Shown: positions 1 through 64,000 of the stretch, in pieces
How positions within the stretch are numbered: position 1 is the stretch's first letter
Layout: each line of letters begins with the position of its first letter
NCBI GenBank assembly: GCA_020853775.1
Contig: JADYYH010000062.1
Location: forward strand, 1 to 64,000
Reading direction: 5' to 3'
Length of the DNA stretch: 64,000 nt
DNA from: Nitrospira sp.
GTDB taxonomy: Bacteria; Nitrospirota; Nitrospiria; Nitrospirales; Nitrospiraceae
Position numbers and translations under genes: made by a program
Notes under the pieces: model-generated
Databases searched by the model: none
Told to the model about the DNA's origin: nothing
Seen by the model: the letters and a program-made list of their open reading frames with translations, nothing else

Positions 1-62
1 ACGGTCAGACGCCCGACCAGGTGTATTATGACCATCTGACGACACGACTGACGGCCGCGTAG
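1..62 (+). CDS. C-terminal tail of a probable transposase/integrase (partial)
   Basis: The third frame is open from the window edge to a TAG at 60-62 and encodes about 19 residues beginning GQTPDQVYYDHL. A G-x-TP-x-x-VY motif close to the C-terminus is typical of DDE integrase-core transposases of the IS3 and IS481 groups, so I read this as the last residues of such an enzyme. The stretch is too short to assign a family. No inverted terminal repeat can be confirmed because the left part of the element lies outside the window. Confidence 0.35.
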   Translation, partial: GQTPDQVYYDHLTTRLTAA

Positions 63-127
63 TCAGTAACTCGCGAGGCGCCACTTAAGAACGGAAACAT
101 TCTGTCCAAACAAGCGGGGCCACCTCT
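1..127. mobile_element. possible right end of an insertion sequence
   Basis: The transposase-like tail is followed by about 65 non-coding bases ending in a GC-rich stretch (CGGGGCCACCTC, about 115-126), which resembles an IS3-type right end. After that the composition changes sharply to the AT-rich promoter of the next gene. The boundary is an inference; the left end is not visible. Confidence 0.22.
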
Positions 128-158
128 ATCTGCCGACTATGATATTTGACGTACACAT

Positions 159-205
159 TGTCAATTGTCATGATAATTGACATCACTGGTGTCTAATATC
201 ATAAT
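159..205 (+). promoter_or_regulatory. promoter and palindromic operator of the DUF4143 ATPase gene
   Basis: An inverted repeat with arms TGTCAATT (159-166) and AATTGACA (175-182) surrounds a TCATGA core, giving a 24-bp palindrome with one mismatched pair. The right arm supplies a consensus -35 (TTGACA, 177-182), followed 17 bp later by a -10-like CATAAT (200-205). Transcription would begin near 212, two bases before the ATG at 214, so the message would be almost leaderless; no ribosome-binding site is visible. An operator overlapping the -35 suggests repression, perhaps autoregulation. Confidence 0.5.
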
Positions 206-213
206 TCGGATGT

Positions 214-1350
214 ATGGACATCCCTCGCATTCTTGATCTGCCGAAACTTCTAGCCGCTAAATCCTATTTCCTCTTCGGTCCCAGGCAAACGGGGAAGACA
301 TTCATGATCCGCCGCCAGTTTCCCAAGGCGAAATATTACAACCTGCACGAGACCGACACCTTTCTCAAGTTCAACCAATCGCCCCACCGACTGCGTCAGG
401 AGCTGACCAGCAAGGACAAGCTTGTCATCATGGATGAAATCCAGAAGTTGCCACTGCTGCTGGATGAGATCCAGGTGATGATCGATGACCAGAACGTTCG
501 CTTCCTGCTGACTGGTTCTAGCGCACGCGCGCTCAAGCGCAAGGGGCTGAATCTCTTAGGAGGCCGTGCACGGACCAAGCGGCTTCATCCGCTCTGCTTT
601 AGGGAGCTCGGTCAGCAGTTCAACCTCGTGACAGCACTCGATCGCGGGCTCCTTCCCTCACTGTATTTCTCGGATTCGCCCTATGAGGATCTTCAGGCCT
701 ATGTAGGGACCTACTTGAAGGAAGAGGTTGCGGCCGAGGCCGTCGTTCGCAATCTGCCTGCGTTCAGCCGGTTCTTGACCGTGGCGGCCTTGTGCAATGG
801 GCAGATGCTCAACTATTCCAAGATTGCGAGCGACGCGCAAGTGCCCAAATCCACCGTGCAGGAATATTTCCACATCCTGCGCGACACGCTGCTGGGAGAC
901 GATTTGCCGGCGTGGAGGCGGACGGAGAAACGGAAGCCTCTGACGACCGCGAAGTTCTATTTTTTCGACATCGGCATCGTGCGGCACTTGCAGCGGCGGC
1001 GGCACCTCCAAGAAGGTTCACCTGAATTTGGAGAAGCCTTCGAGTCCTACGTCTATCATGAGCTAAAAACTTATTGTGATTATCAGGGGGTTCCAGATTT
1101 GGCCTATTGGCGATCGACGTCTGATTTTGAGGTGGATTTTATTCTGAATGATTGCACAGCGATTGAAGTCAAAGCGAAAACGAATGTATCGGATCGGGAT
1201 TTACGGGGGCTCCGTGCACTGCAAGAGGAACGGCTTTTGAAGCATGCCGTCGTCGTGAGCCTTGAGACACATCCGCGTCGTGTAGGCGAGATTCAAATTC
1301 TTCCTTGGCAGGAGTTTCTGGCCTGGTTGTGGGAAGGGGCGTATTCATGA
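214..1350 (+). CDS. AAA-type ATPase with C-terminal DUF4143-like nuclease-fold domain
   Basis: The 378-residue protein has a Walker A motif GPRQTGKT at about residues 22-29 and a Walker B LVIMDEIQ at about 70-77. A DUF4143-type C-terminal half follows, with a conserved acidic and lysine pattern (VDFILN...AIEVKAK) that resembles a PD-(D/E)xK fold. Proteins of this family are widespread accessory ATPases whose biological role is mostly unknown; some sit in mobile or defence regions. The gene lies just after an IS remnant and has its own AT-rich palindromic promoter, consistent with recent acquisition. There is no Shine-Dalgarno sequence before the ATG. Function beyond ATP binding is not assigned. 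Confidence 0.85.
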   Translation: MDIPRILDLPKLLAAKSYFLFGPRQTGKTFMIRRQFPKAKYYNLHETDTFLKFNQSPHRLRQELTSKDKLVIMDEIQKLPLLLDEIQVMIDDQNVRFLLTGSSARALKRKGLNLLGGRARTKRLHPLCFRELGQQFNLVTALDRGLLPSLYFSDSPYEDLQAYVGTYLKEEVAAEAVVRNLPAFSRFLTVAALCNGQMLNYSKIASDAQVPKSTVQEYFHILRDTLLGDDLPAWRRTEKRKPLTTAKFYFFDIGIVRHLQRRRHLQEGSPEFGEAFESYVYHELKTYCDYQGVPDLAYWRSTSDFEVDFILNDCTAIEVKAKTNVSDRDLRGLRALQEERLLKHAVVVSLETHPRRVGEIQILPWQEFLAWLWEGAYS

Positions 1351-1415
1351 CCGAATGAGACAAGCGGCTTAGTCGGTCTGTTGTGTCTGAACTCATTGTA
1401 TAAGAGGCAGAGTCC

Positions 1416-1745
1416 ATGCACACCATTCTCTTACTGACCATCTCCAACATCTTCATGACGTTCGCCTGGTACGGGCATCTGAAATACAAAGAGTCGCCGC
1501 TGTGGATTGCGATTCTGGCGAGCTGGGGGATCGCGTTTGTGGAGTATTGTTTTCAGGTGCCGGCGAACCGGATCGGCCATTATGAATTCACGGCGGCGCA
1601 GCTCAAGACGATTCAGGAAGTCATTACGCTGATCGTGTTTTGCGTCTTCTCCGTGGTCTATCTCAAAGAAGAACTGAAATGGAACTATCTCGTCGGCTTC
1701 GGCATGATGATCGGCGCCGTGTTTGTGGTGTTTAAAGAATGGTGA
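1416..1745 (+). CDS. DMT-superfamily small membrane protein (DUF486)
   Basis: A 109-residue protein with four predicted transmembrane helices, matching the length and layout of the DUF486 branch of the drug/metabolite transporter superfamily (one half-size EamA-like unit). Recognisable features are the N-terminal LTISNIFMTFAWYGHLK, a central WGIAFVEYCFQVPANRIG segment and the C-terminal GFGMMIGAVFVVF helix. The family is small and its substrate is unknown. A purine-rich stretch (AAGAGGCAGAG) precedes the ATG at a suitable distance. It is monocistronic as far as can be seen; the next gene starts 230 bp downstream. Confidence 0.85.
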   Translation: MHTILLLTISNIFMTFAWYGHLKYKESPLWIAILASWGIAFVEYCFQVPANRIGHYEFTAAQLKTIQEVITLIVFCVFSVVYLKEELKWNYLVGFGMMIGAVFVVFKEW

Positions 1746-1975
1746 TGTTCCGGTCGCAGGTCCCTGGTTGCCTCCGGCCCGCTTTTCATACGCCAGCATT
1801 CCCCGTGTTGCTCTGTCGAACGCACGCATACGCGCGTCAGTGATCTCGCTAGGGCTTTTCTGCTCTCCCTCCTAGGGTAACAACTAGGCGCTCCTTTTTC
1901 CTTAGCCGGTTACAACAGAAATGGCACTGCGCCGCATCCATTGCCCTCACGGCGAAGCAAGCCAAGGAGGTCTAT

Positions 1976-2404
1976 ATGAAGCGTTCCCTATCAACTCAAC
2001 AACTGGCATGTGCCCTATGCGTGGCGGCCGCCGGCTTGATGGTTGGGGCGTGCAACACCATCAAAGCCACTGTCGATACAACGGTCAATTTCTTCTCCAG
2101 CACGAGTCCGAATGAGCTCTTCACGTCCGATGGCATGGTGAAGCAGGAACAGAAGATCAATTTGTTCGCGGGTGTCGCCTACGAAAATCTGCGCCAGGAA
2201 GCGGCGACGGGCAGTGGGCAATATGTGAGTGCGCTGGCCGCGCTCTACGACATTCCTGCGAACAGGCAGGGGGAGTTCGGGCCGGTCCTGCAGCGGAATC
2301 ATGCCGATCTCTTTACGGCAGATCTTCAAGACGATCGGAGCGCGCATCTGAAAATGGTCGCGGCGTTGAATCGCGAGCTCACGGCGGCGGCCTGGTTGCC
2401 GTGA
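1976..2404 (+). CDS. lipoprotein, DUF3015-like
   Basis: The 142-residue product begins with a lipoprotein signal: a basic n-region, a hydrophobic stretch, then the lipobox VGAC with Cys at about residue 26. The mature part includes an S-x-G-QYVSALAALYDIP segment that resembles the DUF3015 family of small secreted bacterial proteins of unknown function; the family call is from memory of the motif. A strong Shine-Dalgarno AAGGAGG sits 6 bases before the ATG. It is followed after 24 bp by the crystallin-like gene on the same strand, so the two probably form a small operon of exported proteins. Confidence 0.7.
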   Translation: MKRSLSTQQLACALCVAAAGLMVGACNTIKATVDTTVNFFSSTSPNELFTSDGMVKQEQKINLFAGVAYENLRQEAATGSGQYVSALAALYDIPANRQGEFGPVLQRNHADLFTADLQDDRSAHLKMVAALNRELTAAAWLP

Positions 2405-2428
2405 GCCTGAGTGTATAAGGAGGGCTCC

Positions 2429-2821
2429 ATGGGAACGATGGGTAAAGGGTTTATCCTCTGGTTATTGGGGGTGCCGGCCTTCACAGGGTTGCCGGCTTAT
2501 GGCGCTGATCTTGAACTCCAGGTCTTGGACAAGAATTGCTTCATCGAAATTTTCGAGGATGACAACTTTGATGTGGATGACCCACACGTCGTGCTCCAAG
2601 GGCCGAAAGAGTATGCCACACTGAAGAATGTGGCGGGGAAGGATTGGAGCAATGACATCGAAAGCGTGATTCTGGGCTCCAATGCCACGGTGCGCGCCTA
2701 TGAGGATAAAGACTTCAAGGGGACGGAAATCGCCTTTGCGTCGGGCCAGCGTGTGCCGAATCTCGGCAAGCTCGATATGGCGAACGACATCGAGTCGCTG
2801 AAGATCGCCTGCGGGAAGTGA
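2429..2821 (+). CDS. exported beta/gamma-crystallin-like protein
   Basis: A 130-residue protein with an N-terminal signal peptide (FILWLLGVPAFTGLPAYGA) and two Greek-key repeats. The repeats end in KDWSNDIESV and LDMANDIESL, which correspond to the [ND][ND]-x-x-[ST]-S calcium-site motif of microbial beta/gamma-crystallins. In both the final Ser is replaced (NDIESV, NDIESL), so calcium affinity may be weak. The start chosen is the ATG at 2429, which has AAGGAGG five bases upstream; an in-frame GTG 18 bases earlier lies within the Shine-Dalgarno context and is unlikely. Such proteins are usually periplasmic or surface proteins linked to stress or calcium binding. Confidence 0.78.
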   Translation: MGTMGKGFILWLLGVPAFTGLPAYGADLELQVLDKNCFIEIFEDDNFDVDDPHVVLQGPKEYATLKNVAGKDWSNDIESVILGSNATVRAYEDKDFKGTEIAFASGQRVPNLGKLDMANDIESLKIACGK

Positions 2822-2848
2822 GGCAGGTGAAGGAGAACCGGCCCGGCT

Positions 2849-3775
2849 TCAGTGGAACCAGCGGTCGTACATATACAACAGATCCAGCGTCAGTCTGGCG
2901 CCGAAGGTCGGGCCGTAGTCTTTCTGATTGATGAGATCGTTCCACGTTTCGAACGTAAACGCAGAGTAGCGCAACGCCAACGACACAAATCGTTCTTCCA
3001 GCGCGTCTCCCCGATGGTCCACGAACAGACCGGAGTCTATGGTCACCGCGAGTTCAATCTCCCACGGGGTGCAATCCTTCCAGTGGTGATAGTTTCCCAG
3101 CCCGACCGAAGCCTGGGCGAGATACGATTGCGGCGCGACTTGATGGAAGGCGGCGCCGCTGAACGGGCGGCCGTAGCGCGCCAGTCCCGAAACTCGGAGG
3201 TAGTCGCCGAGCACTGGAATCAGGTCGAGGATCGCCAGTCGGCGAAACCCCGCCTGGACATAGGGCTCATAGTATAACGAACCTCCGGCTCCGCCCACGC
3301 CGGCAAAAAACACGTCGCTGGTCCCCAAGAGGCCGAACCACCGCGTCATGGTGCCGCTCAGCATGAAATCATTGGCCTCGCGCTTGTCACCGACCGGCAC
3401 GGGATCGAAGCCGCGCAATTTATGCACGACATCGTTCTGCAGAAAGCGGCTCGGTCCGTCACGAGTAGGGCCGCCGCCTGCGGTGAGGTTGAGATTCCAA
3501 CCGGGAAGCTGGGTGAGCGGTTTGGTCCAGCTGATGGTGAAGAAGTTGAACCCCATAGTCTGGTTGATATCGTTATAACGTTTCCCTGCTCCGTCGAACT
3601 GCGTAAACCGGTCTAGCACGGCGGTGCTCAGGGTCAGGGTCGGGTCATGGTCGGGAAACGCGATCGCGCCCCAATGGACGCTTTGGGGCGGGGATTCAGC
3701 GCGGACGAGGCCGGGAACTGTGCAGAGCGCTAAGGCGAGCGCCACGATCCATCGACGATTCATAGGCGCGCGCAT
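2849..3775 (-). CDS. putative outer-membrane beta-barrel protein
   Basis: A 308-residue protein with a signal peptide (hydrophobic core about residues 9-20, likely cleaved after VRAE) and alternating hydrophobic/aromatic strands throughout, ending in YMYDRWFH with a near-terminal aromatic, as in outer-membrane barrels. No characterised family was recognised. The ATG at 3775 sits six bases after a GATACT -10-like hexamer (3782-3787), so the message could be leaderless; a second in-frame ATG lies at 3763. The gene converges with the crystallin-like gene, separated by 27 bp. Confidence 0.6.
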   Translation of the reverse strand: MRAPMNRRWIVALALALCTVPGLVRAESPPQSVHWGAIAFPDHDPTLTLSTAVLDRFTQFDGAGKRYNDINQTMGFNFFTISWTKPLTQLPGWNLNLTAGGGPTRDGPSRFLQNDVVHKLRGFDPVPVGDKREANDFMLSGTMTRWFGLLGTSDVFFAGVGGAGGSLYYEPYVQAGFRRLAILDLIPVLGDYLRVSGLARYGRPFSGAAFHQVAPQSYLAQASVGLGNYHHWKDCTPWEIELAVTIDSGLFVDHRGDALEERFVSLALRYSAFTFETWNDLINQKDYGPTFGARLTLDLLYMYDRWFH

Positions 3776-3864
3776 CCTGCCAGTATCGTCGCGATGTTGG
3801 CAACTGTTCTTTGCGAAGGAAGATGTTCAGCAAGGTGGCCTCGTGACTGTCGAGCGTCCTGCCG

Positions 3865-4851
3865 CTACTTGCCCAGAAATTCACCGATGGGATGCAGGGG
3901 TTCGAGGTGATCGCACATGATCGTGAACGCAGCAAGCAGGGGGACGGCCAGGAGCGCGCCGCCCACGCCCCAGATCCAGCCCCAGATCATGATGGCCAGG
4001 ATCAGGACCACGGGGTTGCTTTCCAGTCGCCGCCCCAAAATCATCGATGACGCGAAGGATCCTTCCAGAATGGCCAGTCCCCAATAGACGCCGGCGATGA
4101 GAAATATCTGTCCCAGGTCGTCGAACGTCAAGGTTGCCGCCAGCGTCACCACCACAATGCCGACGATGTGGCCGATGTACGGAATAAAGGTCAAGAACGC
4201 GGCCATGACTCCCCACAGGATGGGGTTCGGCATCCCCAGTAGGTGCATGGCGATTCCGACGGCGGTGCCCAGCGCAAGGTTGATGCCGGTGACCGTAAAG
4301 AGGTAGAGGAACAGCTGCTCTTCGATGTTCCGCATGATTCCCACCGCTTGTTTCTTGTCACGGAGGCGCGGGAACACCTTCACGAGTTTCTGAAGGAAGA
4401 GATCCTCATCCAAAGCCGTGGCCTTCGATCACAGTTCGGTGGCTTTGGTCACATCTTGCATCGATTTTTTGACGGCCTGAATTTTGTATTCAACCGTACG
4501 CAACGCTATCGGCACTCTGGTGCTCCATTCCGCTGCCGGTTCTGCCAGGCGCAAGACGCCGTAGACGAGGCCGGTCACGAACAGCGCGAGGAGTACCGCC
4601 GCGCCGAGCGGCTCCGGCACATGCCATTGTTTGAGTCGGCGCAGGAGGGGCGCAAACAGCACCGCCAACAAACATGCAATCGCCATGGGTAAAAAGATCA
4701 CCTGCCCGAGATGCAACGTATACAACACGGCCAACAGGAACAGCCCGGTCAGGGCTCTGGAGTGCACTGTGAGGTGGTCTTCTACCCGCTGCTCCATTCG
4801 GGCGGCATCTTGAGGCGGGACCGGATCGTGGATGGAATAGGTCTGATTCAT
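3865..4851 (-). pseudogene. AI-2E family transporter, disrupted
   Basis: Two fragments of one AI-2E/PerM-type membrane protein lie in the same reading frame, separated by an in-frame TGA at 4431-4429. The N-terminal 140 residues carry the first hydrophobic hairpins and end ...VTKATEL. The continuation resumes at ...DEDLFLQKLVKVFPRLRDKKQAV and carries the conserved GMPNPILWGVMAAFLTFIPYIGHIVG core and the C-terminal helices. Compared with full-length members (about 350-400 residues), roughly 60 residues between these points are missing, including a transmembrane segment. Stop plus deletion indicates a decayed gene. The 5' end overlaps the upstream deacetylase gene by ATGA (4848-4851), so the two were translationally coupled. 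Confidence 0.8.
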
Positions 4852-5903
4852 CGTCGACTCGTCTGACGGGGCTGGCCTCGTCTCAGATGAAGAAACCGCA
4901 TGAGCCAGCGCGCGCTGGGGACAGGAAGGGAGCCCCGGCTGCCGATCTCGGCCTGAGCAGACGCCGGGCAGGAGAAGCCGGGGCCATCCGGCTGTCCATC
5001 GATTGCATCATCGTCGAATCCGATATTGGCCGGTGTAAGCCGGCCATGCCTGGAGTGATACGAGGGTGCGGGGAGACGCCATATCACTGCGCCTCCTGAA
5101 CAAGGGCCGGCGGTCGTGTCGTATGAGTGCTGGATTTGGCGCAGCGCCGTCGCTAACAATTCGTCGCGATCATCGATGAAAGGCTTGTGATGCAAGGGGA
5201 GACCCAACCGCGTCGCTTCTTCGACCAGCAGGCAAAGATAGTCGCCGAGGTGTTCGGCCGTGAAGGAGTTCGTATCGTGAAAGGTCACCACGATGGGAAT
5301 GGTGTGAAGCACTACCGGCAATGTCCTCCGAAGGAATCGGGTCTGTAACCCGGCCAACTGAGAGCGGAAATTCAGCCGTCTCAACAGATGCATCCCCCAG
5401 TTCACCCCGTCGAAGGCGTTGATGTCCGATAACAGCAGATGCAGACGATGCCGGCCGTAACAGTCGAAGGTCGACGGATTGAACAACCAGGACGCGGGCC
5501 TAACCAGCATCGTGGGCGTTCCGGTGATTTGATCGAGCACTTCTTTGCCGCTGAGGAGCGATCGCTCGAGTTCAGCCGGAGACATGCCGGTGCGGCAGAG
5601 GTGCCCTTGTGTGGTTCCGGCACGCAACCCCAACACGTGTCCCTCGGCCTGTTCAATGGTCAACATGGCGCGGCCGTCGGAGGAGTCCCCTCGCGTTAGG
5701 TGGCGCGTCTGCACGAAAAATATCCCCTTGATATGCGGTTGTACCGGGTTGCGGGCCAGATGGCGAAGGACTTTGCCCGTATGGGGATGGGGGCCGTCAT
5801 CAAAGGTCAGCAGGAACCGCAGGGTCAGGGGCAGCTCGGTAGGGTGCCGTGGATCGACGAATCCTTCGTTTGTCGCTGTGTGCCACATCGAGACGGTGTT
5901 CAC
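4848..5903 (-). CDS. polysaccharide deacetylase-like protein, probably inactive
   Basis: The NodB fold is indicated by motif 1, LLTFDDGPHPHTGKVL, followed by FFVQ and a late VVTFHDTNS segment. Motif 2 normally provides the metal-binding H-x3-H; here the region reads GHVLGLRAGTTQGHL, with Arg where the first His is expected. Motif 3 reads VRPASW rather than RPPYG/W. The last 90 or so residues are low in hydrophobic pattern and look unlike the family. The start is uncertain: GTG at 5903 is preceded by GAAAGG, ATG at 5888 is the next candidate, and the frame is open to 6002. It is coupled by a 4-base overlap to the broken AI-2E gene, so both members of this pair appear to be decaying. Confidence 0.6.
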   Translation of the reverse strand: MNTVSMWHTATNEGFVDPRHPTELPLTLRFLLTFDDGPHPHTGKVLRHLARNPVQPHIKGIFFVQTRHLTRGDSSDGRAMLTIEQAEGHVLGLRAGTTQGHLCRTGMSPAELERSLLSGKEVLDQITGTPTMLVRPASWLFNPSTFDCYGRHRLHLLLSDINAFDGVNWGMHLLRRLNFRSQLAGLQTRFLRRTLPVVLHTIPIVVTFHDTNSFTAEHLGDYLCLLVEEATRLGLPLHHKPFIDDRDELLATALRQIQHSYDTTAGPCSGGAVIWRLPAPSYHSRHGRLTPANIGFDDDAIDGQPDGPGFSCPASAQAEIGSRGSLPVPSARWLMRFLHLRRGQPRQTSRR

Positions 5904-5999
5904 AGTGTCAGCCTTTCGTGAAGTCGTTTTTTCGCTACTACTTTTTCGCCATGCGTCTGGAGGTGTCAGAGTTGACTGTATGAAACTGAGACGAAGACC

Positions 6000-6045
6000 C
6001 ACACTGGGGGCCTCCCTAGTTCGGCCCTAGGACCTCCCGAGTGTG
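6000..6045. repeat. long imperfect hairpin in the divergent intergenic region
   Basis: A 20-base left arm (6000-6019, starting CACACTGGGGG) can pair with a 19-base right arm (6027-6045, ending CGAGTGTG) around a TTCGGCC loop. The outer CACACT/AGTGTG and the inner CTAG/CTAG blocks are perfect. There is no T-run on either side, so it is not an ordinary intrinsic terminator. It lies between the divergent deacetylase and HerA-like genes and could be a regulatory or attenuating structure. Confidence 0.35.
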
Positions 6046-6145
6046 CGTGAGTGAGAGCCGGTCCATTGCTTGCGGACATTTCCGTCAATCAATACAATGG
6101 TCTCGGCCGATCCGGCCTACACCATGACCATGCCGAGGAGGAACT

Positions 6146-8659
6146 ATGCCAGCCAAGAAGGGATCACCAGGCCGCCCATCTGCCGCATCCGGCCAGGGGC
6201 AACCGACGGAGGAGTTTGAAAAACTCGGGGTCTTCTATCTCGGTCGGCCTTATGCGCTTGCGGCAAAGCAAGCCAAACCCGGATGGCTGCTCTACGATTC
6301 CAAGGATCTGGTGACACATGCCGTCTGTGTCGGGATGACGGGGAGCGGCAAGACCGGTCTCTGTGTCGGACTCTTGGAAGAAGCGGCGATCGATGGCATC
6401 CCAGCCATCGTCATCGATCCCAAGGGCGATCTGTCGAACCTGCTCCTGACGTTTCCCCAACTTCGCGGGGAGGACTTTGCGCCCTGGATTAACGAGGACG
6501 ATGCGCGCAAGAAAGGGCTTTCGCCGGCTGACTATGCGGCGCAGCAGGCGGCCCTGTGGCAGAAAGGGTTGGGCGAATGGGGGCAGAGCGGCGAGCGGAT
6601 TCAAAAATTGCGCGATGCGGCGGATGTGGTCATCTATACGCCTGGTAGTAACGCCGGCCTGCCGGTATCGATTCTGAAATCCTTTGCCGCTCCGTCACCC
6701 GAGATGCTCGATGATGCGGAACTCTTGCGCGAACGGATCGCCACGACCGTGACGAGTGTGTTGGGACTCATTGGTCTGCAGGCCGATCCGATCAAGAGCC
6801 GTGAGCACATTTTACTGGCATCCATTCTGGACAGTGCCTGGCGGGCGGGGCGCGACCTGGACCTGACGGCCCTGATCCACCAGATTCAAACGCCCCCGAT
6901 GACCACAGTCGGGGTGTTGGATGTGGAATCGTTCTTCCCGTCAAAAGAACGGTTTGTCCTGGCCATGCAGTTGAACAATTTGCTGGCAGCGCCGGGTTTT
7001 GCCGCCTGGATGGAAGGCGAGGCGCTGGATGTGGGGCAGATGTTGTATGGCCCCTCGGGGAAGCCTCGGGTCGCGATTTTTTCGATTGCGCATTTGAACG
7101 ATGCCGAGCGGATGTTTTTTGTCTCCTTGCTGCTCAATCAAACATTGGGGTGGGTCCGGTCTCAATCGGGCACCACCAGCCTGCGCGCGATCCTCTATAT
7201 GGACGAAATTTTCGGCTACTTTCCTCCGGTCGCGAATCCACCGTCGAAGGCCCCGCTCTTGACGCTCTTGAAGCAGGCGCGTGCGTTCGGCTTGGGTGTC
7301 GTGCTGGCGACGCAAAATCCAGTCGATCTCGATTACAAGGGGCTGGCCAATACCGGCACCTGGTTCATCGGTCGTTTGCAAACGGAGCGCGACAAGGCGC
7401 GGGTGATCGAAGGCTTGGAAGGAGCGGCGGCCAGCAGCGGGAAGAGGTTCGATCGCCAGCAGATGGAGCAGATCCTGGCCGGGCTCGGAAACCGGGTCTT
7501 TCTGTTGAATAATGTGCATGAGGATGCGCCGGAAGTGTTTCAAACCCGATGGACCTTGTCGTATCTGCGCGGGCCGCTCACACGGACGCAGATCAAACAG
7601 CTGATGGATCCGGTGAAGCGACAGCTACCCTCTCCCACTCGCCGGCAGGATGAACCGGGCGCTGCAGCCGCTGCGGGATTGACGAGTGCCGCGTCGCGCA
7701 CGACCGCCTCCCGGCCGATGCTGCCCCCCGATGTGCCGCAATATTTTATTCCGCTCCGTGGCACGCAACCAGGCGACGCATCGCTCATCTATCAGCCGAT
7801 GGTCCTGGGCGTGGCGCAGGTACGGTTTGTCGAGAACAAGGCGGCGGTTGAGGTTACCAATGACCTCACTCGCCTGGCCTCCATCAGCAGTGGGGTCGTT
7901 CCGGTGGAGTGGGAGCAGTCGACGGCCGCGGAGGTGCAGGTGGCGGATCTTGAGCGGGAACCGGCCGCCGGCGCGGAATTTGCGGCGCTGCCCGCTGCGG
8001 CGAGCAAGGGAAAGCAATACGGCACCTGGAAGAGCGATCTGTCCGGCTGGGTGTTTCGCACGCAAAAGCTGGAGCTCTGGCGAAGCCCCACCACGAATGC
8101 GCTGTCGCGGCCCGGCGAGTCGGAGCGCGACTTTCGTGTCCGCATGCAGCAGGTGGGTCGGGAGCAACGTGACAGGCTCAGCGACGAGCTGCGGAAAAAA
8201 TATGCGCCCAAGATCACGGCGCTCCGGGAGCGGGTCCGGCGCGCCGAGCAAGCCCGGGAGAAGCAGCAGAACGAATCCCGATCCAGTCAGGTGCAAGCCG
8301 TCATCTCTGTCGGCGCGTCGATTCTGGGCGCCTTTCTCGGCCGCAAGACACTCAGCGCCACCAACATCGGCCGTGCCACGACGGCGATTCGCAGCGCGGG
8401 CCGTGTGATGAAGGAATCGCAAGAAGTTGGTCATGCGGAAGACAATGTCGCCACGCTCCAGCAACAGCTGGCGGACCTTGAGACGCAATTCAAGTCGGAA
8501 AGTGATGCGCTGGTGGCGGCGACGGATCCCCTGACCGAACAGTTCGAGGTGATTTCCCTGAAGCCCAGCAAATCGAATATCGCCGTCAAACTGGTGGCAT
8601 TGGCGTGGATGCCTACATGGCGCGCGGCCGATGGCACCTCTGTCCCTGCGTGGTTGTAG
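6146..8659 (+). CDS. HerA/VirB4-like P-loop ATPase (DUF87 type)
   Basis: An 837-residue soluble protein with Walker A GMTGSGKT at residues 63-70, an IDPKGD motif shortly after and Walker B LYMDEIFGYF at about 350. A VLATQNPVDLDYKGLANTGTWFIGRLQT stretch follows; this sensor/arginine-finger layout is that of HerA/FtsK-superfamily ATPases. The C-terminal third is different: a Gly/Ala-rich patch (ISVGASILGAFLGRKTLSA) flanked by predicted coiled coils (about residues 670-800). AGGAGGAACT lies directly before the ATG. No NurA-like nuclease or conjugation gene is adjacent, so substrate and process are unknown. Similar stand-alone proteins are usually annotated only as ATP-binding or DUF87 proteins. 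Confidence 0.8.
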   Translation: MPAKKGSPGRPSAASGQGQPTEEFEKLGVFYLGRPYALAAKQAKPGWLLYDSKDLVTHAVCVGMTGSGKTGLCVGLLEEAAIDGIPAIVIDPKGDLSNLLLTFPQLRGEDFAPWINEDDARKKGLSPADYAAQQAALWQKGLGEWGQSGERIQKLRDAADVVIYTPGSNAGLPVSILKSFAAPSPEMLDDAELLRERIATTVTSVLGLIGLQADPIKSREHILLASILDSAWRAGRDLDLTALIHQIQTPPMTTVGVLDVESFFPSKERFVLAMQLNNLLAAPGFAAWMEGEALDVGQMLYGPSGKPRVAIFSIAHLNDAERMFFVSLLLNQTLGWVRSQSGTTSLRAILYMDEIFGYFPPVANPPSKAPLLTLLKQARAFGLGVVLATQNPVDLDYKGLANTGTWFIGRLQTERDKARVIEGLEGAAASSGKRFDRQQMEQILAGLGNRVFLLNNVHEDAPEVFQTRWTLSYLRGPLTRTQIKQLMDPVKRQLPSPTRRQDEPGAAAAAGLTSAASRTTASRPMLPPDVPQYFIPLRGTQPGDASLIYQPMVLGVAQVRFVENKAAVEVTNDLTRLASISSGVVPVEWEQSTAAEVQVADLEREPAAGAEFAALPAAASKGKQYGTWKSDLSGWVFRTQKLELWRSPTTNALSRPGESERDFRVRMQQVGREQRDRLSDELRKKYAPKITALRERVRRAEQAREKQQNESRSSQVQAVISVGASILGAFLGRKTLSATNIGRATTAIRSAGRVMKESQEVGHAEDNVATLQQQLADLETQFKSESDALVAATDPLTEQFEVISLKPSKSNIAVKLVALAWMPTWRAADGTSVPAWL

Positions 8660-8812
8660 CCGAACTCCACGAGTCCGACACCTACCGGCAGCCCCCTCCC
8701 TGGGGCAGGTCATTCCATATGGCCCTAGTCCATCGTGGGTATTTGTGATATGACTCGGCCCGGTTTGTCACTCCGACCATTTCATCTTCTCGCGCGTGGG
8801 AGCTCACGCATG

Positions 8813-11800
8813 GGGACGCATACGCTGCCTTCCGATGAAACCGCGCGTGTAGGGGCGCTGTGCCGCTACCGCATTCTCGATTCTCCTCCGGAAGCCGACT
8901 TCGACGAACTCGTGCAACTGGCCGCCTCGATCTTTAAGGCCCCGATGGCCGCCATCACCTTCATCGACCAAGACCGGCAATGGGTCAAAGCGGCCTACGG
9001 CCTCGACATCAGCCACAGCGACCGCGCGTGCGGGCTGTGCTCTTTTACTATTCAAGGAACGGAGCCGGTGGTCATCGAGGATGCCTCCGCCGATGCGCGC
9101 TTCTCAGCCCATGCCTTGGTCCGTGCCTCCCCGCAGGTCAGGTTTTATTGTGGCGCGCCCATTGTGACCCATGATGGGTATGCGGTCGGGGCGATTGCCG
9201 TGATGGATTCGATTCCGCGGGCGGTGACCGATGAAGACTGCCTGACTATTCGACGATTGGCGCGTCAGGCTGCGGCGCTGTTGGAACTGCGGATCGTCAG
9301 GCTCGATCGGGCTGCCGTCGAGGAGAGGCGCGCCTATTATGAGGACGTTCTTCGCCTCATGGCCGGGACGATCAGGTCCACCGGGTTGGGTTTTCTTCAA
9401 GACCTCGTCGAAATGCTGGCGCGTTCAACCGGCGCTGAATATGTGTTCTGTATTCGGGCCCTTCCCGGACGGACCCGCGGCAAGACCGTGGCCGGGTATG
9501 GACCGAATGGGCCGCTTGAGCCGTTGGAATACGAGTTGGCAGGGACGCCCTGCGAAAATGTGTTCAGAACGGAATTTTGTCACTATCCCAAGGACGTTCA
9601 GGCCTTGTTTCCGTACGACGACCACCTGCGGCAGTTTTCGATCGAGTCTTACATGGGGATCGCCTTGTCGCCGGCATCCGGGGAGCCCATCGGCTGGATT
9701 GCCATGCTCCACAGAGCGCCGTTGAGAGATCCCGCGCAGGCGGAATCCTTCCTGCGCATGATCGCGGGCCGCGCGGGCAGCGAATTGGGGCGGGAACTGG
9801 CCGAGCAACAGCTCAAGCAGAGCGAGGAGCGATTCCGTGCAGCCTACCATAACGCGACGGTAGGCATGTCCATCGCCGCTCTCGACGGCCGTCTTCAAGA
9901 AGTCAATCAGCGACTCTGTACGATCCTCGGATATTCCGAAGAGGAGCTGCTGAGTCGCACGTTTCAATCGCTCACCCATCCCGACGACCTGCGTCAACAC
10001 CTTGAGCGACTGCAGAAACTCTTGGACGGAACGGCGGACAGCGATGTCCTCGAGAAGCGTTACATCAGGAAAGACGGAACGACCGTGTGGGCCCAGGTGG
10101 GGCTCTCGGTCATCCGGGATGAGGCCGGCATTCCGTTATATACCCTTGCGCTAGTGCAGGACATCACCGAACGGAAGCGGGCGGAAGAAGCGTTACAGCT
10201 GGCCAAGTACACGATCGAGCATGCCACGGAGGCGATCTATTGGGTGGGGCCCGGCGCGGAACTTCTGGACGTCAACGATTCGGCCTGCAGTCTGTTGGGC
10301 TATACCAAAGACGAGTTCCGACGCATGACGGTTCTGGACATCGACCCCACGTTCCAGCCCGACACCTGGGTGGCCTATTGGACGGAAATGCGGCGCCTGG
10401 GAAGAGTGTCCTTCGAGAGTCATCATCGAGCCAAAGACGGAGGGCTCATCCCGATCGAAGTGAACGTGGTGTCCATTCAGTACAAGGGCCAGGAATGCCA
10501 TTGTGCCTTTGTCCGGGATATCACCAAACGCAAGAAGGCAGAGGGGGCGCTGGCGAGAACGCAAGAGAAACTTCAGCAGGCGCTTCGAGCCTCCAGCACG
10601 GGGCTCTGGGACTGGAATACTGAAACCGGCGAGGTATTCTTCTCGGACGAATGGGCGCAGCAACTTGGATACGAGGGCCACGAAATTGCCGGGGGGTTTG
10701 AGGAATGGCAATCGCGGCTGCACCCGGACGACCACGACCGGGCCCTGGCCTATGTGCGAAACTACCTTCAGCATCCCGAGGGCCACTACGAGCAGGAGTT
10801 TCGGATGCGCCGGAAGGACGGCTCCTACTGCTGGCTGGCTGCGCGCGCCTCATTTGTCGAGGAAGCGAATGGACGAAAGGTCCGGCTCATCGGCTCGCAT
10901 GCCGATATCAGCGAGCGCAAACAATCGGAGTGGGAACGCGACGAAGCGCTGAGCAATCTTCAGACGATCATGGAGACCGTCCCTGACGTGATTTTTGCGT
11001 TGGACCTGGAAGGACGGGTCGCCAAGTGGAATCTGCGGCTGGAAACGGTGACGGGTTATACGCGGGAGGAATTACAAGGTAAGCCGGCGCTGGAAATGGT
11101 GCCTGCCGAAGAAGCGGAACAAACGGCTGCCGCCATCCGGGAGGCCTATGCACAGGGGTATGCCGAGCTGGAAGGCCATCTGTTGGCGAAAGACGGCCGG
11201 ACCATGCTGTACCATTGGACCGGCGCTCCCTATCGCGATTCGCAGGGGCGCGTCATCGGCGTCACGGGCGTGGGACGAGACATCACCGAGCGCAAGAGCG
11301 TCGAGCGGATGTTGGCTGCGGAAAAACGGATTCTTGAACTGATCGGGTCGGACGCCGCCTTGCCGGCCGTGCTGGCTGAAATTTGTCTGATGATTGAAGG
11401 GCAGTCCAGCGGGGTCTTCTGCGCGGTGATGCTGCTTGATGACGAGGGCGCCCACTTGCGCCGGGGCGCAGGGCCCAGTCTCCCGGAGACGTATATGCAA
11501 GCGATCGATGGGATGGCCATCGGTCCGTCTTGTGGCTCGTGCGGGACAGCGGCGTTTCTGGGACGGCAGGTGATCGTCGAGGATATTGCCACCGATCCGT
11601 TCTGGGCCGACTTCCGCGATCTCGCGCTGGCGCACCACCTGCGGGCCTGCTCGTCAACCCCGATTATCTCGGCAGCCGGAGAAGTTCTGGGTACATTCTC
11701 GCTCTACGTGTCCACGCCGCGGCACCCGCTCGATGAATTGCCCATCGTCGCGCGCGCCTCGCATCTCGCCTGCCTCGCCATTGAACGGAAACGCATGGAG

Positions 11801-13663
11801 AGTGCACTGCGCCTTACTCAGTTCTCGATTCAGCAGGCGGTGGACGCCGTCTTTCTGGTGAATGCCGGGGCGCGTATTCTGGATGTCAATGAAGCGGCCT
11901 GCGAGATGTTGGGGTATTCCCGCGACGAGCTTTTGTCCAAGACGGTGCACGACATCGATACGAATTTTCCGCGTGAGAACTGGCAGGCCCGGTGGCAGCA
12001 GTTGAAAGTGAGGAAGTTCTTCTCGTATGAGTCCCGGCATCAGAAAAAAGACGGGATCGTGATCCAGACCGACACGACCATCAATTTTCTGGTTCACGAG
12101 GGCCGGGAATACGTGTGCGTGTTCATGCGCGATATCACCGACCGGAAGCGGGCGGAGGCGCAGTTGCATTTGACGCAATTCGCCATCGAGCGGGCGGGCG
12201 ACATGGTGTTCTGGATGGACGAGTCGGCGCGCCTGTTGCTCGTGAACGCGGCGGCCTGCGAACGGACGGGCTACACCAAAGACGAATTGCTTCGAATGGC
12301 CGTGCCGGATATCGATCCCCACTATCAGATGGAGGTATGGGCGCGCCACTGGCAGGAGCTTCGGGAGACCGGCTGGCAACGCCTGGAAACGCAGCACCGA
12401 TCCAAATCCGGCGAAGTGTATCCCGTGGAGGTCGTGGCCAACTTCGTGGTCTTCGAAGGGCGGGAGTATAACTTCGCCACGGTTCGCGACATCTCGGAGC
12501 GCAAGCGCACGGAGCTGCGGCTCCGATTCAGCGAGGAGCGGTTTCGTCTCGTGGCCCAGGCCACCAACGATGTGTTATGGGACTGGGATCTCGTGACGAA
12601 TGAACACTGGTGGAGTCCTAACGCTTGCGAGAAGTTCGGCTATGATGCCAAGCGTGAACCGAGTGTCGATGCCTGGACGGTGCGGTTACATCCCGAAGAT
12701 AAGGCCTCGATTTTGACGATGGTGCGACAGGCCATTGGTTCGGAGGTACAGACCCTCGCGGCAGAATATCGTTTCCTGTTAGGCGACGGCACCTATGGCC
12801 ATTTCCTGGATCGAGCCCATATCGTCAGGAATGAAGAGGGAACCGCCATCCGATTGATCGGCGCCATGATCGATGTGACGGGGCCCAAACGAGCCTATGC
12901 GTCGCTCGAAGAAGCCTATCGACGGTTTCAAGCCATGTCGCAGGAACTGCAACTGGTCGAATCCAACGAACGCCGCCGTCTCTCGCGTGAGTTGCATGAT
13001 GAACTGGGACAGTTGCTGACTTCGCTCAAATTTGACTTGGCCTCGGTGAAGCGGATCGTGGCCGCGCGGCCCAAGGGCTTGGGCCCTCGAAGCCAGGAAC
13101 GATTGGCCCGCGCCTTGGAAACGACGGATCTGCTGTTTGTCCGCCTGCGTCAGATCGTCCGAGCCCTCCGGCCGCCGGTCTTGGAAGAGTTAGGATTGAA
13201 GGCCGGGTTAGAGGCCCTGATTGCGGACGTGCAGGCGCGTACCGGGCTGCGCTGCTCGCTGATGTTTGAGCAGACGGAGCGCCGACCATCACGCGGCTCC
13301 ACGCTGGAAACCGCGTTGTACCGCATTGTTCAAGAGTTGCTGACCAATGTGATTCGCCATGCGCGCGCGACGAACGTCGACATCGTCATGACAACCAGCC
13401 AGCAGGAGTGGCGGATGACGGTGAAGGATGATGGCATCGGTTTCGATGTGGCGGGACTGACTCCGACGGGAGGATTTGGCTTGCGAGGCATATGGGAGCG
13501 GGTGGAAATACTGGGCGGGTACGTCGAGATCCTCTCCGGTTCGGAGGCGGGAACATGGGTGCAGGTGGTCATTCCGGTCAGTTCCGAACCGGATCCTGCG
13601 CGTGTCACAGATCGCGAAGCGACGGACTGGCGTCGCCGGCGGAGGAAAGCAGTTGATGAATAA
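8813..13663 (+). CDS. GAF/PAS multi-sensor histidine kinase (NarX/DesK-type core)
   Basis: A 1616-residue soluble kinase without transmembrane segments. Order by sequence similarity: GAF (about 10-165), GAF-like (175-333), PAS (340-460), PAS (460-580), PAS (585-705), PAS (715-830), GAF (835-1000), PAS (1000-1120), PAS (1120-1240), PAS (1240-1365), then a HisKA_3 dimerisation domain with phospho-acceptor His at residue 1395 in SRELHDELGQ and a HATPase_c domain (VQELLTNVIRHA N-box, DDGIGF G-box). HisKA_3 kinases signal to NarL-type regulators, and one begins inside the last codons of this gene. The start at 8813 has GGGAG seven bases upstream; GTG 8735 and ATG 8750 are in-frame alternatives. 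The first GAF segment has an unusual Cys-containing motif (DRACGLCSF). Confidence 0.9.
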   Translation, partial: GTHTLPSDETARVGALCRYRILDSPPEADFDELVQLAASIFKAPMAAITFIDQDRQWVKAAYGLDISHSDRACGLCSFTIQGTEPVVIEDASADARFSAHALVRASPQVRFYCGAPIVTHDGYAVGAIAVMDSIPRAVTDEDCLTIRRLARQAAALLELRIVRLDRAAVEERRAYYEDVLRLMAGTIRSTGLGFLQDLVEMLARSTGAEYVFCIRALPGRTRGKTVAGYGPNGPLEPLEYELAGTPCENVFRTEFCHYPKDVQALFPYDDHLRQFSIESYMGIALSPASGEPIGWIAMLHRAPLRDPAQAESFLRMIAGRAGSELGRELAEQQLKQSEERFRAAYHNATVGMSIAALDGRLQEVNQRLCTILGYSEEELLSRTFQSLTHPDDLRQHLERLQKLLDGTADSDVLEKRYIRKDGTTVWAQVGLSVIRDEAGIPLYTLALVQDITERKRAEEALQLAKYTIEHATEAIYWVGPGAELLDVNDSACSLLGYTKDEFRRMTVLDIDPTFQPDTWVAYWTEMRRLGRVSFESHHRAKDGGLIPIEVNVVSIQYKGQECHCAFVRDITKRKKAEGALARTQEKLQQALRASSTGLWDWNTETGEVFFSDEWAQQLGYEGHEIAGGFEEWQSRLHPDDHDRALAYVRNYLQHPEGHYEQEFRMRRKDGSYCWLAARASFVEEANGRKVRLIGSHADISERKQSEWERDEALSNLQTIMETVPDVIFALDLEGRVAKWNLRLETVTGYTREELQGKPALEMVPAEEAEQTAAAIREAYAQGYAELEGHLLAKDGRTMLYHWTGAPYRDSQGRVIGVTGVGRDITERKSVERMLAAEKRILELIGSDAALPAVLAEICLMIEGQSSGVFCAVMLLDDEGAHLRRGAGPSLPETYMQAIDGMAIGPSCGSCGTAAFLGRQVIVEDIATDPFWADFRDLALAHHLRACSSTPIISAAGEVLGTFSLYVSTPRHPLDELPIVARASHLACLAIERKRMESALRLTQFSIQQAVDAVFLVNAGARILDVNEAACEMLGYSRDELLSKTVHDIDTNFPRENWQARWQQLKVRKFFSYESRHQKKDGIVIQTDTTINFLVHEGREYVCVFMRDITDRKRAEAQLHLTQFAIERAGDMVFWMDESARLLLVNAAACERTGYTKDELLRMAVPDIDPHYQMEVWARHWQELRETGWQRLETQHRSKSGEVYPVEVVANFVVFEGREYNFATVRDISERKRTELRLRFSEERFRLVAQATNDVLWDWDLVTNEHWWSPNACEKFGYDAKREPSVDAWTVRLHPEDKASILTMVRQAIGSEVQTLAAEYRFLLGDGTYGHFLDRAHIVRNEEGTAIRLIGAMIDVTGPKRAYASLEEAYRRFQAMSQELQLVESNERRRLSRELHDELGQLLTSLKFDLASVKRIVAARPKGLGPRSQERLARALETTDLLFVRLRQIVRALRPPVLEELGLKAGLEALIADVQARTGLRCSLMFEQTERRPSRGSTLETALYRIVQELLTNVIRHARATNVDIVMTTSQQEWRMTVKDDGIGFDVAGLTPTGGFGLRGIWERVEILGGYVEILSGSEAGTWVQVVIPVSSEPDPARVTDREATDWRRRRRKAVDE

Positions 13664-14294
13664 ATGCCGGTGTCTGATTGCCGATGACCATCCGGTCGTC
13701 CGCAGAGGGGTGCGCGATTTACTCGAGGATGAACAGCTGTGTTCAGAAATTTTGGAGGCCGACACGGGCGAGGAAGCGCTCGAGGCGATACGGCGTCAGT
13801 CCTGGGACCTGATGATTCTCGACATTGCCCTGCCCGACAAGCACGGGCTGGATGTTTTGAAGGAGGCCAAACTCCTGCAGCCCCGGTTGCCCGTGTTGAT
13901 GTTGAGCCTTTATCCGGAAAAAGAATTCGCGATGCGGGCGATCAGGGCGGGGGCCTCCGGCTATCTCACCAAGCAAAGCGCGCCCGCTGAGTTGCTGGCG
14001 GCGGTGAATCGCGTGCTGCAAGGCGGCCGGTATATCACCTCGTCCCTCGCCGAACAGCTAGCGAAGGTCTATGAAACCGGTACGGCGGAGGTTCGCCATG
14101 CGCGACTCTCGGATCGTGAGCTGCAAGTCCTTCGGTTGCTGGGGCAGGGCAAATCGGTTTCGGTCATTGGGGGAGAACTCTGTCTCAGCGTGAAAACCAT
14201 CAGCACCTACCGTGCGAGGATCCTGGAAAAGCTGTCCTGCGAAAGTACCGGCGAGCTGATCCGATATGCCATCGAGGCTCGACTGATCGACTAG
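13656..14294 (+). CDS. NarL/FixJ-type response regulator, partner of the upstream kinase
   Basis: A 212-residue regulator with an intact receiver: acidic pair in LIADDHP, phosphoacceptor Asp in LMILDIALPDKHG, Ser in VLMLSLY and Lys in YLTKQS. A C-terminal LuxR-type HTH follows (LSDRELQVLRLLGQGKSVSVIGGELCLS...TYRARI). The ATG at 13656 lies eight bases inside the 3' end of the kinase gene, with GGAGGA about ten bases upstream, so translation is coupled and the two are very likely a cognate pair. The frame is open further upstream, but that part is antisense to nothing and carries no receiver sequence, so the long version was rejected. Confidence 0.9.
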   Translation: MNKCRCLIADDHPVVRRGVRDLLEDEQLCSEILEADTGEEALEAIRRQSWDLMILDIALPDKHGLDVLKEAKLLQPRLPVLMLSLYPEKEFAMRAIRAGASGYLTKQSAPAELLAAVNRVLQGGRYITSSLAEQLAKVYETGTAEVRHARLSDRELQVLRLLGQGKSVSVIGGELCLSVKTISTYRARILEKLSCESTGELIRYAIEARLID

Positions 14295-14345
14295 GCCGGC
14301 TCGGCCTTCCCCCTCTCTTCGGTCCGTAACGTGTCCACCGAGCAT

Positions 14346-14366
14346 GCGTCAGTCGAATGCTGACGC
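14346..14366. repeat. inverted repeat upstream of the second NarL-type regulator
   Basis: Perfect 7-base arms GCGTCAG (14346-14352) and CTGACGC (14360-14366) around a 7-base centre. No T-run follows. It lies between two response-regulator genes and may be a regulator binding site or a weak transcript-end hairpin. Confidence 0.3.
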
Positions 14367-14458
14367 GTAAATCCACCTCCCGCCTATATTCCTACAGTCT
14401 CAATCTGCCGTAGCTATAACCATCGGCAAGCTCGCAGTCGCGGCGCGATGGGGGGTAC

Positions 14459-15139
14459 ATGGAACGGCAGTCTTTCTATCGTATGGTGTTGATCGATGAC
14501 AGTCGGATGGTGCGTCTCGGCATCCGCGAACAGCTGCTCACGGCGACGGATTTGCGGGTGGTGGGAGAAGCGATGTCGGCGGAGGAAGGGATTGAATTAG
14601 TGGCGCAGCTGAATCCCCACCTGGTGTTATTGGATAGCCGTCTGCCGGATTTCTCTGGCGTGGAGGCTTGCCGGCAAATGGTCGCTCGCGACCCTGCCCG
14701 GCGGGTGCTCATGCTGAGCATTCAGGACGACCCCACGGTTGTTCAAGAGGCTCTTGCCGCAGGGGCTCGAGGATATCTACTCAAGGATGCGCCGGTGGAT
14801 ACGTGGCTCGATGCGATTCGCAGAGTGGCCTCCGGTGAGGTCCTGTTCCAACCGCACTTGCTCGGCATGGTGCTGAGGGAAGTGCACGACATGGGAAATG
14901 GTCTCTCGTCCAAGTCCTTGACCGCCCTTTCTCAGCAGGAATACCGGTTGTTGCCCTTGGTCGCGGAAGGCAAAACGAACAAGGAAATCGCCTCTGCCCT
15001 CGACCTCTCCGATAAGACCGTGAAGAACTACCTCGCGAACATTTTTTTCAAACTGGGAATTACCAGACGGACGCAGGCCGCGACACTCTACGCCAGGGCT
15101 CTGCCGATCCGGTCCAGGTCTTCCAGCCACTATGAGTGA
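14459..15139 (+). CDS. NarL/FixJ-type response regulator with intact receiver
   Basis: A 226-residue protein. The receiver has the acidic pair in VLIDDS, phosphoacceptor Asp in LVLLDSRLPDFSG, Ser in MLSIQDD and Lys in YLLKDA, so it should be phosphorylatable. The LuxR-type HTH contains GKTNKEIASALDLSDKTVKN, which is nearly identical in the recognition-helix region to the HTH of the regulator at 28406-29062; the two probably recognise the same or overlapping sites. It is 164 bp downstream of the first regulator gene and may be transcribed separately. Its kinase is unknown; the large upstream kinase is one candidate. Confidence 0.88.
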   Translation: MERQSFYRMVLIDDSRMVRLGIREQLLTATDLRVVGEAMSAEEGIELVAQLNPHLVLLDSRLPDFSGVEACRQMVARDPARRVLMLSIQDDPTVVQEALAAGARGYLLKDAPVDTWLDAIRRVASGEVLFQPHLLGMVLREVHDMGNGLSSKSLTALSQQEYRLLPLVAEGKTNKEIASALDLSDKTVKNYLANIFFKLGITRRTQAATLYARALPIRSRSSSHYE

Positions 15140-15156
15140 CAGCGAGGAGGACCTGC

Positions 15157-15540
15157 ATGCCGTTGATCTTGATTGCGGATGACAACCAGCAAATTTGCGG
15201 GTGGTTACGGGCTCTCCTGGAGGCAGAAGGACATCGTGTGCTCGAAGCCGCAGACGGCAAGGCGGCGATGGCGACCATTGAACGTGACGCGCCTGATCTG
15301 ATGATTCTGGATATGTATTTGCCGGTGCAAGATGGGCTGGAAACCATCTTGCTGCTGCACAATTCGCAGTCGCACGTAAAAATCCTGGCTATCTCCGGTC
15401 AGCCGCTGCCGGGATACGATATCTTGAAGATTGCAACGGCGTTCGGCGCGCATGGAGCGTTGGAAAAACCGTTTAGCCGCGAGTTGTTACTCCAACAGGT
15501 GCAGAATCTGCTCGCGCCGGCTCAACAGCCTTCCGTCTGA
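15157..15540 (+). CDS. single-domain response regulator (CheY-like receiver)
   Basis: A 127-residue stand-alone receiver with all key residues: acidic pair in LIADDN, Asp in LMILDMYLPVQDG, Ser in LAISGQ and Lys in ALEKPF. No output domain follows, so it acts through protein contacts or as a phosphate sink or relay for nearby kinases. The start at 15157 is supported by GAGGAGG eight bases upstream; the open frame begins at 15136 but that part lacks receiver sequence. It begins 17 bp after the preceding regulator gene and is probably co-transcribed with it. Confidence 0.88.
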   Translation: MPLILIADDNQQICGWLRALLEAEGHRVLEAADGKAAMATIERDAPDLMILDMYLPVQDGLETILLLHNSQSHVKILAISGQPLPGYDILKIATAFGAHGALEKPFSRELLLQQVQNLLAPAQQPSV

Positions 15541-15563
15541 TCGCCCGGCTTCCCTCCCTGGCC

Positions 15564-18500
15564 CTACGAAAGCTCACGAATCATCTGAAAGCGCATCGGG
15601 TCCGAACGGTCCCGCGTAAATCCCAACTGTTCATAAAACCGCAGCCATCCGATGTTGCGCATCGATGTGCCGGCCCAGGCTGCGTTGTCCGGGCCTAAAT
15701 CGACAATCAGCTTATGGCCGGCATAGGCCTCCATCAGTTCGTCAATCGCCTTGCCGAACAGACGATGCCCCAGGCCCAACCCCCGGTAGGCGGGACGAAC
15801 CCAGCCATATAAGGCGAGCCGGTGTCCGGTCACCGAGAGTCGCGTCGCGGCGACGACCGCCAGAATTTCACCGGAGCCGACCGGTCCAGTCTCGGAGTCG
15901 ATGGCCGGCAAACGCATCTGCCAGGCCGCCAGCGGCGGTGGCGGGCCGTCGGTGACCTCCGCCAGCGGTAACGGTCGCTTCAGCGCGTTCATGAACGTCT
16001 CCGCATAGTCGGGCACCGACGCCCATTCGATCAACAACTCCCGGAACAAGGAGGTGAGGTCGCCGGGCTGTTCCAACGGTTGCAGCACCGCGACCTGGTC
16101 GATCGAGAGAGTGAAATGCTGGCCCGCAAATCGAACGAAGGGGTGGCTGTACATGCTGCACACGGTGGGCCAGAACATCCGGAACGTCGCCGAGGAGGTC
16201 CAGCGCCGAAACAGGTTCATCCATCCGCGATTGAGCGCATGGCCGTGGAACTCTTCCAGCTTCACTGCGAGATAGACCTGCTCCATGAGTTGGATTTGCA
16301 GGTTGCAGGTATGCAGCGCGGCGCGAGGATTGAGGGCGATGCTGCCGGGATCCAGGCCGAAGACGGAACAGAGCTCCGGATAGATTTCCAGGTCGTAACG
16401 CAGCAGGTCCGGATCGTCCCGCAAGAGCCGCTCCAGGTCTTTCAGATCGTCCGTTTCGCCGAGGAAAGACTCCTGCATTCCCGGCGGGGTCGTCACCCAG
16501 TGCGAACGCAGCGCATGACAGAGGCGTGAAAAGTCCTGCTCCGTGCGATGCAGCGCCGGGCGGAGCACTTCTTGCGCCACATGTTCACCCAGGCGGCGAT
16601 AGGATTCGAATTGGGCCTCATCGAAGAACTGATCGGAAGTCGGTTCGTGGGGAAAGGCGGAATGGCGGGCCGCATAATCCTGTACGTCAGACGGCTCATT
16701 GCCGGTCAGCGACGGCTTCAGATAGAGCAACGTGCCGGCCGTGGCGTTGTCATCGACTTTGTCGTAGCGAATGGTGCCGATGGCATGGTGCCGATTGCTC
16801 GTCTTCGCGCCCTCCGCCCGCTTGATCTGGTCCAGATTCAGTTCGATGTCGATCCCAAGGTCGATTCTGATCTTGCGGATGGCATTGCCCAGATCCTCGA
16901 ACGTCAAACGAGGGTCGCACCCGGCGTCCACCACGAGAATACAATGACAGCGGCGCAGCACCATTTCATACAAGCCGAGATTCTCGAAATGCCCGCCGTC
17001 CGAAAGATAGACATAGGGGTGGCAGGAGTCGGTGAGGCCGAAGGTCTCTGCCAGCAGAGGCTGGATGGATACTGAGGGCGACGCACGCCGATAGGTGTCT
17101 GCGCCGGCGCGCCCCGGATTGCCGAGCCACCAGCCTAAACGGATGTTGAACAGCGCCAGCAGGAACGTCACCGCGGATGATGAATGGTACCCCATGTTGG
17201 GACTGGCCGCGGCGCCGGAGATGGCCAACGCGGTGCCCAGCGAAAGCCCCTGATCCAGATACCGGTTCGCGCCATATTCTTCGGAGCGGCGATAGCCTAA
17301 ATTCCAGCTCCCGCTATGGAGGGCGCTAATGGTGAAGGATTGGGCCTTGCGTTGTTGCCAGGCGAGGTTGTCCCCTTTCACCAGGTTCAGGGCAATGTTG
17401 ATGAGATGGAACGGGCGTGCCGCCTGCCGATGCAACCGGTTCACAAACAGCCTGGTGAACCAGGTCGCAGCCTCTCGGCCTGCGGCGGTATCCGGCTGCT
17501 CCAGGGCGGCCATCTTCGTGCGACAGGCCGGCCCGAGGCGTAACGTATCGGCAACAGGTCCGAGCCGGTTGTGAGCCACGGCATCGGACAATTCTTGCGA
17601 AAGCCGCGCGATGAGCGCATCCAGCTCGGTCGGTGACGACGAGGGGCGCGCATGGAACGCGTCCAGTACCGCGCACGTATCCGGCGCGAATTGCTTCTCG
17701 AACATCCAGCGCGCCAGACGCACGTCGTCAAATCGCACATCGCCCATGGCGGGGTTATCCAGATTGTCGAACCCGGTGAAGGGGTTAAAGGTCCGTTCGC
17801 GCTCAGGCTGCCGGCGGGAGGCTCCGAGATAGGCCCTGATGAGCCGGTTGCGGTACATCGCGTGCAGGGAGAAGCGATTGATGTTGATCAGCCCGGACAT
17901 CAGTAATCCCAGCAGGGCCACCGTCACCGTGAACCGGAACAATAGCCAGATCGGGGTGTGGTGGAGCACCTGTTCGTGGCCCCAAGGATCCGGCCAGCCG
18001 GTGTCTGCAAGCGCCTGCGGATCCGTGAGATCGCTGAGGTGTGTCCCATACTGGTGAGCGAGGAGGTCCAATTGCCAACTGGTGCCCAATGAGAGCGCAA
18101 TGAAGACGCAGAGCATGAAGATCGGCGCGGCGGCTTTGACGGCCACATCCGACATGATCGTCATCTGCGATCGTTCTTCCTGTTCTTGCGCCGTCGTTTT
18201 GGAACTGAAGCCGAGTACCAGCGTCAGGAGCCCGGAGAGGCCGCCGACCGAGGCGGCGACTTTTGGCGTCATCCAATGGATCAGACCGGGCCCGAAAATG
18301 ACGATGGCGCAGAGGCCCGTCCACATGACCATGACGATCAGCACCCAGGAACCGGTGCGGCCCCACCACTCGCGGTCCTGTTCTTCGGTGAACCGGCTGG
18401 CGAGGCCGATAAAAATGGTCGCGGTGAGCAGAAAGATCGTCAGGGCGCCGGGTACCGCCAGTGTGGCAAACCATTCCGTGTGAGAGGCAATGCTGGCCAG

Positions 18501-19562
18501 GCCGAAGGTGTTGATGAGCGAGGTCCGGAGCAGCCATCCGCCCAATGCCCCGGTCGCCGCGACGGCCAGGGTTTCCCAGAAAAGCCACCGGGTGAAGGTC
18601 TTGAATCGTGTGAGCGCGACGGCGGAAAAGAGCCAGCTGCCCGTATGAATCAAGGCGCCGCCGAGGATGGCATGACTCACGGTGAATTGATCGGGTGTGC
18701 CGCCGCCGTTACGAAACCAGGCCCAGGCGGTGGTGAGGCAGACGACTGAGATGATCAATGGACAGAGGCAGGCGATCAGAAACCAGCGCTGGCTTTCGAG
18801 TGTCTGCCGCCAGGTGTCGCGACGGTACTCCCGGAGCGTGGGACGGCAAAGGTGGAGGTAGATCAACGCCATGACGGCGAGGCCGATTCCTATGACCAGG
18901 AGCGAGGAGGCGGATATGGGCGGCGATGAGGTCTCTGTGCCATTGAGCTGGGCGAGGGCGATGATCCAGCGCGGAGCGAGCAGCGGCATCATCAACAAGG
19001 GCAGCAGGACCATCCAGTTCAGATGGAGGTTCCGCAAATAGATGCCGAGTAACGTCCAGGAGTCGGCGGAGAAGAACCCCAGGTGCGGGCTCAGATAGTT
19101 GCTGTAGTTCCGGAGCCAGCGGACCGGCAGCGACGCGTCATCCGACCTGGCTTTCGATGTTCTGTTCAGATCCTCGATGACGCCTGTCAAGCCGCGCGGA
19201 TGGCGATGGATCCAGGCGGTGAGCCAGCTGCCGATATATCCGCCGCCGGACACGGTAGACAGGTAGTCGAATTTGTCCAATAACTGCAGGCGCGCCAGGG
19301 ATTGCAGGACGCCCAGGCTGAAGGTGGCGCTCCGGATGCCGCCACCGGACAGGCACAGGCCTGCGCGCTTCGGATGGCACGCGTGAATGTGGCGGTGGAG
19401 TTCGTCGAGATACCGCTTGTCCGACCCTTCGGTGGGCGTGGTTGCTTGGAGGATCTTGAGGGGATGGTCTTCAGAGAAGGGGCCATGCAGCAGTTCCGTT
19501 TCCTCTCCCAGAATGTGGGCGAGTGTCAGATAGGTATCTTTCTGCGGAGCGGGAGTAGTCAT
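15564..19562 (-). CDS. patatin-like phospholipase with polytopic membrane insert and C-terminal GNAT domain
   Basis: A 1332-residue protein. The N-terminal part (about 45-150) has the patatin oxyanion motif LCLSGGGIRSATFSLG and the nucleophile region YLSTVSGGGYIGSW. About ten hydrophobic segments follow (about 185-600), then a soluble region in which the catalytic Asp motif SDGGHFENLG appears near residue 857. The last 120 residues form a GNAT acetyltransferase fold with the acetyl-CoA loop RPAYRGLGLGHRLF and a terminal WLRFYEQLGF. A lipid hydrolase split by a membrane domain and fused to an acetyltransferase implies action on membrane lipids or lipid-linked substrates. ATG 19562 has GGAG six bases upstream; a longer frame to 19643 lacks support. 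It converges with the CheY-like gene, separated by 23 bp. Confidence 0.82.
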   Translation of the reverse strand: MTTPAPQKDTYLTLAHILGEETELLHGPFSEDHPLKILQATTPTEGSDKRYLDELHRHIHACHPKRAGLCLSGGGIRSATFSLGVLQSLARLQLLDKFDYLSTVSGGGYIGSWLTAWIHRHPRGLTGVIEDLNRTSKARSDDASLPVRWLRNYSNYLSPHLGFFSADSWTLLGIYLRNLHLNWMVLLPLLMMPLLAPRWIIALAQLNGTETSSPPISASSLLVIGIGLAVMALIYLHLCRPTLREYRRDTWRQTLESQRWFLIACLCPLIISVVCLTTAWAWFRNGGGTPDQFTVSHAILGGALIHTGSWLFSAVALTRFKTFTRWLFWETLAVAATGALGGWLLRTSLINTFGLASIASHTEWFATLAVPGALTIFLLTATIFIGLASRFTEEQDREWWGRTGSWVLIVMVMWTGLCAIVIFGPGLIHWMTPKVAASVGGLSGLLTLVLGFSSKTTAQEQEERSQMTIMSDVAVKAAAPIFMLCVFIALSLGTSWQLDLLAHQYGTHLSDLTDPQALADTGWPDPWGHEQVLHHTPIWLLFRFTVTVALLGLLMSGLININRFSLHAMYRNRLIRAYLGASRRQPERERTFNPFTGFDNLDNPAMGDVRFDDVRLARWMFEKQFAPDTCAVLDAFHARPSSSPTELDALIARLSQELSDAVAHNRLGPVADTLRLGPACRTKMAALEQPDTAAGREAATWFTRLFVNRLHRQAARPFHLINIALNLVKGDNLAWQQRKAQSFTISALHSGSWNLGYRRSEEYGANRYLDQGLSLGTALAISGAAASPNMGYHSSSAVTFLLALFNIRLGWWLGNPGRAGADTYRRASPSVSIQPLLAETFGLTDSCHPYVYLSDGGHFENLGLYEMVLRRCHCILVVDAGCDPRLTFEDLGNAIRKIRIDLGIDIELNLDQIKRAEGAKTSNRHHAIGTIRYDKVDDNATAGTLLYLKPSLTGNEPSDVQDYAARHSAFPHEPTSDQFFDEAQFESYRRLGEHVAQEVLRPALHRTEQDFSRLCHALRSHWVTTPPGMQESFLGETDDLKDLERLLRDDPDLLRYDLEIYPELCSVFGLDPGSIALNPRAALHTCNLQIQLMEQVYLAVKLEEFHGHALNRGWMNLFRRWTSSATFRMFWPTVCSMYSHPFVRFAGQHFTLSIDQVAVLQPLEQPGDLTSLFRELLIEWASVPDYAETFMNALKRPLPLAEVTDGPPPPLAAWQMRLPAIDSETGPVGSGEILAVVAATRLSVTGHRLALYGWVRPAYRGLGLGHRLFGKAIDELMEAYAGHKLIVDLGPDNAAWAGTSMRNIGWLRFYEQLGFTRDRSDPMRFQMIRELS

Positions 19563-19830
19563 CGGGACTCCATGGCGGTGATCGACGATCGGCCCAGAGA
19601 TGCCGGCACGAGCCCGTTCAGGCTGAGGAAAGGCAAGGCACATGCCCCGGCGGCGGCGCAGCGTGTGGTCATGCGAGGCAACAGGACAGTGCCGTCAATG
19701 GCGAGGGAAAACCGAACGAGCGGAGAGACGGTGTCTGCCGACCTGGGCGAGCGCTTATCGGAATAGATACCACCCGTATCTCAACCGATACGATGGAACG
19801 GAACCCGGCCCGGTCCTTACCGCGGTGCCG

Positions 19831-20388
19831 TCAGTGTTTCCGGTCCCGCTGCATCAGCTTGTCGGTATAGGCCAGAAAGATGGCCGAACCGAGGAAGGTC
19901 ATGTGAATGAAAATCTTCCACTTGATGTGTTCGGGGTTTTCGTTGGTCACGTCCACAAAGGCCTTGAGGAGGTGAATGCTGGAAATACCGACCAACGACG
20001 CAGCCAGCTTGATCTTGATGGTGCCGGGGTCCACATGGGTGAGCCATTCCGGGCGGTCAGGGTGGGTCTCCAGGTCGAGTTTACTGACGAAGGTGGCGTA
20101 GCCGCCGATGATGACCATGGTCAAGAGGTTGGCGACCATGGTGACGTCGATCAGTGACAGCACCCCCAGCATGAACAGGGTTTCACTCTCCTCGCGGAAA
20201 TGGACGATCATGTGCCACAACTCCGTCAGGAACTTGGCGGCATAGAGGAGTTCGGCGACAATCAGTCCAGCATAGAGCGGGGCTTGAATCCATCGGCTGC
20301 CGAAGATCAGGATTTCGAAGAGCTGCTCGATGCGATGGGCTGCGGTAGACGGTGCGGACGGGGTCTGAGATGGAGACGGATGACTCAC
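19831..20388 (-). CDS. UPF0114/YqhA family membrane protein
   Basis: A 185-residue protein with four predicted transmembrane helices, matching YqhA/TIGR00645 proteins (FGSRWIQAPLYAGLIVAELLY at the first helix, LSLIDVTMVANLLTMVIIGGY in the middle, and KLAASLVGISSIHLLKAF). The family is of unknown function, with hints of a role in ion or stress physiology. The start is GTG at 20388, with AAGGAGGGG about ten bases upstream. It is separated by 268 bp from the patatin fusion downstream, in a stretch where I see no gene. Confidence 0.85.
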   Translation of the reverse strand: MSHPSPSQTPSAPSTAAHRIEQLFEILIFGSRWIQAPLYAGLIVAELLYAAKFLTELWHMIVHFREESETLFMLGVLSLIDVTMVANLLTMVIIGGYATFVSKLDLETHPDRPEWLTHVDPGTIKIKLAASLVGISSIHLLKAFVDVTNENPEHIKWKIFIHMTFLGSAIFLAYTDKLMQRDRKH

Positions 20389-20547
20389 GCGTGTACGGCC
20401 CCTCCTTGTTGAGGGCGTATCCTAGTGGGCGCGGGGGGTTCTGTCAATCAGGAGCTCGATTGCGGCGTGCAGGGGGAGAACGAGATCGGCGAGCCGGGCC
20501 GAGGGCCCGTGCTCGCGTGCGATCGGGAGGGAAACGATCTCCGCCGA

Positions 20548-23409
20548 CTAGGTGTCTGCAGGCGCGTCATGGCCGGTGGAGGACTTCAGGTCTTGGGGTT
20601 TGGCATCGGGCAGCCAGTGCGCGACCTTCGCGCGCAGCTCCTCGACAATGATCGGTTTGCTGATGAAGTCGTCCATGCCGGCCGAGAGGCAGGCTTCGCG
20701 GTCACCAGCCATCGCATTGGCGGTCATGGCGATGATGGGAAGATGCGCGCCCGGTGGCTCCTGGGAGCGAATCAACCGGGTGGTTTCGAATCCGTCGAGT
20801 TCCGGCATTTGGCAGTCCATGAACACCAGCGGGTAGGGATGCCGGCAGATGGCGGCCAACGCCTCCATGCCGGTTCCTGCGAGGTCTACCCGACACCCGA
20901 GCTTTTCCAGCATCTTCACGGCCACGCGCTGATTGATGGGGTTGTCGTCCACCACCAGCACACGCTGGATGGTATGGGCTGTTGCTTCGGACAGGCTGTG
21001 CCGCGTAATCAGCGGCTCCTTGTCCTCCTCGCCGCCCTCGCGTCCGAGGGCGAGACGAAGGCAGTCTGCCAGATGGCGTTCGCGGATGGGTTTGGTGAGG
21101 TAGGCGGTCGCGCCCACCTCTTTCGCCAGTATGCTGTCGCCACGTTGTCCCGAGGCCGTGAGCAGGATGACGTGGGTCTTGGAGATTGCGGGATCGTCTT
21201 TAATCAAGCGGCACAGTTCAAGGCCGCTCATCTCCGGCATGTGCACATCGACGATGGCGATGTCGAAGGGCGTGCCCTCCTCGGCGGCACGCTGTATGAG
21301 GGCCAATGCCGACGGCCCGTCCACGGCACTTTTGTGCTGCATGTTCCAGGCGGAGACATGGTACTGGAGCAAACTCCGATTGGTGGCATTATCGTCCACC
21401 AGGCAGACTCGATACCCGCTGAGAGTCTTCACGGACAAGGGCGGGGCGACGGGGGCCTCGCCCTCCTTTAGCGTGGCGAGCTTCACCATGAACGAGATGC
21501 AGGTCCCCATGCCGGGCATCGACTGCAGCTCGATACTCCCGCCCATCAGTTCCACCAAGCGTTTACAGATGGAAAGACCGAGTCCGGTCCCGCCGTATTT
21601 CCGGGCTGTCGAACTGTCGGCTTGCGTAAAGGCCTGGAACATTTTCGCTTGGGCTTCCGGGGTGAGGCCGATGCCGGTATCGATGATCTCGAAGCGTAGG
21701 GTGACGGAGCCGGAGTGTTCGTCCGACCGCAGGACCTGGACCAGGACTTCGCCCTTTTCGGTAAACTTGATGGCATTGCCGACCAGATTGGTGACAATTT
21801 GTCGAATCCGTCCCGGATCGCCGAGGACGGTGCGGGGAGTCTGGGCATCGATGAGCCCGACGAGTTCCAGCTGCCGCGCTTGGGCGGTGGGGGCCAGGAG
21901 ATCCAAGGTATCTTCGATGGTCATGCGGAGGTCGAAGGGAATCTGTTCAATGGAGAATTTGCCCGCCTCGATTTTGGAGTAGTCCAAAATATCGTTGATG
22001 ATGCGGAGCAGCGATTCGCCGGAATGCTTCAGCGTCTCGAGATACCCCCGTTGTTCCAGATTCAACTCGGTGTCGAGCAAGAGGGTCGTCATGCCGATGA
22101 CCCCGTTCATGGGGGTACGGATTTCGTGGCTCATCGTGGCCAGGAAGTCGGCCTTCGCCTGACCGGCCTGCACCGCCTGATCGCGGGCCTCGGACAGTTC
22201 CCAGTTTTTCCATTCGAGATCCTGCGACGCCTGAGAGAGGGCGGTATTCGCACGTTTGCGCAGGGTAATGTCGACAATCGAGGCCAGGGCGAGTTTGCCG
22301 GTCGGGGTGTCGATCGGATTGAGGCCCAGCTCGACGGGAAACTCGGTGCCGTTCTTGTGCAGGCCGAACAATTCCCGCCCGGCCCCCATGACCCGCGACG
22401 TCGGTGCGGCGAAATAGCCGGTACGATGAGTCGGATGGTCGGGACGAAAGCGTTCGGGAATCAACATTTCGACTGGCTGCCCCAGCATTTCGTCCCGCGT
22501 GTACCCGAACATGGCTTCGACCTGTTTGTTCACCATCGTGATCGTGCCTTGCGGGTTGATCATCAACATACCGTTCGGGGCGGATTCCACGACCTGCTGA
22601 AACTGCGCCTCGGCCTGCTTGCGAGCGGTCACATCGCGGACGATGCCGGTGAATTTCCTGGTGCCGTCGACGAGCATTTCGCTCACGGCCAATTCGAGCG
22701 GGAAGATGGTGTTGTCACTGCGCAGGCCCAGCACTTCGCGGCCGACGCCGATGACCTTCTTCTGGCCCGTCGACAGGTAATTGAGCAGGTATTGGTCATG
22801 CTCGGAATGGTAGGGGTCGGGCATGAGCATCTTGACGTTTTGGCCCAAGAGTTGTTCGGGGCGGTACCCGAAGATGCGTGTGACGGCCGGATTCACGGAT
22901 TCGATGATCCCCCGCTCGTTGATTACGACGATGCCGTCCACCGCCGTATCGACGATCGCGCGTAGCCTCGCCTCGCTCTGAAGCATGGCGGATTCAGCCT
23001 GCTTCAGGTCCGAGACGTTGATGTGCATGACGACCGCACCGTACCGCCCGTGCCCTTGCATGGGGGTGACGATGACGCGGAACCAGCGGCGGAGATACGG
23101 GCTGGAGCTTTCGTATTCGTAGGAGAAGGCGCGAATGGTGCCGTCGAGAATGTGCCGGATGCCCTCCGCCACTTGCATCGCATCCCGGTTGGTTCCGGCG
23201 CTGTCGCACACGCGCAGGTAATTGAGGCCGACTCCGTAGGCTTCCGCGGTCAGGCCGTTGGCGGCCCCGAACCGCTCCCAGGCTTCATTGACGGCGAGGA
23301 TCGTTCCGTCGGCGGCGAGCACGGCGATATTGGCCGGCAAGACATGCAGGATGCTGGGGTCCAGCAACGGTTCGTGCCGATGTCTGAGGCGAAGAGGATG
23401 GACAGACAT
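20548..23409 (-). CDS. hybrid histidine kinase, 3 PAS, HisKA, HATPase_c, two receivers
   Basis: A 953-residue soluble kinase: PAS domains at about 20-140, 145-265 and 270-395. The last two carry the LxGQxVxMLxP...GxGREVxGLR signature of FixL/NifL-like PAS domains. A HisKA domain follows with His in FLATMSHEIRTPMNGV (about 426), then HATPase_c (about 500-640) with FQAFTQADSSTARKYGGTGLGL. There are two C-terminal receivers, both with intact acidic pair and Asp (IAIVDVHMPEMSG; LVFMDCQMPELDG). The BarA-like two-receiver tail suggests a phosphorelay, but no Hpt domain is encoded here. It starts 14 bp after the 3' end of the larger hybrid kinase, with GGAAGC before the ATG, so the two are co-transcribed tandem paralogues. 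Confidence 0.9.
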   Translation of the reverse strand: MSVHPLRLRHRHEPLLDPSILHVLPANIAVLAADGTILAVNEAWERFGAANGLTAEAYGVGLNYLRVCDSAGTNRDAMQVAEGIRHILDGTIRAFSYEYESSSPYLRRWFRVIVTPMQGHGRYGAVVMHINVSDLKQAESAMLQSEARLRAIVDTAVDGIVVINERGIIESVNPAVTRIFGYRPEQLLGQNVKMLMPDPYHSEHDQYLLNYLSTGQKKVIGVGREVLGLRSDNTIFPLELAVSEMLVDGTRKFTGIVRDVTARKQAEAQFQQVVESAPNGMLMINPQGTITMVNKQVEAMFGYTRDEMLGQPVEMLIPERFRPDHPTHRTGYFAAPTSRVMGAGRELFGLHKNGTEFPVELGLNPIDTPTGKLALASIVDITLRKRANTALSQASQDLEWKNWELSEARDQAVQAGQAKADFLATMSHEIRTPMNGVIGMTTLLLDTELNLEQRGYLETLKHSGESLLRIINDILDYSKIEAGKFSIEQIPFDLRMTIEDTLDLLAPTAQARQLELVGLIDAQTPRTVLGDPGRIRQIVTNLVGNAIKFTEKGEVLVQVLRSDEHSGSVTLRFEIIDTGIGLTPEAQAKMFQAFTQADSSTARKYGGTGLGLSICKRLVELMGGSIELQSMPGMGTCISFMVKLATLKEGEAPVAPPLSVKTLSGYRVCLVDDNATNRSLLQYHVSAWNMQHKSAVDGPSALALIQRAAEEGTPFDIAIVDVHMPEMSGLELCRLIKDDPAISKTHVILLTASGQRGDSILAKEVGATAYLTKPIRERHLADCLRLALGREGGEEDKEPLITRHSLSEATAHTIQRVLVVDDNPINQRVAVKMLEKLGCRVDLAGTGMEALAAICRHPYPLVFMDCQMPELDGFETTRLIRSQEPPGAHLPIIAMTANAMAGDREACLSAGMDDFISKPIIVEELRAKVAHWLPDAKPQDLKSSTGHDAPADT

Positions 23410-23423
23410 GATCGTGCTTCCTT

Positions 23424-26400
23424 TTATCCGGTCGTGCCGGTTTTATCTGCGTGATTGCCGAGCCAGGTCTCCAGGACGGTTTGAAGGTCTTTTGGCCGGA
23501 CCGGTTTGGCGACATAGTCGTCCATTCCAGCCGTCAGACAGCGTTCGCGGTCTCCCTGCATGGCATTGGCCGTCATCGCGACGATGGGGGTATGGGCGGA
23601 TGTGCCTTCCATTTTTCGGATCAGCGCGGTCGCTTCGAACCCATCGACTTCGGGCATTTGGCAATCCATGAAAATCAGCGGGTAGCGCATGCGCTCGTGG
23701 GCCGCCACGGCTTCCTGGCCGTTACCGGCCACGTCGACGCGGTAGCCGAGTTTCTCCAGCATCTTGCAAGCCACCTTCTGGTTCACGGGATTGTCCTCCG
23801 CGAGGAGTAATCGAGTGGTGGTAGCCGTCGAGGACTGGCCTAACGTATGACGGGTAATCAGTGGCGGTGTGCCGGTGGCCGACGCGTCCGGTGCGGCGTT
23901 GGCCTGAGCGCCATCCAGCGCCTGCCAGAAACAGTCGAGCAACTGCGTTTGCCGCAACGGCTTGGTGAGATAGGCGCTGATGCCGAGCGCCCGCGCGGTG
24001 TGACCATCTCCGCGCCGGCCGACCGTGGTCAGAATCACCAGCCGCATGGCACTGGTGGCGGAATGCTCTTTCAGTAACCGGGCCGTTTCAAATCCGTCTT
24101 TGTCTGGCAGGTGCAACTCGATCAACGCGAGATCGAAGGGCTTCTGCATGGCGGCGGCCGCCTGCGCCAGATCCACGGCTTCCCCTGCGTTTCTGGCGCC
24201 GCTGCAGAGTAGGCCTTTGGCCGCCAGATCTTGCTGCACGACCTGTCGGACCCGGTTGTTGGGATCCACGATGAGGATGCGCCGCCCGCGGAGTCGCTCC
24301 CATGACAGCGTCGAAGGCGCAGCGCTGAGAGCGGCTTCGGGAAGTTGGACGGTGAACCAGAAGGTGCTTCCTTCTCCGGGCCGGCTTTCGATGCCGATAC
24401 GTCCCTGCATTTGTTGGACGAGACGTTGGCAAATGGCGAGTCCGAGACCCGTCCCTCCAAAGCGGCGGGTGGTGGAACTGTCGACTTGGACGAAGGCCTG
24501 GAACAATTTTTTCTGCGCCTCATCCGAAATGCCGATGCCTGTATCGGTGATGGCGAAGCGCAGATGGTTCGGGCTGTTTCCTATGTCTCGAGTGACGTGG
24601 ACAAAGACTTCCCCCGTAGTCGTGAACTTGATGGCGTTGTTTACGAGGTTGAGGAGGATTTGTCGCAGCCGGCCCGGATCGCCCTGAACGCCGGCGGGAA
24701 CGGCGGCATCGACCAGGACAATCAATTCGAGGCCCTTGCTCTGGGCTTGTTCGGCCATCAGCTCAATTGTGTCATCGACCGCCATGCGAAGATCAAACGC
24801 GACCCGTTCGAAGTGGAGTTTGCCGGCCTCGATCTTCGAGAAGTCGAGAATGTCGTTGACGATCGCCAGCAGGGCGTCGCTGGAACGGCGGACGGTGTCG
24901 GCGAAGTCATGCTGTTCCTCGGTGAGCGCGGTATCCAGCAACAGGCCCGTCATCCCGATGATCGCATTCATCGGGGTTCGGATTTCATGACTCATGGTGG
25001 CAAGGAAATCGGCTTTGAGCTGGGCGGCTTGCAACGCGGCGTCTCTGGCCTGTTCCAGCTCGACGTTTTTCCGCACGAGTTCACGGGCCGCATCTGTCAG
25101 GGCGGCTTCCGCGGCCTTCCGTTGGGTGATGTCTTTGCCGATCGCCAGGAAGCCGGTCACGAGGCCGTCGTTATTTTTGAGGGCGGTAATCGTGACCAGA
25201 ACGGTGAGGCAGCGCCCATCTTTTCGCCGGTAGGTCCATTCCTGTTCGTCGAAGCCGCCCAGTCGAGCCTGTTGGGTCAACGCCTCCAACTCGTGGATGG
25301 GTGCGGCGTAGAGCTCGCTCATATCCCGGGTATGCGTGTCGATTTCTTTCTGCAGGTGCAGAGTCGCGAGCATCGGTTGCCCGATCATCTCTTCGGCAGT
25401 GTAGCCGAGCATGGCTTCCGCGCCGGCATTGAAGGTCGTTATCGTCCCTTCGGTGTTGATGGCGATGATGGATACTTTCGTGGCGCTGGCCAGGATGGTT
25501 TCCAGCTGCAGGTTGGTCGCGAGCAAGGCGCGTTCGAGCTCCTTGCTCGCGCGAATATCGGTCAAGATGACTTGAATCGCCGGATTCCCTTCAAACCTGA
25601 TGGCGGCGGCGACCACCTCCACGTCTATGGGGGAGCCATCGAGTCCCATGAAACGTTCCTCTGTCGGTGGGACGCGTCCATTGGTCGATTGGATGAGGGC
25701 AATCCGCTGCTGCGCCTTGGCGCGGGAATCGGGGTGGACGAAATCCATCATGGGTTTGCCGAGAAGCTGCGAGGGACCGATGGCCCCGAAGAGTTTCAGG
25801 CAGGCCTGATTGGCAAACACAATCGTGTTGTTGTAGTTGACGAAAATGGCATGGGGGGACAGTTCCACCAGGGCGCGGTGCCGTTGCTCGCTGGCGCGGA
25901 GTTGCGCCTCCAGCTCCTTAGCTTCGGTGATGTCCTGGGCGATTCCCGCGATCCGATAGATCTTCCCCGCACCGTCTGTAATGGCGAAGCTGCGATCTCT
26001 GATCCAGCGTTCACGTCCCGTGGCCGTGATGATGCGATACTCCTCGTCATAGGGCAGGTGCGCCTGACAGGCCGCCGCGATGGACACGCGCTGTTGATCA
26101 TCCGGGTGGATGTGTTCGAGCCAGAAGAGCGGATTAATCTTCAGAATTTCGCGGGGACATTCCCAAATGGTTTCGAAGGCCGGACTGACGTAGAGCACCT
26201 GGCTTTTGTCCGGAGTGGTGAGCCAGAAGACGGCATCGATCGATTCCGCCAATTGCCGGAACCGCTCCTCACTTTCGCGGAGGGTTTCTTCCATCCGCTT
26301 CCGCTCGGAAATATCACGAATCATGCCCGTATATTTTTTGGACGTGCCGATTTGCATCTCGCTGACGGACAGATGGATATCGAGCAGGGTGCCGTCTTTT

Positions 26401-28301
26401 CGCAGGCCGAGCACATCGCGTCCGCTGCCGATGATCATCCGTTTGCCGGTGACCAGATAATTGGCCAGATAATGCGGGTGGTTGTCGCGATAGGGCTGGG
26501 GCATAAGCATTGAAATGTTCTGCCCGATCAATTCGTGCGGTTCATAGCCCAGCAGGTGCAACAGGGCCGCATTCGCGCTCTCGATTCGCCCTTTTTCATC
26601 GATGACGACAATGCCTTCAATTGCGCTCTCAAAAATCGAGCGCATGCGCGTTTCGCTCTCCTGCCACGCCGCTTCGGCTCGTTTGTGCGCGGTGATGTCT
26701 TGCACGCTTCCGGTCATGGAGATGGGGGAGCCGTCAGGTTTGCGACGGACGATTCCGTGGCAGTTGATGTGGCGCACTTCGCCGCTCGGGCGGAGAATCC
26801 GGCAGTCGATGTTATAGGGGAAATCGTAATTGATGGCCCCATCCACCGCCTGCTGGACACGCGCCCTATCATCCGGGTGCAAGGCTGCGAGGAAGATGGC
26901 ATACGTCGGCTTGATGGCGCCGGGATCGAATCCGAATATCCGGCATTGCTCGTCCGACCAGCGCTCTTCGCCCCTAGCAATATCCCATTCCCAGAAACCG
27001 AGATGGGCGAGTGTTTGCGCCTCATCCAGCGCCTGCTGTTTCGCCTGGAGATCCCGCTGGGCGAGAGCCTGGGCTGCCTCCAGTTCCTTGCGCGCGGAAA
27101 TGTCGAGATGGATGCCGGCCGCGCGTACCGGATGGCCTGTGGCATCCCGCTCGACCACGCGCCCGCTGTCAAAGACCCAGCACCAGGTGCCGGACTTCGT
27201 CCGCAGGCGATGCTCGCTGGCATAGAGGGGCGTTTCGCCGCGAAGATGGGCCGATACCGACTCCATCACAGCGGGCAGATCATCCGGATGGACGAGGTGT
27301 TCCCAGGTGCGAACGTGTGGTTCGATCTCTTCACGCTGGTAGCCGAGCATGGTCGCCCAGCGGTCGTTGAAGGTCACCTGCCCCGTGCCGATGTGCCAGT
27401 CCCAGGTGCCGGCTTCCGCGCCACGCACGACGAGATCCATTCGTTCCGCCTGGGCGGCCACCGTCTGTTCATGCACGGTGAGCAGTCGTTCAAGTTGCAC
27501 GATGCGCGATTCCAAATACTCTCTCGACCCCGATCCGTTTCGAGGCGGCTCGTTGCCCGACGTGACCGGGGAGTTGGGAAGAGGGCGCACGTGTGCCGCA
27601 TACGGGGCCAGCGCCGTCTGCGCGCAGAGCGCCAGCGGTTTGAAGAGCGCTGCGGTGCTTGCGGGGATGACGTCCCGGCTGAACAGAATGATCGAGAAGA
27701 CTTGGCCATCGGGCAGCGGCGCCCCGAATCCCAGGACGGATTGAATCCCGAATTTCTGGACGAATCCCTCTTGCGCCGGCACATAGGGGCTTCCCACTGC
27801 CTCAGGCACGTGAAAGATGTTGAAGCCATGTTCGCCCGGATCCGTGAGCAGGCTCTGCTCCGGCCCGACGAGATGAGGCAATTCGACGCCTAACTGGCGG
27901 AACAGTTGGCTGAACATCGGGAGCTTGTCCAGGTCAGCGGAGGTGCCGAGGGGAATGACGCGGAAGCGGCTGGACAATGTGGGGTCATTCCAGCCGGGGA
28001 CCATGCCGGCGCTGGCCGACAGGGTCAGGCAGGTGATGGATGGAGCGCTCGGGGTTTCGCCCAGTCGTTGATCCACCAGGGCCTTGAGATCCGGGGGCAA
28101 CAGCTCGTAGCGGCTGGTCTTAAACAGCCGGATCAACGCGCAGGCCGGCTCTCCGGTCTGAGGCATGGTCAGGGATGTATAGAGATGGCGAACGAGCCGG
28201 TCGGCAGCTTCGTCGAAGGTCTGGGCCCCGGCGCCCAATTGCCGGAGGGCCGCTCCGCAGGCAGTCATGTCACGGAGTTGGAACGATCGTAAATGGTGCA
28301 T
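23424..28301 (-). CDS. hybrid histidine kinase, 6 PAS, with one degenerate receiver
   Basis: A 1625-residue soluble kinase. Residues 1-245 form a GAF-like sensor region not confidently assigned. Six PAS domains follow (about 285-410, 425-545, 550-670, 680-800, 805-925, 935-1065), then HisKA with His in FLATMSHEIRTPMNAI (about 1103) and HATPase_c (1180-1310). Receiver 1 (about 1330-1460) reads LIVDPNN where the acidic pair should be, and LALIELHLPDKDG with Glu (codon GAG) in place of the phosphoacceptor Asp; Lys in YLTKPL is kept. Receiver 2 is intact (LLLAEDNP, LIFMDCQMPEVDG, VAKPV). Glu mimics phospho-Asp in some receivers, so receiver 1 may be a fixed regulatory module. Confidence 0.9.
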   Translation of the reverse strand: MHHLRSFQLRDMTACGAALRQLGAGAQTFDEAADRLVRHLYTSLTMPQTGEPACALIRLFKTSRYELLPPDLKALVDQRLGETPSAPSITCLTLSASAGMVPGWNDPTLSSRFRVIPLGTSADLDKLPMFSQLFRQLGVELPHLVGPEQSLLTDPGEHGFNIFHVPEAVGSPYVPAQEGFVQKFGIQSVLGFGAPLPDGQVFSIILFSRDVIPASTAALFKPLALCAQTALAPYAAHVRPLPNSPVTSGNEPPRNGSGSREYLESRIVQLERLLTVHEQTVAAQAERMDLVVRGAEAGTWDWHIGTGQVTFNDRWATMLGYQREEIEPHVRTWEHLVHPDDLPAVMESVSAHLRGETPLYASEHRLRTKSGTWCWVFDSGRVVERDATGHPVRAAGIHLDISARKELEAAQALAQRDLQAKQQALDEAQTLAHLGFWEWDIARGEERWSDEQCRIFGFDPGAIKPTYAIFLAALHPDDRARVQQAVDGAINYDFPYNIDCRILRPSGEVRHINCHGIVRRKPDGSPISMTGSVQDITAHKRAEAAWQESETRMRSIFESAIEGIVVIDEKGRIESANAALLHLLGYEPHELIGQNISMLMPQPYRDNHPHYLANYLVTGKRMIIGSGRDVLGLRKDGTLLDIHLSVSEMQIGTSKKYTGMIRDISERKRMEETLRESEERFRQLAESIDAVFWLTTPDKSQVLYVSPAFETIWECPREILKINPLFWLEHIHPDDQQRVSIAAACQAHLPYDEEYRIITATGRERWIRDRSFAITDGAGKIYRIAGIAQDITEAKELEAQLRASEQRHRALVELSPHAIFVNYNNTIVFANQACLKLFGAIGPSQLLGKPMMDFVHPDSRAKAQQRIALIQSTNGRVPPTEERFMGLDGSPIDVEVVAAAIRFEGNPAIQVILTDIRASKELERALLATNLQLETILASATKVSIIAINTEGTITTFNAGAEAMLGYTAEEMIGQPMLATLHLQKEIDTHTRDMSELYAAPIHELEALTQQARLGGFDEQEWTYRRKDGRCLTVLVTITALKNNDGLVTGFLAIGKDITQRKAAEAALTDAARELVRKNVELEQARDAALQAAQLKADFLATMSHEIRTPMNAIIGMTGLLLDTALTEEQHDFADTVRRSSDALLAIVNDILDFSKIEAGKLHFERVAFDLRMAVDDTIELMAEQAQSKGLELIVLVDAAVPAGVQGDPGRLRQILLNLVNNAIKFTTTGEVFVHVTRDIGNSPNHLRFAITDTGIGISDEAQKKLFQAFVQVDSSTTRRFGGTGLGLAICQRLVQQMQGRIGIESRPGEGSTFWFTVQLPEAALSAAPSTLSWERLRGRRILIVDPNNRVRQVVQQDLAAKGLLCSGARNAGEAVDLAQAAAAMQKPFDLALIELHLPDKDGFETARLLKEHSATSAMRLVILTTVGRRGDGHTARALGISAYLTKPLRQTQLLDCFWQALDGAQANAAPDASATGTPPLITRHTLGQSSTATTTRLLLAEDNPVNQKVACKMLEKLGYRVDVAGNGQEAVAAHERMRYPLIFMDCQMPEVDGFEATALIRKMEGTSAHTPIVAMTANAMQGDRERCLTAGMDDYVAKPVRPKDLQTVLETWLGNHADKTGTTG

Positions 28302-28405
28302 GCGTCAGGTGATCTCGCAGAGGCGAGAGAGTCCGTCGGTACTCTGTCGGCGCTCGCGCGGGGGAACTTGAGCTACGCACCTGTCGCGGTCAGGCCAGGC
28401 CCTCG

Positions 28406-29062
28406 TCAGGGAATGGTTTTCAGGTAAAAGGCGGCGGCTTGAGACCTCCTGGTGAGGTGAAGTTTGGAATAGACATTAGCCAAGTAATTCTTGACGGTTT
28501 TGTCGCTGAGCCCCAGTTCGGCGGCAATTTCCTTATTGGTTTTGCCCTGTGCAATGAGGGGGAGGAGCCGCCGTTCCTGCGGCGACAGCAGGTGCCGGCC
28601 TCGCTCAGGTTCCCGATCGGCGACTTTGCGGAGATAGGCGAAGGTGTGACGAGTGACACCCGGGTCCAGGTAGGCCTGGCCTTTGATGATGCTGCGCAAC
28701 GCATGGATGAGCGTCTCGGCTCCGGCGTCTTGCAAGATATACCCGTGCGCGCCGGTGGACACGGCCGACAGGAGAATCGTGTCGTTGAGGGTGTCGGCGA
28801 GGAACAGGAGCCTGGTTTCCGGAAGGTGCGTCATGATTTCCCGGGCCGTTTCAATCCCGGCGCCGTCCTGCACCCGTAAATAGACGATGACAATATCGGG
28901 CTTGTATTGGAGGACGAGCGGAAGCGCCTCGGCTTGCGTGGAGGCTTCTCCGACCACGGTAAAGTCCGGGAAGGAATTCAGCAGCGTCCGCATGCCGACT
29001 CGAACCAATTCCTGCGGGTTGATGACAAACACACGTGTTGGTGTAAAGGCTGTCTCGTTCAT
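28406..29062 (-). CDS. atypical NarL-type regulator with degenerate receiver
   Basis: A 218-residue protein with receiver and LuxR-HTH domains, but the phosphorylation site is lost. The acidic pair is replaced by Asn-Pro (VFVINPQE), the acceptor Asp by Tyr (IVIVYLRVQDG, codon TAT, about residue 59) and the Lys of the YLLKDA motif by Gln (YILQDA). The HTH (GKTNKEIAAELGLSDKTVKN) is intact and almost the same as that of the regulator at 14459-15139. It should therefore bind DNA independently of phosphorylation or respond to another ligand. It lies 104 bp upstream of the large hybrid kinase gene on the same strand. GAGAGAAG precedes the ATG. Confidence 0.87.
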   Translation of the reverse strand: MNETAFTPTRVFVINPQELVRVGMRTLLNSFPDFTVVGEASTQAEALPLVLQYKPDIVIVYLRVQDGAGIETAREIMTHLPETRLLFLADTLNDTILLSAVSTGAHGYILQDAGAETLIHALRSIIKGQAYLDPGVTRHTFAYLRKVADREPERGRHLLSPQERRLLPLIAQGKTNKEIAAELGLSDKTVKNYLANVYSKLHLTRRSQAAAFYLKTIP

Positions 29063-29217
29063 ATGCTTCTCTCACCTAAATGTGGATGGATGCCTGGTTA
29101 TTCCTGTTGATGCCTGCGCCCATGGCGAGTTCTCCTGAGTCGACTCTGGAAAGGCGCAGAGCGGTCGGTGTCCACCCTGCTGGCAGTGACAGAGGGAAGC
29201 GGCTGACGCGGTATTGT

Positions 29218-29246
29218 GCAGCCCGGCGTGAAACAGACCGGGCTGC
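29218..29246. terminator. GC-rich hairpin downstream of the ketosynthase gene
   Basis: Perfect 9-base arms GCAGCCCGG (29218-29226) and CCGGGCTGC (29238-29246) flank an 11-base loop, 60 bp beyond the ketosynthase stop on the minus strand and upstream of the regulator gene. There is no T-run, so it would be a terminator only with help, or an RNA-end stabiliser. Confidence 0.4.
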
Positions 29247-29306
29247 CGTGACCGTCGCCTGTGCGATGCGTGTTGGCATGTGTCTGCCGTCCCTCATCGT
29301 GTGGGC

Positions 29307-30632
29307 CTATGATACTCCTGCCAAATGGTGCAGCCCATATCCCGCGGTCGTAGCCATCGGGCTGGCCGTGGCGACCCCGGTATCTATGCGAGACAGGGCC
29401 AACACGATGTTTTTGCCGCCGAATCCAAAACTATTGATCAGGGCCCGATCGATATGCGCGACCCGTCCTTCACCGGAGACATAGTCCAGATCGCAGGACG
29501 GGTCCGGCGTCGTCAGATTCAAGGTCGGCGGAATGAATTGATGTTCCATCGCCTTGGCCGTGCCGATGAGCTGGAAGGCGCCGCTGGCGGCGAAGGCATG
29601 TCCCAGCGATGCTTTGAATGAACTGACGGGGACACGATACGCGTGAGGCCCCAGCACCTGCTTCACGGTGTGGGTTTCCAGCGCATCCAGTTCCATGGTA
29701 CCGAGCCCGCAGGCGTTCACATAGTCGACCTCCTCCGGGAACCAGTGGGCGGTTGACAGTGCCAATCGGGCGGCTCGTTGCTGCTCCTGCCCCGTGGCCG
29801 CCGCCTTCACCATCGAATGGGCGTCGCAGGTGAAGCCCCAGCCTTCCAGTTCGGCATACATTCTGGCGCCGCGCGCGCGGGCATGTTCGTACTCTTCCAG
29901 AATGAAGGCCCCGGCGCCTTCGCCGAGCACCATCCCGCAACGGGTCTTGTCAAACGGCCGGGGGAGATCTCTGATCGCACCCCGTTCATCCGGCGCCAGC
30001 GCCCGTCCGGCGTTCATGGCCGCATACACGCTCGGGTGTAGTGGCGCTTCCGTTCCGCCTGCCACGACCAACGAGGCCTGGCCCGATTTGATCCATTCAT
30101 ACGCACGCCCGATCGCATTGGCCGTAGACGAACAACCGATGGAGTAGGTTTCGCAAGGACCGTGCAGGCCCAGGACGATCGCGACTTCCGACGAGATGGC
30201 ATTGGGAAAGGTCATGCCCATGGTGAAGGGGTTGACCCGTTCATAGGCCGTGATTTTGGCCGCGTCATGAAATTCAAAGGCTTCTTTCATGCCGCCGATG
30301 GAGGTGCCGATGCTGATGCCGATGGACCCGCGGTCTTCCTGGTCCAGATCGATGCCTGAATCGCGCGTCGCCATCATCGCGGAGGCCACGGCAAATTGGG
30401 TGGCCCGGCCCATGCGGCGCGCTTGCTTGCGATGCAGGAAATCCTCCGGATCGAAATCCCGCACCTCGGCGGCGAGGCAGGCCTGGAACGGTGAGGTATC
30501 GAACGAGGTGATCGGACGAACGGCGCTTTCTCCCCGACTCAATAAATGCCAGAACAGATCGACTGTCGAACCCAATGGAGAAACCACTCCCATTCCGGTG
30601 ATGACGACTCGACGAGAGGTCTGTGGTGCCAT
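29307..30632 (-). CDS. FabF-like beta-ketoacyl-ACP synthase with Cys in place of the first active-site His
   Basis: A 441-residue thiolase-fold condensing enzyme starting RRVVITGMGVVSPLG. The nucleophile Cys is present in YSIGCSSTANA (about 165), and the late Lys/His pair is kept in SFKASLGHAF (about 341). The motif that is normally NAHGTxT reads NACGLGTMELD (about 306, codon TGC), so one of the two catalytic His residues is Cys. Decarboxylation of malonyl-ACP normally needs both His residues; the change suggests altered or lost condensation, or a different substrate. ATG 30632 has GGAGGG upstream. It follows the nitroreductase-like gene by 41 bp, forming an operon, and appears specialised rather than a housekeeping fabF, as no other fatty-acid genes are near. 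Confidence 0.85.
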   Translation of the reverse strand: MAPQTSRRVVITGMGVVSPLGSTVDLFWHLLSRGESAVRPITSFDTSPFQACLAAEVRDFDPEDFLHRKQARRMGRATQFAVASAMMATRDSGIDLDQEDRGSIGISIGTSIGGMKEAFEFHDAAKITAYERVNPFTMGMTFPNAISSEVAIVLGLHGPCETYSIGCSSTANAIGRAYEWIKSGQASLVVAGGTEAPLHPSVYAAMNAGRALAPDERGAIRDLPRPFDKTRCGMVLGEGAGAFILEEYEHARARGARMYAELEGWGFTCDAHSMVKAAATGQEQQRAARLALSTAHWFPEEVDYVNACGLGTMELDALETHTVKQVLGPHAYRVPVSSFKASLGHAFAASGAFQLIGTAKAMEHQFIPPTLNLTTPDPSCDLDYVSGEGRVAHIDRALINSFGFGGKNIVLALSRIDTGVATASPMATTAGYGLHHLAGVS

Positions 30633-30673
30633 GATGCCCTCCAGTGCTCGTAAGAGCGTGAAAATGTTTGTCG

Positions 30674-31945
30674 TCAGTGGGTATGCCACGTATGCATGTG
30701 TTCGCGATGCGCATCGGGCAACGCGGAGTCGGGATAAAACGTGGCGTAAAAGTCTTCGTCCAGATGATGGGTCTGGCATGCCACGATGGATTTGCAGGCG
30801 TCGGCGTGCGCCGGGAAGCGGCCGTACGTCGCGAGGACATATTCGGTGAACGCGATCGTCGCCTCGATGGCCCGTTCCGAGTGCTGCGGAACCTGCTGGG
30901 CCGTTTTGGGCTGGACCCAGGGTTGTTCCTGCGGTTTTCTGAATGTGCCCTCAGGCCCGAATTTGCTGGCGACCAGCTTGGTCACGGCGTCCTTCATCGA
31001 CGGCACGAACGGCGGCGTGGGACCTTCCCACACCTGCGGAATGCCGACGGGGTTCGCGCGCAGCGGTTTGCCCGGCGGGACGACGAAGTGGAATCCGAGT
31101 CCGGGGTAGATGTGCGGTTCCATCCCCAGGAGATGCCGGCCGCTTCCCACGCTTTGGATTCCGCCCCCGAGCCCGAGGGCTTGCTGCATGAGGGAGATAT
31201 GTTCACAGATGATGCCCTGCTCCTGTATAGCGGTCTCGCAAATCGCGGCATCGAGTTCGCGCAAGCTGAACATGCGGCGTGCTTTCATATCGTCATGCAG
31301 ATGCCCGCCCGCGCTTTTCCGGAAGGCATCGAGGCCGCATCCGGCGTTGCCGTTGTCCGTATCGACGATGAAATAGCCGGTCTCCTCGCTGAACATCATC
31401 AGCAGGAGATTCAGGTAGAGCAACGCGATGTTGGTCACGGGCATGAAGAGGGTGGTGCCGGGCCGGTTCGTATACCATTGGTTGAACGGGAGCATGAACG
31501 GGGCTTCCCGGGGGATGTCCAATCGGGAGGATTGAAGTCGGACGATGTCCAGATCCCAGGGACGGTCCGGCCCGGCGGCGTCGGCGACAAAAAAGACCCC
31601 GTCATCGTTGGTGTAAAACAGCTGCGTGGTTTGTGCGGAGCAGGGGCTGGGGACCGTGCGGCTGTTGAAATTCATCAACGCGTTGCCTTGTCCGACGCTG
31701 CCCCCCGGACGTCCGACAAATTGCATATCGCCGAGGTTGCGCCCCGAGCGGCCGATCGCCGCATAGATGAGATACCGTTCCTCCTCGCGGCTGAGCGGGA
31801 CCGGTTCATGGTGACTCGTGTATTGCAGCGGACCGCCCGGCAGGGTCATGCCGCGGCCGAAGCGACGAGTCTTTCGCTGTTGTAGGAGATCGAGCAGAGT
31901 AAAGGTTGCGTCCATTGCTGCAGGATGTGCGGCAAGCTGCTTCAT
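30674..31945 (-). CDS. nitroreductase-like protein
   Basis: A 423-residue protein. The N-terminal LLDLLQQRKTRRFGRG followed by EERYLIYAAIGRSGRNLGDMQ resembles the flavin-binding start of the nitroreductase superfamily. Near the C-terminus, YGRFPAHADA...CQTHHLDEDFYATFY resembles tails of some actinobacterial nitroreductase-like proteins. The central part (FNQWYTNRPGTTLFMPVTN, GLGGGIQSVGSG) is not familiar, and the protein is about twice the usual size. The assignment is tentative; flavin binding is inferred. It is the first gene of a two-gene operon with the unusual ketosynthase; GGAAGGAGAGG lies before the ATG, and a 27-bp palindrome lies 76 bp upstream of it. A redox step acting on the ketosynthase product is a plausible but unproven role. 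Confidence 0.55.
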   Translation of the reverse strand: MKQLAAHPAAMDATFTLLDLLQQRKTRRFGRGMTLPGGPLQYTSHHEPVPLSREEERYLIYAAIGRSGRNLGDMQFVGRPGGSVGQGNALMNFNSRTVPSPCSAQTTQLFYTNDDGVFFVADAAGPDRPWDLDIVRLQSSRLDIPREAPFMLPFNQWYTNRPGTTLFMPVTNIALLYLNLLLMMFSEETGYFIVDTDNGNAGCGLDAFRKSAGGHLHDDMKARRMFSLRELDAAICETAIQEQGIICEHISLMQQALGLGGGIQSVGSGRHLLGMEPHIYPGLGFHFVVPPGKPLRANPVGIPQVWEGPTPPFVPSMKDAVTKLVASKFGPEGTFRKPQEQPWVQPKTAQQVPQHSERAIEATIAFTEYVLATYGRFPAHADACKSIVACQTHHLDEDFYATFYPDSALPDAHREHMHTWHTH

Positions 31946-32020
31946 AGGGCCTCTCCTTCCGGTTTTCCCGGGGCCATTCGGCCCGGGCCGGTCATGTCAG
32001 TGGCAGTGGTACGTATGCCT

Positions 32021-32047
32021 GACAGGTCACGTTGCACGTGACCTGTC
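32021..32047. promoter_or_regulatory. 27-bp perfect palindrome, candidate LuxR-type operator
   Basis: Arms GACAGGTCACGT (32021-32032) and ACGTGACCTGTC (32036-32047) are perfect reverse complements around TGC. The site lies between the LuxR-type regulator gene and the nitroreductase/ketosynthase operon, with its centre 89 bp upstream of the operon start. No T-run follows on either strand, so it is not an intrinsic terminator. The half-site order (ACAGGT then ACCTGT) is opposite to that of classical lux boxes, so the factor is uncertain. Confidence 0.6.
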
Positions 32048-32175
32048 TCTGGGCAGACTTTACGAGAGGTATGGTCCGGCGTCACCTACCCATCGGGGTA
32101 GGCGGACGGCTCCGTTCCCGGTCTGTCAGGAGGTGACGGACTAGGCGGCGCGCGGTTCGACATGCACGATGCGAG

Positions 32176-32973
32176 TTAGGTCGGGCGGTTGGAATCGGAC
32201 GGGGGGCGATCGTCGCTGGGCGCCGAGGATGGGATGATGCGATGCTGTTCACCATTTTGCCAATAGGCAATGGCGCTCCAGCGGTTTTCGACGCCGATCT
32301 TTTGGAAAATATTTTTGAGATGAAATTTCACCGTGTTCAAACTGACGTTGAGAATGACGGAAATTTCCCAATTGGTTTTACCTGCCGCCACCCACCGTAA
32401 AATTTCCTCTTCTCGTTTACTGAGCGCCAGCGCAGGTTGGGCCGGTCGAGCCGGGGTCCAGGATGATTTGCAGCGCATGTAACTCAAGTGAAAATGGGGC
32501 GTCAGAATATCGAGGAGGAGGCGCAACTTATCGGCCTGTTTGGCGTCAAAATTACTAAAGGCAAAGTAGGAGCAAGCGCCATGGTCCCCACGCACCCCTG
32601 CCGAAAGACAGGTTTTGATGCCGAAATCGAGCTTGAGCGACGTGATGTCTCTCGGCTCGTTGGTCAGCGGTTCATCGGCGCTGGAGGTGACGGTTTGACC
32701 TGAGGTCAGCAGACGATTGACGGCGGGATCCGCCGCGAGGCCCTGGCTTACATACAGTTGGCAGAATTCGCGAGGGTAGGTGGAATGTCCGAGTGATGGA
32801 TCGATTCCATGGAGCAGATCGACTGCGCCGCATCCTGAAAATTCGTACGGCACGACGCGCTGCACGGCCGACACGAGCTGCCACACACCGTCGTTCCGGT
32901 CGACGGAGCGCGCATTGTACATAATCTCGCCGAGGCGCTGAAACTCCTTTGCGGAAAACGCCGGCTGATTCAT
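32176..32973 (-). CDS. LuxR-type transcriptional regulator with autoinducer-domain-like N-terminus
   Basis: A 265-residue regulator. The N-terminal 165 residues resemble autoinducer-binding or EpsA-like sensor domains: YPREFCQLYVSQGLAADPAV matches the region containing the conserved Asp-Pro of AHL receptors, and YFAFSNFDAKQADKLRLLL resembles the following helix. The C-terminus is a LuxR HTH (LSKREEEILRWVAAGKTNWEIS...NTVKFHLKNIFQKIGVENR). No luxI-type synthase gene is in the window, so it would be an orphan receptor if it binds a signal. GGAAAG lies before the ATG. It lies on the same strand as, and upstream of, the nitroreductase/ketosynthase operon with a large palindrome between, so it is the obvious candidate regulator. 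Confidence 0.8.
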   Translation of the reverse strand: MNQPAFSAKEFQRLGEIMYNARSVDRNDGVWQLVSAVQRVVPYEFSGCGAVDLLHGIDPSLGHSTYPREFCQLYVSQGLAADPAVNRLLTSGQTVTSSADEPLTNEPRDITSLKLDFGIKTCLSAGVRGDHGACSYFAFSNFDAKQADKLRLLLDILTPHFHLSYMRCKSSWTPARPAQPALALSKREEEILRWVAAGKTNWEISVILNVSLNTVKFHLKNIFQKIGVENRWSAIAYWQNGEQHRIIPSSAPSDDRPPSDSNRPT

Positions 32974-33129
32974 GCCAATTCTTTCCGGCGAAGGCGCCCT
33001 GGTGCCGCACGGAGAACAAACAACCAGAGGCGTTCAGAAAGTGGGCCGTGGTTCATGTTGAGACAGCTGTATGATCATGAGACGGATTATTGTACTGCGA
33101 CCAAAGGAGCCGTATCTAGGGCAAACAGT

Positions 33130-33151
33130 CCTTAATATAGAGTGCTTAAGG
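33130..33151. repeat. AT-rich dyad upstream of the LuxR-type regulator
   Basis: Six-base arms CCTTAA (33130-33135) and TTAAGG (33146-33151) around a 10-base AT-rich centre, in the 248-bp gap between the copper-amine-oxidase-like gene and the LuxR-type gene. It is 157 bp upstream of the regulator start and could be an operator; evidence is only the symmetry. Confidence 0.25.
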
Positions 33152-33221
33152 TCTGAATCGCAACGGGTGAAAGTGTACGAATTATTCAGTCCGAAGGAAA
33201 GGGGCGGGGGAGGAGGGCCGT

Positions 33222-34202
33222 TTATCGCTGAATTTTCAAGGTCGGTCCTAGTGTCAGCCACTTGGTCGGGCCGAGGGCGGCCATGTGCGGAAGGTGCGCG
33301 ACATACCAGACCACCACGTCCTGTTCCTGAACGCCTTGGTTGTCTTCGTCATAGCCCAACTGGCCGCGGGCCCCAAAGATCCAAGGGAGATCTTCTGCCG
33401 GGTTGGCTCGGCGAATGGCCACATCGAGGTCCCCAAACTTATCCCGTTCGCCGTCATTTTTCAGGGGAAGGTAGCCGTCGCCTGGCAGGATCCAGAGGCC
33501 ATGTCCCGTCGGCTGGTCGCGCACGAACCAGACACGCTCAGTAGCGGGGCTTTTCACGTCATTCCGTTCGTTCGTATATTTTCGCCAACCCGCTCCCCAG
33601 CCATTGTCGGGACCGCCGCGGTCGTGCACGAAGACCTGATCTAAACCGTTCCCGTTCACGTCGATGTCCAGTCGCCAGTACGGGTGATGATGATGATCGG
33701 TGTTGCAGGAGAGGCCGCGGCTGTGAAGGATGGGACGCATCTCGCCATCTTCGGAGAAATGCCAGGCCTGGTAGAGGTGGTATTCACCGATCCGGGCATA
33801 GGTGCCTATCTCCAGCCACTGGACCCCGTTCACAGTCGCACGGTCGACGCAGACCTTGTTGTCGGAACAGTTGGCGATCGGGGCCAGATCCTGCCAACGC
33901 AGTCGATCTTGGAAGGGGCCGCAGCGGCCGCTGTCTGCGCGTGAGCCGAACCAGGTGAAGGGATTCCACCAGACCCGCTCCTTCACGTACTTGACCCGCA
34001 CAACCGGCATGCTGGCTTTGCCCAAGACCATTTCGCCGCCGTATGACACGTTGCGCAGCGTGAGGCCGGTGTTGTCCCGAATTTCATAATCGAGGGCCCA
34101 ACGTCCCCATTCCAGATGTTCTGCGGCTGGCTCTGCTGAGCCGGTTATCGGAACCATGAGGATCCCAATCCAGAGGGCCAAGCCGATTGCTGTCCGATTC
34201 AT
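33222..34202 (-). CDS. exported copper amine oxidase C-terminal-domain-like protein
   Basis: A 326-residue protein with a signal peptide cleaved near TGSA-E. The sequence resembles the catalytic beta-sandwich of copper amine oxidases: VSYGGEMVLGKASMPVVRVKY early, EYHLYQAWHFSEDGEM near 138, then DHHHHPYWRLDIDVNGNGLDQ near 167, which matches the H-x-H copper-ligand strand. The topaquinone motif (N-Y-[DE]-Y) is altered: by alignment its Tyr is kept but Asn, Asp and the second Tyr are replaced (E-Y-H-L). Normal enzymes are about 600-700 residues with extra N-terminal domains, which are absent here but may be supplied by the next gene upstream. Last gene of a five-gene operon. Enzymatic activity is doubtful. 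Confidence 0.6.
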   Translation of the reverse strand: MNRTAIGLALWIGILMVPITGSAEPAAEHLEWGRWALDYEIRDNTGLTLRNVSYGGEMVLGKASMPVVRVKYVKERVWWNPFTWFGSRADSGRCGPFQDRLRWQDLAPIANCSDNKVCVDRATVNGVQWLEIGTYARIGEYHLYQAWHFSEDGEMRPILHSRGLSCNTDHHHHPYWRLDIDVNGNGLDQVFVHDRGGPDNGWGAGWRKYTNERNDVKSPATERVWFVRDQPTGHGLWILPGDGYLPLKNDGERDKFGDLDVAIRRANPAEDLPWIFGARGQLGYDEDNQGVQEQDVVVWYVAHLPHMAALGPTKWLTLGPTLKIQR

Positions 34203-34217
34203 CCCGGTTCCTTTCGC

Positions 34218-35012
34218 CTAGCGGGGCGGTTCCTGGCCCGCCTCCAAGACGCGATCGTCGGTCAGGTCCACGACGGCCCAGAACTTCGGGTCACCATCCT
34301 GTCCCTGCGAAAATGTGATCCAGATCGTGCGGTGTCCATACCCCGGATCATTCTTGAACAAGCCGATATCGGGCTGCATCAAGAGCCCGTGACCCTGCAG
34401 GGATTGCACGTGGCCTGCGAGGCGTGAGTCGGCGCGTGCCAACGCGATGCCTCGTTCGATATCCTGCGGTCCTTCGGGCGGGAGGTACCCATCGCGGCGG
34501 GCGGCATCGATGACTCGCTGCTCTTTCAGCCGCACTTCGACTGCGACATTTCGACTGTAGCTGAAGTAGGTGAGTCTGGCGATACGTGCTTCGTCCCGAC
34601 AGCAGCCGAAGGAAACCTTGCCCTCGGGTGTCGATCTATCCGCCTCAATAAAGCCCCAGCGGTCACCAAGCAATGCGGACACGCGCGGATCGGATTCGGC
34701 TGCTTTCCTCAAGGCCGCAATCTCGACAGGGCTGAGTATGGCACTCGGGTTCGGCGACCGTTTCAAGGCCGTTTCCGCGACCGCGCCGGCCATTGTGGGT
34801 TTGAGATGCCGACCCGGGGTTTCATCTGCCGTAAAGGCGAGGGCATGCCTCATCGGCACCTGTGAAGGGAGCGCCTGTTTAGGAATGGCGGTTTCCGGAT
34901 CCTCGGGACCGAATGGCCCCCGCGAGCCGGCATCAAGCGTACAGCCAGTAAAGAGCGCCAGCATCCAAGGCAGTGTGATCCATTTGGCGTACGGCTTCAT
35001 CATGTTAGACAT
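34218..35012 (-). CDS. lipoprotein resembling copper amine oxidase N-terminal domains
   Basis: A 264-residue protein with signal and lipobox LFTGC (Cys about residue 24). The mature part has LSPVEIAALRKAAESDPRV, a predicted strand-rich middle ending VAVEVRLKEQRVIDA, then IALARADSRLAGHVQSLQG and a final FWAVVDLTDDRVLEAG. This arrangement, with an ALA-type helix followed by V-D-L-x-x-x-x-V strands, resembles the N2/N3 domains that precede the catalytic domain in copper amine oxidases; the match is by pattern, not by search. It lies 15 bp upstream of the C-terminal-domain-like gene, suggesting that the two halves of the family are encoded separately. Three near-adjacent ATGs (35012, 35003, 35000) make the start uncertain. 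Confidence 0.5.
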   Translation of the reverse strand: MSNMMKPYAKWITLPWMLALFTGCTLDAGSRGPFGPEDPETAIPKQALPSQVPMRHALAFTADETPGRHLKPTMAGAVAETALKRSPNPSAILSPVEIAALRKAAESDPRVSALLGDRWGFIEADRSTPEGKVSFGCCRDEARIARLTYFSYSRNVAVEVRLKEQRVIDAARRDGYLPPEGPQDIERGIALARADSRLAGHVQSLQGHGLLMQPDIGLFKNDPGYGHRTIWITFSQGQDGDPKFWAVVDLTDDRVLEAGQEPPR

Positions 35013-35526
35013 GGGCCAGCTTACCGGCTACACCAAGAGCGAGTTTGGAGACCTGCGCGGCCGCCTTAATGGTGGCCGCGCGCCGCTTGCGCGTGGCGGC
35101 GTCTAAGATCGCCTTATTCAGCAGATCCTTGTAGGTGGCGATTTCCTCGGCTTCGAACGGCACGATGCGGGCGACGGTCTCGTTGTTGAAGGTATTGGCC
35201 AACTGAAGGTAGAGGTTGGCGATCTCGGCTGCATAGATGCCGCGCCGCAAGGGATCGTTTTTGTACATCTCGAATTTTTTCCGCAAGGTCGCCACAGCAT
35301 CCAGCAGGGCGGTCTGCCGCACCTTGGTGTCGTCTTCCCGCCCGACGCTGAATTCAGCCGTCCCCAGCTGATCCACCAAGATCTGGGCCTCTTCGCGGGC
35401 CTGGTCGACCTGCGTCGCCAATTGTTCGATCTGCGTGGTGGCGGACTCAGCGGTCTCCATCAGTTGCTTGATCAGATTGTCGTTGTCCTGAAGAAAGGTG
35501 ACCACGCCCTCGATGCTGCGGTTCAT
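35005..35526 (-). CDS. coiled-coil protein of unknown function
   Basis: A 173-residue protein without signal peptide. Residues about 15-95 are rich in heptad-like Leu/Ile/Gln/Glu (LIKQLMETAESATTQIEQL) and are predicted coiled coil; the C-terminal part is Ala/Lys-rich and ends in a short amphipathic stretch (KLALGVAGKLAHV). No family was recognised. GGAGGACTCC lies immediately before the ATG. It overlaps the following gene by eight bases and follows the previous one by 11 bp, so it is tightly bound into the operon of lipoproteins. Confidence 0.6.
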   Translation of the reverse strand: MNRSIEGVVTFLQDNDNLIKQLMETAESATTQIEQLATQVDQAREEAQILVDQLGTAEFSVGREDDTKVRQTALLDAVATLRKKFEMYKNDPLRRGIYAAEIANLYLQLANTFNNETVARIVPFEAEEIATYKDLLNKAILDAATRKRRAATIKAAAQVSKLALGVAGKLAHV

Positions 35527-35537
35527 GGAGTCCTCCG

Positions 35538-36248
35538 TTACTGTCCCTCTTCCCTCTGCATGCGGTCGAGCAGTTCCACGAGATCGGCGGTCATCCCCTG
35601 CGCGCGATCCAATCCGCCGATGCGGAGGATGCGAGCCCCGACTACTTCCTCCAGCGCGTCATTGACGGTGCGGGAATGGTCCAGGATGTCCATGATGCGT
35701 TCCGAGCCGCCGGGCGCCTGGTCCATGAGCGCGGTCACCAACTCTGGATCCACGGAAGCCAGGGCGGATTTCTTTGCAAAGCGCTGGATCTGCGCGTGGA
35801 GCGTGGCAGTCCGTTTCCAGGAATCGTTCAATGCATTGGCCGTGTCGCGAAGTCCGCAGAAGTCCTCCTCGAATTGGTCCCAGACGGCTTTCTCCAGGCC
35901 CTGAGCCTCGGCCATGTGAATCAGGCTCAGGAGGTAGGCGGCGGCATAGGCCGCTTCACCTTTTTTGTGAGTTGCCGCACGAAAAGCACCGAGGGCAAAG
36001 CGATGTTTGGCTTCCATGGTTTGTAGGGACTGGAAGCTCAGGTGTAATTCTGCCCGTGCCTTTTCCAGCAGCTTGATCCGCTCTTCCGTCTCCTTCTGAA
36101 ACGTATCGATGTTGGTTTGAGCCGCATCGATCTTCGTGCCCTCGAGTTGGATGAGGTCGCGGACAGAGCCGCTGTGGATCGAGTGGCATCCGGAGGACGT
36201 GAGGAGGAGGCCAAGGAGGGCGAATAAGGATACATGCCGTCCGATCAT
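35538..36248 (-). CDS. lipoprotein with helical mature domain
   Basis: A 236-residue protein with lipobox TSSGC (Cys about residue 21). The mature part is almost entirely helical, with an N-terminal coiled-coil-like stretch (IDTFQKETEERIKLLEKARAELH) and a C-terminal half containing an acidic-hydrophobic repeat. No family was recognised. AAGGAG lies seven bases before the ATG, which overlaps the stop of the upstream gene by ATGA (36245-36248), indicating coupled translation with the other lipoprotein. Confidence 0.65.
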   Translation of the reverse strand: MIGRHVSLFALLGLLLTSSGCHSIHSGSVRDLIQLEGTKIDAAQTNIDTFQKETEERIKLLEKARAELHLSFQSLQTMEAKHRFALGAFRAATHKKGEAAYAAAYLLSLIHMAEAQGLEKAVWDQFEEDFCGLRDTANALNDSWKRTATLHAQIQRFAKKSALASVDPELVTALMDQAPGGSERIMDILDHSRTVNDALEEVVGARILRIGGLDRAQGMTADLVELLDRMQREEGQ

Positions 36249-36886
36249 CGGAAACTCCTTCCGGTCTGCTGCAGCGTCTCTGCCAGGGATTGAACTTCGC
36301 CCCGATCGAGGGTGACGTCGATATCGAGGTAGTGTTTGATCATCCCGTTGATCCGTCGGAGGGCTTGGACATTCGTGCGATACCGATCGAAGGAAGAGAG
36401 ATCGAGGGCGGAAGGCTTCTTGGAGTCCTGGGCAACCATCTGCTCGACCCGGGTGATCAATGCGGGGAGTTTTTGGATCAGGTTGCTCATGTCCCCCGTC
36501 CCCGCCATGAAGATTGGTTGACCATTTGGCCCTTTGCGCTCAGGCAAGGATTTTAGGCGGATGTCGTTGACCACCGCCATCACCTCAGGCCCCAGGAGTG
36601 CCGCATCATCCTGCGCCATCTCGGGATCAGGTACCTCGATCAACCTGGGATTGGTGGTGGCCCACTGCAGAGCCAAATTCAATTTGAGTCGGGTTTGGAC
36701 ATGCCGGTACCAGAGCTGATGGCGCGTGGTGATCCGGCTCACGAGCTCACGATACTGCTGCATGAGCTGTTCATTCTCTGCGTACGCCTGGTCTTTCGTC
36801 GCGAGCGCCTGTTTGATCTCCGGCGGGGTCGTGCAGGCGGAAAGAAGTGCGAAGGTCAATATGCCGGTGATGGGCCACATCCTCAT
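36245..36886 (-). CDS. lipoprotein, first gene of the envelope operon
   Basis: A 213-residue protein with signal and lipobox LLSAC (Cys at about residue 18), followed by Thr-Thr-Pro-Pro. The mature protein is mainly helical with an amphipathic stretch (LVSRITTRHQLWYRHVQTRLK) and a central segment containing PNGQPIFMAGTGDMSNL. It has no recognised family. AGGAGG lies about eight bases before the ATG. A 21-bp palindrome lies 54 bp upstream, which probably controls the five-gene unit. All five genes run in the same direction with gaps of 15 bp or less or overlaps. Confidence 0.65.
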   Translation of the reverse strand: MRMWPITGILTFALLSACTTPPEIKQALATKDQAYAENEQLMQQYRELVSRITTRHQLWYRHVQTRLKLNLALQWATTNPRLIEVPDPEMAQDDAALLGPEVMAVVNDIRLKSLPERKGPNGQPIFMAGTGDMSNLIQKLPALITRVEQMVAQDSKKPSALDLSSFDRYRTNVQALRRINGMIKHYLDIDVTLDRGEVQSLAETLQQTGRSFR

Positions 36887-36939
36887 CGGGATGCCTCCTG
36901 GTCAGCGAAATCATTCAGCACTATCGGAAGGAAAGGCAA

Positions 36940-36960
36940 TCTACGTACCTGATACGTAGA
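36940..36960. promoter_or_regulatory. 21-bp palindrome before the lipoprotein operon
   Basis: Arms TCTACGTA (36940-36947) and TACGTAGA (36953-36960) are perfect around CCTGA, 54 bp upstream of the first gene. The arms contain nested TACGTA palindromes. No T-run is present. A repressor or activator site controlling the operon is the simplest reading. Confidence 0.5.
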
Positions 36961-37053
36961 GAGTCATGCGCCGCCAGCGTAATGATGAAATCCCCGTGGC
37001 GCAAGGGGAAAATGTGTGTGCCTGAAATCGACAGTCGATGGGCCGGGCTGCAA

Positions 37054-37077
37054 ACCCGTACCTATTTAGATACGGGT
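37054..37077. repeat. hairpin or second dyad between uvrC and the lipoprotein operon
   Basis: Arms ACCCGTA (37054-37060) and TACGGGT (37071-37077) flank a 10-base loop. The sequence shares GTACCT and GATACG words with the palindrome at 36940-36960, so the two could be sites for one regulator. It also lies 44 bp beyond the uvrC stop (minus strand), so a transcript-end role is possible. Confidence 0.35.
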
Positions 37078-37120
37078 GTATCGAACCGCATACAATCAAG
37101 GATGGGCTGGAAGTGTCGCG

Positions 37121-38935
37121 TCAGGCAGAGGTGAGGGCTTTACGTAATGCGGCGACGGTGGTGGCATCGAGGCCGGCCGACTTGAGTTGCTCGTCAGTGG
37201 CCGACGCGATTTGCGGAAGGCTGCCGAATTGTTTCAAGAGGCGTGCGCGACGGATCTTACCGATGCCCGGGATCTGGTCCAGTTCGGATGAGAGGAGGGC
37301 CTTGCCCCGCAGGTTCCGGTGATAGGTGATGGCAAACCGGTGGGCTTCATCCCGGATTCGCTGAACCAGATGCGTGGCGGGTGAGGTCGGCCGCAACAGG
37401 ATGGGATTTTTCCGGCCGGGTAGAAAAATGCGTTCGTCTTTTTCGCCACGCGCCTTCGCCAAGCCCATGATCGGAATGTGCTCCTGGCCAACCTGTTTCA
37501 GTCCTTCGCGGGCGGCACTCAATTGGCCCAAGCCGCCGTCGATCACAATCAGGTCCGGCCGGGCCAGATCCTCCGTGGCGCCGTACCGCCGCATCACGGC
37601 TTCTTGCATGCTGGCAAAGTCGTTGGCGCCTTCTACCGTCTGAATGCGGAATTTGCGGTAGTCGGATTTTTTCGCCTGCCCGTCTTCCCAGACGACCAAG
37701 GAGGCGACGGACTGATTACCCATGATGTTGGAAATGTCGAACCCTTCGATACGACGAGGCAGGGTTTCGAGGCGAAGCAGCCGTTTGAGTTCGGCCGTGG
37801 CCTGCCGATCAAGTGCTTCGTTCCGCAGATGGTCGGCAATGGCGGCGGCGGCATTTTCTTCCGCGAGCAGCACCAGTTGATGTTTCGCGCCTCGCTCCGG
37901 CGTGAGGAGGCGCACGGTATCGGCGCGTTTCTCACTCAGCCATTGTTCAATCAGCGGAGCGTCGACGAGGTCGGTCGGTACCAGGAGTTCTTTCGGCGGC
38001 TGTCCTTCCTTGTTGTAAAACTGCTCGATGGCAGACCGAACCAGTTCTTCATCGGCAGAATCGGCGGATTGCGGCCAGAAGAAATCCTTCCGGCCGATCA
38101 GCAGACCCCCGCGCACGAACAGGAGCTGAAGGTCTGCTGCCGCGCCTTGCCGCGCGATGCCGATCACATCCTGGTCTGTGGTGGTGACTTGGGTAATCCG
38201 CTGTTTCTCAAGTGTACGCTCGACGCTAAACAGGCGGTCGCGCAGGCGGGCGGCTTCCTCGAACTCCTCGCGTTCCGCCGCCGACTCCATGTCCTCGCGC
38301 AGACTGTCGAGGAGCTCCCGGTCCCGCCCTTCAAGAAACTGGCGGACTTGTTTGACGATCACATGATAGTCCTCACGGGACTGATTGCCGGTGCAAGGCG
38401 CCATGCAGCGTTTGATTTCAAATTCGATGCAGGCCCGGTCGGCCCGGCCGTCGATGTCGATGTCGCACGTGGCCAGCGGGAACGCCTTGCGGATGACTTT
38501 CAACGTCTCGCGCAGCGCCCCGGCCGGGGTATAGGGGCCGTAATAGAGCGCGCCGTCTTTTTGGACGCGCCGGACGATGGACAGGCGTGGAAACGATTCT
38601 TTGATCGGCAATCGAAGGTAGGGATACTGCTTGTCATCGCGCAGGACGATATTAAAGCGCGGGCGGTGGCGCTTGATCAGATTGCTTTCGAGGATCAGCG
38701 CTTCCAGCTCGGAACGGGTGACGATGGTTTCGAGGTCGGCGACTTCACTGACGAGCAGGCTGGTTTTGGGGGTCTGGTCGCTGCCCTTTTGAAAATAGGA
38801 GCGGACCCGATCAGCCAGCACGGCGGCCTTGCCGACATAGAGGATCTCTCTCTTCGCGTTCCGAAAGAGATAACAGCCTGGCTGTTCCGGCAGATGGTCG
38901 AGTTTGGATTGAAGGGTGTCGTACGAGTCAGCCAT
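37121..38935 (-). CDS. uvrC: excinuclease ABC subunit C
   Basis: A 604-residue protein of normal UvrC length. It has the N-terminal GIY-YIG nuclease (PGCYLFRNAKREILYVGKA), a UVR motif region near 200-235 (EREEFEEAARLRDRL) that contacts UvrB, the RNase H-like 5'-incision domain (FDISNIMGNQSVASLVVWEDG) and a C-terminal helix-hairpin-helix region (IPGIGKIRRARLLKQFGS). It makes both incisions in nucleotide-excision repair with UvrA and UvrB, which are not in the window. It is monocistronic in appearance. The region between it and the lipoprotein operon start (36887-37120) holds two dyads but no gene. Confidence 0.97.
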   Translation of the reverse strand: MADSYDTLQSKLDHLPEQPGCYLFRNAKREILYVGKAAVLADRVRSYFQKGSDQTPKTSLLVSEVADLETIVTRSELEALILESNLIKRHRPRFNIVLRDDKQYPYLRLPIKESFPRLSIVRRVQKDGALYYGPYTPAGALRETLKVIRKAFPLATCDIDIDGRADRACIEFEIKRCMAPCTGNQSREDYHVIVKQVRQFLEGRDRELLDSLREDMESAAEREEFEEAARLRDRLFSVERTLEKQRITQVTTTDQDVIGIARQGAAADLQLLFVRGGLLIGRKDFFWPQSADSADEELVRSAIEQFYNKEGQPPKELLVPTDLVDAPLIEQWLSEKRADTVRLLTPERGAKHQLVLLAEENAAAAIADHLRNEALDRQATAELKRLLRLETLPRRIEGFDISNIMGNQSVASLVVWEDGQAKKSDYRKFRIQTVEGANDFASMQEAVMRRYGATEDLARPDLIVIDGGLGQLSAAREGLKQVGQEHIPIMGLAKARGEKDERIFLPGRKNPILLRPTSPATHLVQRIRDEAHRFAITYHRNLRGKALLSSELDQIPGIGKIRRARLLKQFGSLPQIASATDEQLKSAGLDATTVAALRKALTSA

Positions 38936-39058
38936 GAGGAGTCAGCGTTCGACCGTCAGCGAAAGAGAATGTGCAGCCAGGTCGCAGACAATTCTAATGG
39001 CCGTGGCAAATCCTCTGCAACAGTGCTTCCAAGCTGAAGGCCGATCACTGATTGCTTC

Positions 39059-39928
39059 TTAGCGAAGCGTTCGCACAAACGACGGGCTCAGGCTGCCTCG
39101 GGCGACTTCCGCCACGGGTCCTTTCATGGTCAGACTGAAATCCTTCGCAACCTGGATGTTGAGTGTCCCCCCCGGCATCTTGACCGTGACCGGTCCCTTC
39201 ACGAGCCCCAATTTCACGGCGGCGCTCGCTGCCGCGCAGGAGGAGGAACCGGAGGCCTGGGTTTCCCCGGCGCCGCGTTCCCAGATCAGAATGAAGATTT
39301 CTTTTGGCCCGGTGGGCACGGCTAGTTGAACATTGGTGCGTTTGGGAAACAGCGGATGGTTTTCCAGGGCTGGTCCCAGCGTAAGGAGCTCGTCACGCGT
39401 CCAGGCTTGACCGGCTTCTTTGAACAGCACGCAGTGCGGATTCCCGACGCTGACACCCGTAAATTGCAACGACCGTCCTGCCGCCTCGATGGGCGCCTGG
39501 ATCAACTCCTCGACGGACAAGGTACAGGGAAGCGCGGCCGGTTGGAAAGTCGCCTGGCCCATCTCTACTGTCGCTGCCGCCGCATCTCCATGGCGATCCA
39601 CATGGAGCGTGATTGACACGAGACCGCCCTTTGTCTCGACCGTGAAGGCGCGTTTTTTCGTTTTACCGGTGGCATGCAGGTAGCGGGCGAAGATGCGGAG
39701 TCCGTTGCCGGATTTCTCGGCTTCGCTGCCGTCGGGGTTGTAAATGCGCAGACCGAAATCGGCCTTCTTCGACGGGACCAGCGCGAGGATGCCGTCGCTC
39801 CCGAGTCCCCAATGGCGGTCGCAAATGCCGCGAATTTTGCCGGGGATCAGGCTGAAGCTGAGCTCCTTGGGGTCCATGACCACATAGTCGTTGCCGAGTC
39901 CGTGCCCGCGAAAAAACCCGTTCTTCAT
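39059..39928 (-). CDS. DapF-family epimerase homologue with both catalytic Cys replaced by Ser
   Basis: A 289-residue protein with the DapF fold: FRGHGLGNDYVVMDP start, SGNGLRIFARYL and GETQASGSSSCAAASA. In diaminopimelate epimerase the two-base mechanism uses Cys in C-G-N-G-x-R and in A-C-G-T/S-G. Here both positions are Ser (codon TCC in both), while neighbouring residues are conserved. Such an enzyme would be expected to be inactive or to act on another substrate, since Ser is a poor general base in this mechanism. ATG 39928 has AAGGAG upstream; the frame is open to 40009 but that part has no DapF sequence. If the genome has no other dapF, lysine and peptidoglycan synthesis would need another route. 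Confidence 0.85.
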   Translation of the reverse strand: MKNGFFRGHGLGNDYVVMDPKELSFSLIPGKIRGICDRHWGLGSDGILALVPSKKADFGLRIYNPDGSEAEKSGNGLRIFARYLHATGKTKKRAFTVETKGGLVSITLHVDRHGDAAAATVEMGQATFQPAALPCTLSVEELIQAPIEAAGRSLQFTGVSVGNPHCVLFKEAGQAWTRDELLTLGPALENHPLFPKRTNVQLAVPTGPKEIFILIWERGAGETQASGSSSCAAASAAVKLGLVKGPVTVKMPGGTLNIQVAKDFSLTMKGPVAEVARGSLSPSFVRTLR

Positions 39929-39958
39929 CTGCACTCTCCTTGTTCGTCGTTGGTCGCT

Positions 39959-39974
39959 CGTGAAACGTGAAGCG
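39959..39974. repeat. CGTGAAACGT-type short tandem motif
   Basis: Two CGTGAA units in tandem upstream of the dapF-like gene. Related copies occur at 47242-47272, 54556-54584 and 59480-59503, and in inverse orientation at 40083-40093; all lie next to gene starts or ends. It looks like a dispersed degenerate repeat. Confidence 0.35.
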
Positions 39975-40111
39975 AACGAACAATACTTGGGCGGATTTGA
40001 ATTCGTCAATGGGTTGGCGCAGGCAGTGGGGCGCGGAAGGGCCGGTGAGGGGGTGCACCTCGTTCGCTGTTGAAAGACGAGCGACGTTTCACGGAGGACG
40101 AACGGCGCGAC

Positions 40112-40510
40112 TTACACGAGCGCCGTCCCGGGCGGGCGTTCGATGAGTTCCACTTCATACCCGTCCGGCGCGTCGATAAAGATAAAACGGCTGCCGGAGG
40201 ACGTGCGTGTGGGACCGTCGGTAATCCGGATGCCGTTGGATTCCAGGCTCTGGATGGTCTCGTCCAGGTTTTCGACTTCGAAGGCCAGATGGACCAGATC
40301 CTCCTGCACGGTCACCGGTCCGCTCGCGGGAAAGCTGCACAGTTCGATGAGTTCGTCGCTGTTCGGAACTTTCAAAAAGGCCAAGTGTGACCCGCGCGGA
40401 GACACCTTGCGTTCCAGCACCTCCAGTCCCAACACAGTCTGGTAGAAGCGGATGGTGTGATCCATGTCGCTGACGCGCATGCGCGTGTGTAATAGCTTTG
40501 TGACTCGCAT
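40112..40510 (-). CDS. VOC/glyoxalase I family metalloprotein
   Basis: A 132-residue protein with two beta-alpha-beta-beta-beta modules. The four expected metal ligands of glyoxalase I are visible: His in LLHTRMRV, Glu in ELIELCSF, His in DLVHLAFEV and Glu in YEVELIE. RFYQTVLGLEVL is the typical first helix. The length and ligand set fit lactoylglutathione lyase (methylglyoxal detoxification), but other VOC enzymes share them, so the symbol is withheld. AGGAG precedes the ATG. A 121-bp palindromic element lies 18 bp upstream of its start. Confidence 0.85.
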   Translation of the reverse strand: MRVTKLLHTRMRVSDMDHTIRFYQTVLGLEVLERKVSPRGSHLAFLKVPNSDELIELCSFPASGPVTVQEDLVHLAFEVENLDETIQSLESNGIRITDGPTRTSSGSRFIFIDAPDGYEVELIERPPGTALV

Positions 40511-40528
40511 TCTCGGTGCTCCTGGGTC

Positions 40529-40649
40529 GGCTGCTGAAAACAGTCCCCCGCGGCGTTCTCAGTCGTCCGAACCCCTCAACGTACCCTGCCCGCGTACGCC
40601 TCGGGGTTCGCACTCCTTGCGGCCTTGCTGGAAACTGTTTTGAGCAGCC
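40529..40649. repeat. 121-bp nested palindromic element
   Basis: Imperfect terminal inverted repeats (GGCTGCTGAAAACAGT at the left, ACTGTTTTGAGCAGCC at the right) enclose a second perfect repeat, CGAACCCC/GGGGTTCG, and an inner GTAC/GTAC. The whole element could fold into a long hairpin. It is non-coding and lies between the VOC and GNAT genes. It resembles a small non-autonomous mobile element or REP-like repeat. Confidence 0.6.
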
Positions 40650-40693
40650 TGTGATATTCCTCAAAAGGATGCAGTGCCCTGAGAGTTGTTTTT

Positions 40694-41185
40694 TTAAGTG
40701 GCCCTCGCCGGCCCGCGAGTCTTTCGCAGCAGAATTTCGGCGTACCCGGGGATCAGAAAATTAGGCATGGGCCCGATTTCCTTGTAACCCTGCTTGCGGT
40801 AGAACGCACGGGCGGCGTCGTTGAAGTCCGAGACGCAAGCAAACAGGTTCGGGGCTCGCGCGAAGGTGAGCGATTCGACGTGGGACAGCAGACTGCTGCC
40901 CAAGCCACGGCCTGTCGCCGAAGGGGCGATGCCGAGTAACTCGAGATAATCGCCGAACAGAAATTTTCGGCGCACGATGGCAATCCCCAGCACGGTCCCT
41001 TCCGCCTCCAGAATAAACGTGTCGCGGCCGGCGGGCAGCGGCGCAAAAATACGTAGCCAGTCCGAAGCGGTAAACCCCAGGCGCATCCAGGGATCGGAGC
41101 CGGCCAGGATGGCGATTACGGCATCGCGATCCTCTTCACGCATGTCACGGACTATGGTGCGGGTGCGACTGTCGATTGGTTGCAT
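40694..41185 (-). CDS. GNAT family N-acetyltransferase
   Basis: A 163-residue protein with the GNAT fold: RTIVRDMREEDRDAVIAIL start, central ILEAEGTVLGIAIVRRKFL, acetyl-CoA loop SATGRGLGSSLLSHVE and a late FYRKQGYKEIG. The substrate is unknown. The start at 41185 overlaps the deacetylase gene by 34 bases; a later ATG (41143) is possible but would remove the first beta strand. Coupled translation with the deacetylase is likely. Both on the minus strand. Confidence 0.85.
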   Translation of the reverse strand: MQPIDSRTRTIVRDMREEDRDAVIAILAGSDPWMRLGFTASDWLRIFAPLPAGRDTFILEAEGTVLGIAIVRRKFLFGDYLELLGIAPSATGRGLGSSLLSHVESLTFARAPNLFACVSDFNDAARAFYRKQGYKEIGPMPNFLIPGYAEILLRKTRGPARAT

Positions 41186-41874
41186 CGCAGAAGATCCGAT
41201 ACGGTCATGGGGGTGAGCCCCTTGTCGGGTAACAGGTGTCCGGCCAGAGCCTCGGTCACTTCACGGGTATGTTTCCCTTTTCCATTGGCATGCAGCACGA
41301 TGACACTCCCCGGTTTGAGTCGCTTCTGCACACGGGTCAGGATCGCTTCCGCGCTCAGTGTCGGGTCCGGGTCCCCCGATTCAATATTCCATAGAATAAA
41401 GCGCAACCCCAGCGCCTTCACCGCGTTCATCGTCACCTCATTATATTCCCCGTAAGGGGGCCGAAACAGCGTCGCGGGCCGCCCGTATTTCGTCTTGAGG
41501 AGCCGCACCGGCCCCATGATTTCCTGTTGCTGCTCCTCCACGTCGTGCATCGGGAGGTGCGCATGCACGTCGCCGTGCGTGCCGAGTTCGAAAAAAGGCA
41601 CGGCGAGCAGCTGCTTCACCTCGGCGTCGTGTTTGGTCATCCAGCGGCCGGACATGAAGAAGGTGGTCGGCACCTTGTGTTCAATGAGGTAGTCGATCAA
41701 TTCGCGATCGAAGCCGGAGGCGGTGCGCACGGGGCATAGGTCATAAGTCAGCGCCACAGCAGGGCAAGAGGCAGGTCCGGTTTTGATGACCTGTGCCGAT
41801 CCGGGGGAGGCCTCCATGACGAGAGCCAAGCCGCACATCACGGCAATTCCGATCGACCAGTCCTTCCAGCGCAT
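41152..41874 (-). CDS. exported polysaccharide deacetylase, TYDLC subgroup
   Basis: A 240-residue protein with a signal peptide (IGIAVMCGLALVMEASPGSAQ). NodB motif 1 is ALTYDLCPV, where the usual second Asp is Leu. Motif 2 reads ELGTHGDVHAH, with the two metal His kept; motif 3 is RPPYGEYN, and the C-terminal motif is IVLHANGKG. The T-[FY]-D-L-C form of motif 1 characterises a known subgroup of deacetylase-like proteins, so catalysis may differ from chitooligosaccharide deacetylases. The start at 41874 is six bases after a TATACT -10 hexamer (41881-41886), implying a leaderless message; an in-frame ATG also occurs at 41901. Divergent from the M50 protease gene. Confidence 0.78.
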   Translation of the reverse strand: MRWKDWSIGIAVMCGLALVMEASPGSAQVIKTGPASCPAVALTYDLCPVRTASGFDRELIDYLIEHKVPTTFFMSGRWMTKHDAEVKQLLAVPFFELGTHGDVHAHLPMHDVEEQQQEIMGPVRLLKTKYGRPATLFRPPYGEYNEVTMNAVKALGLRFILWNIESGDPDPTLSAEAILTRVQKRLKPGSVIVLHANGKGKHTREVTEALAGHLLPDKGLTPMTVSDLLRCNQSTVAPAP

Positions 41875-41880
41875 GGGCGC

Positions 41881-41940
41881 AGTATACCCGATGGTGCGCA
41901 TCCGCGATAGTTGACGCTTTATCCGAGTGGCTGCTACGGT
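41881..41940. promoter_or_regulatory. divergent promoters with leaderless geometry
   Basis: On the minus strand TATACT (41886-41881) ends six bases before ATG 41874. On the plus strand TTGACG (41911-41916), 18-bp spacer and TACGGT (41935-41940, preceded by TGC as an extended -10) ends six bases before ATG 41947. In both cases +1 would be the A of the start codon, and no Shine-Dalgarno sequence is visible. Confidence 0.45.
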
Positions 41941-41946
41941 GAAACC

Positions 41947-43122
41947 ATGCAAGGTCCAGACTGGAAAATCGGCCGCATGTTCGGCATTCCCATCCATGTG
42001 CATGCCTCCTGGCTCTTCGTATTTTTCTTCATGACCTGGTCGCTGGCGACGGGGTATCTGCCCGACATGTTGCCCGGCTTGTCCGAGCCTCGATATTGGG
42101 CGATGGGCAGCGTGGCCGCGCTGTTGTTGTTCGCCTCGGTCTTGTTGCACGAACTCGGTCATTCCTTGGTGGCGCTGCGGTACCGCATCCCGATCGGGCA
42201 GATTACGCTCTTCATCTTCGGCGGGGTGGCGCAGATGCGAAAAGAACCGCCCCATCCTCGGGCGGAATTCCTGATTGCGATCGCCGGCCCGCTGGTCAGT
42301 TTTGTGTTGGCCGGCATGTCCCTCGGGCTGGTGGCGGTCTTGGAATCGTTCCCGGCGGAGTCGTCTCTGCACGGCCTGATCGCCTTGGGCACCTTACTCG
42401 GCATGGTGAATACGCAGCTGGGCCTGTTTAATCTCCTGCCGGGCTTTCCGCTGGACGGAGGCCGCGCCTTGCGGGCCGGACTGTGGGCCTGGAGTAAGGA
42501 TTATTATCGCGCCACGAGCCAGGCTGCTCTCGTCGGACTGCTGTTCGGCGTCATGTTCGGGTTGTTTGGCGCACTGCTTCTTTTTGGAGCCCTGTCGGGT
42601 GCGGCGTCGAGCGCCCTTGCGAGCAGTGGCGGGTGGATCGTGCTGCTGGGGGCCTTTCTGTTTACGGCGGCGCGTGGAAGCCGGAAGCAGGCAGCCATTC
42701 GCGCCTCGCTGGCATCGGTGCCGGTTCGCGAGCTCATGGTCCGGAATGTCGTGGCGCTCTCTCCGGAGCTCTCGCTGGAAGAAGCGGTGAACCAATACTT
42801 CCTGCCGTACGGTTATGGAGGGTTTCCGGTGGTGCAGGACGGTCAGCTTCTCGGAGTGGTGGCGGTCCGTGATATTCAGGCGGTCAAAAATTCCCTCTGG
42901 GCCTTTCGCCGCGTCGCCGATATCATGCAACCCTCCAGCGACGACATGGTCGTCTCGCCGGATCTGTCGGCTATGCGGGCGTTAGAGCAGATGATGGCGG
43001 TCGGGGCCGAACGATTGGTCGTCGTGCAGGACGGTCAGTTGCTGGGCTTGGTGACACGCGCGGCCATCGGACATTTTATTGAGCAACGCCATCCCACAGG
43101 ACTGGGCGCCTCCTCTTCCTAG
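41947..43122 (+). CDS. M50 (site-2 protease) family membrane metalloprotease with two CBS domains
   Basis: A 391-residue protein. The zinc-binding HELGH lies in a transmembrane helix (VLLHELGHSLVAL, about 70), and the second metal motif NLLPGFPLDGGR lies near 167. About six hydrophobic helices precede two C-terminal CBS domains (about 265-380: VPVRELMVRNVVAL and VADIMQPSSDDMVV), which usually bind adenosyl nucleotides and may gate activity. The family cleaves membrane-bound substrates such as anti-sigma factors. ATG 41947 is preferred: the frame begins at 41911, but that part encodes no conserved residues and lies under the promoter. Divergent from the exported deacetylase. Confidence 0.9.
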   Translation: MQGPDWKIGRMFGIPIHVHASWLFVFFFMTWSLATGYLPDMLPGLSEPRYWAMGSVAALLLFASVLLHELGHSLVALRYRIPIGQITLFIFGGVAQMRKEPPHPRAEFLIAIAGPLVSFVLAGMSLGLVAVLESFPAESSLHGLIALGTLLGMVNTQLGLFNLLPGFPLDGGRALRAGLWAWSKDYYRATSQAALVGLLFGVMFGLFGALLLFGALSGAASSALASSGGWIVLLGAFLFTAARGSRKQAAIRASLASVPVRELMVRNVVALSPELSLEEAVNQYFLPYGYGGFPVVQDGQLLGVVAVRDIQAVKNSLWAFRRVADIMQPSSDDMVVSPDLSAMRALEQMMAVGAERLVVVQDGQLLGLVTRAAIGHFIEQRHPTGLGASSS

Positions 43123-43198
43123 CCCACCTGATCCCTTCCCAACGTCCCGCATCCAAACGGTCTCGACCGTCACCTGTGAGCGATCAAACGCGGAGTCA

Positions 43199-44050
43199 TC
43201 ACCCGGGGAGTGTCGCCGACTCATCGGGCATGGCCGGGTGCCGGCATTGGCATTCGTAAGTCACCACGGCACCCAGGAGGACGAGCGCCGAGGAGTAGTA
43301 CACCCACAGCAAGAGCAACACGACCTCAAGCAACGAACCATACAGTTGGGTATACACGGCTGCGTCTTCCAGATAGGTGACGAAGAGTACCTTGGCGGAG
43401 ACCCACAGTAGGCTGAACACCGCGCCGCCGATCGTCGCCTCTCGCCAGGTCGGCCGCTGGTGAGGAAGAAACCGGTACAAACAGGTGACGGAGGCGAACG
43501 CGAGCAGGAGCGGAAGGGTGTAGCTGAGCAGAAAGTCATGGGCGGCGATTGCCACCAAATTCATGCCGAGAAAACGGGGTGCGTAGGCCGTGAGGAGCTC
43601 GATTGCCTGGGTCGCCACGAAGGAGATGAGGGTCAAAAATCCCAGCATCCAGATCAACGCCACGGCCACCAGCGTCGAAATCAACGGATGCCGCTTGGCG
43701 GCCGTGCCGAACACGGTGTTCATCGCATAGTCCAACTCGTAGAAGACCAGCGCGCTGAACCAGCCGAAGGCCAGGAACACGGCCCAACGCACCTCTTCCT
43801 GTTCCGCGACCCGGCGAATGTCCCTGGCGAGGCGTTCGCCCATGCTGGGAAGAAATCCTTTCAGGAAGCCGAGCAGAAACTGATAGCCGATCACGTCCTG
43901 GCTGACGATGAAACTGATGCCGTAGAGCAACAAGAACACCATCGGGAAGAGGGAGAGGATAGAGTAGAACGCCAACGAGGCCGCCAGGCTGGGGCAGCCG
44001 CGGCGTCGAAACGTGTCGAACACGTTGGAGAGAAATGTGAGTTCAGTCAT
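43199..44050 (-). CDS. YihY/UPF0761 family membrane protein
   Basis: A 283-residue protein with six predicted transmembrane helices. The start LAASLAFYSILSLFPMVFLLL and the later WREATIGGAVFSLLWVSAKVLFVTYL and QLYGSLLEVVLLLLWVYYSSALVLLGA are hallmark segments of YihY/BrkB proteins (formerly misnamed ribonuclease BN). Function is not established. ATG 44050 is chosen; the frame is open upstream to 44983, but that stretch overlaps nuoN in antiphase and is not real. It lies 137 bp beyond nuoN in the same direction, with a hairpin between, so it is probably expressed separately or at low level from the nuo transcript. Confidence 0.88.
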   Translation of the reverse strand: MTELTFLSNVFDTFRRRGCPSLAASLAFYSILSLFPMVFLLLYGISFIVSQDVIGYQFLLGFLKGFLPSMGERLARDIRRVAEQEEVRWAVFLAFGWFSALVFYELDYAMNTVFGTAAKRHPLISTLVAVALIWMLGFLTLISFVATQAIELLTAYAPRFLGMNLVAIAAHDFLLSYTLPLLLAFASVTCLYRFLPHQRPTWREATIGGAVFSLLWVSAKVLFVTYLEDAAVYTQLYGSLLEVVLLLLWVYYSSALVLLGAVVTYECQCRHPAMPDESATLPG

Positions 44051-44148
44051 GCAGACCCGCGCGATTCCGGATCGGTGCGGAGCGATGGACGCCTCGGAGT
44101 GTTGAGAAGAGCCGGGCAAGGCACGGCGGCACGAACTCGGGATATCGA

Positions 44149-44181
44149 GGCGCTGGTCCAGGTGACCTGAACCCTGGCGCC
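44149..44181 (-). terminator. hairpin after the nuo operon
   Basis: GGCGC and GCGCC ends (44149-44153 and 44177-44181) enclose a second stem of about nine pairs with one wobble. It lies 7-39 bases beyond the nuoN stop on the minus strand. There is no T-run, so factor-independent termination is not assured. Confidence 0.4.
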
Positions 44182-44187
44182 TGGAGG

Positions 44188-45663
44188 CTACTTCAGTAAC
44201 GGTGCCGCATGGGTGGCCAGCGACCACAGGCCGTTCGGGAAGAGTCCGAGAAAAACCACGCCGGCAAGGGCGCATGCGAGAACAAAGGACAGCGCGGGGG
44301 AGGCTTCCAGCCGCGAGTGAGTGGTCACGGATCCCTCGGGCTCGCGCATGTACATCACCATCACGATCCGCAAATAGTAGAACGCGGAGATGGCGGCGAA
44401 GAGCACTGCGACCACGGCCAGCCAGGTCATGCCGCCGTTCACGGCGGCCATGAAGATATAGAATTTGCCGATAAAGCCCGCGGTTGGAGGAATGCCGGCC
44501 AGCGAGACCAGGAACACCAGCATGAAGAACGCCGCGAGCGGTTCGCGTTTGGCCAGTCCGGCGTAATCCTCGATGTTCTCGCTCTCCTGCCCTTCTTTGC
44601 GCAACATGCCGACCAGGGCGAAGGCCCCGAGGGTCATAAAGGAATACACCGCGATATACAGCAAGACGCTGGCGAATCCGCTGGAGGGGCCTTCGCCGCT
44701 GTGACGGGCCGCCACCACGACGCCGATGAGGGCGTATCCAGCATGGGCGATGCTGGAGTAGGCCAGCATCCGTTTGATGTTGGTCTGGACGATCGCGACC
44801 AGATTGCCCAAGGCCAAGGTGGCCAGGCAAATAATGGTGAACAGGACCGACCAGTCCGCGCTCGCTCCTCCCAGGCCTTCGACGAACACCCGGAGGAAGG
44901 CGCCGAAACTGGCGGCTTTGGAGGCCACGGCCATAAACGCGGTGACCGAGGTCGGCGCCCCTTGATAGACGTCCGGGGTCCACATATGGAAGGGCACGAC
45001 TGCTAACTTGAATCCGAACCCGACGGCCAATAACACCAGTGCCAGGGACAACATCGGATTGGCGGTGCCGTGCGCCGTGATAGCCTCGGCGATCACGGGC
45101 AACCGCGTACTGCCGGCCAGACCGAACAGCAGCGAGATCCCGTACAGCAAGACGCCGGAGGAGAAGGCACCCAGCACAAAATACTTGGCCGAGGCTTCCA
45201 GCGAGCGGGCTTCCGTTCTCTTCAACCCGGCCATGACATAGAGCGACAGGGACATCAATTCGGTGCCGAGATAAATGGTGAGCAGGTCGGCGCCGGATAC
45301 CATGACCATCATCCCGACCAACGCCAACAGAATAAAGCCGTAGTATTCCCCGATGCTCAGTCGTTCCGCTTTGAGATAGGCCAGAGACAGGAGGACAGTG
45401 AGGCCGGTGACGATATACAGCAGGAGTTTCCAGAAGGCGCCGTACGAATCGATCACGACCAGATTACTGAAGGCATACGTACGACCGGTCAGCTGGGTGG
45501 AGGTCAGACCTATGCACATCGCGAGCGCGCCCAACGTCAACCAGGCGAGCACGTCCTTTTTGTCGGTTCCCAGGATGGGGTCAAGGGCCAGAATGAGGCA
45601 GGCCGTGCCGATGACGATCAGTTCGGGAAGAATGGCGAGGAGGTCTTGGAGTGGAAAGGTCAT
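44188..45663 (-). CDS. nuoN: NADH-quinone oxidoreductase subunit N
   Basis: A 491-residue antiporter-like subunit with about 14 transmembrane helices, one of the three proton-pumping modules of complex I. VPFHMWTPDVYQGAPTSVTAFMAVASKAASFGAFLR and LAYSSIAHAGYALIGVV are the conserved proton-channel segments. Last gene of the operon. Its start overlaps the nuoM stop by ATGA (45660-45663), so it is translationally coupled. Confidence 0.97.
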   Translation of the reverse strand: MTFPLQDLLAILPELIVIGTACLILALDPILGTDKKDVLAWLTLGALAMCIGLTSTQLTGRTYAFSNLVVIDSYGAFWKLLLYIVTGLTVLLSLAYLKAERLSIGEYYGFILLALVGMMVMVSGADLLTIYLGTELMSLSLYVMAGLKRTEARSLEASAKYFVLGAFSSGVLLYGISLLFGLAGSTRLPVIAEAITAHGTANPMLSLALVLLAVGFGFKLAVVPFHMWTPDVYQGAPTSVTAFMAVASKAASFGAFLRVFVEGLGGASADWSVLFTIICLATLALGNLVAIVQTNIKRMLAYSSIAHAGYALIGVVVAARHSGEGPSSGFASVLLYIAVYSFMTLGAFALVGMLRKEGQESENIEDYAGLAKREPLAAFFMLVFLVSLAGIPPTAGFIGKFYIFMAAVNGGMTWLAVVAVLFAAISAFYYLRIVMVMYMREPEGSVTTHSRLEASPALSFVLACALAGVVFLGLFPNGLWSLATHAAPLLK

Positions 45664-47219
45664 CGTGCCGTTGCCTGTTCAGAAGATGAGGGAGCGATGG
45701 CTGCCATCGTTGCCGCTGTGCTCGGAAGCGAGGGTCGCTGAGGCGCAGTCGCATAGGCGGGAGCCTTTTGCCCGTTCAAGAGATTCGTGACGCTGGCATG
45801 CATGCGGCTCAACAGCGGGTTCGGGAAAATTCCCAACACGAAGACCAGCACGATCAGGGGTACGAGCGTGGCCGTCTCTCTGGCATTGAGGTCCAGGAGA
45901 TGTGCGCGATGCGCTGGGGCGGGCGTGCCGAACACCACCCGTTGCATAAGCCAGAGCATATAGGCGGCGGCCAGAATGACGCCCAGCGCGGCGAAGGCCG
46001 TGGCAAACTGGCTCCAGACAAACGTCCCGGCCAACACGAGGAATTCGCCGACGAAACTGTTGGTGCCCGGAAGTCCCAATGAGGACAGGGCGAAAATCAT
46101 CAAGAAAATAGCGTAACGGGGCATGGGGCCGGCCAGTCCGGTGTTGTCCAGAATCTGGCGGCTATGCGTCCGTTCATACACGATGCCCACACAGAGGAAC
46201 AGTCCACCCGTGGTAATCCCGTGGTTGACCATCTGCATGACCGCCCCTTCGATGCCCTGGATGTTGAGGACGAAAATGCCTAACGTGACGAATCCCATGT
46301 GACTGACGCTGGAGTAGGCAATCAGCTTCTTGATGTCTGACTGCGCCAGGGCCATATAGGCGCCATAAATGATGGCCACGATCGACAGGGCGATCATCGG
46401 TTTGGTGAATGCCGCGGTCGCATCGGGGAGCATCGGCAAAGTGAACCTGAGGAATCCGTAGGTCCCCATTTTCAGCAACACGCTGGCCAGAATGACGCTG
46501 CCCGCGGTCGGCGCTTCCACGTGCGCGTCCGGCAGCCAGGTATGGAAGGGAAACATCGGCACCTTGACCGCGAAGGCGGCGAAGAAGGCCAGGAACAGCC
46601 ACATCTGGAGCGACGCGCCATAGGTCCCGCGGCTGAGTTCAAGGATGTCGAACGTATGCCCGCCCTGGAAGTAGAGCACGAGGATGGCGACCAGGAGGAG
46701 CAAGCTTCCCGCCAACGTGTAGAGGAAGAATTTGATGGCCGCATAGAGGCGATTGGGACCGCCCCAGACGCCGATGAGCAGATACATCGGAATCAACATG
46801 ACTTCCCAGAACACATAGAACAGCACGAAATCCAGCGCCACGAATACGCCCACCATCGCCGCTTCCATGATCAGGAGCATCGACATAAACAGCTGCACGC
46901 GTTTTTCGATGGCCGTCCAGGACACGGTGACGCAAAACGGCATGAGGAAGGTCGTCATCAGCACCAGTGGGAAGCTGATGCCATCCATGCCCAGGCTATA
47001 GTTCACCGGCGGAGAACTGATCCAGGACGCCCGTTCCACGAACTGCATGTTGGCGGTAGAGGTGTCGAACAGCCACCAGAGCGGCAAGGAGAGGAGAAAA
47101 TTGCCGACAGTGAAGCCGAGAGCGACCCAACGGGACGACTCAGCCTTGACCAGGAAGCAGAGCACCGCTCCGATCAGCGGAAAAAATACGATCAGGCTCA
47201 ACCAGGGGAACGACGTCAC
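45660..47219 (-). CDS. nuoM: NADH-quinone oxidoreductase subunit M
   Basis: A 519-residue antiporter-like subunit with about 14 helices; conserved PMYLLIGVWGGPNRLYAAIKFF and PMFPFHTWLPDAHVEAPTAGSV segments. The C-terminal 35 residues after the last helix are Ala/Pro-rich (AYATAPQRPSLPSTAATMAAIA), longer than usual. Only one nuoM copy is present, so this operon is not of the two-NuoM type. It is 98 bp downstream of nuoL and overlaps nuoN by four bases. Confidence 0.97.
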   Translation of the reverse strand: MTSFPWLSLIVFFPLIGAVLCFLVKAESSRWVALGFTVGNFLLSLPLWWLFDTSTANMQFVERASWISSPPVNYSLGMDGISFPLVLMTTFLMPFCVTVSWTAIEKRVQLFMSMLLIMEAAMVGVFVALDFVLFYVFWEVMLIPMYLLIGVWGGPNRLYAAIKFFLYTLAGSLLLLVAILVLYFQGGHTFDILELSRGTYGASLQMWLFLAFFAAFAVKVPMFPFHTWLPDAHVEAPTAGSVILASVLLKMGTYGFLRFTLPMLPDATAAFTKPMIALSIVAIIYGAYMALAQSDIKKLIAYSSVSHMGFVTLGIFVLNIQGIEGAVMQMVNHGITTGGLFLCVGIVYERTHSRQILDNTGLAGPMPRYAIFLMIFALSSLGLPGTNSFVGEFLVLAGTFVWSQFATAFAALGVILAAAYMLWLMQRVVFGTPAPAHRAHLLDLNARETATLVPLIVLVFVLGIFPNPLLSRMHASVTNLLNGQKAPAYATAPQRPSLPSTAATMAAIAPSSSEQATAR

Positions 47220-47317
47220 GAAATTCTACTCCGTAGGTGATACGTGAGACGTACAACATCAAACGTGAAACGCAGATAGGACTTTTCGGTCGTCAGGGGT
47301 TTCACGATCTCTTCCCA

Positions 47318-49216
47318 CTACAGCAGCAAATACACCGTCAAGATGACCACGGCGCCCAGTGTCATGCCGAGCGCGTAATGTTGCGTCTGTCCGCTCTGCG
47401 TCAGCCGGATCAGCCAGCCGCCCCAGGCCACTGCACGGGCGACGCCATTGACGGCGCCGTCGATCACGGCCACATCGACATGTTTCCACAACCCATGCGC
47501 GGCCGACAGGGTCGGATGGACGAAGGAGCGGTCGTAGGCTTCATCGATATACCACTTGTGCAACGACAGCTCGTAGGCTGCCCGCCACTGATGCGCGAGG
47601 CGATCCGGCAGGCCGGGATTCAGCACATACAGGTAGTAGGCCGCGCCGATTCCGGTCAGTCCCATCAGGGTCGCCAGCGCCATGATGCCCAAGGCCGCGC
47701 CTCCCTCATGATGGGCCTCTCCGCCTTCGCCATGAAAAACCGGTTCCAGAAAGGCCGGGATCCCGAGGTAGCCGGCGACGATACTCAGCACGGCCAGCAC
47801 CATCAGCGGCGCCGTCATCGTGGTCGAAGGCTCGTGAACATGCCCCGCATGGTGTGGATCGATGTGAGACTTGCCCCAGAAGGTGACGAACACGAGCCGG
47901 AAACTATAGAAGGCGGTCAACCCCGCCGTCACTAATCCGCAAATGGTGAGGACCTGACCCAACGGTCCGGCCGACCAGGAGGAGACCAGCAGATCATCCT
48001 TGCTGAAGAAGCCGGCGGTCAGCGGGAACCCGGCCAACGCGAGTGAGCCCACGAGGAAAGTCCAATAGGTGACGGGGAGCTTGTCTTTCAGGCCGCCCAT
48101 GTGGCGCATGTCCTGTTCGTGATGCAGCGCGATAATGACCGAGCCGCAACCCAAAAACAGCAGCGCTTTGAAGGCACCATGGGTCAGCAGGTGGTACATG
48201 CCGGCGCTGTACGCGCCCAAGCCGCAGGCCATGACCATGTACCCCAGCTGGCTCATGGTCGAATAGGCCACCACCCGCTTGATGTCCGTTTGGGTCAAGG
48301 CGATGGTGGCGCCCAGCATCATCGTGAGCGCGCCGACCAGTGCGACAACCGTCATGGCCGTGGGCGACAGGTTATACAGCGGGGCCAAGCGTGCAACCAT
48401 GAAGACGCCTGCCGTGACCATGGTGGCGGCATGGATCAAGGCTGAAATCGGGGTCGGGCCTTCCATCGCGTCCGGCAGCCAGACATGCAAGGGGACTTGC
48501 GCCGATTTGCCGATCGCCCCGATGAAGAGCAGGAGACAGATCATGGTCATGACCGACACGTCCCAGGTGCCGCCGAAGGGGCCGAGGAGGTTCGTCGTCT
48601 TGGAGGCTAGTTGTCCTGCTTGTGCAAAGACCGTGGCATAGTCGAGCGAGCCGAAGGAGTACCAGACGAGGAAGAGGCCAAGGATAAACCCAAAGTCGCC
48701 GACGCGGTTGACGAGGAAAGCCTTTGTCGCGGCGGCGCAGGCGCTGGCCCGTTCATACCAGTGTCCGATCAGGAGATAGGAACAGAGGCCGACGGCTTCC
48801 CAGAACACGAACAACTGCAGGAGATTATCGGCCATCACCAGCATCAGCATCGAGAAGGTGAAGAGGGCGATATAGGCGAAGAAGCGGGCGTACCCGGGCT
48901 CGCCGTGCATGTAGCCGATTGTGTAGATGTGCACGAGCGTACTGACGGTGGTGACCAGGATCAGCATGACGGCAGTCAGGCGATCGATGGAAATGCCGAT
49001 GTGAATATCCAGGTTGCCTGAGGTCAGCCAGGTGTAGAGGTTCACATGGACGGCCTGGCCGGTTGCGACGTCATGCAAGGCCATAAGCGACAGCAGGAAC
49101 GAGCCCACCATCGCGGGGACTGCTACCAGATGCGCGCGGTCCTTGATCCATTGTTCGCCGATGCCGACGATCAGGAAGGAGAACAAGGGCAGAAATGGAA
49201 TCAGCGCGTACAGCAT
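47318..49216 (-). CDS. nuoL: NADH-quinone oxidoreductase subunit L
   Basis: A 632-residue distal proton pump with 14-16 helices and the C-terminal lateral helix expected of NuoL. Recognisable are VGLCSYLLIGHWYERASACAAATKAF, VPLHVWLPDAMEGPTPISALIHAAT and AYSTMSQLGYMVMACGLGAY. Residues 445-560 carry His-rich loops (HIDPHHAGHVHEPS). It is separated by 16 bp from nuoK. A 98-bp gap to nuoM holds CGTGARACGT-type repeats. Confidence 0.97.
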   Translation of the reverse strand: MLYALIPFLPLFSFLIVGIGEQWIKDRAHLVAVPAMVGSFLLSLMALHDVATGQAVHVNLYTWLTSGNLDIHIGISIDRLTAVMLILVTTVSTLVHIYTIGYMHGEPGYARFFAYIALFTFSMLMLVMADNLLQLFVFWEAVGLCSYLLIGHWYERASACAAATKAFLVNRVGDFGFILGLFLVWYSFGSLDYATVFAQAGQLASKTTNLLGPFGGTWDVSVMTMICLLLFIGAIGKSAQVPLHVWLPDAMEGPTPISALIHAATMVTAGVFMVARLAPLYNLSPTAMTVVALVGALTMMLGATIALTQTDIKRVVAYSTMSQLGYMVMACGLGAYSAGMYHLLTHGAFKALLFLGCGSVIIALHHEQDMRHMGGLKDKLPVTYWTFLVGSLALAGFPLTAGFFSKDDLLVSSWSAGPLGQVLTICGLVTAGLTAFYSFRLVFVTFWGKSHIDPHHAGHVHEPSTTMTAPLMVLAVLSIVAGYLGIPAFLEPVFHGEGGEAHHEGGAALGIMALATLMGLTGIGAAYYLYVLNPGLPDRLAHQWRAAYELSLHKWYIDEAYDRSFVHPTLSAAHGLWKHVDVAVIDGAVNGVARAVAWGGWLIRLTQSGQTQHYALGMTLGAVVILTVYLLL

Positions 49217-49232
49217 CGTTGGTACGGTCGGC

Positions 49233-49538
49233 CTATCGTTTCAACAGGTTGAGATCGTCGATATAGATCGAGGAATTGGTCCGGTGCAGGGCGATAATAA
49301 TGGCCAGGCCTATGGCCACTTCCGCCGCGGCCACGGTCAAGGCGAAGAACACGAAGACCTGTCCCGCGACATTGTGAAAATATTCCGAAAAGGCCACGAA
49401 GTTGATGTTCGTGGCGTTCAGCATCAGTTCGACCGACAGCAAAATGACAATGATGTTCCGCCGGATGAGCACGCCCACCACGCCGGTCAGAAACACAAAC
49501 CCGCTCAGGACCAGATAATACGATAAAGGGACAGTCAT
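49233..49538 (-). CDS. nuoK: NADH-quinone oxidoreductase subunit K
   Basis: A 101-residue membrane subunit with three helices. The conserved membrane glutamates are visible in LLSVELMLNATNIN and in VAAAEVAIGLAIIIAL; they are needed for proton translocation near the quinone-coupling end of the membrane arm. It lies 11 bp from nuoJ and 16 bp from nuoL, in the standard order. Confidence 0.97.
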   Translation of the reverse strand: MTVPLSYYLVLSGFVFLTGVVGVLIRRNIIVILLSVELMLNATNINFVAFSEYFHNVAGQVFVFFALTVAAAEVAIGLAIIIALHRTNSSIYIDDLNLLKR

Positions 49539-49549
49539 GACAGTACCGG

Positions 49550-50065
49550 TTATTGCTGCACGTGTTCGTTGAGGTCTTTTTTCGCCAGAATGATCGCCCC
49601 GATCATGGCCACCAGCAGGATCAGCGAGGCGACTTCAAAGGGAAACAAATAGGTCGAATACAAGGCTTCTCCGATCGTTTCCGTATTGCCTGCTCCTGCG
49701 ACGGGATCTGCCGAGACTGCCGGGGCCGAGGCTGCCGTCCGCGATTGAATCAGTAACAGGATGACTTCCGTGCACAACATCACACCCAGAAGTCCTGCGA
49801 CGGGGAGTTGGTTGTGATAGCGCTCTTCAGACTTGATGCTCAGTAACATGACCACGAAGAGATACAGCACCAGGATCGCGCCGGCATAGACGACGATCTG
49901 CACCGCTGCCAGGAACTCCGCGTGCAGGGTGACGTAAAGTCCCGCCACATGAAAAAACATGATCAACAGGGACAACGCGCTGTAGACCGGGTTTCGCAAG
50001 GCGACCACCAGCACGGAAGTGGTGGCGATCACCGCAGCAAAATAGAAGAAGAAAATGTGATCCAT
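49550..50065 (-). CDS. nuoJ: NADH-quinone oxidoreductase subunit J
   Basis: A 171-residue membrane subunit with five helices. AALSLLIMFFHVAGLYVTLHAEFLAAVQIVVYAGAILVLYLFVVML is the conserved TM2-TM3 region, which includes the pi-bulge helix that changes conformation during turnover. The C-terminus has a periplasmic Ala-rich loop (TAASAPAVSADPVAGAGN). It follows nuoI after a 130-bp gap that contains a perfect 8-base dyad (50144-50151/50182-50189). Confidence 0.96.
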   Translation of the reverse strand: MDHIFFFYFAAVIATTSVLVVALRNPVYSALSLLIMFFHVAGLYVTLHAEFLAAVQIVVYAGAILVLYLFVVMLLSIKSEERYHNQLPVAGLLGVMLCTEVILLLIQSRTAASAPAVSADPVAGAGNTETIGEALYSTYLFPFEVASLILLVAMIGAIILAKKDLNEHVQQ

Positions 50066-50143
50066 GCGTCCGTTATCTCGTCCGAATCAACTAAGAGATC
50101 CTGCCCCCTATCGCCCTGGCTTTCTGCTCGGTGGCAGCTTGTT

Positions 50144-50189
50144 CGCCTCGTTCGTCTCTGTGTGGGGGGCCAGCACGGAGGACGAGGCG
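50144..50189. repeat. dyad in the nuoI-nuoJ gap
   Basis: Perfect arms CGCCTCGT (50144-50151) and ACGAGGCG (50182-50189) separated by 30 bases, in the 130-bp gap between nuoI and nuoJ. It may fold in the mRNA and affect stability or partial termination. Confidence 0.35.
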
Positions 50190-50195
50190 GATGGC

Positions 50196-50771
50196 CTAGT
50201 TCTCCTTTTGCGGGAGATGCTTGAACGTCACGTTAAAAAACGCCACGTTCGGATGCTGCAGCTCAAGGCGCTTTTCCCGGACGGGATAGGCGCGATCGCC
50301 GATGGCAAGCAGCTGTTGTTTATTGAGATGGAGTTGGCGCTTGTCGTACACGGCCCACTCGAATTCGCGGGTCATGCCCAGGGCATCCACGGGACAGGCG
50401 TCGACGCAGAGACCGCAGAAGAGGCATCGCGTCATATCCATGTAGTATTCCTTGGAATACCGCTTCGTCGGTTCCCCCGGGACCTCGCCGCTGACAACCC
50501 GGATCACGCGCGAGGGGCAGGCCGCTTCGCAGAGGTCGCATCCGACGCATTTTTCCGTCCCGTCGTCATACCGCAGCAAGGCCAGCATGCCGCGGTAGTT
50601 GTCGGGCAAGAGGCGCTTCTCATGCGGGTATTGTAAAGTGATCGGTTTGTAGTTGAGCAAGTGCGTGAGCGTGGCCTTCATGCCCACCAGGAGTTCATAG
50701 AAGGTCAGCGTCTTCAGCCAATCGCCGAGCGACGGTTTCCGCTTAGGTTGTGCCGTAGTGGCGACGTTCAT
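50196..50771 (-). CDS. nuoI: NADH-quinone oxidoreductase subunit I
   Basis: A 191-residue peripheral subunit that carries clusters N6a and N6b, which link NuoG to NuoB. Two complete C-x2-C-x2-C-x3-C-P ferredoxin motifs are present: CVGCDLCEAACP and CLFCGLCVDACP. The N-terminal extension is typical of the bacterial form. It starts nine bp after nuoH. Confidence 0.97.
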   Translation of the reverse strand: MNVATTAQPKRKPSLGDWLKTLTFYELLVGMKATLTHLLNYKPITLQYPHEKRLLPDNYRGMLALLRYDDGTEKCVGCDLCEAACPSRVIRVVSGEVPGEPTKRYSKEYYMDMTRCLFCGLCVDACPVDALGMTREFEWAVYDKRQLHLNKQQLLAIGDRAYPVREKRLELQHPNVAFFNVTFKHLPQKEN

Positions 50772-50780
50772 TTCGCTCCG

Positions 50781-51848
50781 TTACCGCGGGAAGAAATAGG
50801 CGGCGATGGCCGTCAATACGATGTTGCCAAGGGCGATGGGCAACATCACCTTCCAGCCGAACCGCATCAGTTGGTCATACCGCAGGCGGGGCAATGTGGC
50901 CCGCAGCCAGAAGAACAGGAACAGGAAGAAGTAGACCTTCGCGGCAAACCAGACGACATTTTCCATCCACGCGATGCGTTCCAGGCCGATGTACTCGAGG
51001 ATGGTGCCGGGATAGGGGGCGTTCCAGCCGCCTAAAAACAGCGCCGCCGCCACGCAGGACACCAGGATCATGTTCGCGTATTCCGCGATGAAGAAAAACG
51101 CGAAGCGCATGCCGCTGTATTCGGTGAAAAACCCGGCGACCAACTCGCTTTCGGCCTCAGGCAGGTCGAACGGCACCCGGTTCGTTTCCGCCACCGACGA
51201 AATGACGTAGACGACAAACGCGAAGATCTGCGGGAACGGCATGGCGATGATGAACCAGTTCCAGAACCCGCCGGCCTGCGCTTCCGTGATTTTCACGAGG
51301 CTCAAAGAGCCGGACAGGAGGATGACGCCCACAATCGCGAGGCCGACGTTCAATTCATAACTGATCACCTGCGCGGCGGAACGGAGCCCGCCGAGGAGTG
51401 AATATTTGCTGTTCGAGGACCAGCCGCCAAGGATGATGCCGTAGGCGCCGATGGAGGCAAAGGCCAGAATGTAGAGGATGCCGATATTGATATCGCTGAT
51501 GACGAACGGCTTGACCTGCATGCCGAACAACTCGATGGTCATGGTCGGCCCGAAGGGAATCACGGCAAACCCGATCAGGGCCGGCACCAAGGCGAGAATA
51601 GGCGCGAGCGTGAAGAGGAACTTGTTCGCGCCGGCCGGAATAATGTCTTCCTTGAAGAAGAGTTTCAATCCGTCTGCGATCGGTTGCAGCACGCCATAGG
51701 GGCCGACTTCCATCGGGCCCATGCGATCCTGCATCCAGCCGAGCACTTTCCGCTCCGCGAGGGTCAGGACCATGACGGTCAGCATCACCACTCCCATTAC
51801 CGCGGCGATTTGAGCTAACGACACCGCCAGTCGTAATCCGATTTCCAT
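50781..51848 (-). CDS. nuoH: NADH-quinone oxidoreductase subunit H
   Basis: A 355-residue membrane subunit with eight or nine helices, forming the quinone chamber together with NuoB and Nuo[35 protein letters not shown] is the conserved first loop, and [24 protein letters not shown] contains the acidic residues of the E-channel. It follows nuoG after 24 bp, in the usual order. Confidence 0.97.
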
Positions 51849-51872
51849 AACAGCAATACTCCTCGTCCCGTC

Positions 51873-54542
51873 CTACGAGACCTTCGCCAGAGACACGTGC
51901 GCGAGCTTAAAATAGGGGATTTGAGTCTGGGGATCAATCATCCATTCAGCGAGTTCTTTGGCCTCACCGTCGAAATGTTCAGGAAACCACACCAGGCCGG
52001 CCGGCACACGCTCGCGAATCTTCGCAATAGTGGTGATGGAGGCGCGCGCGTTGGAGACCGTCACTTTTTCGCCGTCCGCCAGTCCCAATCTGGCCGCATC
52101 CGCCGGATTGAGAGACAGAAACCCTTCCTGCTGCAGTTGCAGCAGGCCCTTGGAGTGGGTGGACAGTTTGCCTGAGTGGAACAGGGTTTGAGTGAACATC
52201 AGCGTCAATGGCTTCTCATTGGATTTCGGCGCCTGGCGCAGGGCGTACCGGGTTGCCATGTCGGTCGCGGCGCTCTCCGCGAGATAGCGGCTCAGTATGG
52301 CCTGGTCCACCTTGGGTGACGCGGGCGTCGGTCCTAATAAGCCATAACCGGGGATGACGCTGCGAATTTCTTTCAGAATCTCCCGCGCATCGCCATATTC
52401 GAGGGGCGAACCCATCAACACGGAAATTGCCGACAGCATTTCCCAATCGGGGCGACTGTCGCCGACCGGATTGATTGCCTGACGAACAGCTTGCACATGT
52501 CCTTCGGAATTGGTGAAAGTCCCATCCTTTTCCATATAGGAACAGGCGGGGAGCACCACGTGAGCCATCGCCGCTGTTTCGGTGAGAAATAATTCCTGAC
52601 AGACCAGCAGTTCCAGTTTGGCGAGGGCTTCTTTGGCTTGCGCCGCAGCCGGCAAGGTGCCGACCGGATTTTCTCCCACCACAAACATGGCCTTCAGAGA
52701 GCCGGTATTGGCGGCGGTAAGCATCTCGGTCAACGAGATGCCGGGGGTACGGGGCAGCTCCTCGCGCCACAGTGATGCGAGACGATCCCTGGAGGCTTGA
52801 TCGTTGATTGGGGTCGGTCCAGGCAGAAAGTCAGGCACGGCGCCCATTTCGACTGCGCCTTGATCGTTGTTTTCTTCGGCCAGCGGTCCAAGCCCGCAAC
52901 CAGGCTGATTCAGTTTCCCCAGCAGGATCAGGAGATCCAGGAGATTCGTGGTCGTTCCTTCTCCGCCGGGGTGACGAAGCACGCCGTTTCCCACCAGGAT
53001 TACGACACGTTTGGCCGCAGCCAGCAGTTTGGCGCTTTCCGCCCATCGGGCGCGGTTGTGGCCGGTGGCCGTTTCGAGGGAGTCCCAGGAAATCTGCTGG
53101 ACAGTGGCGGATAGCCGTTGCACGAAGGCCGGCGCTTGCTCTGTCAGACCAGCGTCCACCAGGTTGCCGTCAATGACGGCCTTGATCAGGCCCAGGACGT
53201 GATTGCCGATCTGCTCGGGATGGGTAGAGAAATGCTGCGTGGCCAGGTTCGCGATATTGCTCAACGTGTCGACCGCCGGTTCGAGCGACTCGATCGTGAC
53301 CAAACTCGCCTGACGCTTCTTGACGGCTTCCTTGACCTTGAGCCCGGTAATGGGACTGGTCTCCGTGATGTTGGTGCCCACCAGCAACAAGGCGTTGGCG
53401 GCCACAATGTCTTCGAACGCGATGGTCCAACGGTGAGTCCCTTGCACGCGTCGCAGTGCTCGCACCCCGCTCAAGTGGCCGTAGCGTGCGCTGCTATCGA
53501 TCCGATTGGTCCCGATCACCTGGCGCATGAATTTCTGGAACACGTAGAGGTCTTCATTCGTGCAGCGTGAGGTGATGAGGCCTCCGAACGCATCGGCGCC
53601 GTTAGCCAGCTTTACCCGAAGGGCCTGTTCGGCCACATATTCCAGCGCGTCTTCCCAGGTGGCTTGCACCAAGACGCCGTCGCGGCGGACCAATGGATGG
53701 GTGAGCCGGGCGGCGTGGGTGCTCGCATGAAAGCCGAAGAAACCGCGGGCGCAGAGATCGCCGTTATTCCGGCCGGCGCCGTGCGAGGAATTCACTTCAA
53801 TGAGTTCGTTCCCTTTGGTCTGCACGGTAATACGGCAGCCGTCACCGCAGAAGGTGCAGATCGTATCGGCTCGCTTGAGCATCCAGGGCCGGTATTCATA
53901 CATCGACAGCCGGCTCGTGATCGCGCCGACCGGACAGATCTGGATACAGCCGCCGCAGAATTCGCAGTCGAGTTCGTGCGGGCCGAAGTGTTTGATTTCC
54001 GTCATCGTTCCGCGCCCGACAGGCGCCAGCGCTTTGACGTCCATGATTTCGTCGCAATACCGGACACAGCGCAAACACTGCACGCAGCGGTTCATTTGTG
54101 TTTCGATGAGCGGACTGAAGTACTCTTTCTGGAAGATGCGTTTGGTTTCCGTGAACCGGCTGGTGGTCGGGGTGTATTGATGCGAGAAATCTTGCAGGTC
54201 GCACTTGCCGCCCTGGTCACAGACCGGACAATCGAGCGGATGGTTGGCCAATATGAATTCCAGCACCGACTTGTGCGCATCGTCCACTGTGGTCGTGGCG
54301 GTCCGTACGGCCATGCCTTCGGCAACCGGCGTGCTGCAAGCGGTTTGGAGCTTCGGCATCTTTTCGACTTCGACCAGGCACATGCGGCAATTCGCATCCG
54401 GCTTCAGCTTGGGGTGGTAGCAGAAATGCGGGATCATGACCCCGACGCGGCGCGCGGCTTCGATCACGAGCGTGCCTTTGGGGACCGCAACGGTGGTGCC
54501 GTCGATGGTGAGCCGGACTGTGTCTGGTTTTTGATCAGGCAT
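51873..54542 (-). CDS. nuoG: NADH-quinone oxidoreductase subunit G
   Basis: An 889-residue iron-sulfur subunit. The N-terminal ferredoxin-like region has CYHPKL...CRMC and TACSTP for the 2Fe-2S cluster, then HPLDCPVCDQGGKCDLQDFS, MNRCVQCLRCVRYC and CEFCGGCIQICP for 4Fe-4S clusters. The following molybdopterin-oxidoreductase-like part begins ICTFCGDGCRIT...NNGDLCARGFFG, a C-x2-C-x3-C...C set fit for the extra N7 cluster, as in Thermus and E. coli. No molybdenum binding is expected. Confidence 0.97.
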   Translation of the reverse strand: MPDQKPDTVRLTIDGTTVAVPKGTLVIEAARRVGVMIPHFCYHPKLKPDANCRMCLVEVEKMPKLQTACSTPVAEGMAVRTATTTVDDAHKSVLEFILANHPLDCPVCDQGGKCDLQDFSHQYTPTTSRFTETKRIFQKEYFSPLIETQMNRCVQCLRCVRYCDEIMDVKALAPVGRGTMTEIKHFGPHELDCEFCGGCIQICPVGAITSRLSMYEYRPWMLKRADTICTFCGDGCRITVQTKGNELIEVNSSHGAGRNNGDLCARGFFGFHASTHAARLTHPLVRRDGVLVQATWEDALEYVAEQALRVKLANGADAFGGLITSRCTNEDLYVFQKFMRQVIGTNRIDSSARYGHLSGVRALRRVQGTHRWTIAFEDIVAANALLLVGTNITETSPITGLKVKEAVKKRQASLVTIESLEPAVDTLSNIANLATQHFSTHPEQIGNHVLGLIKAVIDGNLVDAGLTEQAPAFVQRLSATVQQISWDSLETATGHNRARWAESAKLLAAAKRVVILVGNGVLRHPGGEGTTTNLLDLLILLGKLNQPGCGLGPLAEENNDQGAVEMGAVPDFLPGPTPINDQASRDRLASLWREELPRTPGISLTEMLTAANTGSLKAMFVVGENPVGTLPAAAQAKEALAKLELLVCQELFLTETAAMAHVVLPACSYMEKDGTFTNSEGHVQAVRQAINPVGDSRPDWEMLSAISVLMGSPLEYGDAREILKEIRSVIPGYGLLGPTPASPKVDQAILSRYLAESAATDMATRYALRQAPKSNEKPLTLMFTQTLFHSGKLSTHSKGLLQLQQEGFLSLNPADAARLGLADGEKVTVSNARASITTIAKIRERVPAGLVWFPEHFDGEAKELAEWMIDPQTQIPYFKLAHVSLAKVS

Positions 54543-54555
54543 AATGGCCGTTATT

Positions 54556-54584
54556 CGTAAAACGTGTAACGTGAAATGTCGTGA
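54556..54584. repeat. CGTGAAATGT-type tandem motif upstream of nuoG
   Basis: Three degenerate CGT-R-A-A units in 29 bases, 14 bp upstream of the nuoG start and within the 111-bp nuoF-nuoG gap. Same word family as the copies near 39959, 47242 and 59480. Confidence 0.3.
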
Positions 54585-54653
54585 CTCGCGGGAAGCCGTC
54601 GCCCATCTCGTTGTTGATCTTCTCGAACGATGAGGGCCGCTTCACGAGAGACG

Positions 54654-55961
54654 TCAATGTTTGGCTCCCGCCGGTTCCGGCCGTATCAAGTTCGCTGCCT
54701 CTGCGGCATGGATATAGGTGACATATTCGTGTCGCCAATGTTTGAGCGTGCTCAGAATTGGAGACACTTCGGCGTCACCGAAGGCGCAGACCGTCCGACC
54801 GGCGATGTTTTTGCACAGGTCGGTCAGGGTTTCAAGGTCCGCCATCCGTCCGCGTTTGTTGACGATCCGGCGCATGATCTGCACGAGCCAGGAACTGCCT
54901 TCCCGGCAGGGACTGCACTTGCCGCAGGACTCATGATAGAAAAATTCCATCAGCCGCAGGGCCGCCCACACCATATCGGTGCCCTCTTCCATGACCGTCA
55001 CGCCGCCCGAGCCCAGCATCGATCCGGCCAGCGCCACCGATTCGAAATCCAGCTTGACGTCCAAGTGATCAGGCGTGAGAAAGGGCGCAGAGGCGCCGCC
55101 TGGAATAAAGGCTTTCAGTTTCTTGTCCGACCGCATGCCGCCAGCCTGTTCGTAGATCAGTTCGCGAAAGGTAATGCCCATCGGAACTTCGTAGTTGCCG
55201 GGCCGCGCCACGTGACCGCTCACGCAAAACACCCGCGTGCCGGTGCTTTTCGGCGGGGACCCGATCGAGGCAAACCATTCGGCGCCGCGATTCATGATAT
55301 GCGGCAGGTTGGCGAGTGTTTCGACGTTATTCACGACCGTCGGTTTATTGTAGAGACCGTGTGTGGCCGGGAACGGCGGCTTGACGCGTGGGAGACCCCG
55401 TTTGCCTTCCAGGGATTCCAGCAAGGCCGTTTCTTCGCCGCAGATATAGGCGCCTGCGCCGCGATGGACCCAGATATCGATCGAAACACCCGTGCCGAGA
55501 ATATTCTTGCCGACATAGCCGGCCGCGCGTGCTTCCTTGATGGCGGCTTCGAGAATCTTGGCACCCAGGACAAACTCCCCGCGAATATAAATATAGGAAC
55601 TGGCTGCGCCGATGGCATAACAGGCCAGCAACATGCCTTCGAGCAATTGATGCGGGTCACGCTCGATCAGCTGGCGATCCTTGAATGTCCCCGGTTCGCT
55701 CTCGTCGGCATTGCAACAGAGGTAACGAGGCCCCTGGTAGTCCTTGGGCAAGAATCCCCATTTCACCCCGGTCGGGAACCCAGCTCCGCCGCGCCCCCGC
55801 AAGCCGGACTTCATCACGACGGCGGTGACTTCCGCGGGGGTGACTTTCCCCAGCACGTTTCGCAAGGCCTGGTATCCACCCGCGCGCTCATATTCGGGCA
55901 ACGAGCCGGTATATCCAGGCTGCATCATGTTTTTGAGCAGAATCGGTTCGTACTTCGGCAT
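54654..55961 (-). CDS. nuoF: NADH-quinone oxidoreductase subunit F
   Basis: A 435-residue NADH/FMN-binding subunit. GLRGRGGAGFPTGVKWGF forms the FMN site, GAGAYICGEETALLESLEG is the glycine-rich nucleotide region, and ESCGKCSPCREG plus a later TVCAFGDAE provide the N3 4Fe-4S ligands. GGAG lies about six bases before the ATG. The gap to nuoE holds an unusual AT-rich repeat. Confidence 0.97.
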   Translation of the reverse strand: MPKYEPILLKNMMQPGYTGSLPEYERAGGYQALRNVLGKVTPAEVTAVVMKSGLRGRGGAGFPTGVKWGFLPKDYQGPRYLCCNADESEPGTFKDRQLIERDPHQLLEGMLLACYAIGAASSYIYIRGEFVLGAKILEAAIKEARAAGYVGKNILGTGVSIDIWVHRGAGAYICGEETALLESLEGKRGLPRVKPPFPATHGLYNKPTVVNNVETLANLPHIMNRGAEWFASIGSPPKSTGTRVFCVSGHVARPGNYEVPMGITFRELIYEQAGGMRSDKKLKAFIPGGASAPFLTPDHLDVKLDFESVALAGSMLGSGGVTVMEEGTDMVWAALRLMEFFYHESCGKCSPCREGSSWLVQIMRRIVNKRGRMADLETLTDLCKNIAGRTVCAFGDAEVSPILSTLKHWRHEYVTYIHAAEAANLIRPEPAGAKH

Positions 55962-55972
55962 CTTAACTCCAG

Positions 55973-56058
55973 AGCTTATAGCTTATGGCTTATAGCTGAT
56001 GGCACGGACATGGTTCTTCTGCTCCAGACCATACGCCATATGCTATCGGCTATTAGCT
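55973..56058. repeat. AGCTTATAGCTTATGG repeat and inverted partner between nuoE and nuoF
   Basis: Three or four imperfect GCTTATA/GCTTATG units (55973-56000) face degenerate inverted copies (ATATGCTATCGGCTATTAGCT, in two blocks, 56030-56058), so the gap can fold into a long hairpin. The right edge reaches the nuoE stop codon. AT content is above that of the flanking genes. Confidence 0.5.
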
Positions 56059-56583
56059 CTTTGCCCCACTCGGTTCCGGCCACATGAACGGGCCGGTTTT
56101 GAGCGACGAGGTGCCTGTTTGCCGCAAATCAGCCAAAATGCGGTCCAGCTTCTCTTCCGTCAATCGCTCGTAATAATCGTCGTTCACCTGCATCATCGGG
56201 CCGGTTCCGCAAGCGGCCAGGCATTCGACGATACTGAGGGTGAACAGTCTGTCCTGGGTCGTTTCACCCGGCTTGATACGGAGCTTCGTACCAATCCACC
56301 CGATGACGGTATCCGAGCCCACCAAGGCACACATCAACGATTTGCAGACCTGGAGGTGAAACTTTCCCACCGGCTTCAGGTTCAGCATCGTGTAAAACGT
56401 GGCCGTCTCATACACCTGCGGCGGGGTCAGCTTCAAGATGCCCGCAATTTCCTGCATGGCGGTTTCGGTGACGTAGCCCTCTTCGCGCTGCGCCAGGTAG
56501 AGCAGCGGCAAGAGCGCCGACCGCTTCACCGGATAGCGGCTGAGAATCTCGTCGATTTCCGCCTGATATTTTTCCTTCAGCAT
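56053..56583 (-). CDS. nuoE: NADH-quinone oxidoreductase subunit E
   Basis: A 176-residue thioredoxin-like subunit with the four ligands of cluster N1a: LQVCKSLMC (C-x4-C) and SIVECLAACG (C-x3-C). ATG 56583 is chosen (GGAG about eight bases upstream). The frame extends to 56637, but that part consists of repeat sequence. It has a 91-bp gap to nuoF and a 123-bp gap from nuoCD, each containing a repeat element. Confidence 0.95.
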   Translation of the reverse strand: MLKEKYQAEIDEILSRYPVKRSALLPLLYLAQREEGYVTETAMQEIAGILKLTPPQVYETATFYTMLNLKPVGKFHLQVCKSLMCALVGSDTVIGWIGTKLRIKPGETTQDRLFTLSIVECLAACGTGPMMQVNDDYYERLTEEKLDRILADLRQTGTSSLKTGPFMWPEPSGAKS

Positions 56584-56623
56584 CTCCCTCGCTCCATGTT
56601 TCCAACCTCGGTGAGGCGTGAGT

Positions 56624-56696
56624 CGGATGCTTCCCACTGCGCGCGTCCAACGAGGGTCTTCTTAGACCGCGCGTTGCGCGAGCACGGAAGCATCCG
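56624..56696. repeat. REP-like palindrome, copy A, between nuoCD and nuoE
   Basis: Perfect 11-base outer arms (CGGATGCTTCC 56624-56634, GGAAGCATCCG 56686-56696) enclose ACTGCGCG...AACGAGGG...CCGCGCGTT...CGCGAGCA. The same core is found at 59000-59069, so this is one copy of a repeat family. Confidence 0.6.
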
Positions 56697-56706
56697 GCTC
56701 ATCGAC

Positions 56707-58458
56707 TCATCGATCACATTCTCCCATCACGATATCGTAGGTGCCGAAGATCGTGATGATGTCCGAAATCAGGTACCCGCGCGCCATATGGTCGAACGCG
56801 CCCATGTGAATGAACGAAGGGGCGCGAATCTTGAGCCGATAGGGGCGAGGGCTGCCGTCGCTGACGAGGAAAAATCCGAGCTCGCCTTTCGGGACCTCGG
56901 TGCCGCAGTAGGTTTCCCCCTTCGGCGGCTTGAAGCCTTGGGTGAAAATAATAAAGTGGTGAATCAGGCTCTCCATGTCGCGCATGACCTTCGCCTTCGG
57001 CGGAGGAATCACATGCGGCACATCCGCCATGATCGGACCTTCCGGCATCTGGTCGAGGCACTGGGCGATGATCCGGGCGCTTTGCCGCATTTCTTCCATG
57101 CGGACCCAGTAGCGGTCGTACGTGTCACCGCGCTTGCCGACGGGCACTTCCCATTCGACCTTGTCATACGCGCCGTAGGGTTCATATTTACGGATGTCGT
57201 AATCGACACCAGACCCGCGCAAGGTCGGGCCGGTGAGGCCGAAATTAATGGCATCTTCGGCGGAGATCACCGCGATGTCTTTTGTTCGTCCGACCCAGAT
57301 GCGGTTGGACATCAACAGCTGATTGTATTCATTGACCTTGTCCGGAAACGTGTGCAGGAAGGCCTTCAGGCGCGTGACCAAATCGGGGGTGAAATCGCTG
57401 TCCACTCCGCCGATGCGGTAATAGTTCAGCGTCAGCCGCGCGCCGCACAATTTCTCGAACATGTCCAGAAGGATCTCGCGCTCGCGAAACGTCCAGAAGA
57501 AGACGGTCATGGCGCCGATGTCCAGCGCCTGGGTGCCGAGCCAGAACAGATGGCCGATAATGCGCTGCATCTCGGCGACGATGGTGCGGATATACTCCGC
57601 CCGCTCCGGCACCGTGATGTCGAGCAGTTTCTCCACGGCACGCACATAGGCGTAGTTATTGGTCATTGCGCAGACATAGTCGAGCCGGTCGGTATGGGGG
57701 ATGACCTGCATGTAGTGGAGGCCTTCCGCCAGTTTTTCGACGCCGCGATGGAGATAGCCGAGATCGGGGGTGGCTTTCACGATCCGTTCGCCGTCCAACT
57801 CCAACACCACTCGCAGCACTCCATGGGTGCTGGGATGCTGGGGCCCCATGTTCAACAGGAGTTCTTCCCGCCGCCTGCTGCCGCTCGGTTGTTCGGTTGC
57901 CCGATAGACCTGTTTTTCCGATTCGGGGATGTCTCCCTCTGTTTGTTCTTCAGGCGCTTCGTCCAACCGGGGGATAAACGGAAACTCGCTGCGCCAGCCT
58001 CGCCCCTCAGCGGGAAAGTCCTTCCGCAGCGGATGGCCTTCTCCATAGTCTTCCGGCAGCAGAATGCGCCGGAGATCAGGATGCCCGATGAAGGTAATCC
58101 CCATCAGGTCGTAGACTTCGCGCTCCATGAAATCCGCGCCCTTCCAAATACCGGTCACGGAGGCGATTTCCGGACGGTCTTCGGTGAGTCGTGCTTTGAG
58201 CCTGATGCGCCGCCGATGCGGGAGCGACAAGAGCTGATAAATGACCTCAAACCGTTCCGTATCGTTCGGATAGTCTACCGAGCAAATGTCGGTGATGTGA
58301 TCGAACGCTGCTTCCGGCGTGTCGTGCAGCCAGCGCGCGACGTCGACGATCCGCGCGGCAGCCACCCGGGCCGTCACTTCGTTTCGAGCGGCATCCACTT
58401 CCACGCCGCGGACAGCGTCGGGAAAGGTGGTCATGAGTCGTTCGAGCAGCGGTTGCAT
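56707..58458 (-). CDS. nuoCD: NADH-quinone oxidoreductase fused subunit C/D
   Basis: A 583-residue fusion of NuoC (about 1-170; FMEREVYDLMGITFIGHPDLRRILLPEDYGEGHPLRKDF) and NuoD (about 190-583; MGPQHPSTHGVLRVVLELDGERI, then RGSGVDYDIRKYEPYGAYDKVEWEVPVG). NuoD forms the quinone-binding pocket with NuoB. The link between them (about 165-200) is acidic and Gln/Glu-rich. Gene fusions of this pair occur in several bacteria. The NuoD part is the known methylation target of NDUFAF7 in mitochondria, relevant because a MidA-type gene heads this operon. Confidence 0.96.
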   Translation of the reverse strand: MQPLLERLMTTFPDAVRGVEVDAARNEVTARVAAARIVDVARWLHDTPEAAFDHITDICSVDYPNDTERFEVIYQLLSLPHRRRIRLKARLTEDRPEIASVTGIWKGADFMEREVYDLMGITFIGHPDLRRILLPEDYGEGHPLRKDFPAEGRGWRSEFPFIPRLDEAPEEQTEGDIPESEKQVYRATEQPSGSRRREELLLNMGPQHPSTHGVLRVVLELDGERIVKATPDLGYLHRGVEKLAEGLHYMQVIPHTDRLDYVCAMTNNYAYVRAVEKLLDITVPERAEYIRTIVAEMQRIIGHLFWLGTQALDIGAMTVFFWTFREREILLDMFEKLCGARLTLNYYRIGGVDSDFTPDLVTRLKAFLHTFPDKVNEYNQLLMSNRIWVGRTKDIAVISAEDAINFGLTGPTLRGSGVDYDIRKYEPYGAYDKVEWEVPVGKRGDTYDRYWVRMEEMRQSARIIAQCLDQMPEGPIMADVPHVIPPPKAKVMRDMESLIHHFIIFTQGFKPPKGETYCGTEVPKGELGFFLVSDGSPRPYRLKIRAPSFIHMGAFDHMARGYLISDIITIFGTYDIVMGECDR

Positions 58459-58473
58459 GGTGTGAAGAGCCGG

Positions 58474-58953
58474 TTACTTGACGAAAATCTTTTCGCGCTG
58501 AATTTTTTGCTGCAACTTCAAGAGCCCGTCGATCAGGGCCTCCGGCCGAGGCGGGCACCCGGCAATATACACATCGACCGGCACAATCTGGTCGACGCCC
58601 TGCACGACGGCATAACTGTTGTAATGGTTGCCGGAGGTCGCGCAGGAGCCCATGGAAATGACATACCGCGGCTCGGCCATCTGGTCATAAATGCGGCGAA
58701 TGACCGGAGCCATCTTGCGGGATACCGTGCCGGCCACGATCATGAGATCCGACTGGCGGGGCGAGGCACGGAACACGCCGGCGCCGAACCGGTCGATGTC
58801 ATACCGCGACGACACGCTCGCGATCATTTCGATGGCGCAACAGGCCAATCCGAAGGTCATCGGCCACAACGACGATTTGCGGGCCCAGCCGACAAAGGCG
58901 TCGAGATTCGTCGTCAGAATATTTGCATCCAGCTGGCGCTCTAAAAAGCTCAT
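58474..58953 (-). CDS. nuoB: NADH-quinone oxidoreductase subunit B
   Basis: A 159-residue subunit carrying cluster N2. The tandem cysteines are in LACCAIEM, with the other ligands in [11 protein letters not shown] and [10 protein letters not shown]. It lies 15 bp from nuoCD. The gap to nuoA (139 bp) holds the second copy of the REP-like palindrome. Confidence 0.97.
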
Positions 58954-58999
58954 AGTCCTGTTACTTTCCTCTTAGCGAGAAGGAGGACGAGCAGCCTGG

Positions 59000-59069
59000 T
59001 CGCCTCCGACTGCGCGTGTCGAACGAGGGCCTTCCGAGGCCGCGCGTTCCGCGAGCAACGGAGGTGACG
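59000..59069. repeat. REP-like palindrome, copy B, between nuoA and nuoB
   Basis: Outer arms GTCGCCTCCG and CGGAGGTGAC pair with one wobble. The interior shares ACTGCGCG, AACGAGGG, CCGCGCGTT and CGCGAGCA with the copy at 56624-56696. An inner GGCCTTCCGAGGCC hairpin is also present. Confidence 0.6.
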
Positions 59070-59092
59070 AGGTCGATCGTCATCGATCCCAT

Positions 59093-59464
59093 TCAGTCCC
59101 ATTCCAGTGCGCCTTTTTTCCACGCATACCAGAAGCCGACGATCAGGATGCCGATAAACACGACCATCTCCACTAACCCTACCAACCCCAGCTTTTTGAA
59201 TGCCACGGCCCAGGGAAACATGAACACAATTTCGATATCGAAGATCACGAACAGCATCGCGATGATGTAGTAGCGAATCGGGAACTGCACCTTTGCGTCC
59301 GAGAACAACGGGCTGCCGCTTTCATAGGGCGCGAGTTTGGCGCGATAGGGCCGGCTCGGTCGGACAATACGTCCGAGCAGAATCTGCACGGCGCCGAAGG
59401 CAAAGGCGATCACGATAAAAATCAGGATCGGGATGTAATTCAGCGGTGCGGCTTCGTTACCCAT
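59093..59464 (-). CDS. nuoA: NADH-quinone oxidoreductase subunit A
   Basis: A 123-residue membrane subunit with three helices; KLAPYESGSPLFSDAKVQFPIRYYIIAMLFVIFDIEIVFMFPWAV is the conserved segment containing the acidic residues of the E-channel. Its start lies eight bases inside the 3' end of the methyltransferase gene, so translation is coupled to it. Confidence 0.97.
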   Translation of the reverse strand: MGNEAAPLNYIPILIFIVIAFAFGAVQILLGRIVRPSRPYRAKLAPYESGSPLFSDAKVQFPIRYYIIAMLFVIFDIEIVFMFPWAVAFKKLGLVGLVEMVVFIGILIVGFWYAWKKGALEWD

Positions 59465-60701
59465 GACAGACCTGTGGATCGTGAAGCGTTGTTCGTGAAG
59501 CGTCCGATGATGTCTGAGGATTGATAGATGACGCCCTGTTCGTGTGCAAAATCGATCCGAAGAACGGCTTGAACCTCAACCCGTCCAGTTCGGGCGTATC
59601 CATGCCCCTGTGTTGCACCAGCACTTTAAACGTCCGCCCCATCCCTTCCGGTCGCAGGAGATGGATAGCGGCATAAAACTCCGCCGATTCCGGCTGCAGC
59701 GACTCGAGGAACTGTTCGGCGCCCAGGCCGATCAGAAAACTCATTTGGTTCGTAAAGCCGGTCACCTCGAGGCCTGCCGCCTGGCCCGCTTGCGCCAGGG
59801 CGGTGAAGTCCACATGCGCCGTCATGTCCTGCTCGCCGACCCGCTCATAGGCGTTTTCCGAGGTGGTCTGACTGTAGTAGCAGAGAAAGGTGCCGTTCTT
59901 GCGCTCAGGGCCGTAGAGGTCTTCGGCCGTGTGGCCATAGTCGATTGTCATCACCACGCCGCGCGCCATGGCCTGCGCCACCTGTTTCATCCACTGGATC
60001 GCGTGGAGATTGATTTCCGTTCGGTACCCATCGGGGAGGCTGATGCGACCGTCTTGTAAATAGGCCGACAGCTCTGCCGAAAGGGGGCGATGGATGTCCG
60101 TGAAGCCATCGTCGCGAACGTCGACGTAAATCTCCTGCGGCTGACCACCAATCACGGCCAGGCGATGCACAGGGAAGGCATCCACCAATTCGTTGGAAAA
60201 GAAGAGCCCGGTGACACTGCCCGGCGGAAGATCTTCCAACCGATCGAGCCAGGCCACGTGACCGGCCCGGCCGATCCATGGCGCGACATGCTGATGTTGC
60301 TGCGCGCGCATGGAAGCGCTGCGTTCGATCAAAATGTAACGGAGTCGCTCGCTGAGGTTCGCCGGAGCGTTCTGGCAGGCGGTGAGAAAGTCGCGAGCCA
60401 GCAAGCCTTTGCCTGGCCCCATCTCCACCACGGTGAACGGATCGGGATGGCCGAGGCAGGCATCGAGTTGCTGCGCCTGCTTGGCCAGCGCTTGCCCGAG
60501 AATCGGATGCACATCGGAACTCGTGTAGAAATCCCCCGACCATCCAATACGTTCCTGCGTCGGATCGTCGACAGGACGAACGTAATAGCCGTATTGCGGA
60601 TGATACAGGGCCAGCTCCATGAAACGGGCGAAGGGAATAGGCCCCCCCGCTGCGATTTCAGCCCTGATTTCCGCCAGGAGTTGTGGATGCCCAGTGCTCA
60701 A
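59457..60701 (-). CDS. MidA/NDUFAF7-family SAM-dependent methyltransferase
   Basis: A 414-residue class I methyltransferase of the MidA (DUF185) group: PFARFMELALYHPQYGYY start, SDVHPILGQALAKQ, SAM motif VVEMGPGKGLLARDF, then FFSNELVDAFPVHRL and MTIDYGH. The mitochondrial member NDUFAF7 methylates an Arg of NDUFS2, the NuoD homologue, and is needed for complex I assembly. Here it is the first gene of the nuo operon and overlaps nuoA by eight bases. The start is uncertain: TTG 60701 has AAGGGTGG upstream, while TTG 60752 is a longer alternative; no suitable ATG exists. The last 15 or so residues are encoded by a CGTGAAGCGT-type repeat. Confidence 0.83.
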   Translation of the reverse strand: MSTGHPQLLAEIRAEIAAGGPIPFARFMELALYHPQYGYYVRPVDDPTQERIGWSGDFYTSSDVHPILGQALAKQAQQLDACLGHPDPFTVVEMGPGKGLLARDFLTACQNAPANLSERLRYILIERSASMRAQQHQHVAPWIGRAGHVAWLDRLEDLPPGSVTGLFFSNELVDAFPVHRLAVIGGQPQEIYVDVRDDGFTDIHRPLSAELSAYLQDGRISLPDGYRTEINLHAIQWMKQVAQAMARGVVMTIDYGHTAEDLYGPERKNGTFLCYYSQTTSENAYERVGEQDMTAHVDFTALAQAGQAAGLEVTGFTNQMSFLIGLGAEQFLESLQPESAEFYAAIHLLRPEGMGRTFKVLVQHRGMDTPELDGLRFKPFFGSILHTNRASSINPQTSSDASRTTLHDPQVCHG

Positions 60702-60795
60702 AGTGACACCACCCTTGTCGGTAGTCGACGGCCGTTTCAGACGCCATCGCAAGAAACGGCTCTTCCACCGGATTCTCTAGGGAAAAGAGGGGGTT

Positions 60796-60825
60796 AGATT
60801 AGCCGCTGGCTCTGCGGCAAGTCAA
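60796..60825 (-). promoter_or_regulatory. promoter of the methyltransferase-nuo operon
   Basis: On the minus strand TTGACT (60825-60820), an 18-bp spacer and TAATCT (60801-60796) form a near-consensus housekeeping promoter. Transcription would start near 60789, giving a leader of about 36 or 88 bases depending on which TTG is used. It is the only strong promoter-like pair seen upstream of nuoA. Confidence 0.6.
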
Positions 60826-61207
60826 GGCGAAAAGGGAGGAATGATAGGGGTTCCGTCATGGCGAACAGCCTCAACGTGCTCGCTTCACCGATTCCCCAGC
60901 GGTACCTTCCGCTGCGCGCCCCGGGACTCCCCGTTCGCCGCGCCATCCGCATCATTCACAGGAGGTAAAGAGGTCCTCGTTCGACGCGCGCAGTTGGATG
61001 CTATCCTGACCAGATCGGCTAAGGGAAAAGAGGGAGAGTAACATGCCGCTTTTGTTCGACGTGACCACCTGGAATTCCGCTCGTCTCTGGCTGTGAGAGC
61101 GATACGGTGTTGATTGGTGGGCAGGAACTTTTCTTACACCGTTAAGGCTGGATTCGATAGTAGGTATGCGGCAGAGTCCTTACTCATCGCTTTCATGTGG
61201 AAAAGAC
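60826..61207. other. non-coding or decayed stretch
   Basis: No recognisable gene. A 17-codon frame (61043-61096) follows a good AGGGAGAG ribosome-binding site and may be the truncated start of a lost gene. The rest is GC-rich without a coding pattern, then turns AT-rich before the SIR2-like remnant, consistent with an insertion or deletion scar. Confidence 0.4.
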
Positions 61208-61536
61208 ATGAAGCCAAGCAAGTTTGTGTTGTTGATAGGTGCTGGGTTCACAAAAAAGTTTCGCAGTTATCTGGACGGAGAAATGTGGTCTGCAATCTTT
61301 AGCCAGCCTATCGTCGCAGGAACTTCTGAACTCCGTCTAGAAAGGTTGAATCGGATGGACTTTGAGCAGAGTTATTACCATGTGATGAAGGGCGGTGCAG
61401 AAAGCTTACCAGGAAATACATGCCATGATTCGTCCCGCAGGTGGTTCCTGCCTGGAAGGTGATCGTGCCAATAGCGATCGATCACCTGGGGCAATAGCAT
61501 TTTCTCGAGATACTGGAACATGTAACCGGCGTTAGC
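61208..61536 (+). pseudogene. SIR2-like N-terminal domain remnant, frameshifted and truncated
   Basis: ATG 61208 (GGAAAAG upstream) begins KFVLLIGAGFTKKF, the glycine-rich nucleotide-binding start of SIR2-like domains found in many defence proteins. It continues through DGEMWSAIF and MDFEQSYYHVMKGG. After about 61390 the similarity continues only in the +1 frame (AVQKAYQEIHAMIR), then ends. A functional protein would be several hundred residues. Lower GC than the surroundings supports horizontal origin. The original gene could have been an NAD-degrading or phosphate-sensing immune effector, but this is inferred from the domain start alone. Confidence 0.55.
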
Positions 61537-61815
61537 GGTTCGGCGCCCCTTGGCATCGAGGGCGCCGCATGGCCGGTACGTCGGCCGCTCTCCACTTCCA
61601 GAGCTCGCCTTGCGGTACCACTTGGAACCTAAGAAGATCGGCTGAAGCCAGCCGGTTCTTCTGGCCACGCGAGCGAAGAAGCCTTCGCCGCGCGCTAGGC
61701 TCGTGTGCAATTCTGCTGCTCGCGCTCTCCGTATCGATTCCGATACAACCTGCCGGACGATGAGATACGGCGCGCCGCACGAATCCCGAGCATTCGGTCA
61801 AACACGTCCATTCGC
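61537..61815. other. no recognisable gene
   Basis: Several short overlapping frames exist on both strands, but none has a conserved motif, a good ribosome-binding site or reasonable codon use. The composition is mixed and the stretch looks like scrambled remains of a mobile or defence region. Confidence 0.35.
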
Positions 61816-61968
61816 ATGTTCGTGAAATCACGATCAGTGTGTGTCGCCCTTCTATCGGCATGTCGTTTGCTTTTTAGTCTTGCGTGCGTGAACACCGGTT
61901 GCTCCATTGCTGGACACTGTGCCGAGGACACTTTCTGTAGTTGTACACGGCCTTGGGCAGGCGAGTGA
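61816..61968 (+). CDS. possible small Cys-rich exported peptide
   Basis: A 50-codon frame starting at ATG 61816 has a basic start, a hydrophobic segment (VCVALLSACRLLFSLACV) and a Cys-rich tail (GCSIAGHCAEDTFCSC). That layout could be a lipoprotein or secreted peptide. It ends 31 bp before the metallopeptidase gene. There is no Shine-Dalgarno sequence and no known family, so it may be chance. Confidence 0.2.
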   Translation: MFVKSRSVCVALLSACRLLFSLACVNTGCSIAGHCAEDTFCSCTRPWAGE

Positions 61969-61999
61969 CCTCATGACTCACAAACCAAGGAGGGTTCCC

Positions 62000-64000
62000 A
62001 TGAACGCACCGCGCGCCGATCTCATTCCCAACCCTGCAGGACCGTTCCCACCGCTTCCACAGCCGCTCCCAGAGGTGCCCATCCCGCAACCACAGCCCTT
62101 TCCTCAACCGGGCCTCGAGCCGCTTCAACCTTTCCCCGTTCCTTTTCCTTGGCCGCCATTGAAGTTTCGGAGTGTGCGTTGCGGCTGCTATCTGCTTAAT
62201 TACAAGCCGTCGGGGAGTCCCTTGGTGACCTATGACGGCACGTTGCGCGTGGAGTGTCATGGCAGCGGCCGAACAGCGAGCGGCGACCTGTACCAACGCC
62301 CGCTCATTTGGTTGCCATGGAAACCGGGGTTCCCGCCGATTCCCTCCTCCCCCTTACTCCTCGCAGGCCCCAGTCCGAGCGCCGGGATCCCTATTTTATC
62401 CCGAGGTCGGTATCGGTACTACCTTCGGATTACTCAGATTCTCGAATATTTTACGATCGGGACCAGTTTCACGCTCGGCTTCGATATGTGGCGCTTCACG
62501 AAGAGCGCCGGAGCGTGGAGTACAGGCGGCATCTGGACGAACGAGGGCACCTTCACAGCGTTGATGTCGTGGCAGACGGCCCCGTCCGGCTACCCTTCCA
62601 GCAGCGATTACCTGGCAGGCGATGTCAAGAACAGCAGTGGCACGGTCGTCGGTCGGCTGACCATGGGGTGGATTTCGGCCTACTTGCGGAAAGCGACCGT
62701 CGAAATCGACCGGGTAAGCCAGTCCGAATCGCCGCTGCACAACGGTGCGGGCGTGGATTGGAAGGCGATCGGCGACGGCATCGGGTGGGACATCACCGTC
62801 GATCAGAGTGACAGCAACCTGGTCGAGCCGAGCGGCGAGTCTTGGTCGGATGCCGAGTGCCATGCAGCCATGTTGGCCAGGCGGGATGCTTCCAATCTTG
62901 ACACCGAATGGCGCTACCATGTCCTGTGTGTGCGACGATTGGATTCCACCACCCGCGGCATCATGTACGATGCCTACGGCGGCGATTCCAACAACGTTCC
63001 TCGGGAGGGTTGCGCCATTGCCTCGCATTGGACCATCCCCACCAGTGCGGAATGGGGATCGGTGAAAGGGTTGCGCTTCGGCATCGCGACCTCCCCGTAT
63101 TTCCGAACCGCGGTCCATGAAACGGGACACGCGATGGGCCTGTATCACAACACGGCCGACAATGGGTTCATGAACACGACGAACGTCATTGCCGACAATT
63201 CCTTGTCCCCCGGCAGCGCCGCGTTTCCGAACAACGTGCAATGGTCGTATCATGTGGATGACGCGAAGCGGTTGCGGCACATGCCTGACGTCTATGTTCG
63301 TCCCGGTGGGACGCCGTTCGGCACCTCCTACGCGACGACGCCGATCAGCCCGACCGACATGGAATTGTTCGTGGAGGGCCTCTTGCTGACGGTCACGCCG
63401 GTGCATGTGTCGGCGCCGCTTGGCGCACCGATTCGGCTCAACCTCGAACTGACGAACACGAGCGACGAGCCGGTGCCCGCCCCGGCCACCCTCTCCATGA
63501 AGAGTGGATTCGTCCGAGGTCACGTGACCGACCCGGCGGGGACGGTGCGTACGTTTTCGCCGATCGTTCTCTGCGTGGAAGACCATCCGATAGTCACGCT
63601 CAAGCCGCGGAATAGTCTCCGGAACTCGCTGACGCTCCTCCGGGGCTCTCAAGGCGCGCTGTTTCCCATGCCGGGGGCCTACCGCGTGGACGTGGAAGTT
63701 CACTGGGATCAGGGCGGGGTCGAGGTCGTCACGACAGGCTCGACTGATGTGATGGTGTCGTCGGCCAGCGACGAGGCGCACGCACAGGCGGCGCTGAAGG
63801 TGCTTTCCACGCCCGATACGCTGTTGACGCTCGTGGTCGGGGGCGACCACCTGACCGAGGGGATCGAAGCGATTCAGACGGCCTTGAAGAACCCGGTGCT
63901 TCGGCCTCATTATGCCTATATCGAGGCCAAGCGTCTCGGCGAACGCTTCGGCACACGCAAGGCGAACCTCAAGGCCGTTGCCGACTTGCTGGATGATGCG
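62000..64000 (+). CDS. metzincin-type zinc metallopeptidase, 3' end outside the window
   Basis: The frame is open from ATG 62000 (AAGGAGGG about six bases upstream) to the window edge, 667 codons. After a Pro-rich N-terminus (about 10-55, with PLPEVPIPQPQPFPQPG), a beta-rich region follows. The zinc motif HETGHAMGLYH (H-E-x2-H-x2-G-x2-H, about 374-384) is followed by NGFMNT, a likely Met-turn, which together identify the metzincin clan. There is no clear signal peptide, so secretion by another route or an internal role is possible. The C-terminal part has two strand-rich modules (about 465-580) and a helical end. It lies next to decayed DNA and may be an acquired gene. Confidence 0.75.
   Translation, partial: MNAPRADLIPNPAGPFPPLPQPLPEVPIPQPQPFPQPGLEPLQPFPVPFPWPPLKFRSVRCGCYLLNYKPSGSPLVTYDGTLRVECHGSGRTASGDLYQRPLIWLPWKPGFPPIPSSPLLLAGPSPSAGIPILSRGRYRYYLRITQILEYFTIGTSFTLGFDMWRFTKSAGAWSTGGIWTNEGTFTALMSWQTAPSGYPSSSDYLAGDVKNSSGTVVGRLTMGWISAYLRKATVEIDRVSQSESPLHNGAGVDWKAIGDGIGWDITVDQSDSNLVEPSGESWSDAECHAAMLARRDASNLDTEWRYHVLCVRRLDSTTRGIMYDAYGGDSNNVPREGCAIASHWTIPTSAEWGSVKGLRFGIATSPYFRTAVHETGHAMGLYHNTADNGFMNTTNVIADNSLSPGSAAFPNNVQWSYHVDDAKRLRHMPDVYVRPGGTPFGTSYATTPISPTDMELFVEGLLLTVTPVHVSAPLGAPIRLNLELTNTSDEPVPAPATLSMKSGFVRGHVTDPAGTVRTFSPIVLCVEDHPIVTLKPRNSLRNSLTLLRGSQGALFPMPGAYRVDVEVHWDQGGVEVVTTGSTDVMVSSASDEAHAQAALKVLSTPDTLLTLVVGGDHLTEGIEAIQTALKNPVLRPHYAYIEAKRLGERFGTRKANLKAVADLLDDA

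Follow-up and report, generated by a model that had tools for sequence, protein, structure and literature searches.

A DapF-type protein of Nitrospira with serines at both catalytic cysteine positions belongs to a widespread clade of probable DAP epimerases

The gene at positions 39059..39928 (reverse strand) of the window, by which we mean the whole stretch of 64,000 nucleotides of Nitrospira DNA analysed here, encodes a DapF-type protein in which serines, Ser73 and Ser226, replace both catalytic cysteines. This change marks an old branch under strong constraint that is found in many phyla. The protein is likely to be a DAP epimerase, whatever its mechanism. The explanation that we favour, with a probability of roughly 0.55, is a DAP epimerase that uses Ser73 and Ser226 as its acid-base pair. 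Both the epimerisation of DAP by the Ser-Ser protein and the transfer of protons by the serines themselves are, we infer, probable.

Cofactor-independent amino acid racemases have a textbook mechanism in which a Cys thiol/thiolate pair is matched to a carbon acid that is very weak. Whether a thiol is needed can be tested directly with a DapF clade that occurs naturally, is widespread and has neither Cys. We found no description of a Ser-Ser DapF clade in the open-access literature searched. We would give even odds that a large, old clade of DAP epimerases carries out cofactor-free epimerisation at the alpha carbon with a Ser/Ser pair and no thiol, and that it provides the only DAP epimerase in many phyla. 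If this is true, inhibitors of DapF that are based on aziridine or directed at thiols would not be expected to modify the Ser-Ser form in the same manner. Pathway annotation and antibiotic design targeting the DapF cysteines may also miss a large bacterial group.

The protein and its active site

The open reading frame starts with the ATG at 39928, codes for 289 amino acids and is preceded on the same strand by a Shine-Dalgarno sequence read from the DNA, AAGGAGAG (39934..39941). Its product is a full-length DapF homologue, with 224.8 bits against TIGR00652 (cut-off 114.65) and 178.3 bits against PF01678 (cut-off 34.7), and the solved structures closest to it are nearly all DAP epimerases. Aligned with solved DapFs, the first site reads EAEKSGNG versus EVEQCGNG, and the second TQASGSSSC versus TQACGTGAC. 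The catalytic Cys pair (Cys73 and Cys217 in H. influenzae) is absent; its places are taken by Ser73, within EKSGNG, and Ser226, both encoded by TCC (39710..39712 and 39251..39253, reverse strand). The first-pass annotation had described a DapF homologue with both catalytic cysteines changed to serine, and the reality of the reading frame, the alignment with solved structures and the two codons bear this out. Because the Cys pair is missing, we have not filed the protein as a canonical DapF: judged by its sequence, it is a homologue that fails one defining feature.

The same annotation held the surroundings of the two sites to be otherwise conserved; this has to be qualified for Lys72, Ile79, Tyr15 and Ser229, all of which are specific to the clade. 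The DAP-contact positions compared are, in H. influenzae numbering, N11, N64, N75, N157, N190, E208 and R209, and their roles are known from solved DapFs (PMC5296763, PMC12039745). In the clade, N13, N64, N75, N163, N199, E217, R218 and H165 are each identical in 97-98 of the 98 members aligned. Since the contact residues are unchanged, the substrate site appears to have been kept and the acid-base pair replaced. Lys72 (39713..39715, reverse strand) stands directly before Ser73, in a loop around the substrate (loop position from PMC12039745), and Tyr15 (39884..39886, reverse strand) is equivalent to the active-site Phe22 of chlamydial DapF (PMC5885031). Subject to the ascertainment described below, Lys72 is invariant (98/98), with Met or Gln at this position in Cys-Cys DapF; Tyr15 is found in 97 of the 98 members, whereas among Cys-Cys relatives of the WERGA type 38 of 39 have Phe here. 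Ile79 replaces a third, non-catalytic conserved Cys of Cys-Cys DapF, and Ser229, fixed in the clade, corresponds to Gly there. Pro65 and Gln201 are likewise fixed.

An AlphaFold2 model of the protein (pLDDT 94.1) predicts the two-domain DapF fold. Its best match is 9mro, a cyanobacterial DAP epimerase in the closed state (Z 36.9, 1.9 A over 271 residues), followed by O-ureidoserine racemase and other DapFs. Ser73 and Ser226 are modelled directly ahead of helices 74-86 and 227-239, in the positions of the catalytic cysteines.

Extent and constraint of the Ser-Ser clade

Both serines are fixed in all 98 clade members aligned, which come from many phyla, with the qualification that the conservation of Ser73, like that of Lys72, is partly ascertained in the GTDB-derived set because EAEKSGNG was one of the patterns used to search for GTDB relatives. 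Ser226 is free of this ascertainment, and 20 Nitrospirota sequences found without the pattern agree. In a tree from which the two catalytic columns had been removed beforehand, the 98 sequences are set apart from all others by a branch with an SH-aLRT value of 100. A sequencing or assembly error is ruled out because the same two serines recur in 98 sequences from independent genomes across many phyla; recent decay is likewise ruled out by full-length ORFs and deep conservation.

The codons bear on the nature of this constraint. Ser73 is encoded by AGY in 66 sequences and by TCN in 32, and the tree requires at least four switches between the two; Ser226 is encoded by TCN in 97 and AGY in one. 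AGC, AGT, TCC and TCT, which make up most of the Ser codons of the clade, are one base away from Cys, and Cys never appears. The earlier suggestion that two matched substitutions are unlikely to be the product of drift is borne out, because Ser is fixed in all 98 sequences, at position 73 through both of its codon families, though Cys is mostly a single base away.

A scan of GTDB genome contigs returned at least 580 relatives, many of them MAGs whose names may be wrong. Among the best 80 of these, Ser occupies each covered site, one partial row excepted; they include Dadabacteria, Aquificota, Bacteroidota, Methylomirabilota, Rokubacteria, Gemmatimonadota, Myxococcota, cyanobacteria, Verrucomicrobiota, Planctomycetota, Pseudomonadota, Bacillota and others. 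A mobile origin was rejected, as no match of at least 60% identity was found in plasmid or phage records.

Two sequences of family f11 (L044:5004-5801 and L058:4141-4938) are the most divergent of the Ser-Ser type; their second site reads ASGTGAS, not ASGSSSC. They form the earliest branch of the clade and coexist with a Cys-Cys DapF beside lysA. Two genera of the window's family, Nitrospiraceae, that have no Ser-Ser form (G060 and G143) carry a YERGVE-type DapF whose first site is Ser and whose second is Cys (L034:5004-5735 and L035:5004-5735); it adjoins lysA and has a separate origin on the tree.

Copy number, pathway and gene neighbourhood

The window's genome (G000; 4.25 Mb in 121 contigs, rated 100% complete and 4.6% contaminated) yielded no second DapF homologue in a DapF profile search, the sole match being the window gene itself (100% self match). 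In complete or near-complete relatives, too, no DapF homologue other than the Ser-Ser gene is present. The first-pass annotation had proposed searching the genome for another dapF or a dapL: the former is absent, whereas a DapL over the cut-off is present. We read about 70 Nitrospirota DapF loci, found with the DapF model and hence unbiased towards serine. Among the loci read, the Ser-Ser gene is a single copy in the window's genus, in all but two of its sister genera and in two further families, the neighbouring f2 and f14, and the other families have Cys-Cys forms. Two DapF genes each are present in three f11 genomes; in the two that were read (G006 and G025), the Cys-Cys gene adjoins lysA and the other is Ser-Ser. 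One f14 genome (G028) has two different Ser-Ser copies (L045 and L046), and another genome (G192, L178) has an intact and a broken one close together on a single contig.

Cys-Cys DapF is absent from 37 of the 45 other genomes reached through Ser-Ser loci, including that of the isolate Tangfeifania diversioriginum DSM 27063; 36 of the 37 have a single DapF match and one a second, broken Ser-Ser copy, counts to be read in the light of most of the named genomes being MAGs that lack completeness figures. The remaining eight have a canonical second DapF: two Pseudomonas, Westiellopsis, Aphanothece, Clostridium LS and a close relative, a Paludibacter MAG and an Actinobacteria MAG. As these eight hold both kinds, some Ser-Ser copies may do something else. 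Loci of this sort include L161 and L169 (Pseudomonas nitroreducens TX1 and Pseudomonas sp. 21), L158 (Westiellopsis) and L139 (Clostridium sp. LS); in the two Pseudomonas loci, the Ser-Ser gene is followed by a gene that, by eye, resembles a sodium-coupled symporter.

The pathway around the protein calls for an epimerase. LysA is over the cut-off in all 17 Nitrospirota genomes checked and DapL (TIGR03540 type) in 12 of them, including the window's genome and all f1/f2 genomes tested; Ddh (TIGR01921) is over the cut-off in none of the 17. Among 34 Ser-Ser-only genomes outside this set, LysA is over the cut-off in 21 and near full length below it in about ten more, and Ddh is over the cut-off in one. 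The MurE proteins of the window's genome and its relatives carry a DNPR motif, which we take to be associated with meso-DAP ligases. Since DapL makes LL-DAP, LysA and MurE use meso-DAP and there is no Ddh, something must convert LL-DAP, and the Ser-Ser protein is the only recognisable enzyme between the compound made and the compound used.

Bypasses of this step were considered. For Ddh, nothing is over the cut-off; the 99-bit match on contig C105 of the window's genome is sub-threshold and missing from other Ser-Ser relatives, and we rejected this route. Within the genus, nearly full-length sub-threshold Ddh relatives of 99-117 bits (G000:C105:85909-86700, L074; L072; L073) are present in three of the four members searched and absent in G141. 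A PLP-type DapF2 is disfavoured, as six Ser-Ser Nitrospirota genomes each have exactly one alanine racemase match (TIGR00492) and no extra Alr homologue; some Bacteroidota have two or three TIGR00492 matches, mostly weak. The Nitrospira genomes searched contained no other Asp/Glu-type racemase that might act as a DAP epimerase.

In the window, the gene is flanked downstream by uvrC (37121..38935, reverse strand), which lies beside it in most Nitrospiraceae, and upstream by a gene for a VOC/glyoxalase-like protein (40112..40510, reverse strand). Neither is a DAP gene, and the conserved Nitrospiraceae neighbours (uvrC, VOC, GNAT) give no functional clue. A row of small lipoprotein-like and secreted-looking ORFs lies downstream of uvrC (33222-36886, reverse strand). 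Elsewhere in the window's genome, dapA, dapB and lysA are clustered, and dapL lies some 12 kb from them. Nine Bacteroidota loci (L123, L131, L133, L134, L138, L147, L150, L156 and L175) have the Ser-Ser gene some 0.03-1.3 kb from a dapL of the plant type and/or from a lysA homologue, as identified with NCBIfam; the Paludibacter MAG holds both kinds, and there dapL comes next after the Cys-Cys dapF. The sole-copy and linkage data thus suggest that the Ser-Ser gene stands in for dapF in the pathway and also, among Bacteroidota, in the cluster. A neighbour cluster of 446 aa was discarded, as it appears to be an antisense ORF of dapF itself in GC-rich loci.

Function, alternatives and known systems

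We propose that LL-DAP made by DapL would be converted by the Ser-Ser protein to meso-DAP, which would then feed MurE for peptidoglycan and LysA for lysine. Ser73 and Ser226 would serve as the acid-base pair at the DAP alpha carbon, and the clade-specific Lys72, Tyr15 and Ser229 may tune the serines. This explanation is supported because the protein is the sole DapF in genomes that need LL-to-meso epimerisation and because it keeps the DAP-contact residues. The same evidence, together with the linkage to dapL and lysA in Bacteroidota, disfavours both a different substrate and a structural or regulatory role, as suggested in the first-pass annotation. There are precedents for a catalytic Ser in this fold: the 4-hydroxyproline epimerase B9JQV3 has a Ser/Cys pair, and in the dehydratase B9K4G4 a catalytic Ser faces a Thr (eLife.03275). 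Against a Ser/Ser pair, Ser has been argued to be a poorer base (PMC8142540), the C83A and C221A variants of CgDapF lose nearly all activity (PMC5296763), and Cys-to-Ser changes in DapF and HisR are described as hindering or slowing catalysis. Also against the explanation, a Cys-to-Thr change turned an epimerase into a dehydratase, the Nitrospira gene adjoins uvrC and not DAP genes, and a non-homologous epimerase may be beyond the reach of homology searches.

The main rival keeps the reaction and changes the chemistry: the bases would be Lys72 and/or Tyr15, a bound water or a cofactor, and the serines would only bind or position the substrate. We regard this as possible, if clearly a minority view. 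Both residues are nearly invariant (98/98 and 97/98) where Cys-Cys DapFs have Met and Phe, and in solved or modelled DapFs the corresponding loop and Phe border the active site (PMC5885031, PMC12039745). In Anabaena DapF, no basic residue comes within 4 A of the catalytic sulfurs (PMC12039745), so that Lys72 would be a new feature beside the site. Chlamydial DapF shows a side activity that depends on PLP (PMC5885031). However, Ser73 and Ser226 are modelled at the very helix N-terminal positions of the cysteines, this fold has established cases of a catalytic Ser at the first site (eLife.03275), and the conservation of Lys72 is partly ascertained through the EAEKSGNG pattern.

It is rather unlikely that the protein binds DAP or a similar molecule for another reaction (dehydration, one-base exchange or a reaction on another amino acid) while an unrelated and unrecognised enzyme makes meso-DAP. 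Loss of one Cys turned an epimerase into a dehydratase in related enzymes, the PLP-type 'DapF2' was proposed as a DapF replacement in Staphylococcus and others (PMC9026213), and eight genomes have a Cys-Cys DapF in addition to the Ser-Ser copy. Nevertheless, the DAP-contact residues are retained, the protein is the sole DapF across many phyla, six Nitrospirota genomes have one Alr and no Ddh, and the gene is linked to dapL and lysA in the nine Bacteroidota loci.

That the Nitrospira protein mainly or also supplies D-glutamate, like the bifunctional Glu racemase/DapF of Chlamydia (PMC5885031), seems highly improbable. This idea stems from the lack of a recognisable glutamate racemase (TIGR00067 or PF01177) in the window's genome and the class relatives searched: there is no TIGR00067 match in that genome, 11 other f1/f2 genomes tested, G119, G131 or G006, and no PF01177 match in G000, G141, G145, G110 or G081. 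Yet MurI is equally missing alongside Cys-Cys or Ser/Cys DapFs (G119, G131, G060, G143) and present in other Ser-Ser genomes (G019, G010), and the site that takes the distal carboxylate of DAP is intact. A catalytically inactive paralogue retained for a structural or regulatory role, as the loss of both residues needed in Cys-type DapFs might suggest, is just as hard to credit where organisms in need of the reaction have no other copy, with a whole active site strongly constrained over a deep clade and Cys never used although most Ser codons are one base from it.

Returning to a Ser/Ser DAP epimerase, its closest known counterpart is canonical DapF (EC 5.1.1.7; PF01678, TIGR00652), with which the protein shares fold, length, substrate-contact residues and pathway context, with scores far above the cut-off. 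It differs by the Ser/Ser pair, by Ile79 in place of the third Cys and by the clade-specific Lys72, Tyr15 and Ser229. The PLP 'DapF2' of Staphylococcus (PMC9026213) is another solution to a missing Cys-Cys DapF, but it is an unrelated alanine-racemase-like enzyme, and Nitrospira has a single Alr homologue. The bifunctional chlamydial DapF/Glu racemase (NF038284) shares the DapF fold and is matched weakly (46.8 bits, cut-off 350); unlike the window protein, it keeps both Cys. B9JQV3 (Ser93/Cys) and B9K4G4, a trans-3-hydroxyproline dehydratase (Ser90/Thr256), have the two-domain fold and a natural Ser that acts as catalytic base at the first site (eLife.03275). They belong to another family, the proline racemase superfamily, whose fold matches reach Z 26-28 at about 15% identity; they act on other substrates, and no Ser/Ser epimerase pair is documented among them. 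In the Ser-containing enzymes of this superfamily, an Asn follows the first-site Ser at a short distance (Ser90...Asn93); the window protein has Ser73-Gly-Asn75, with a different spacing, and Asn75 is conserved in Cys-type DapF too. The H. influenzae DapF mutants C73S (2q9h; fold Z 34.2) and C217S (2q9j; 33.6) each have one of the two substitutions. They are single mutants made in the laboratory, and mutants of this kind are made because the change hinders catalysis, whereas the double change of the clade is natural, fixed and accompanied by other changes.
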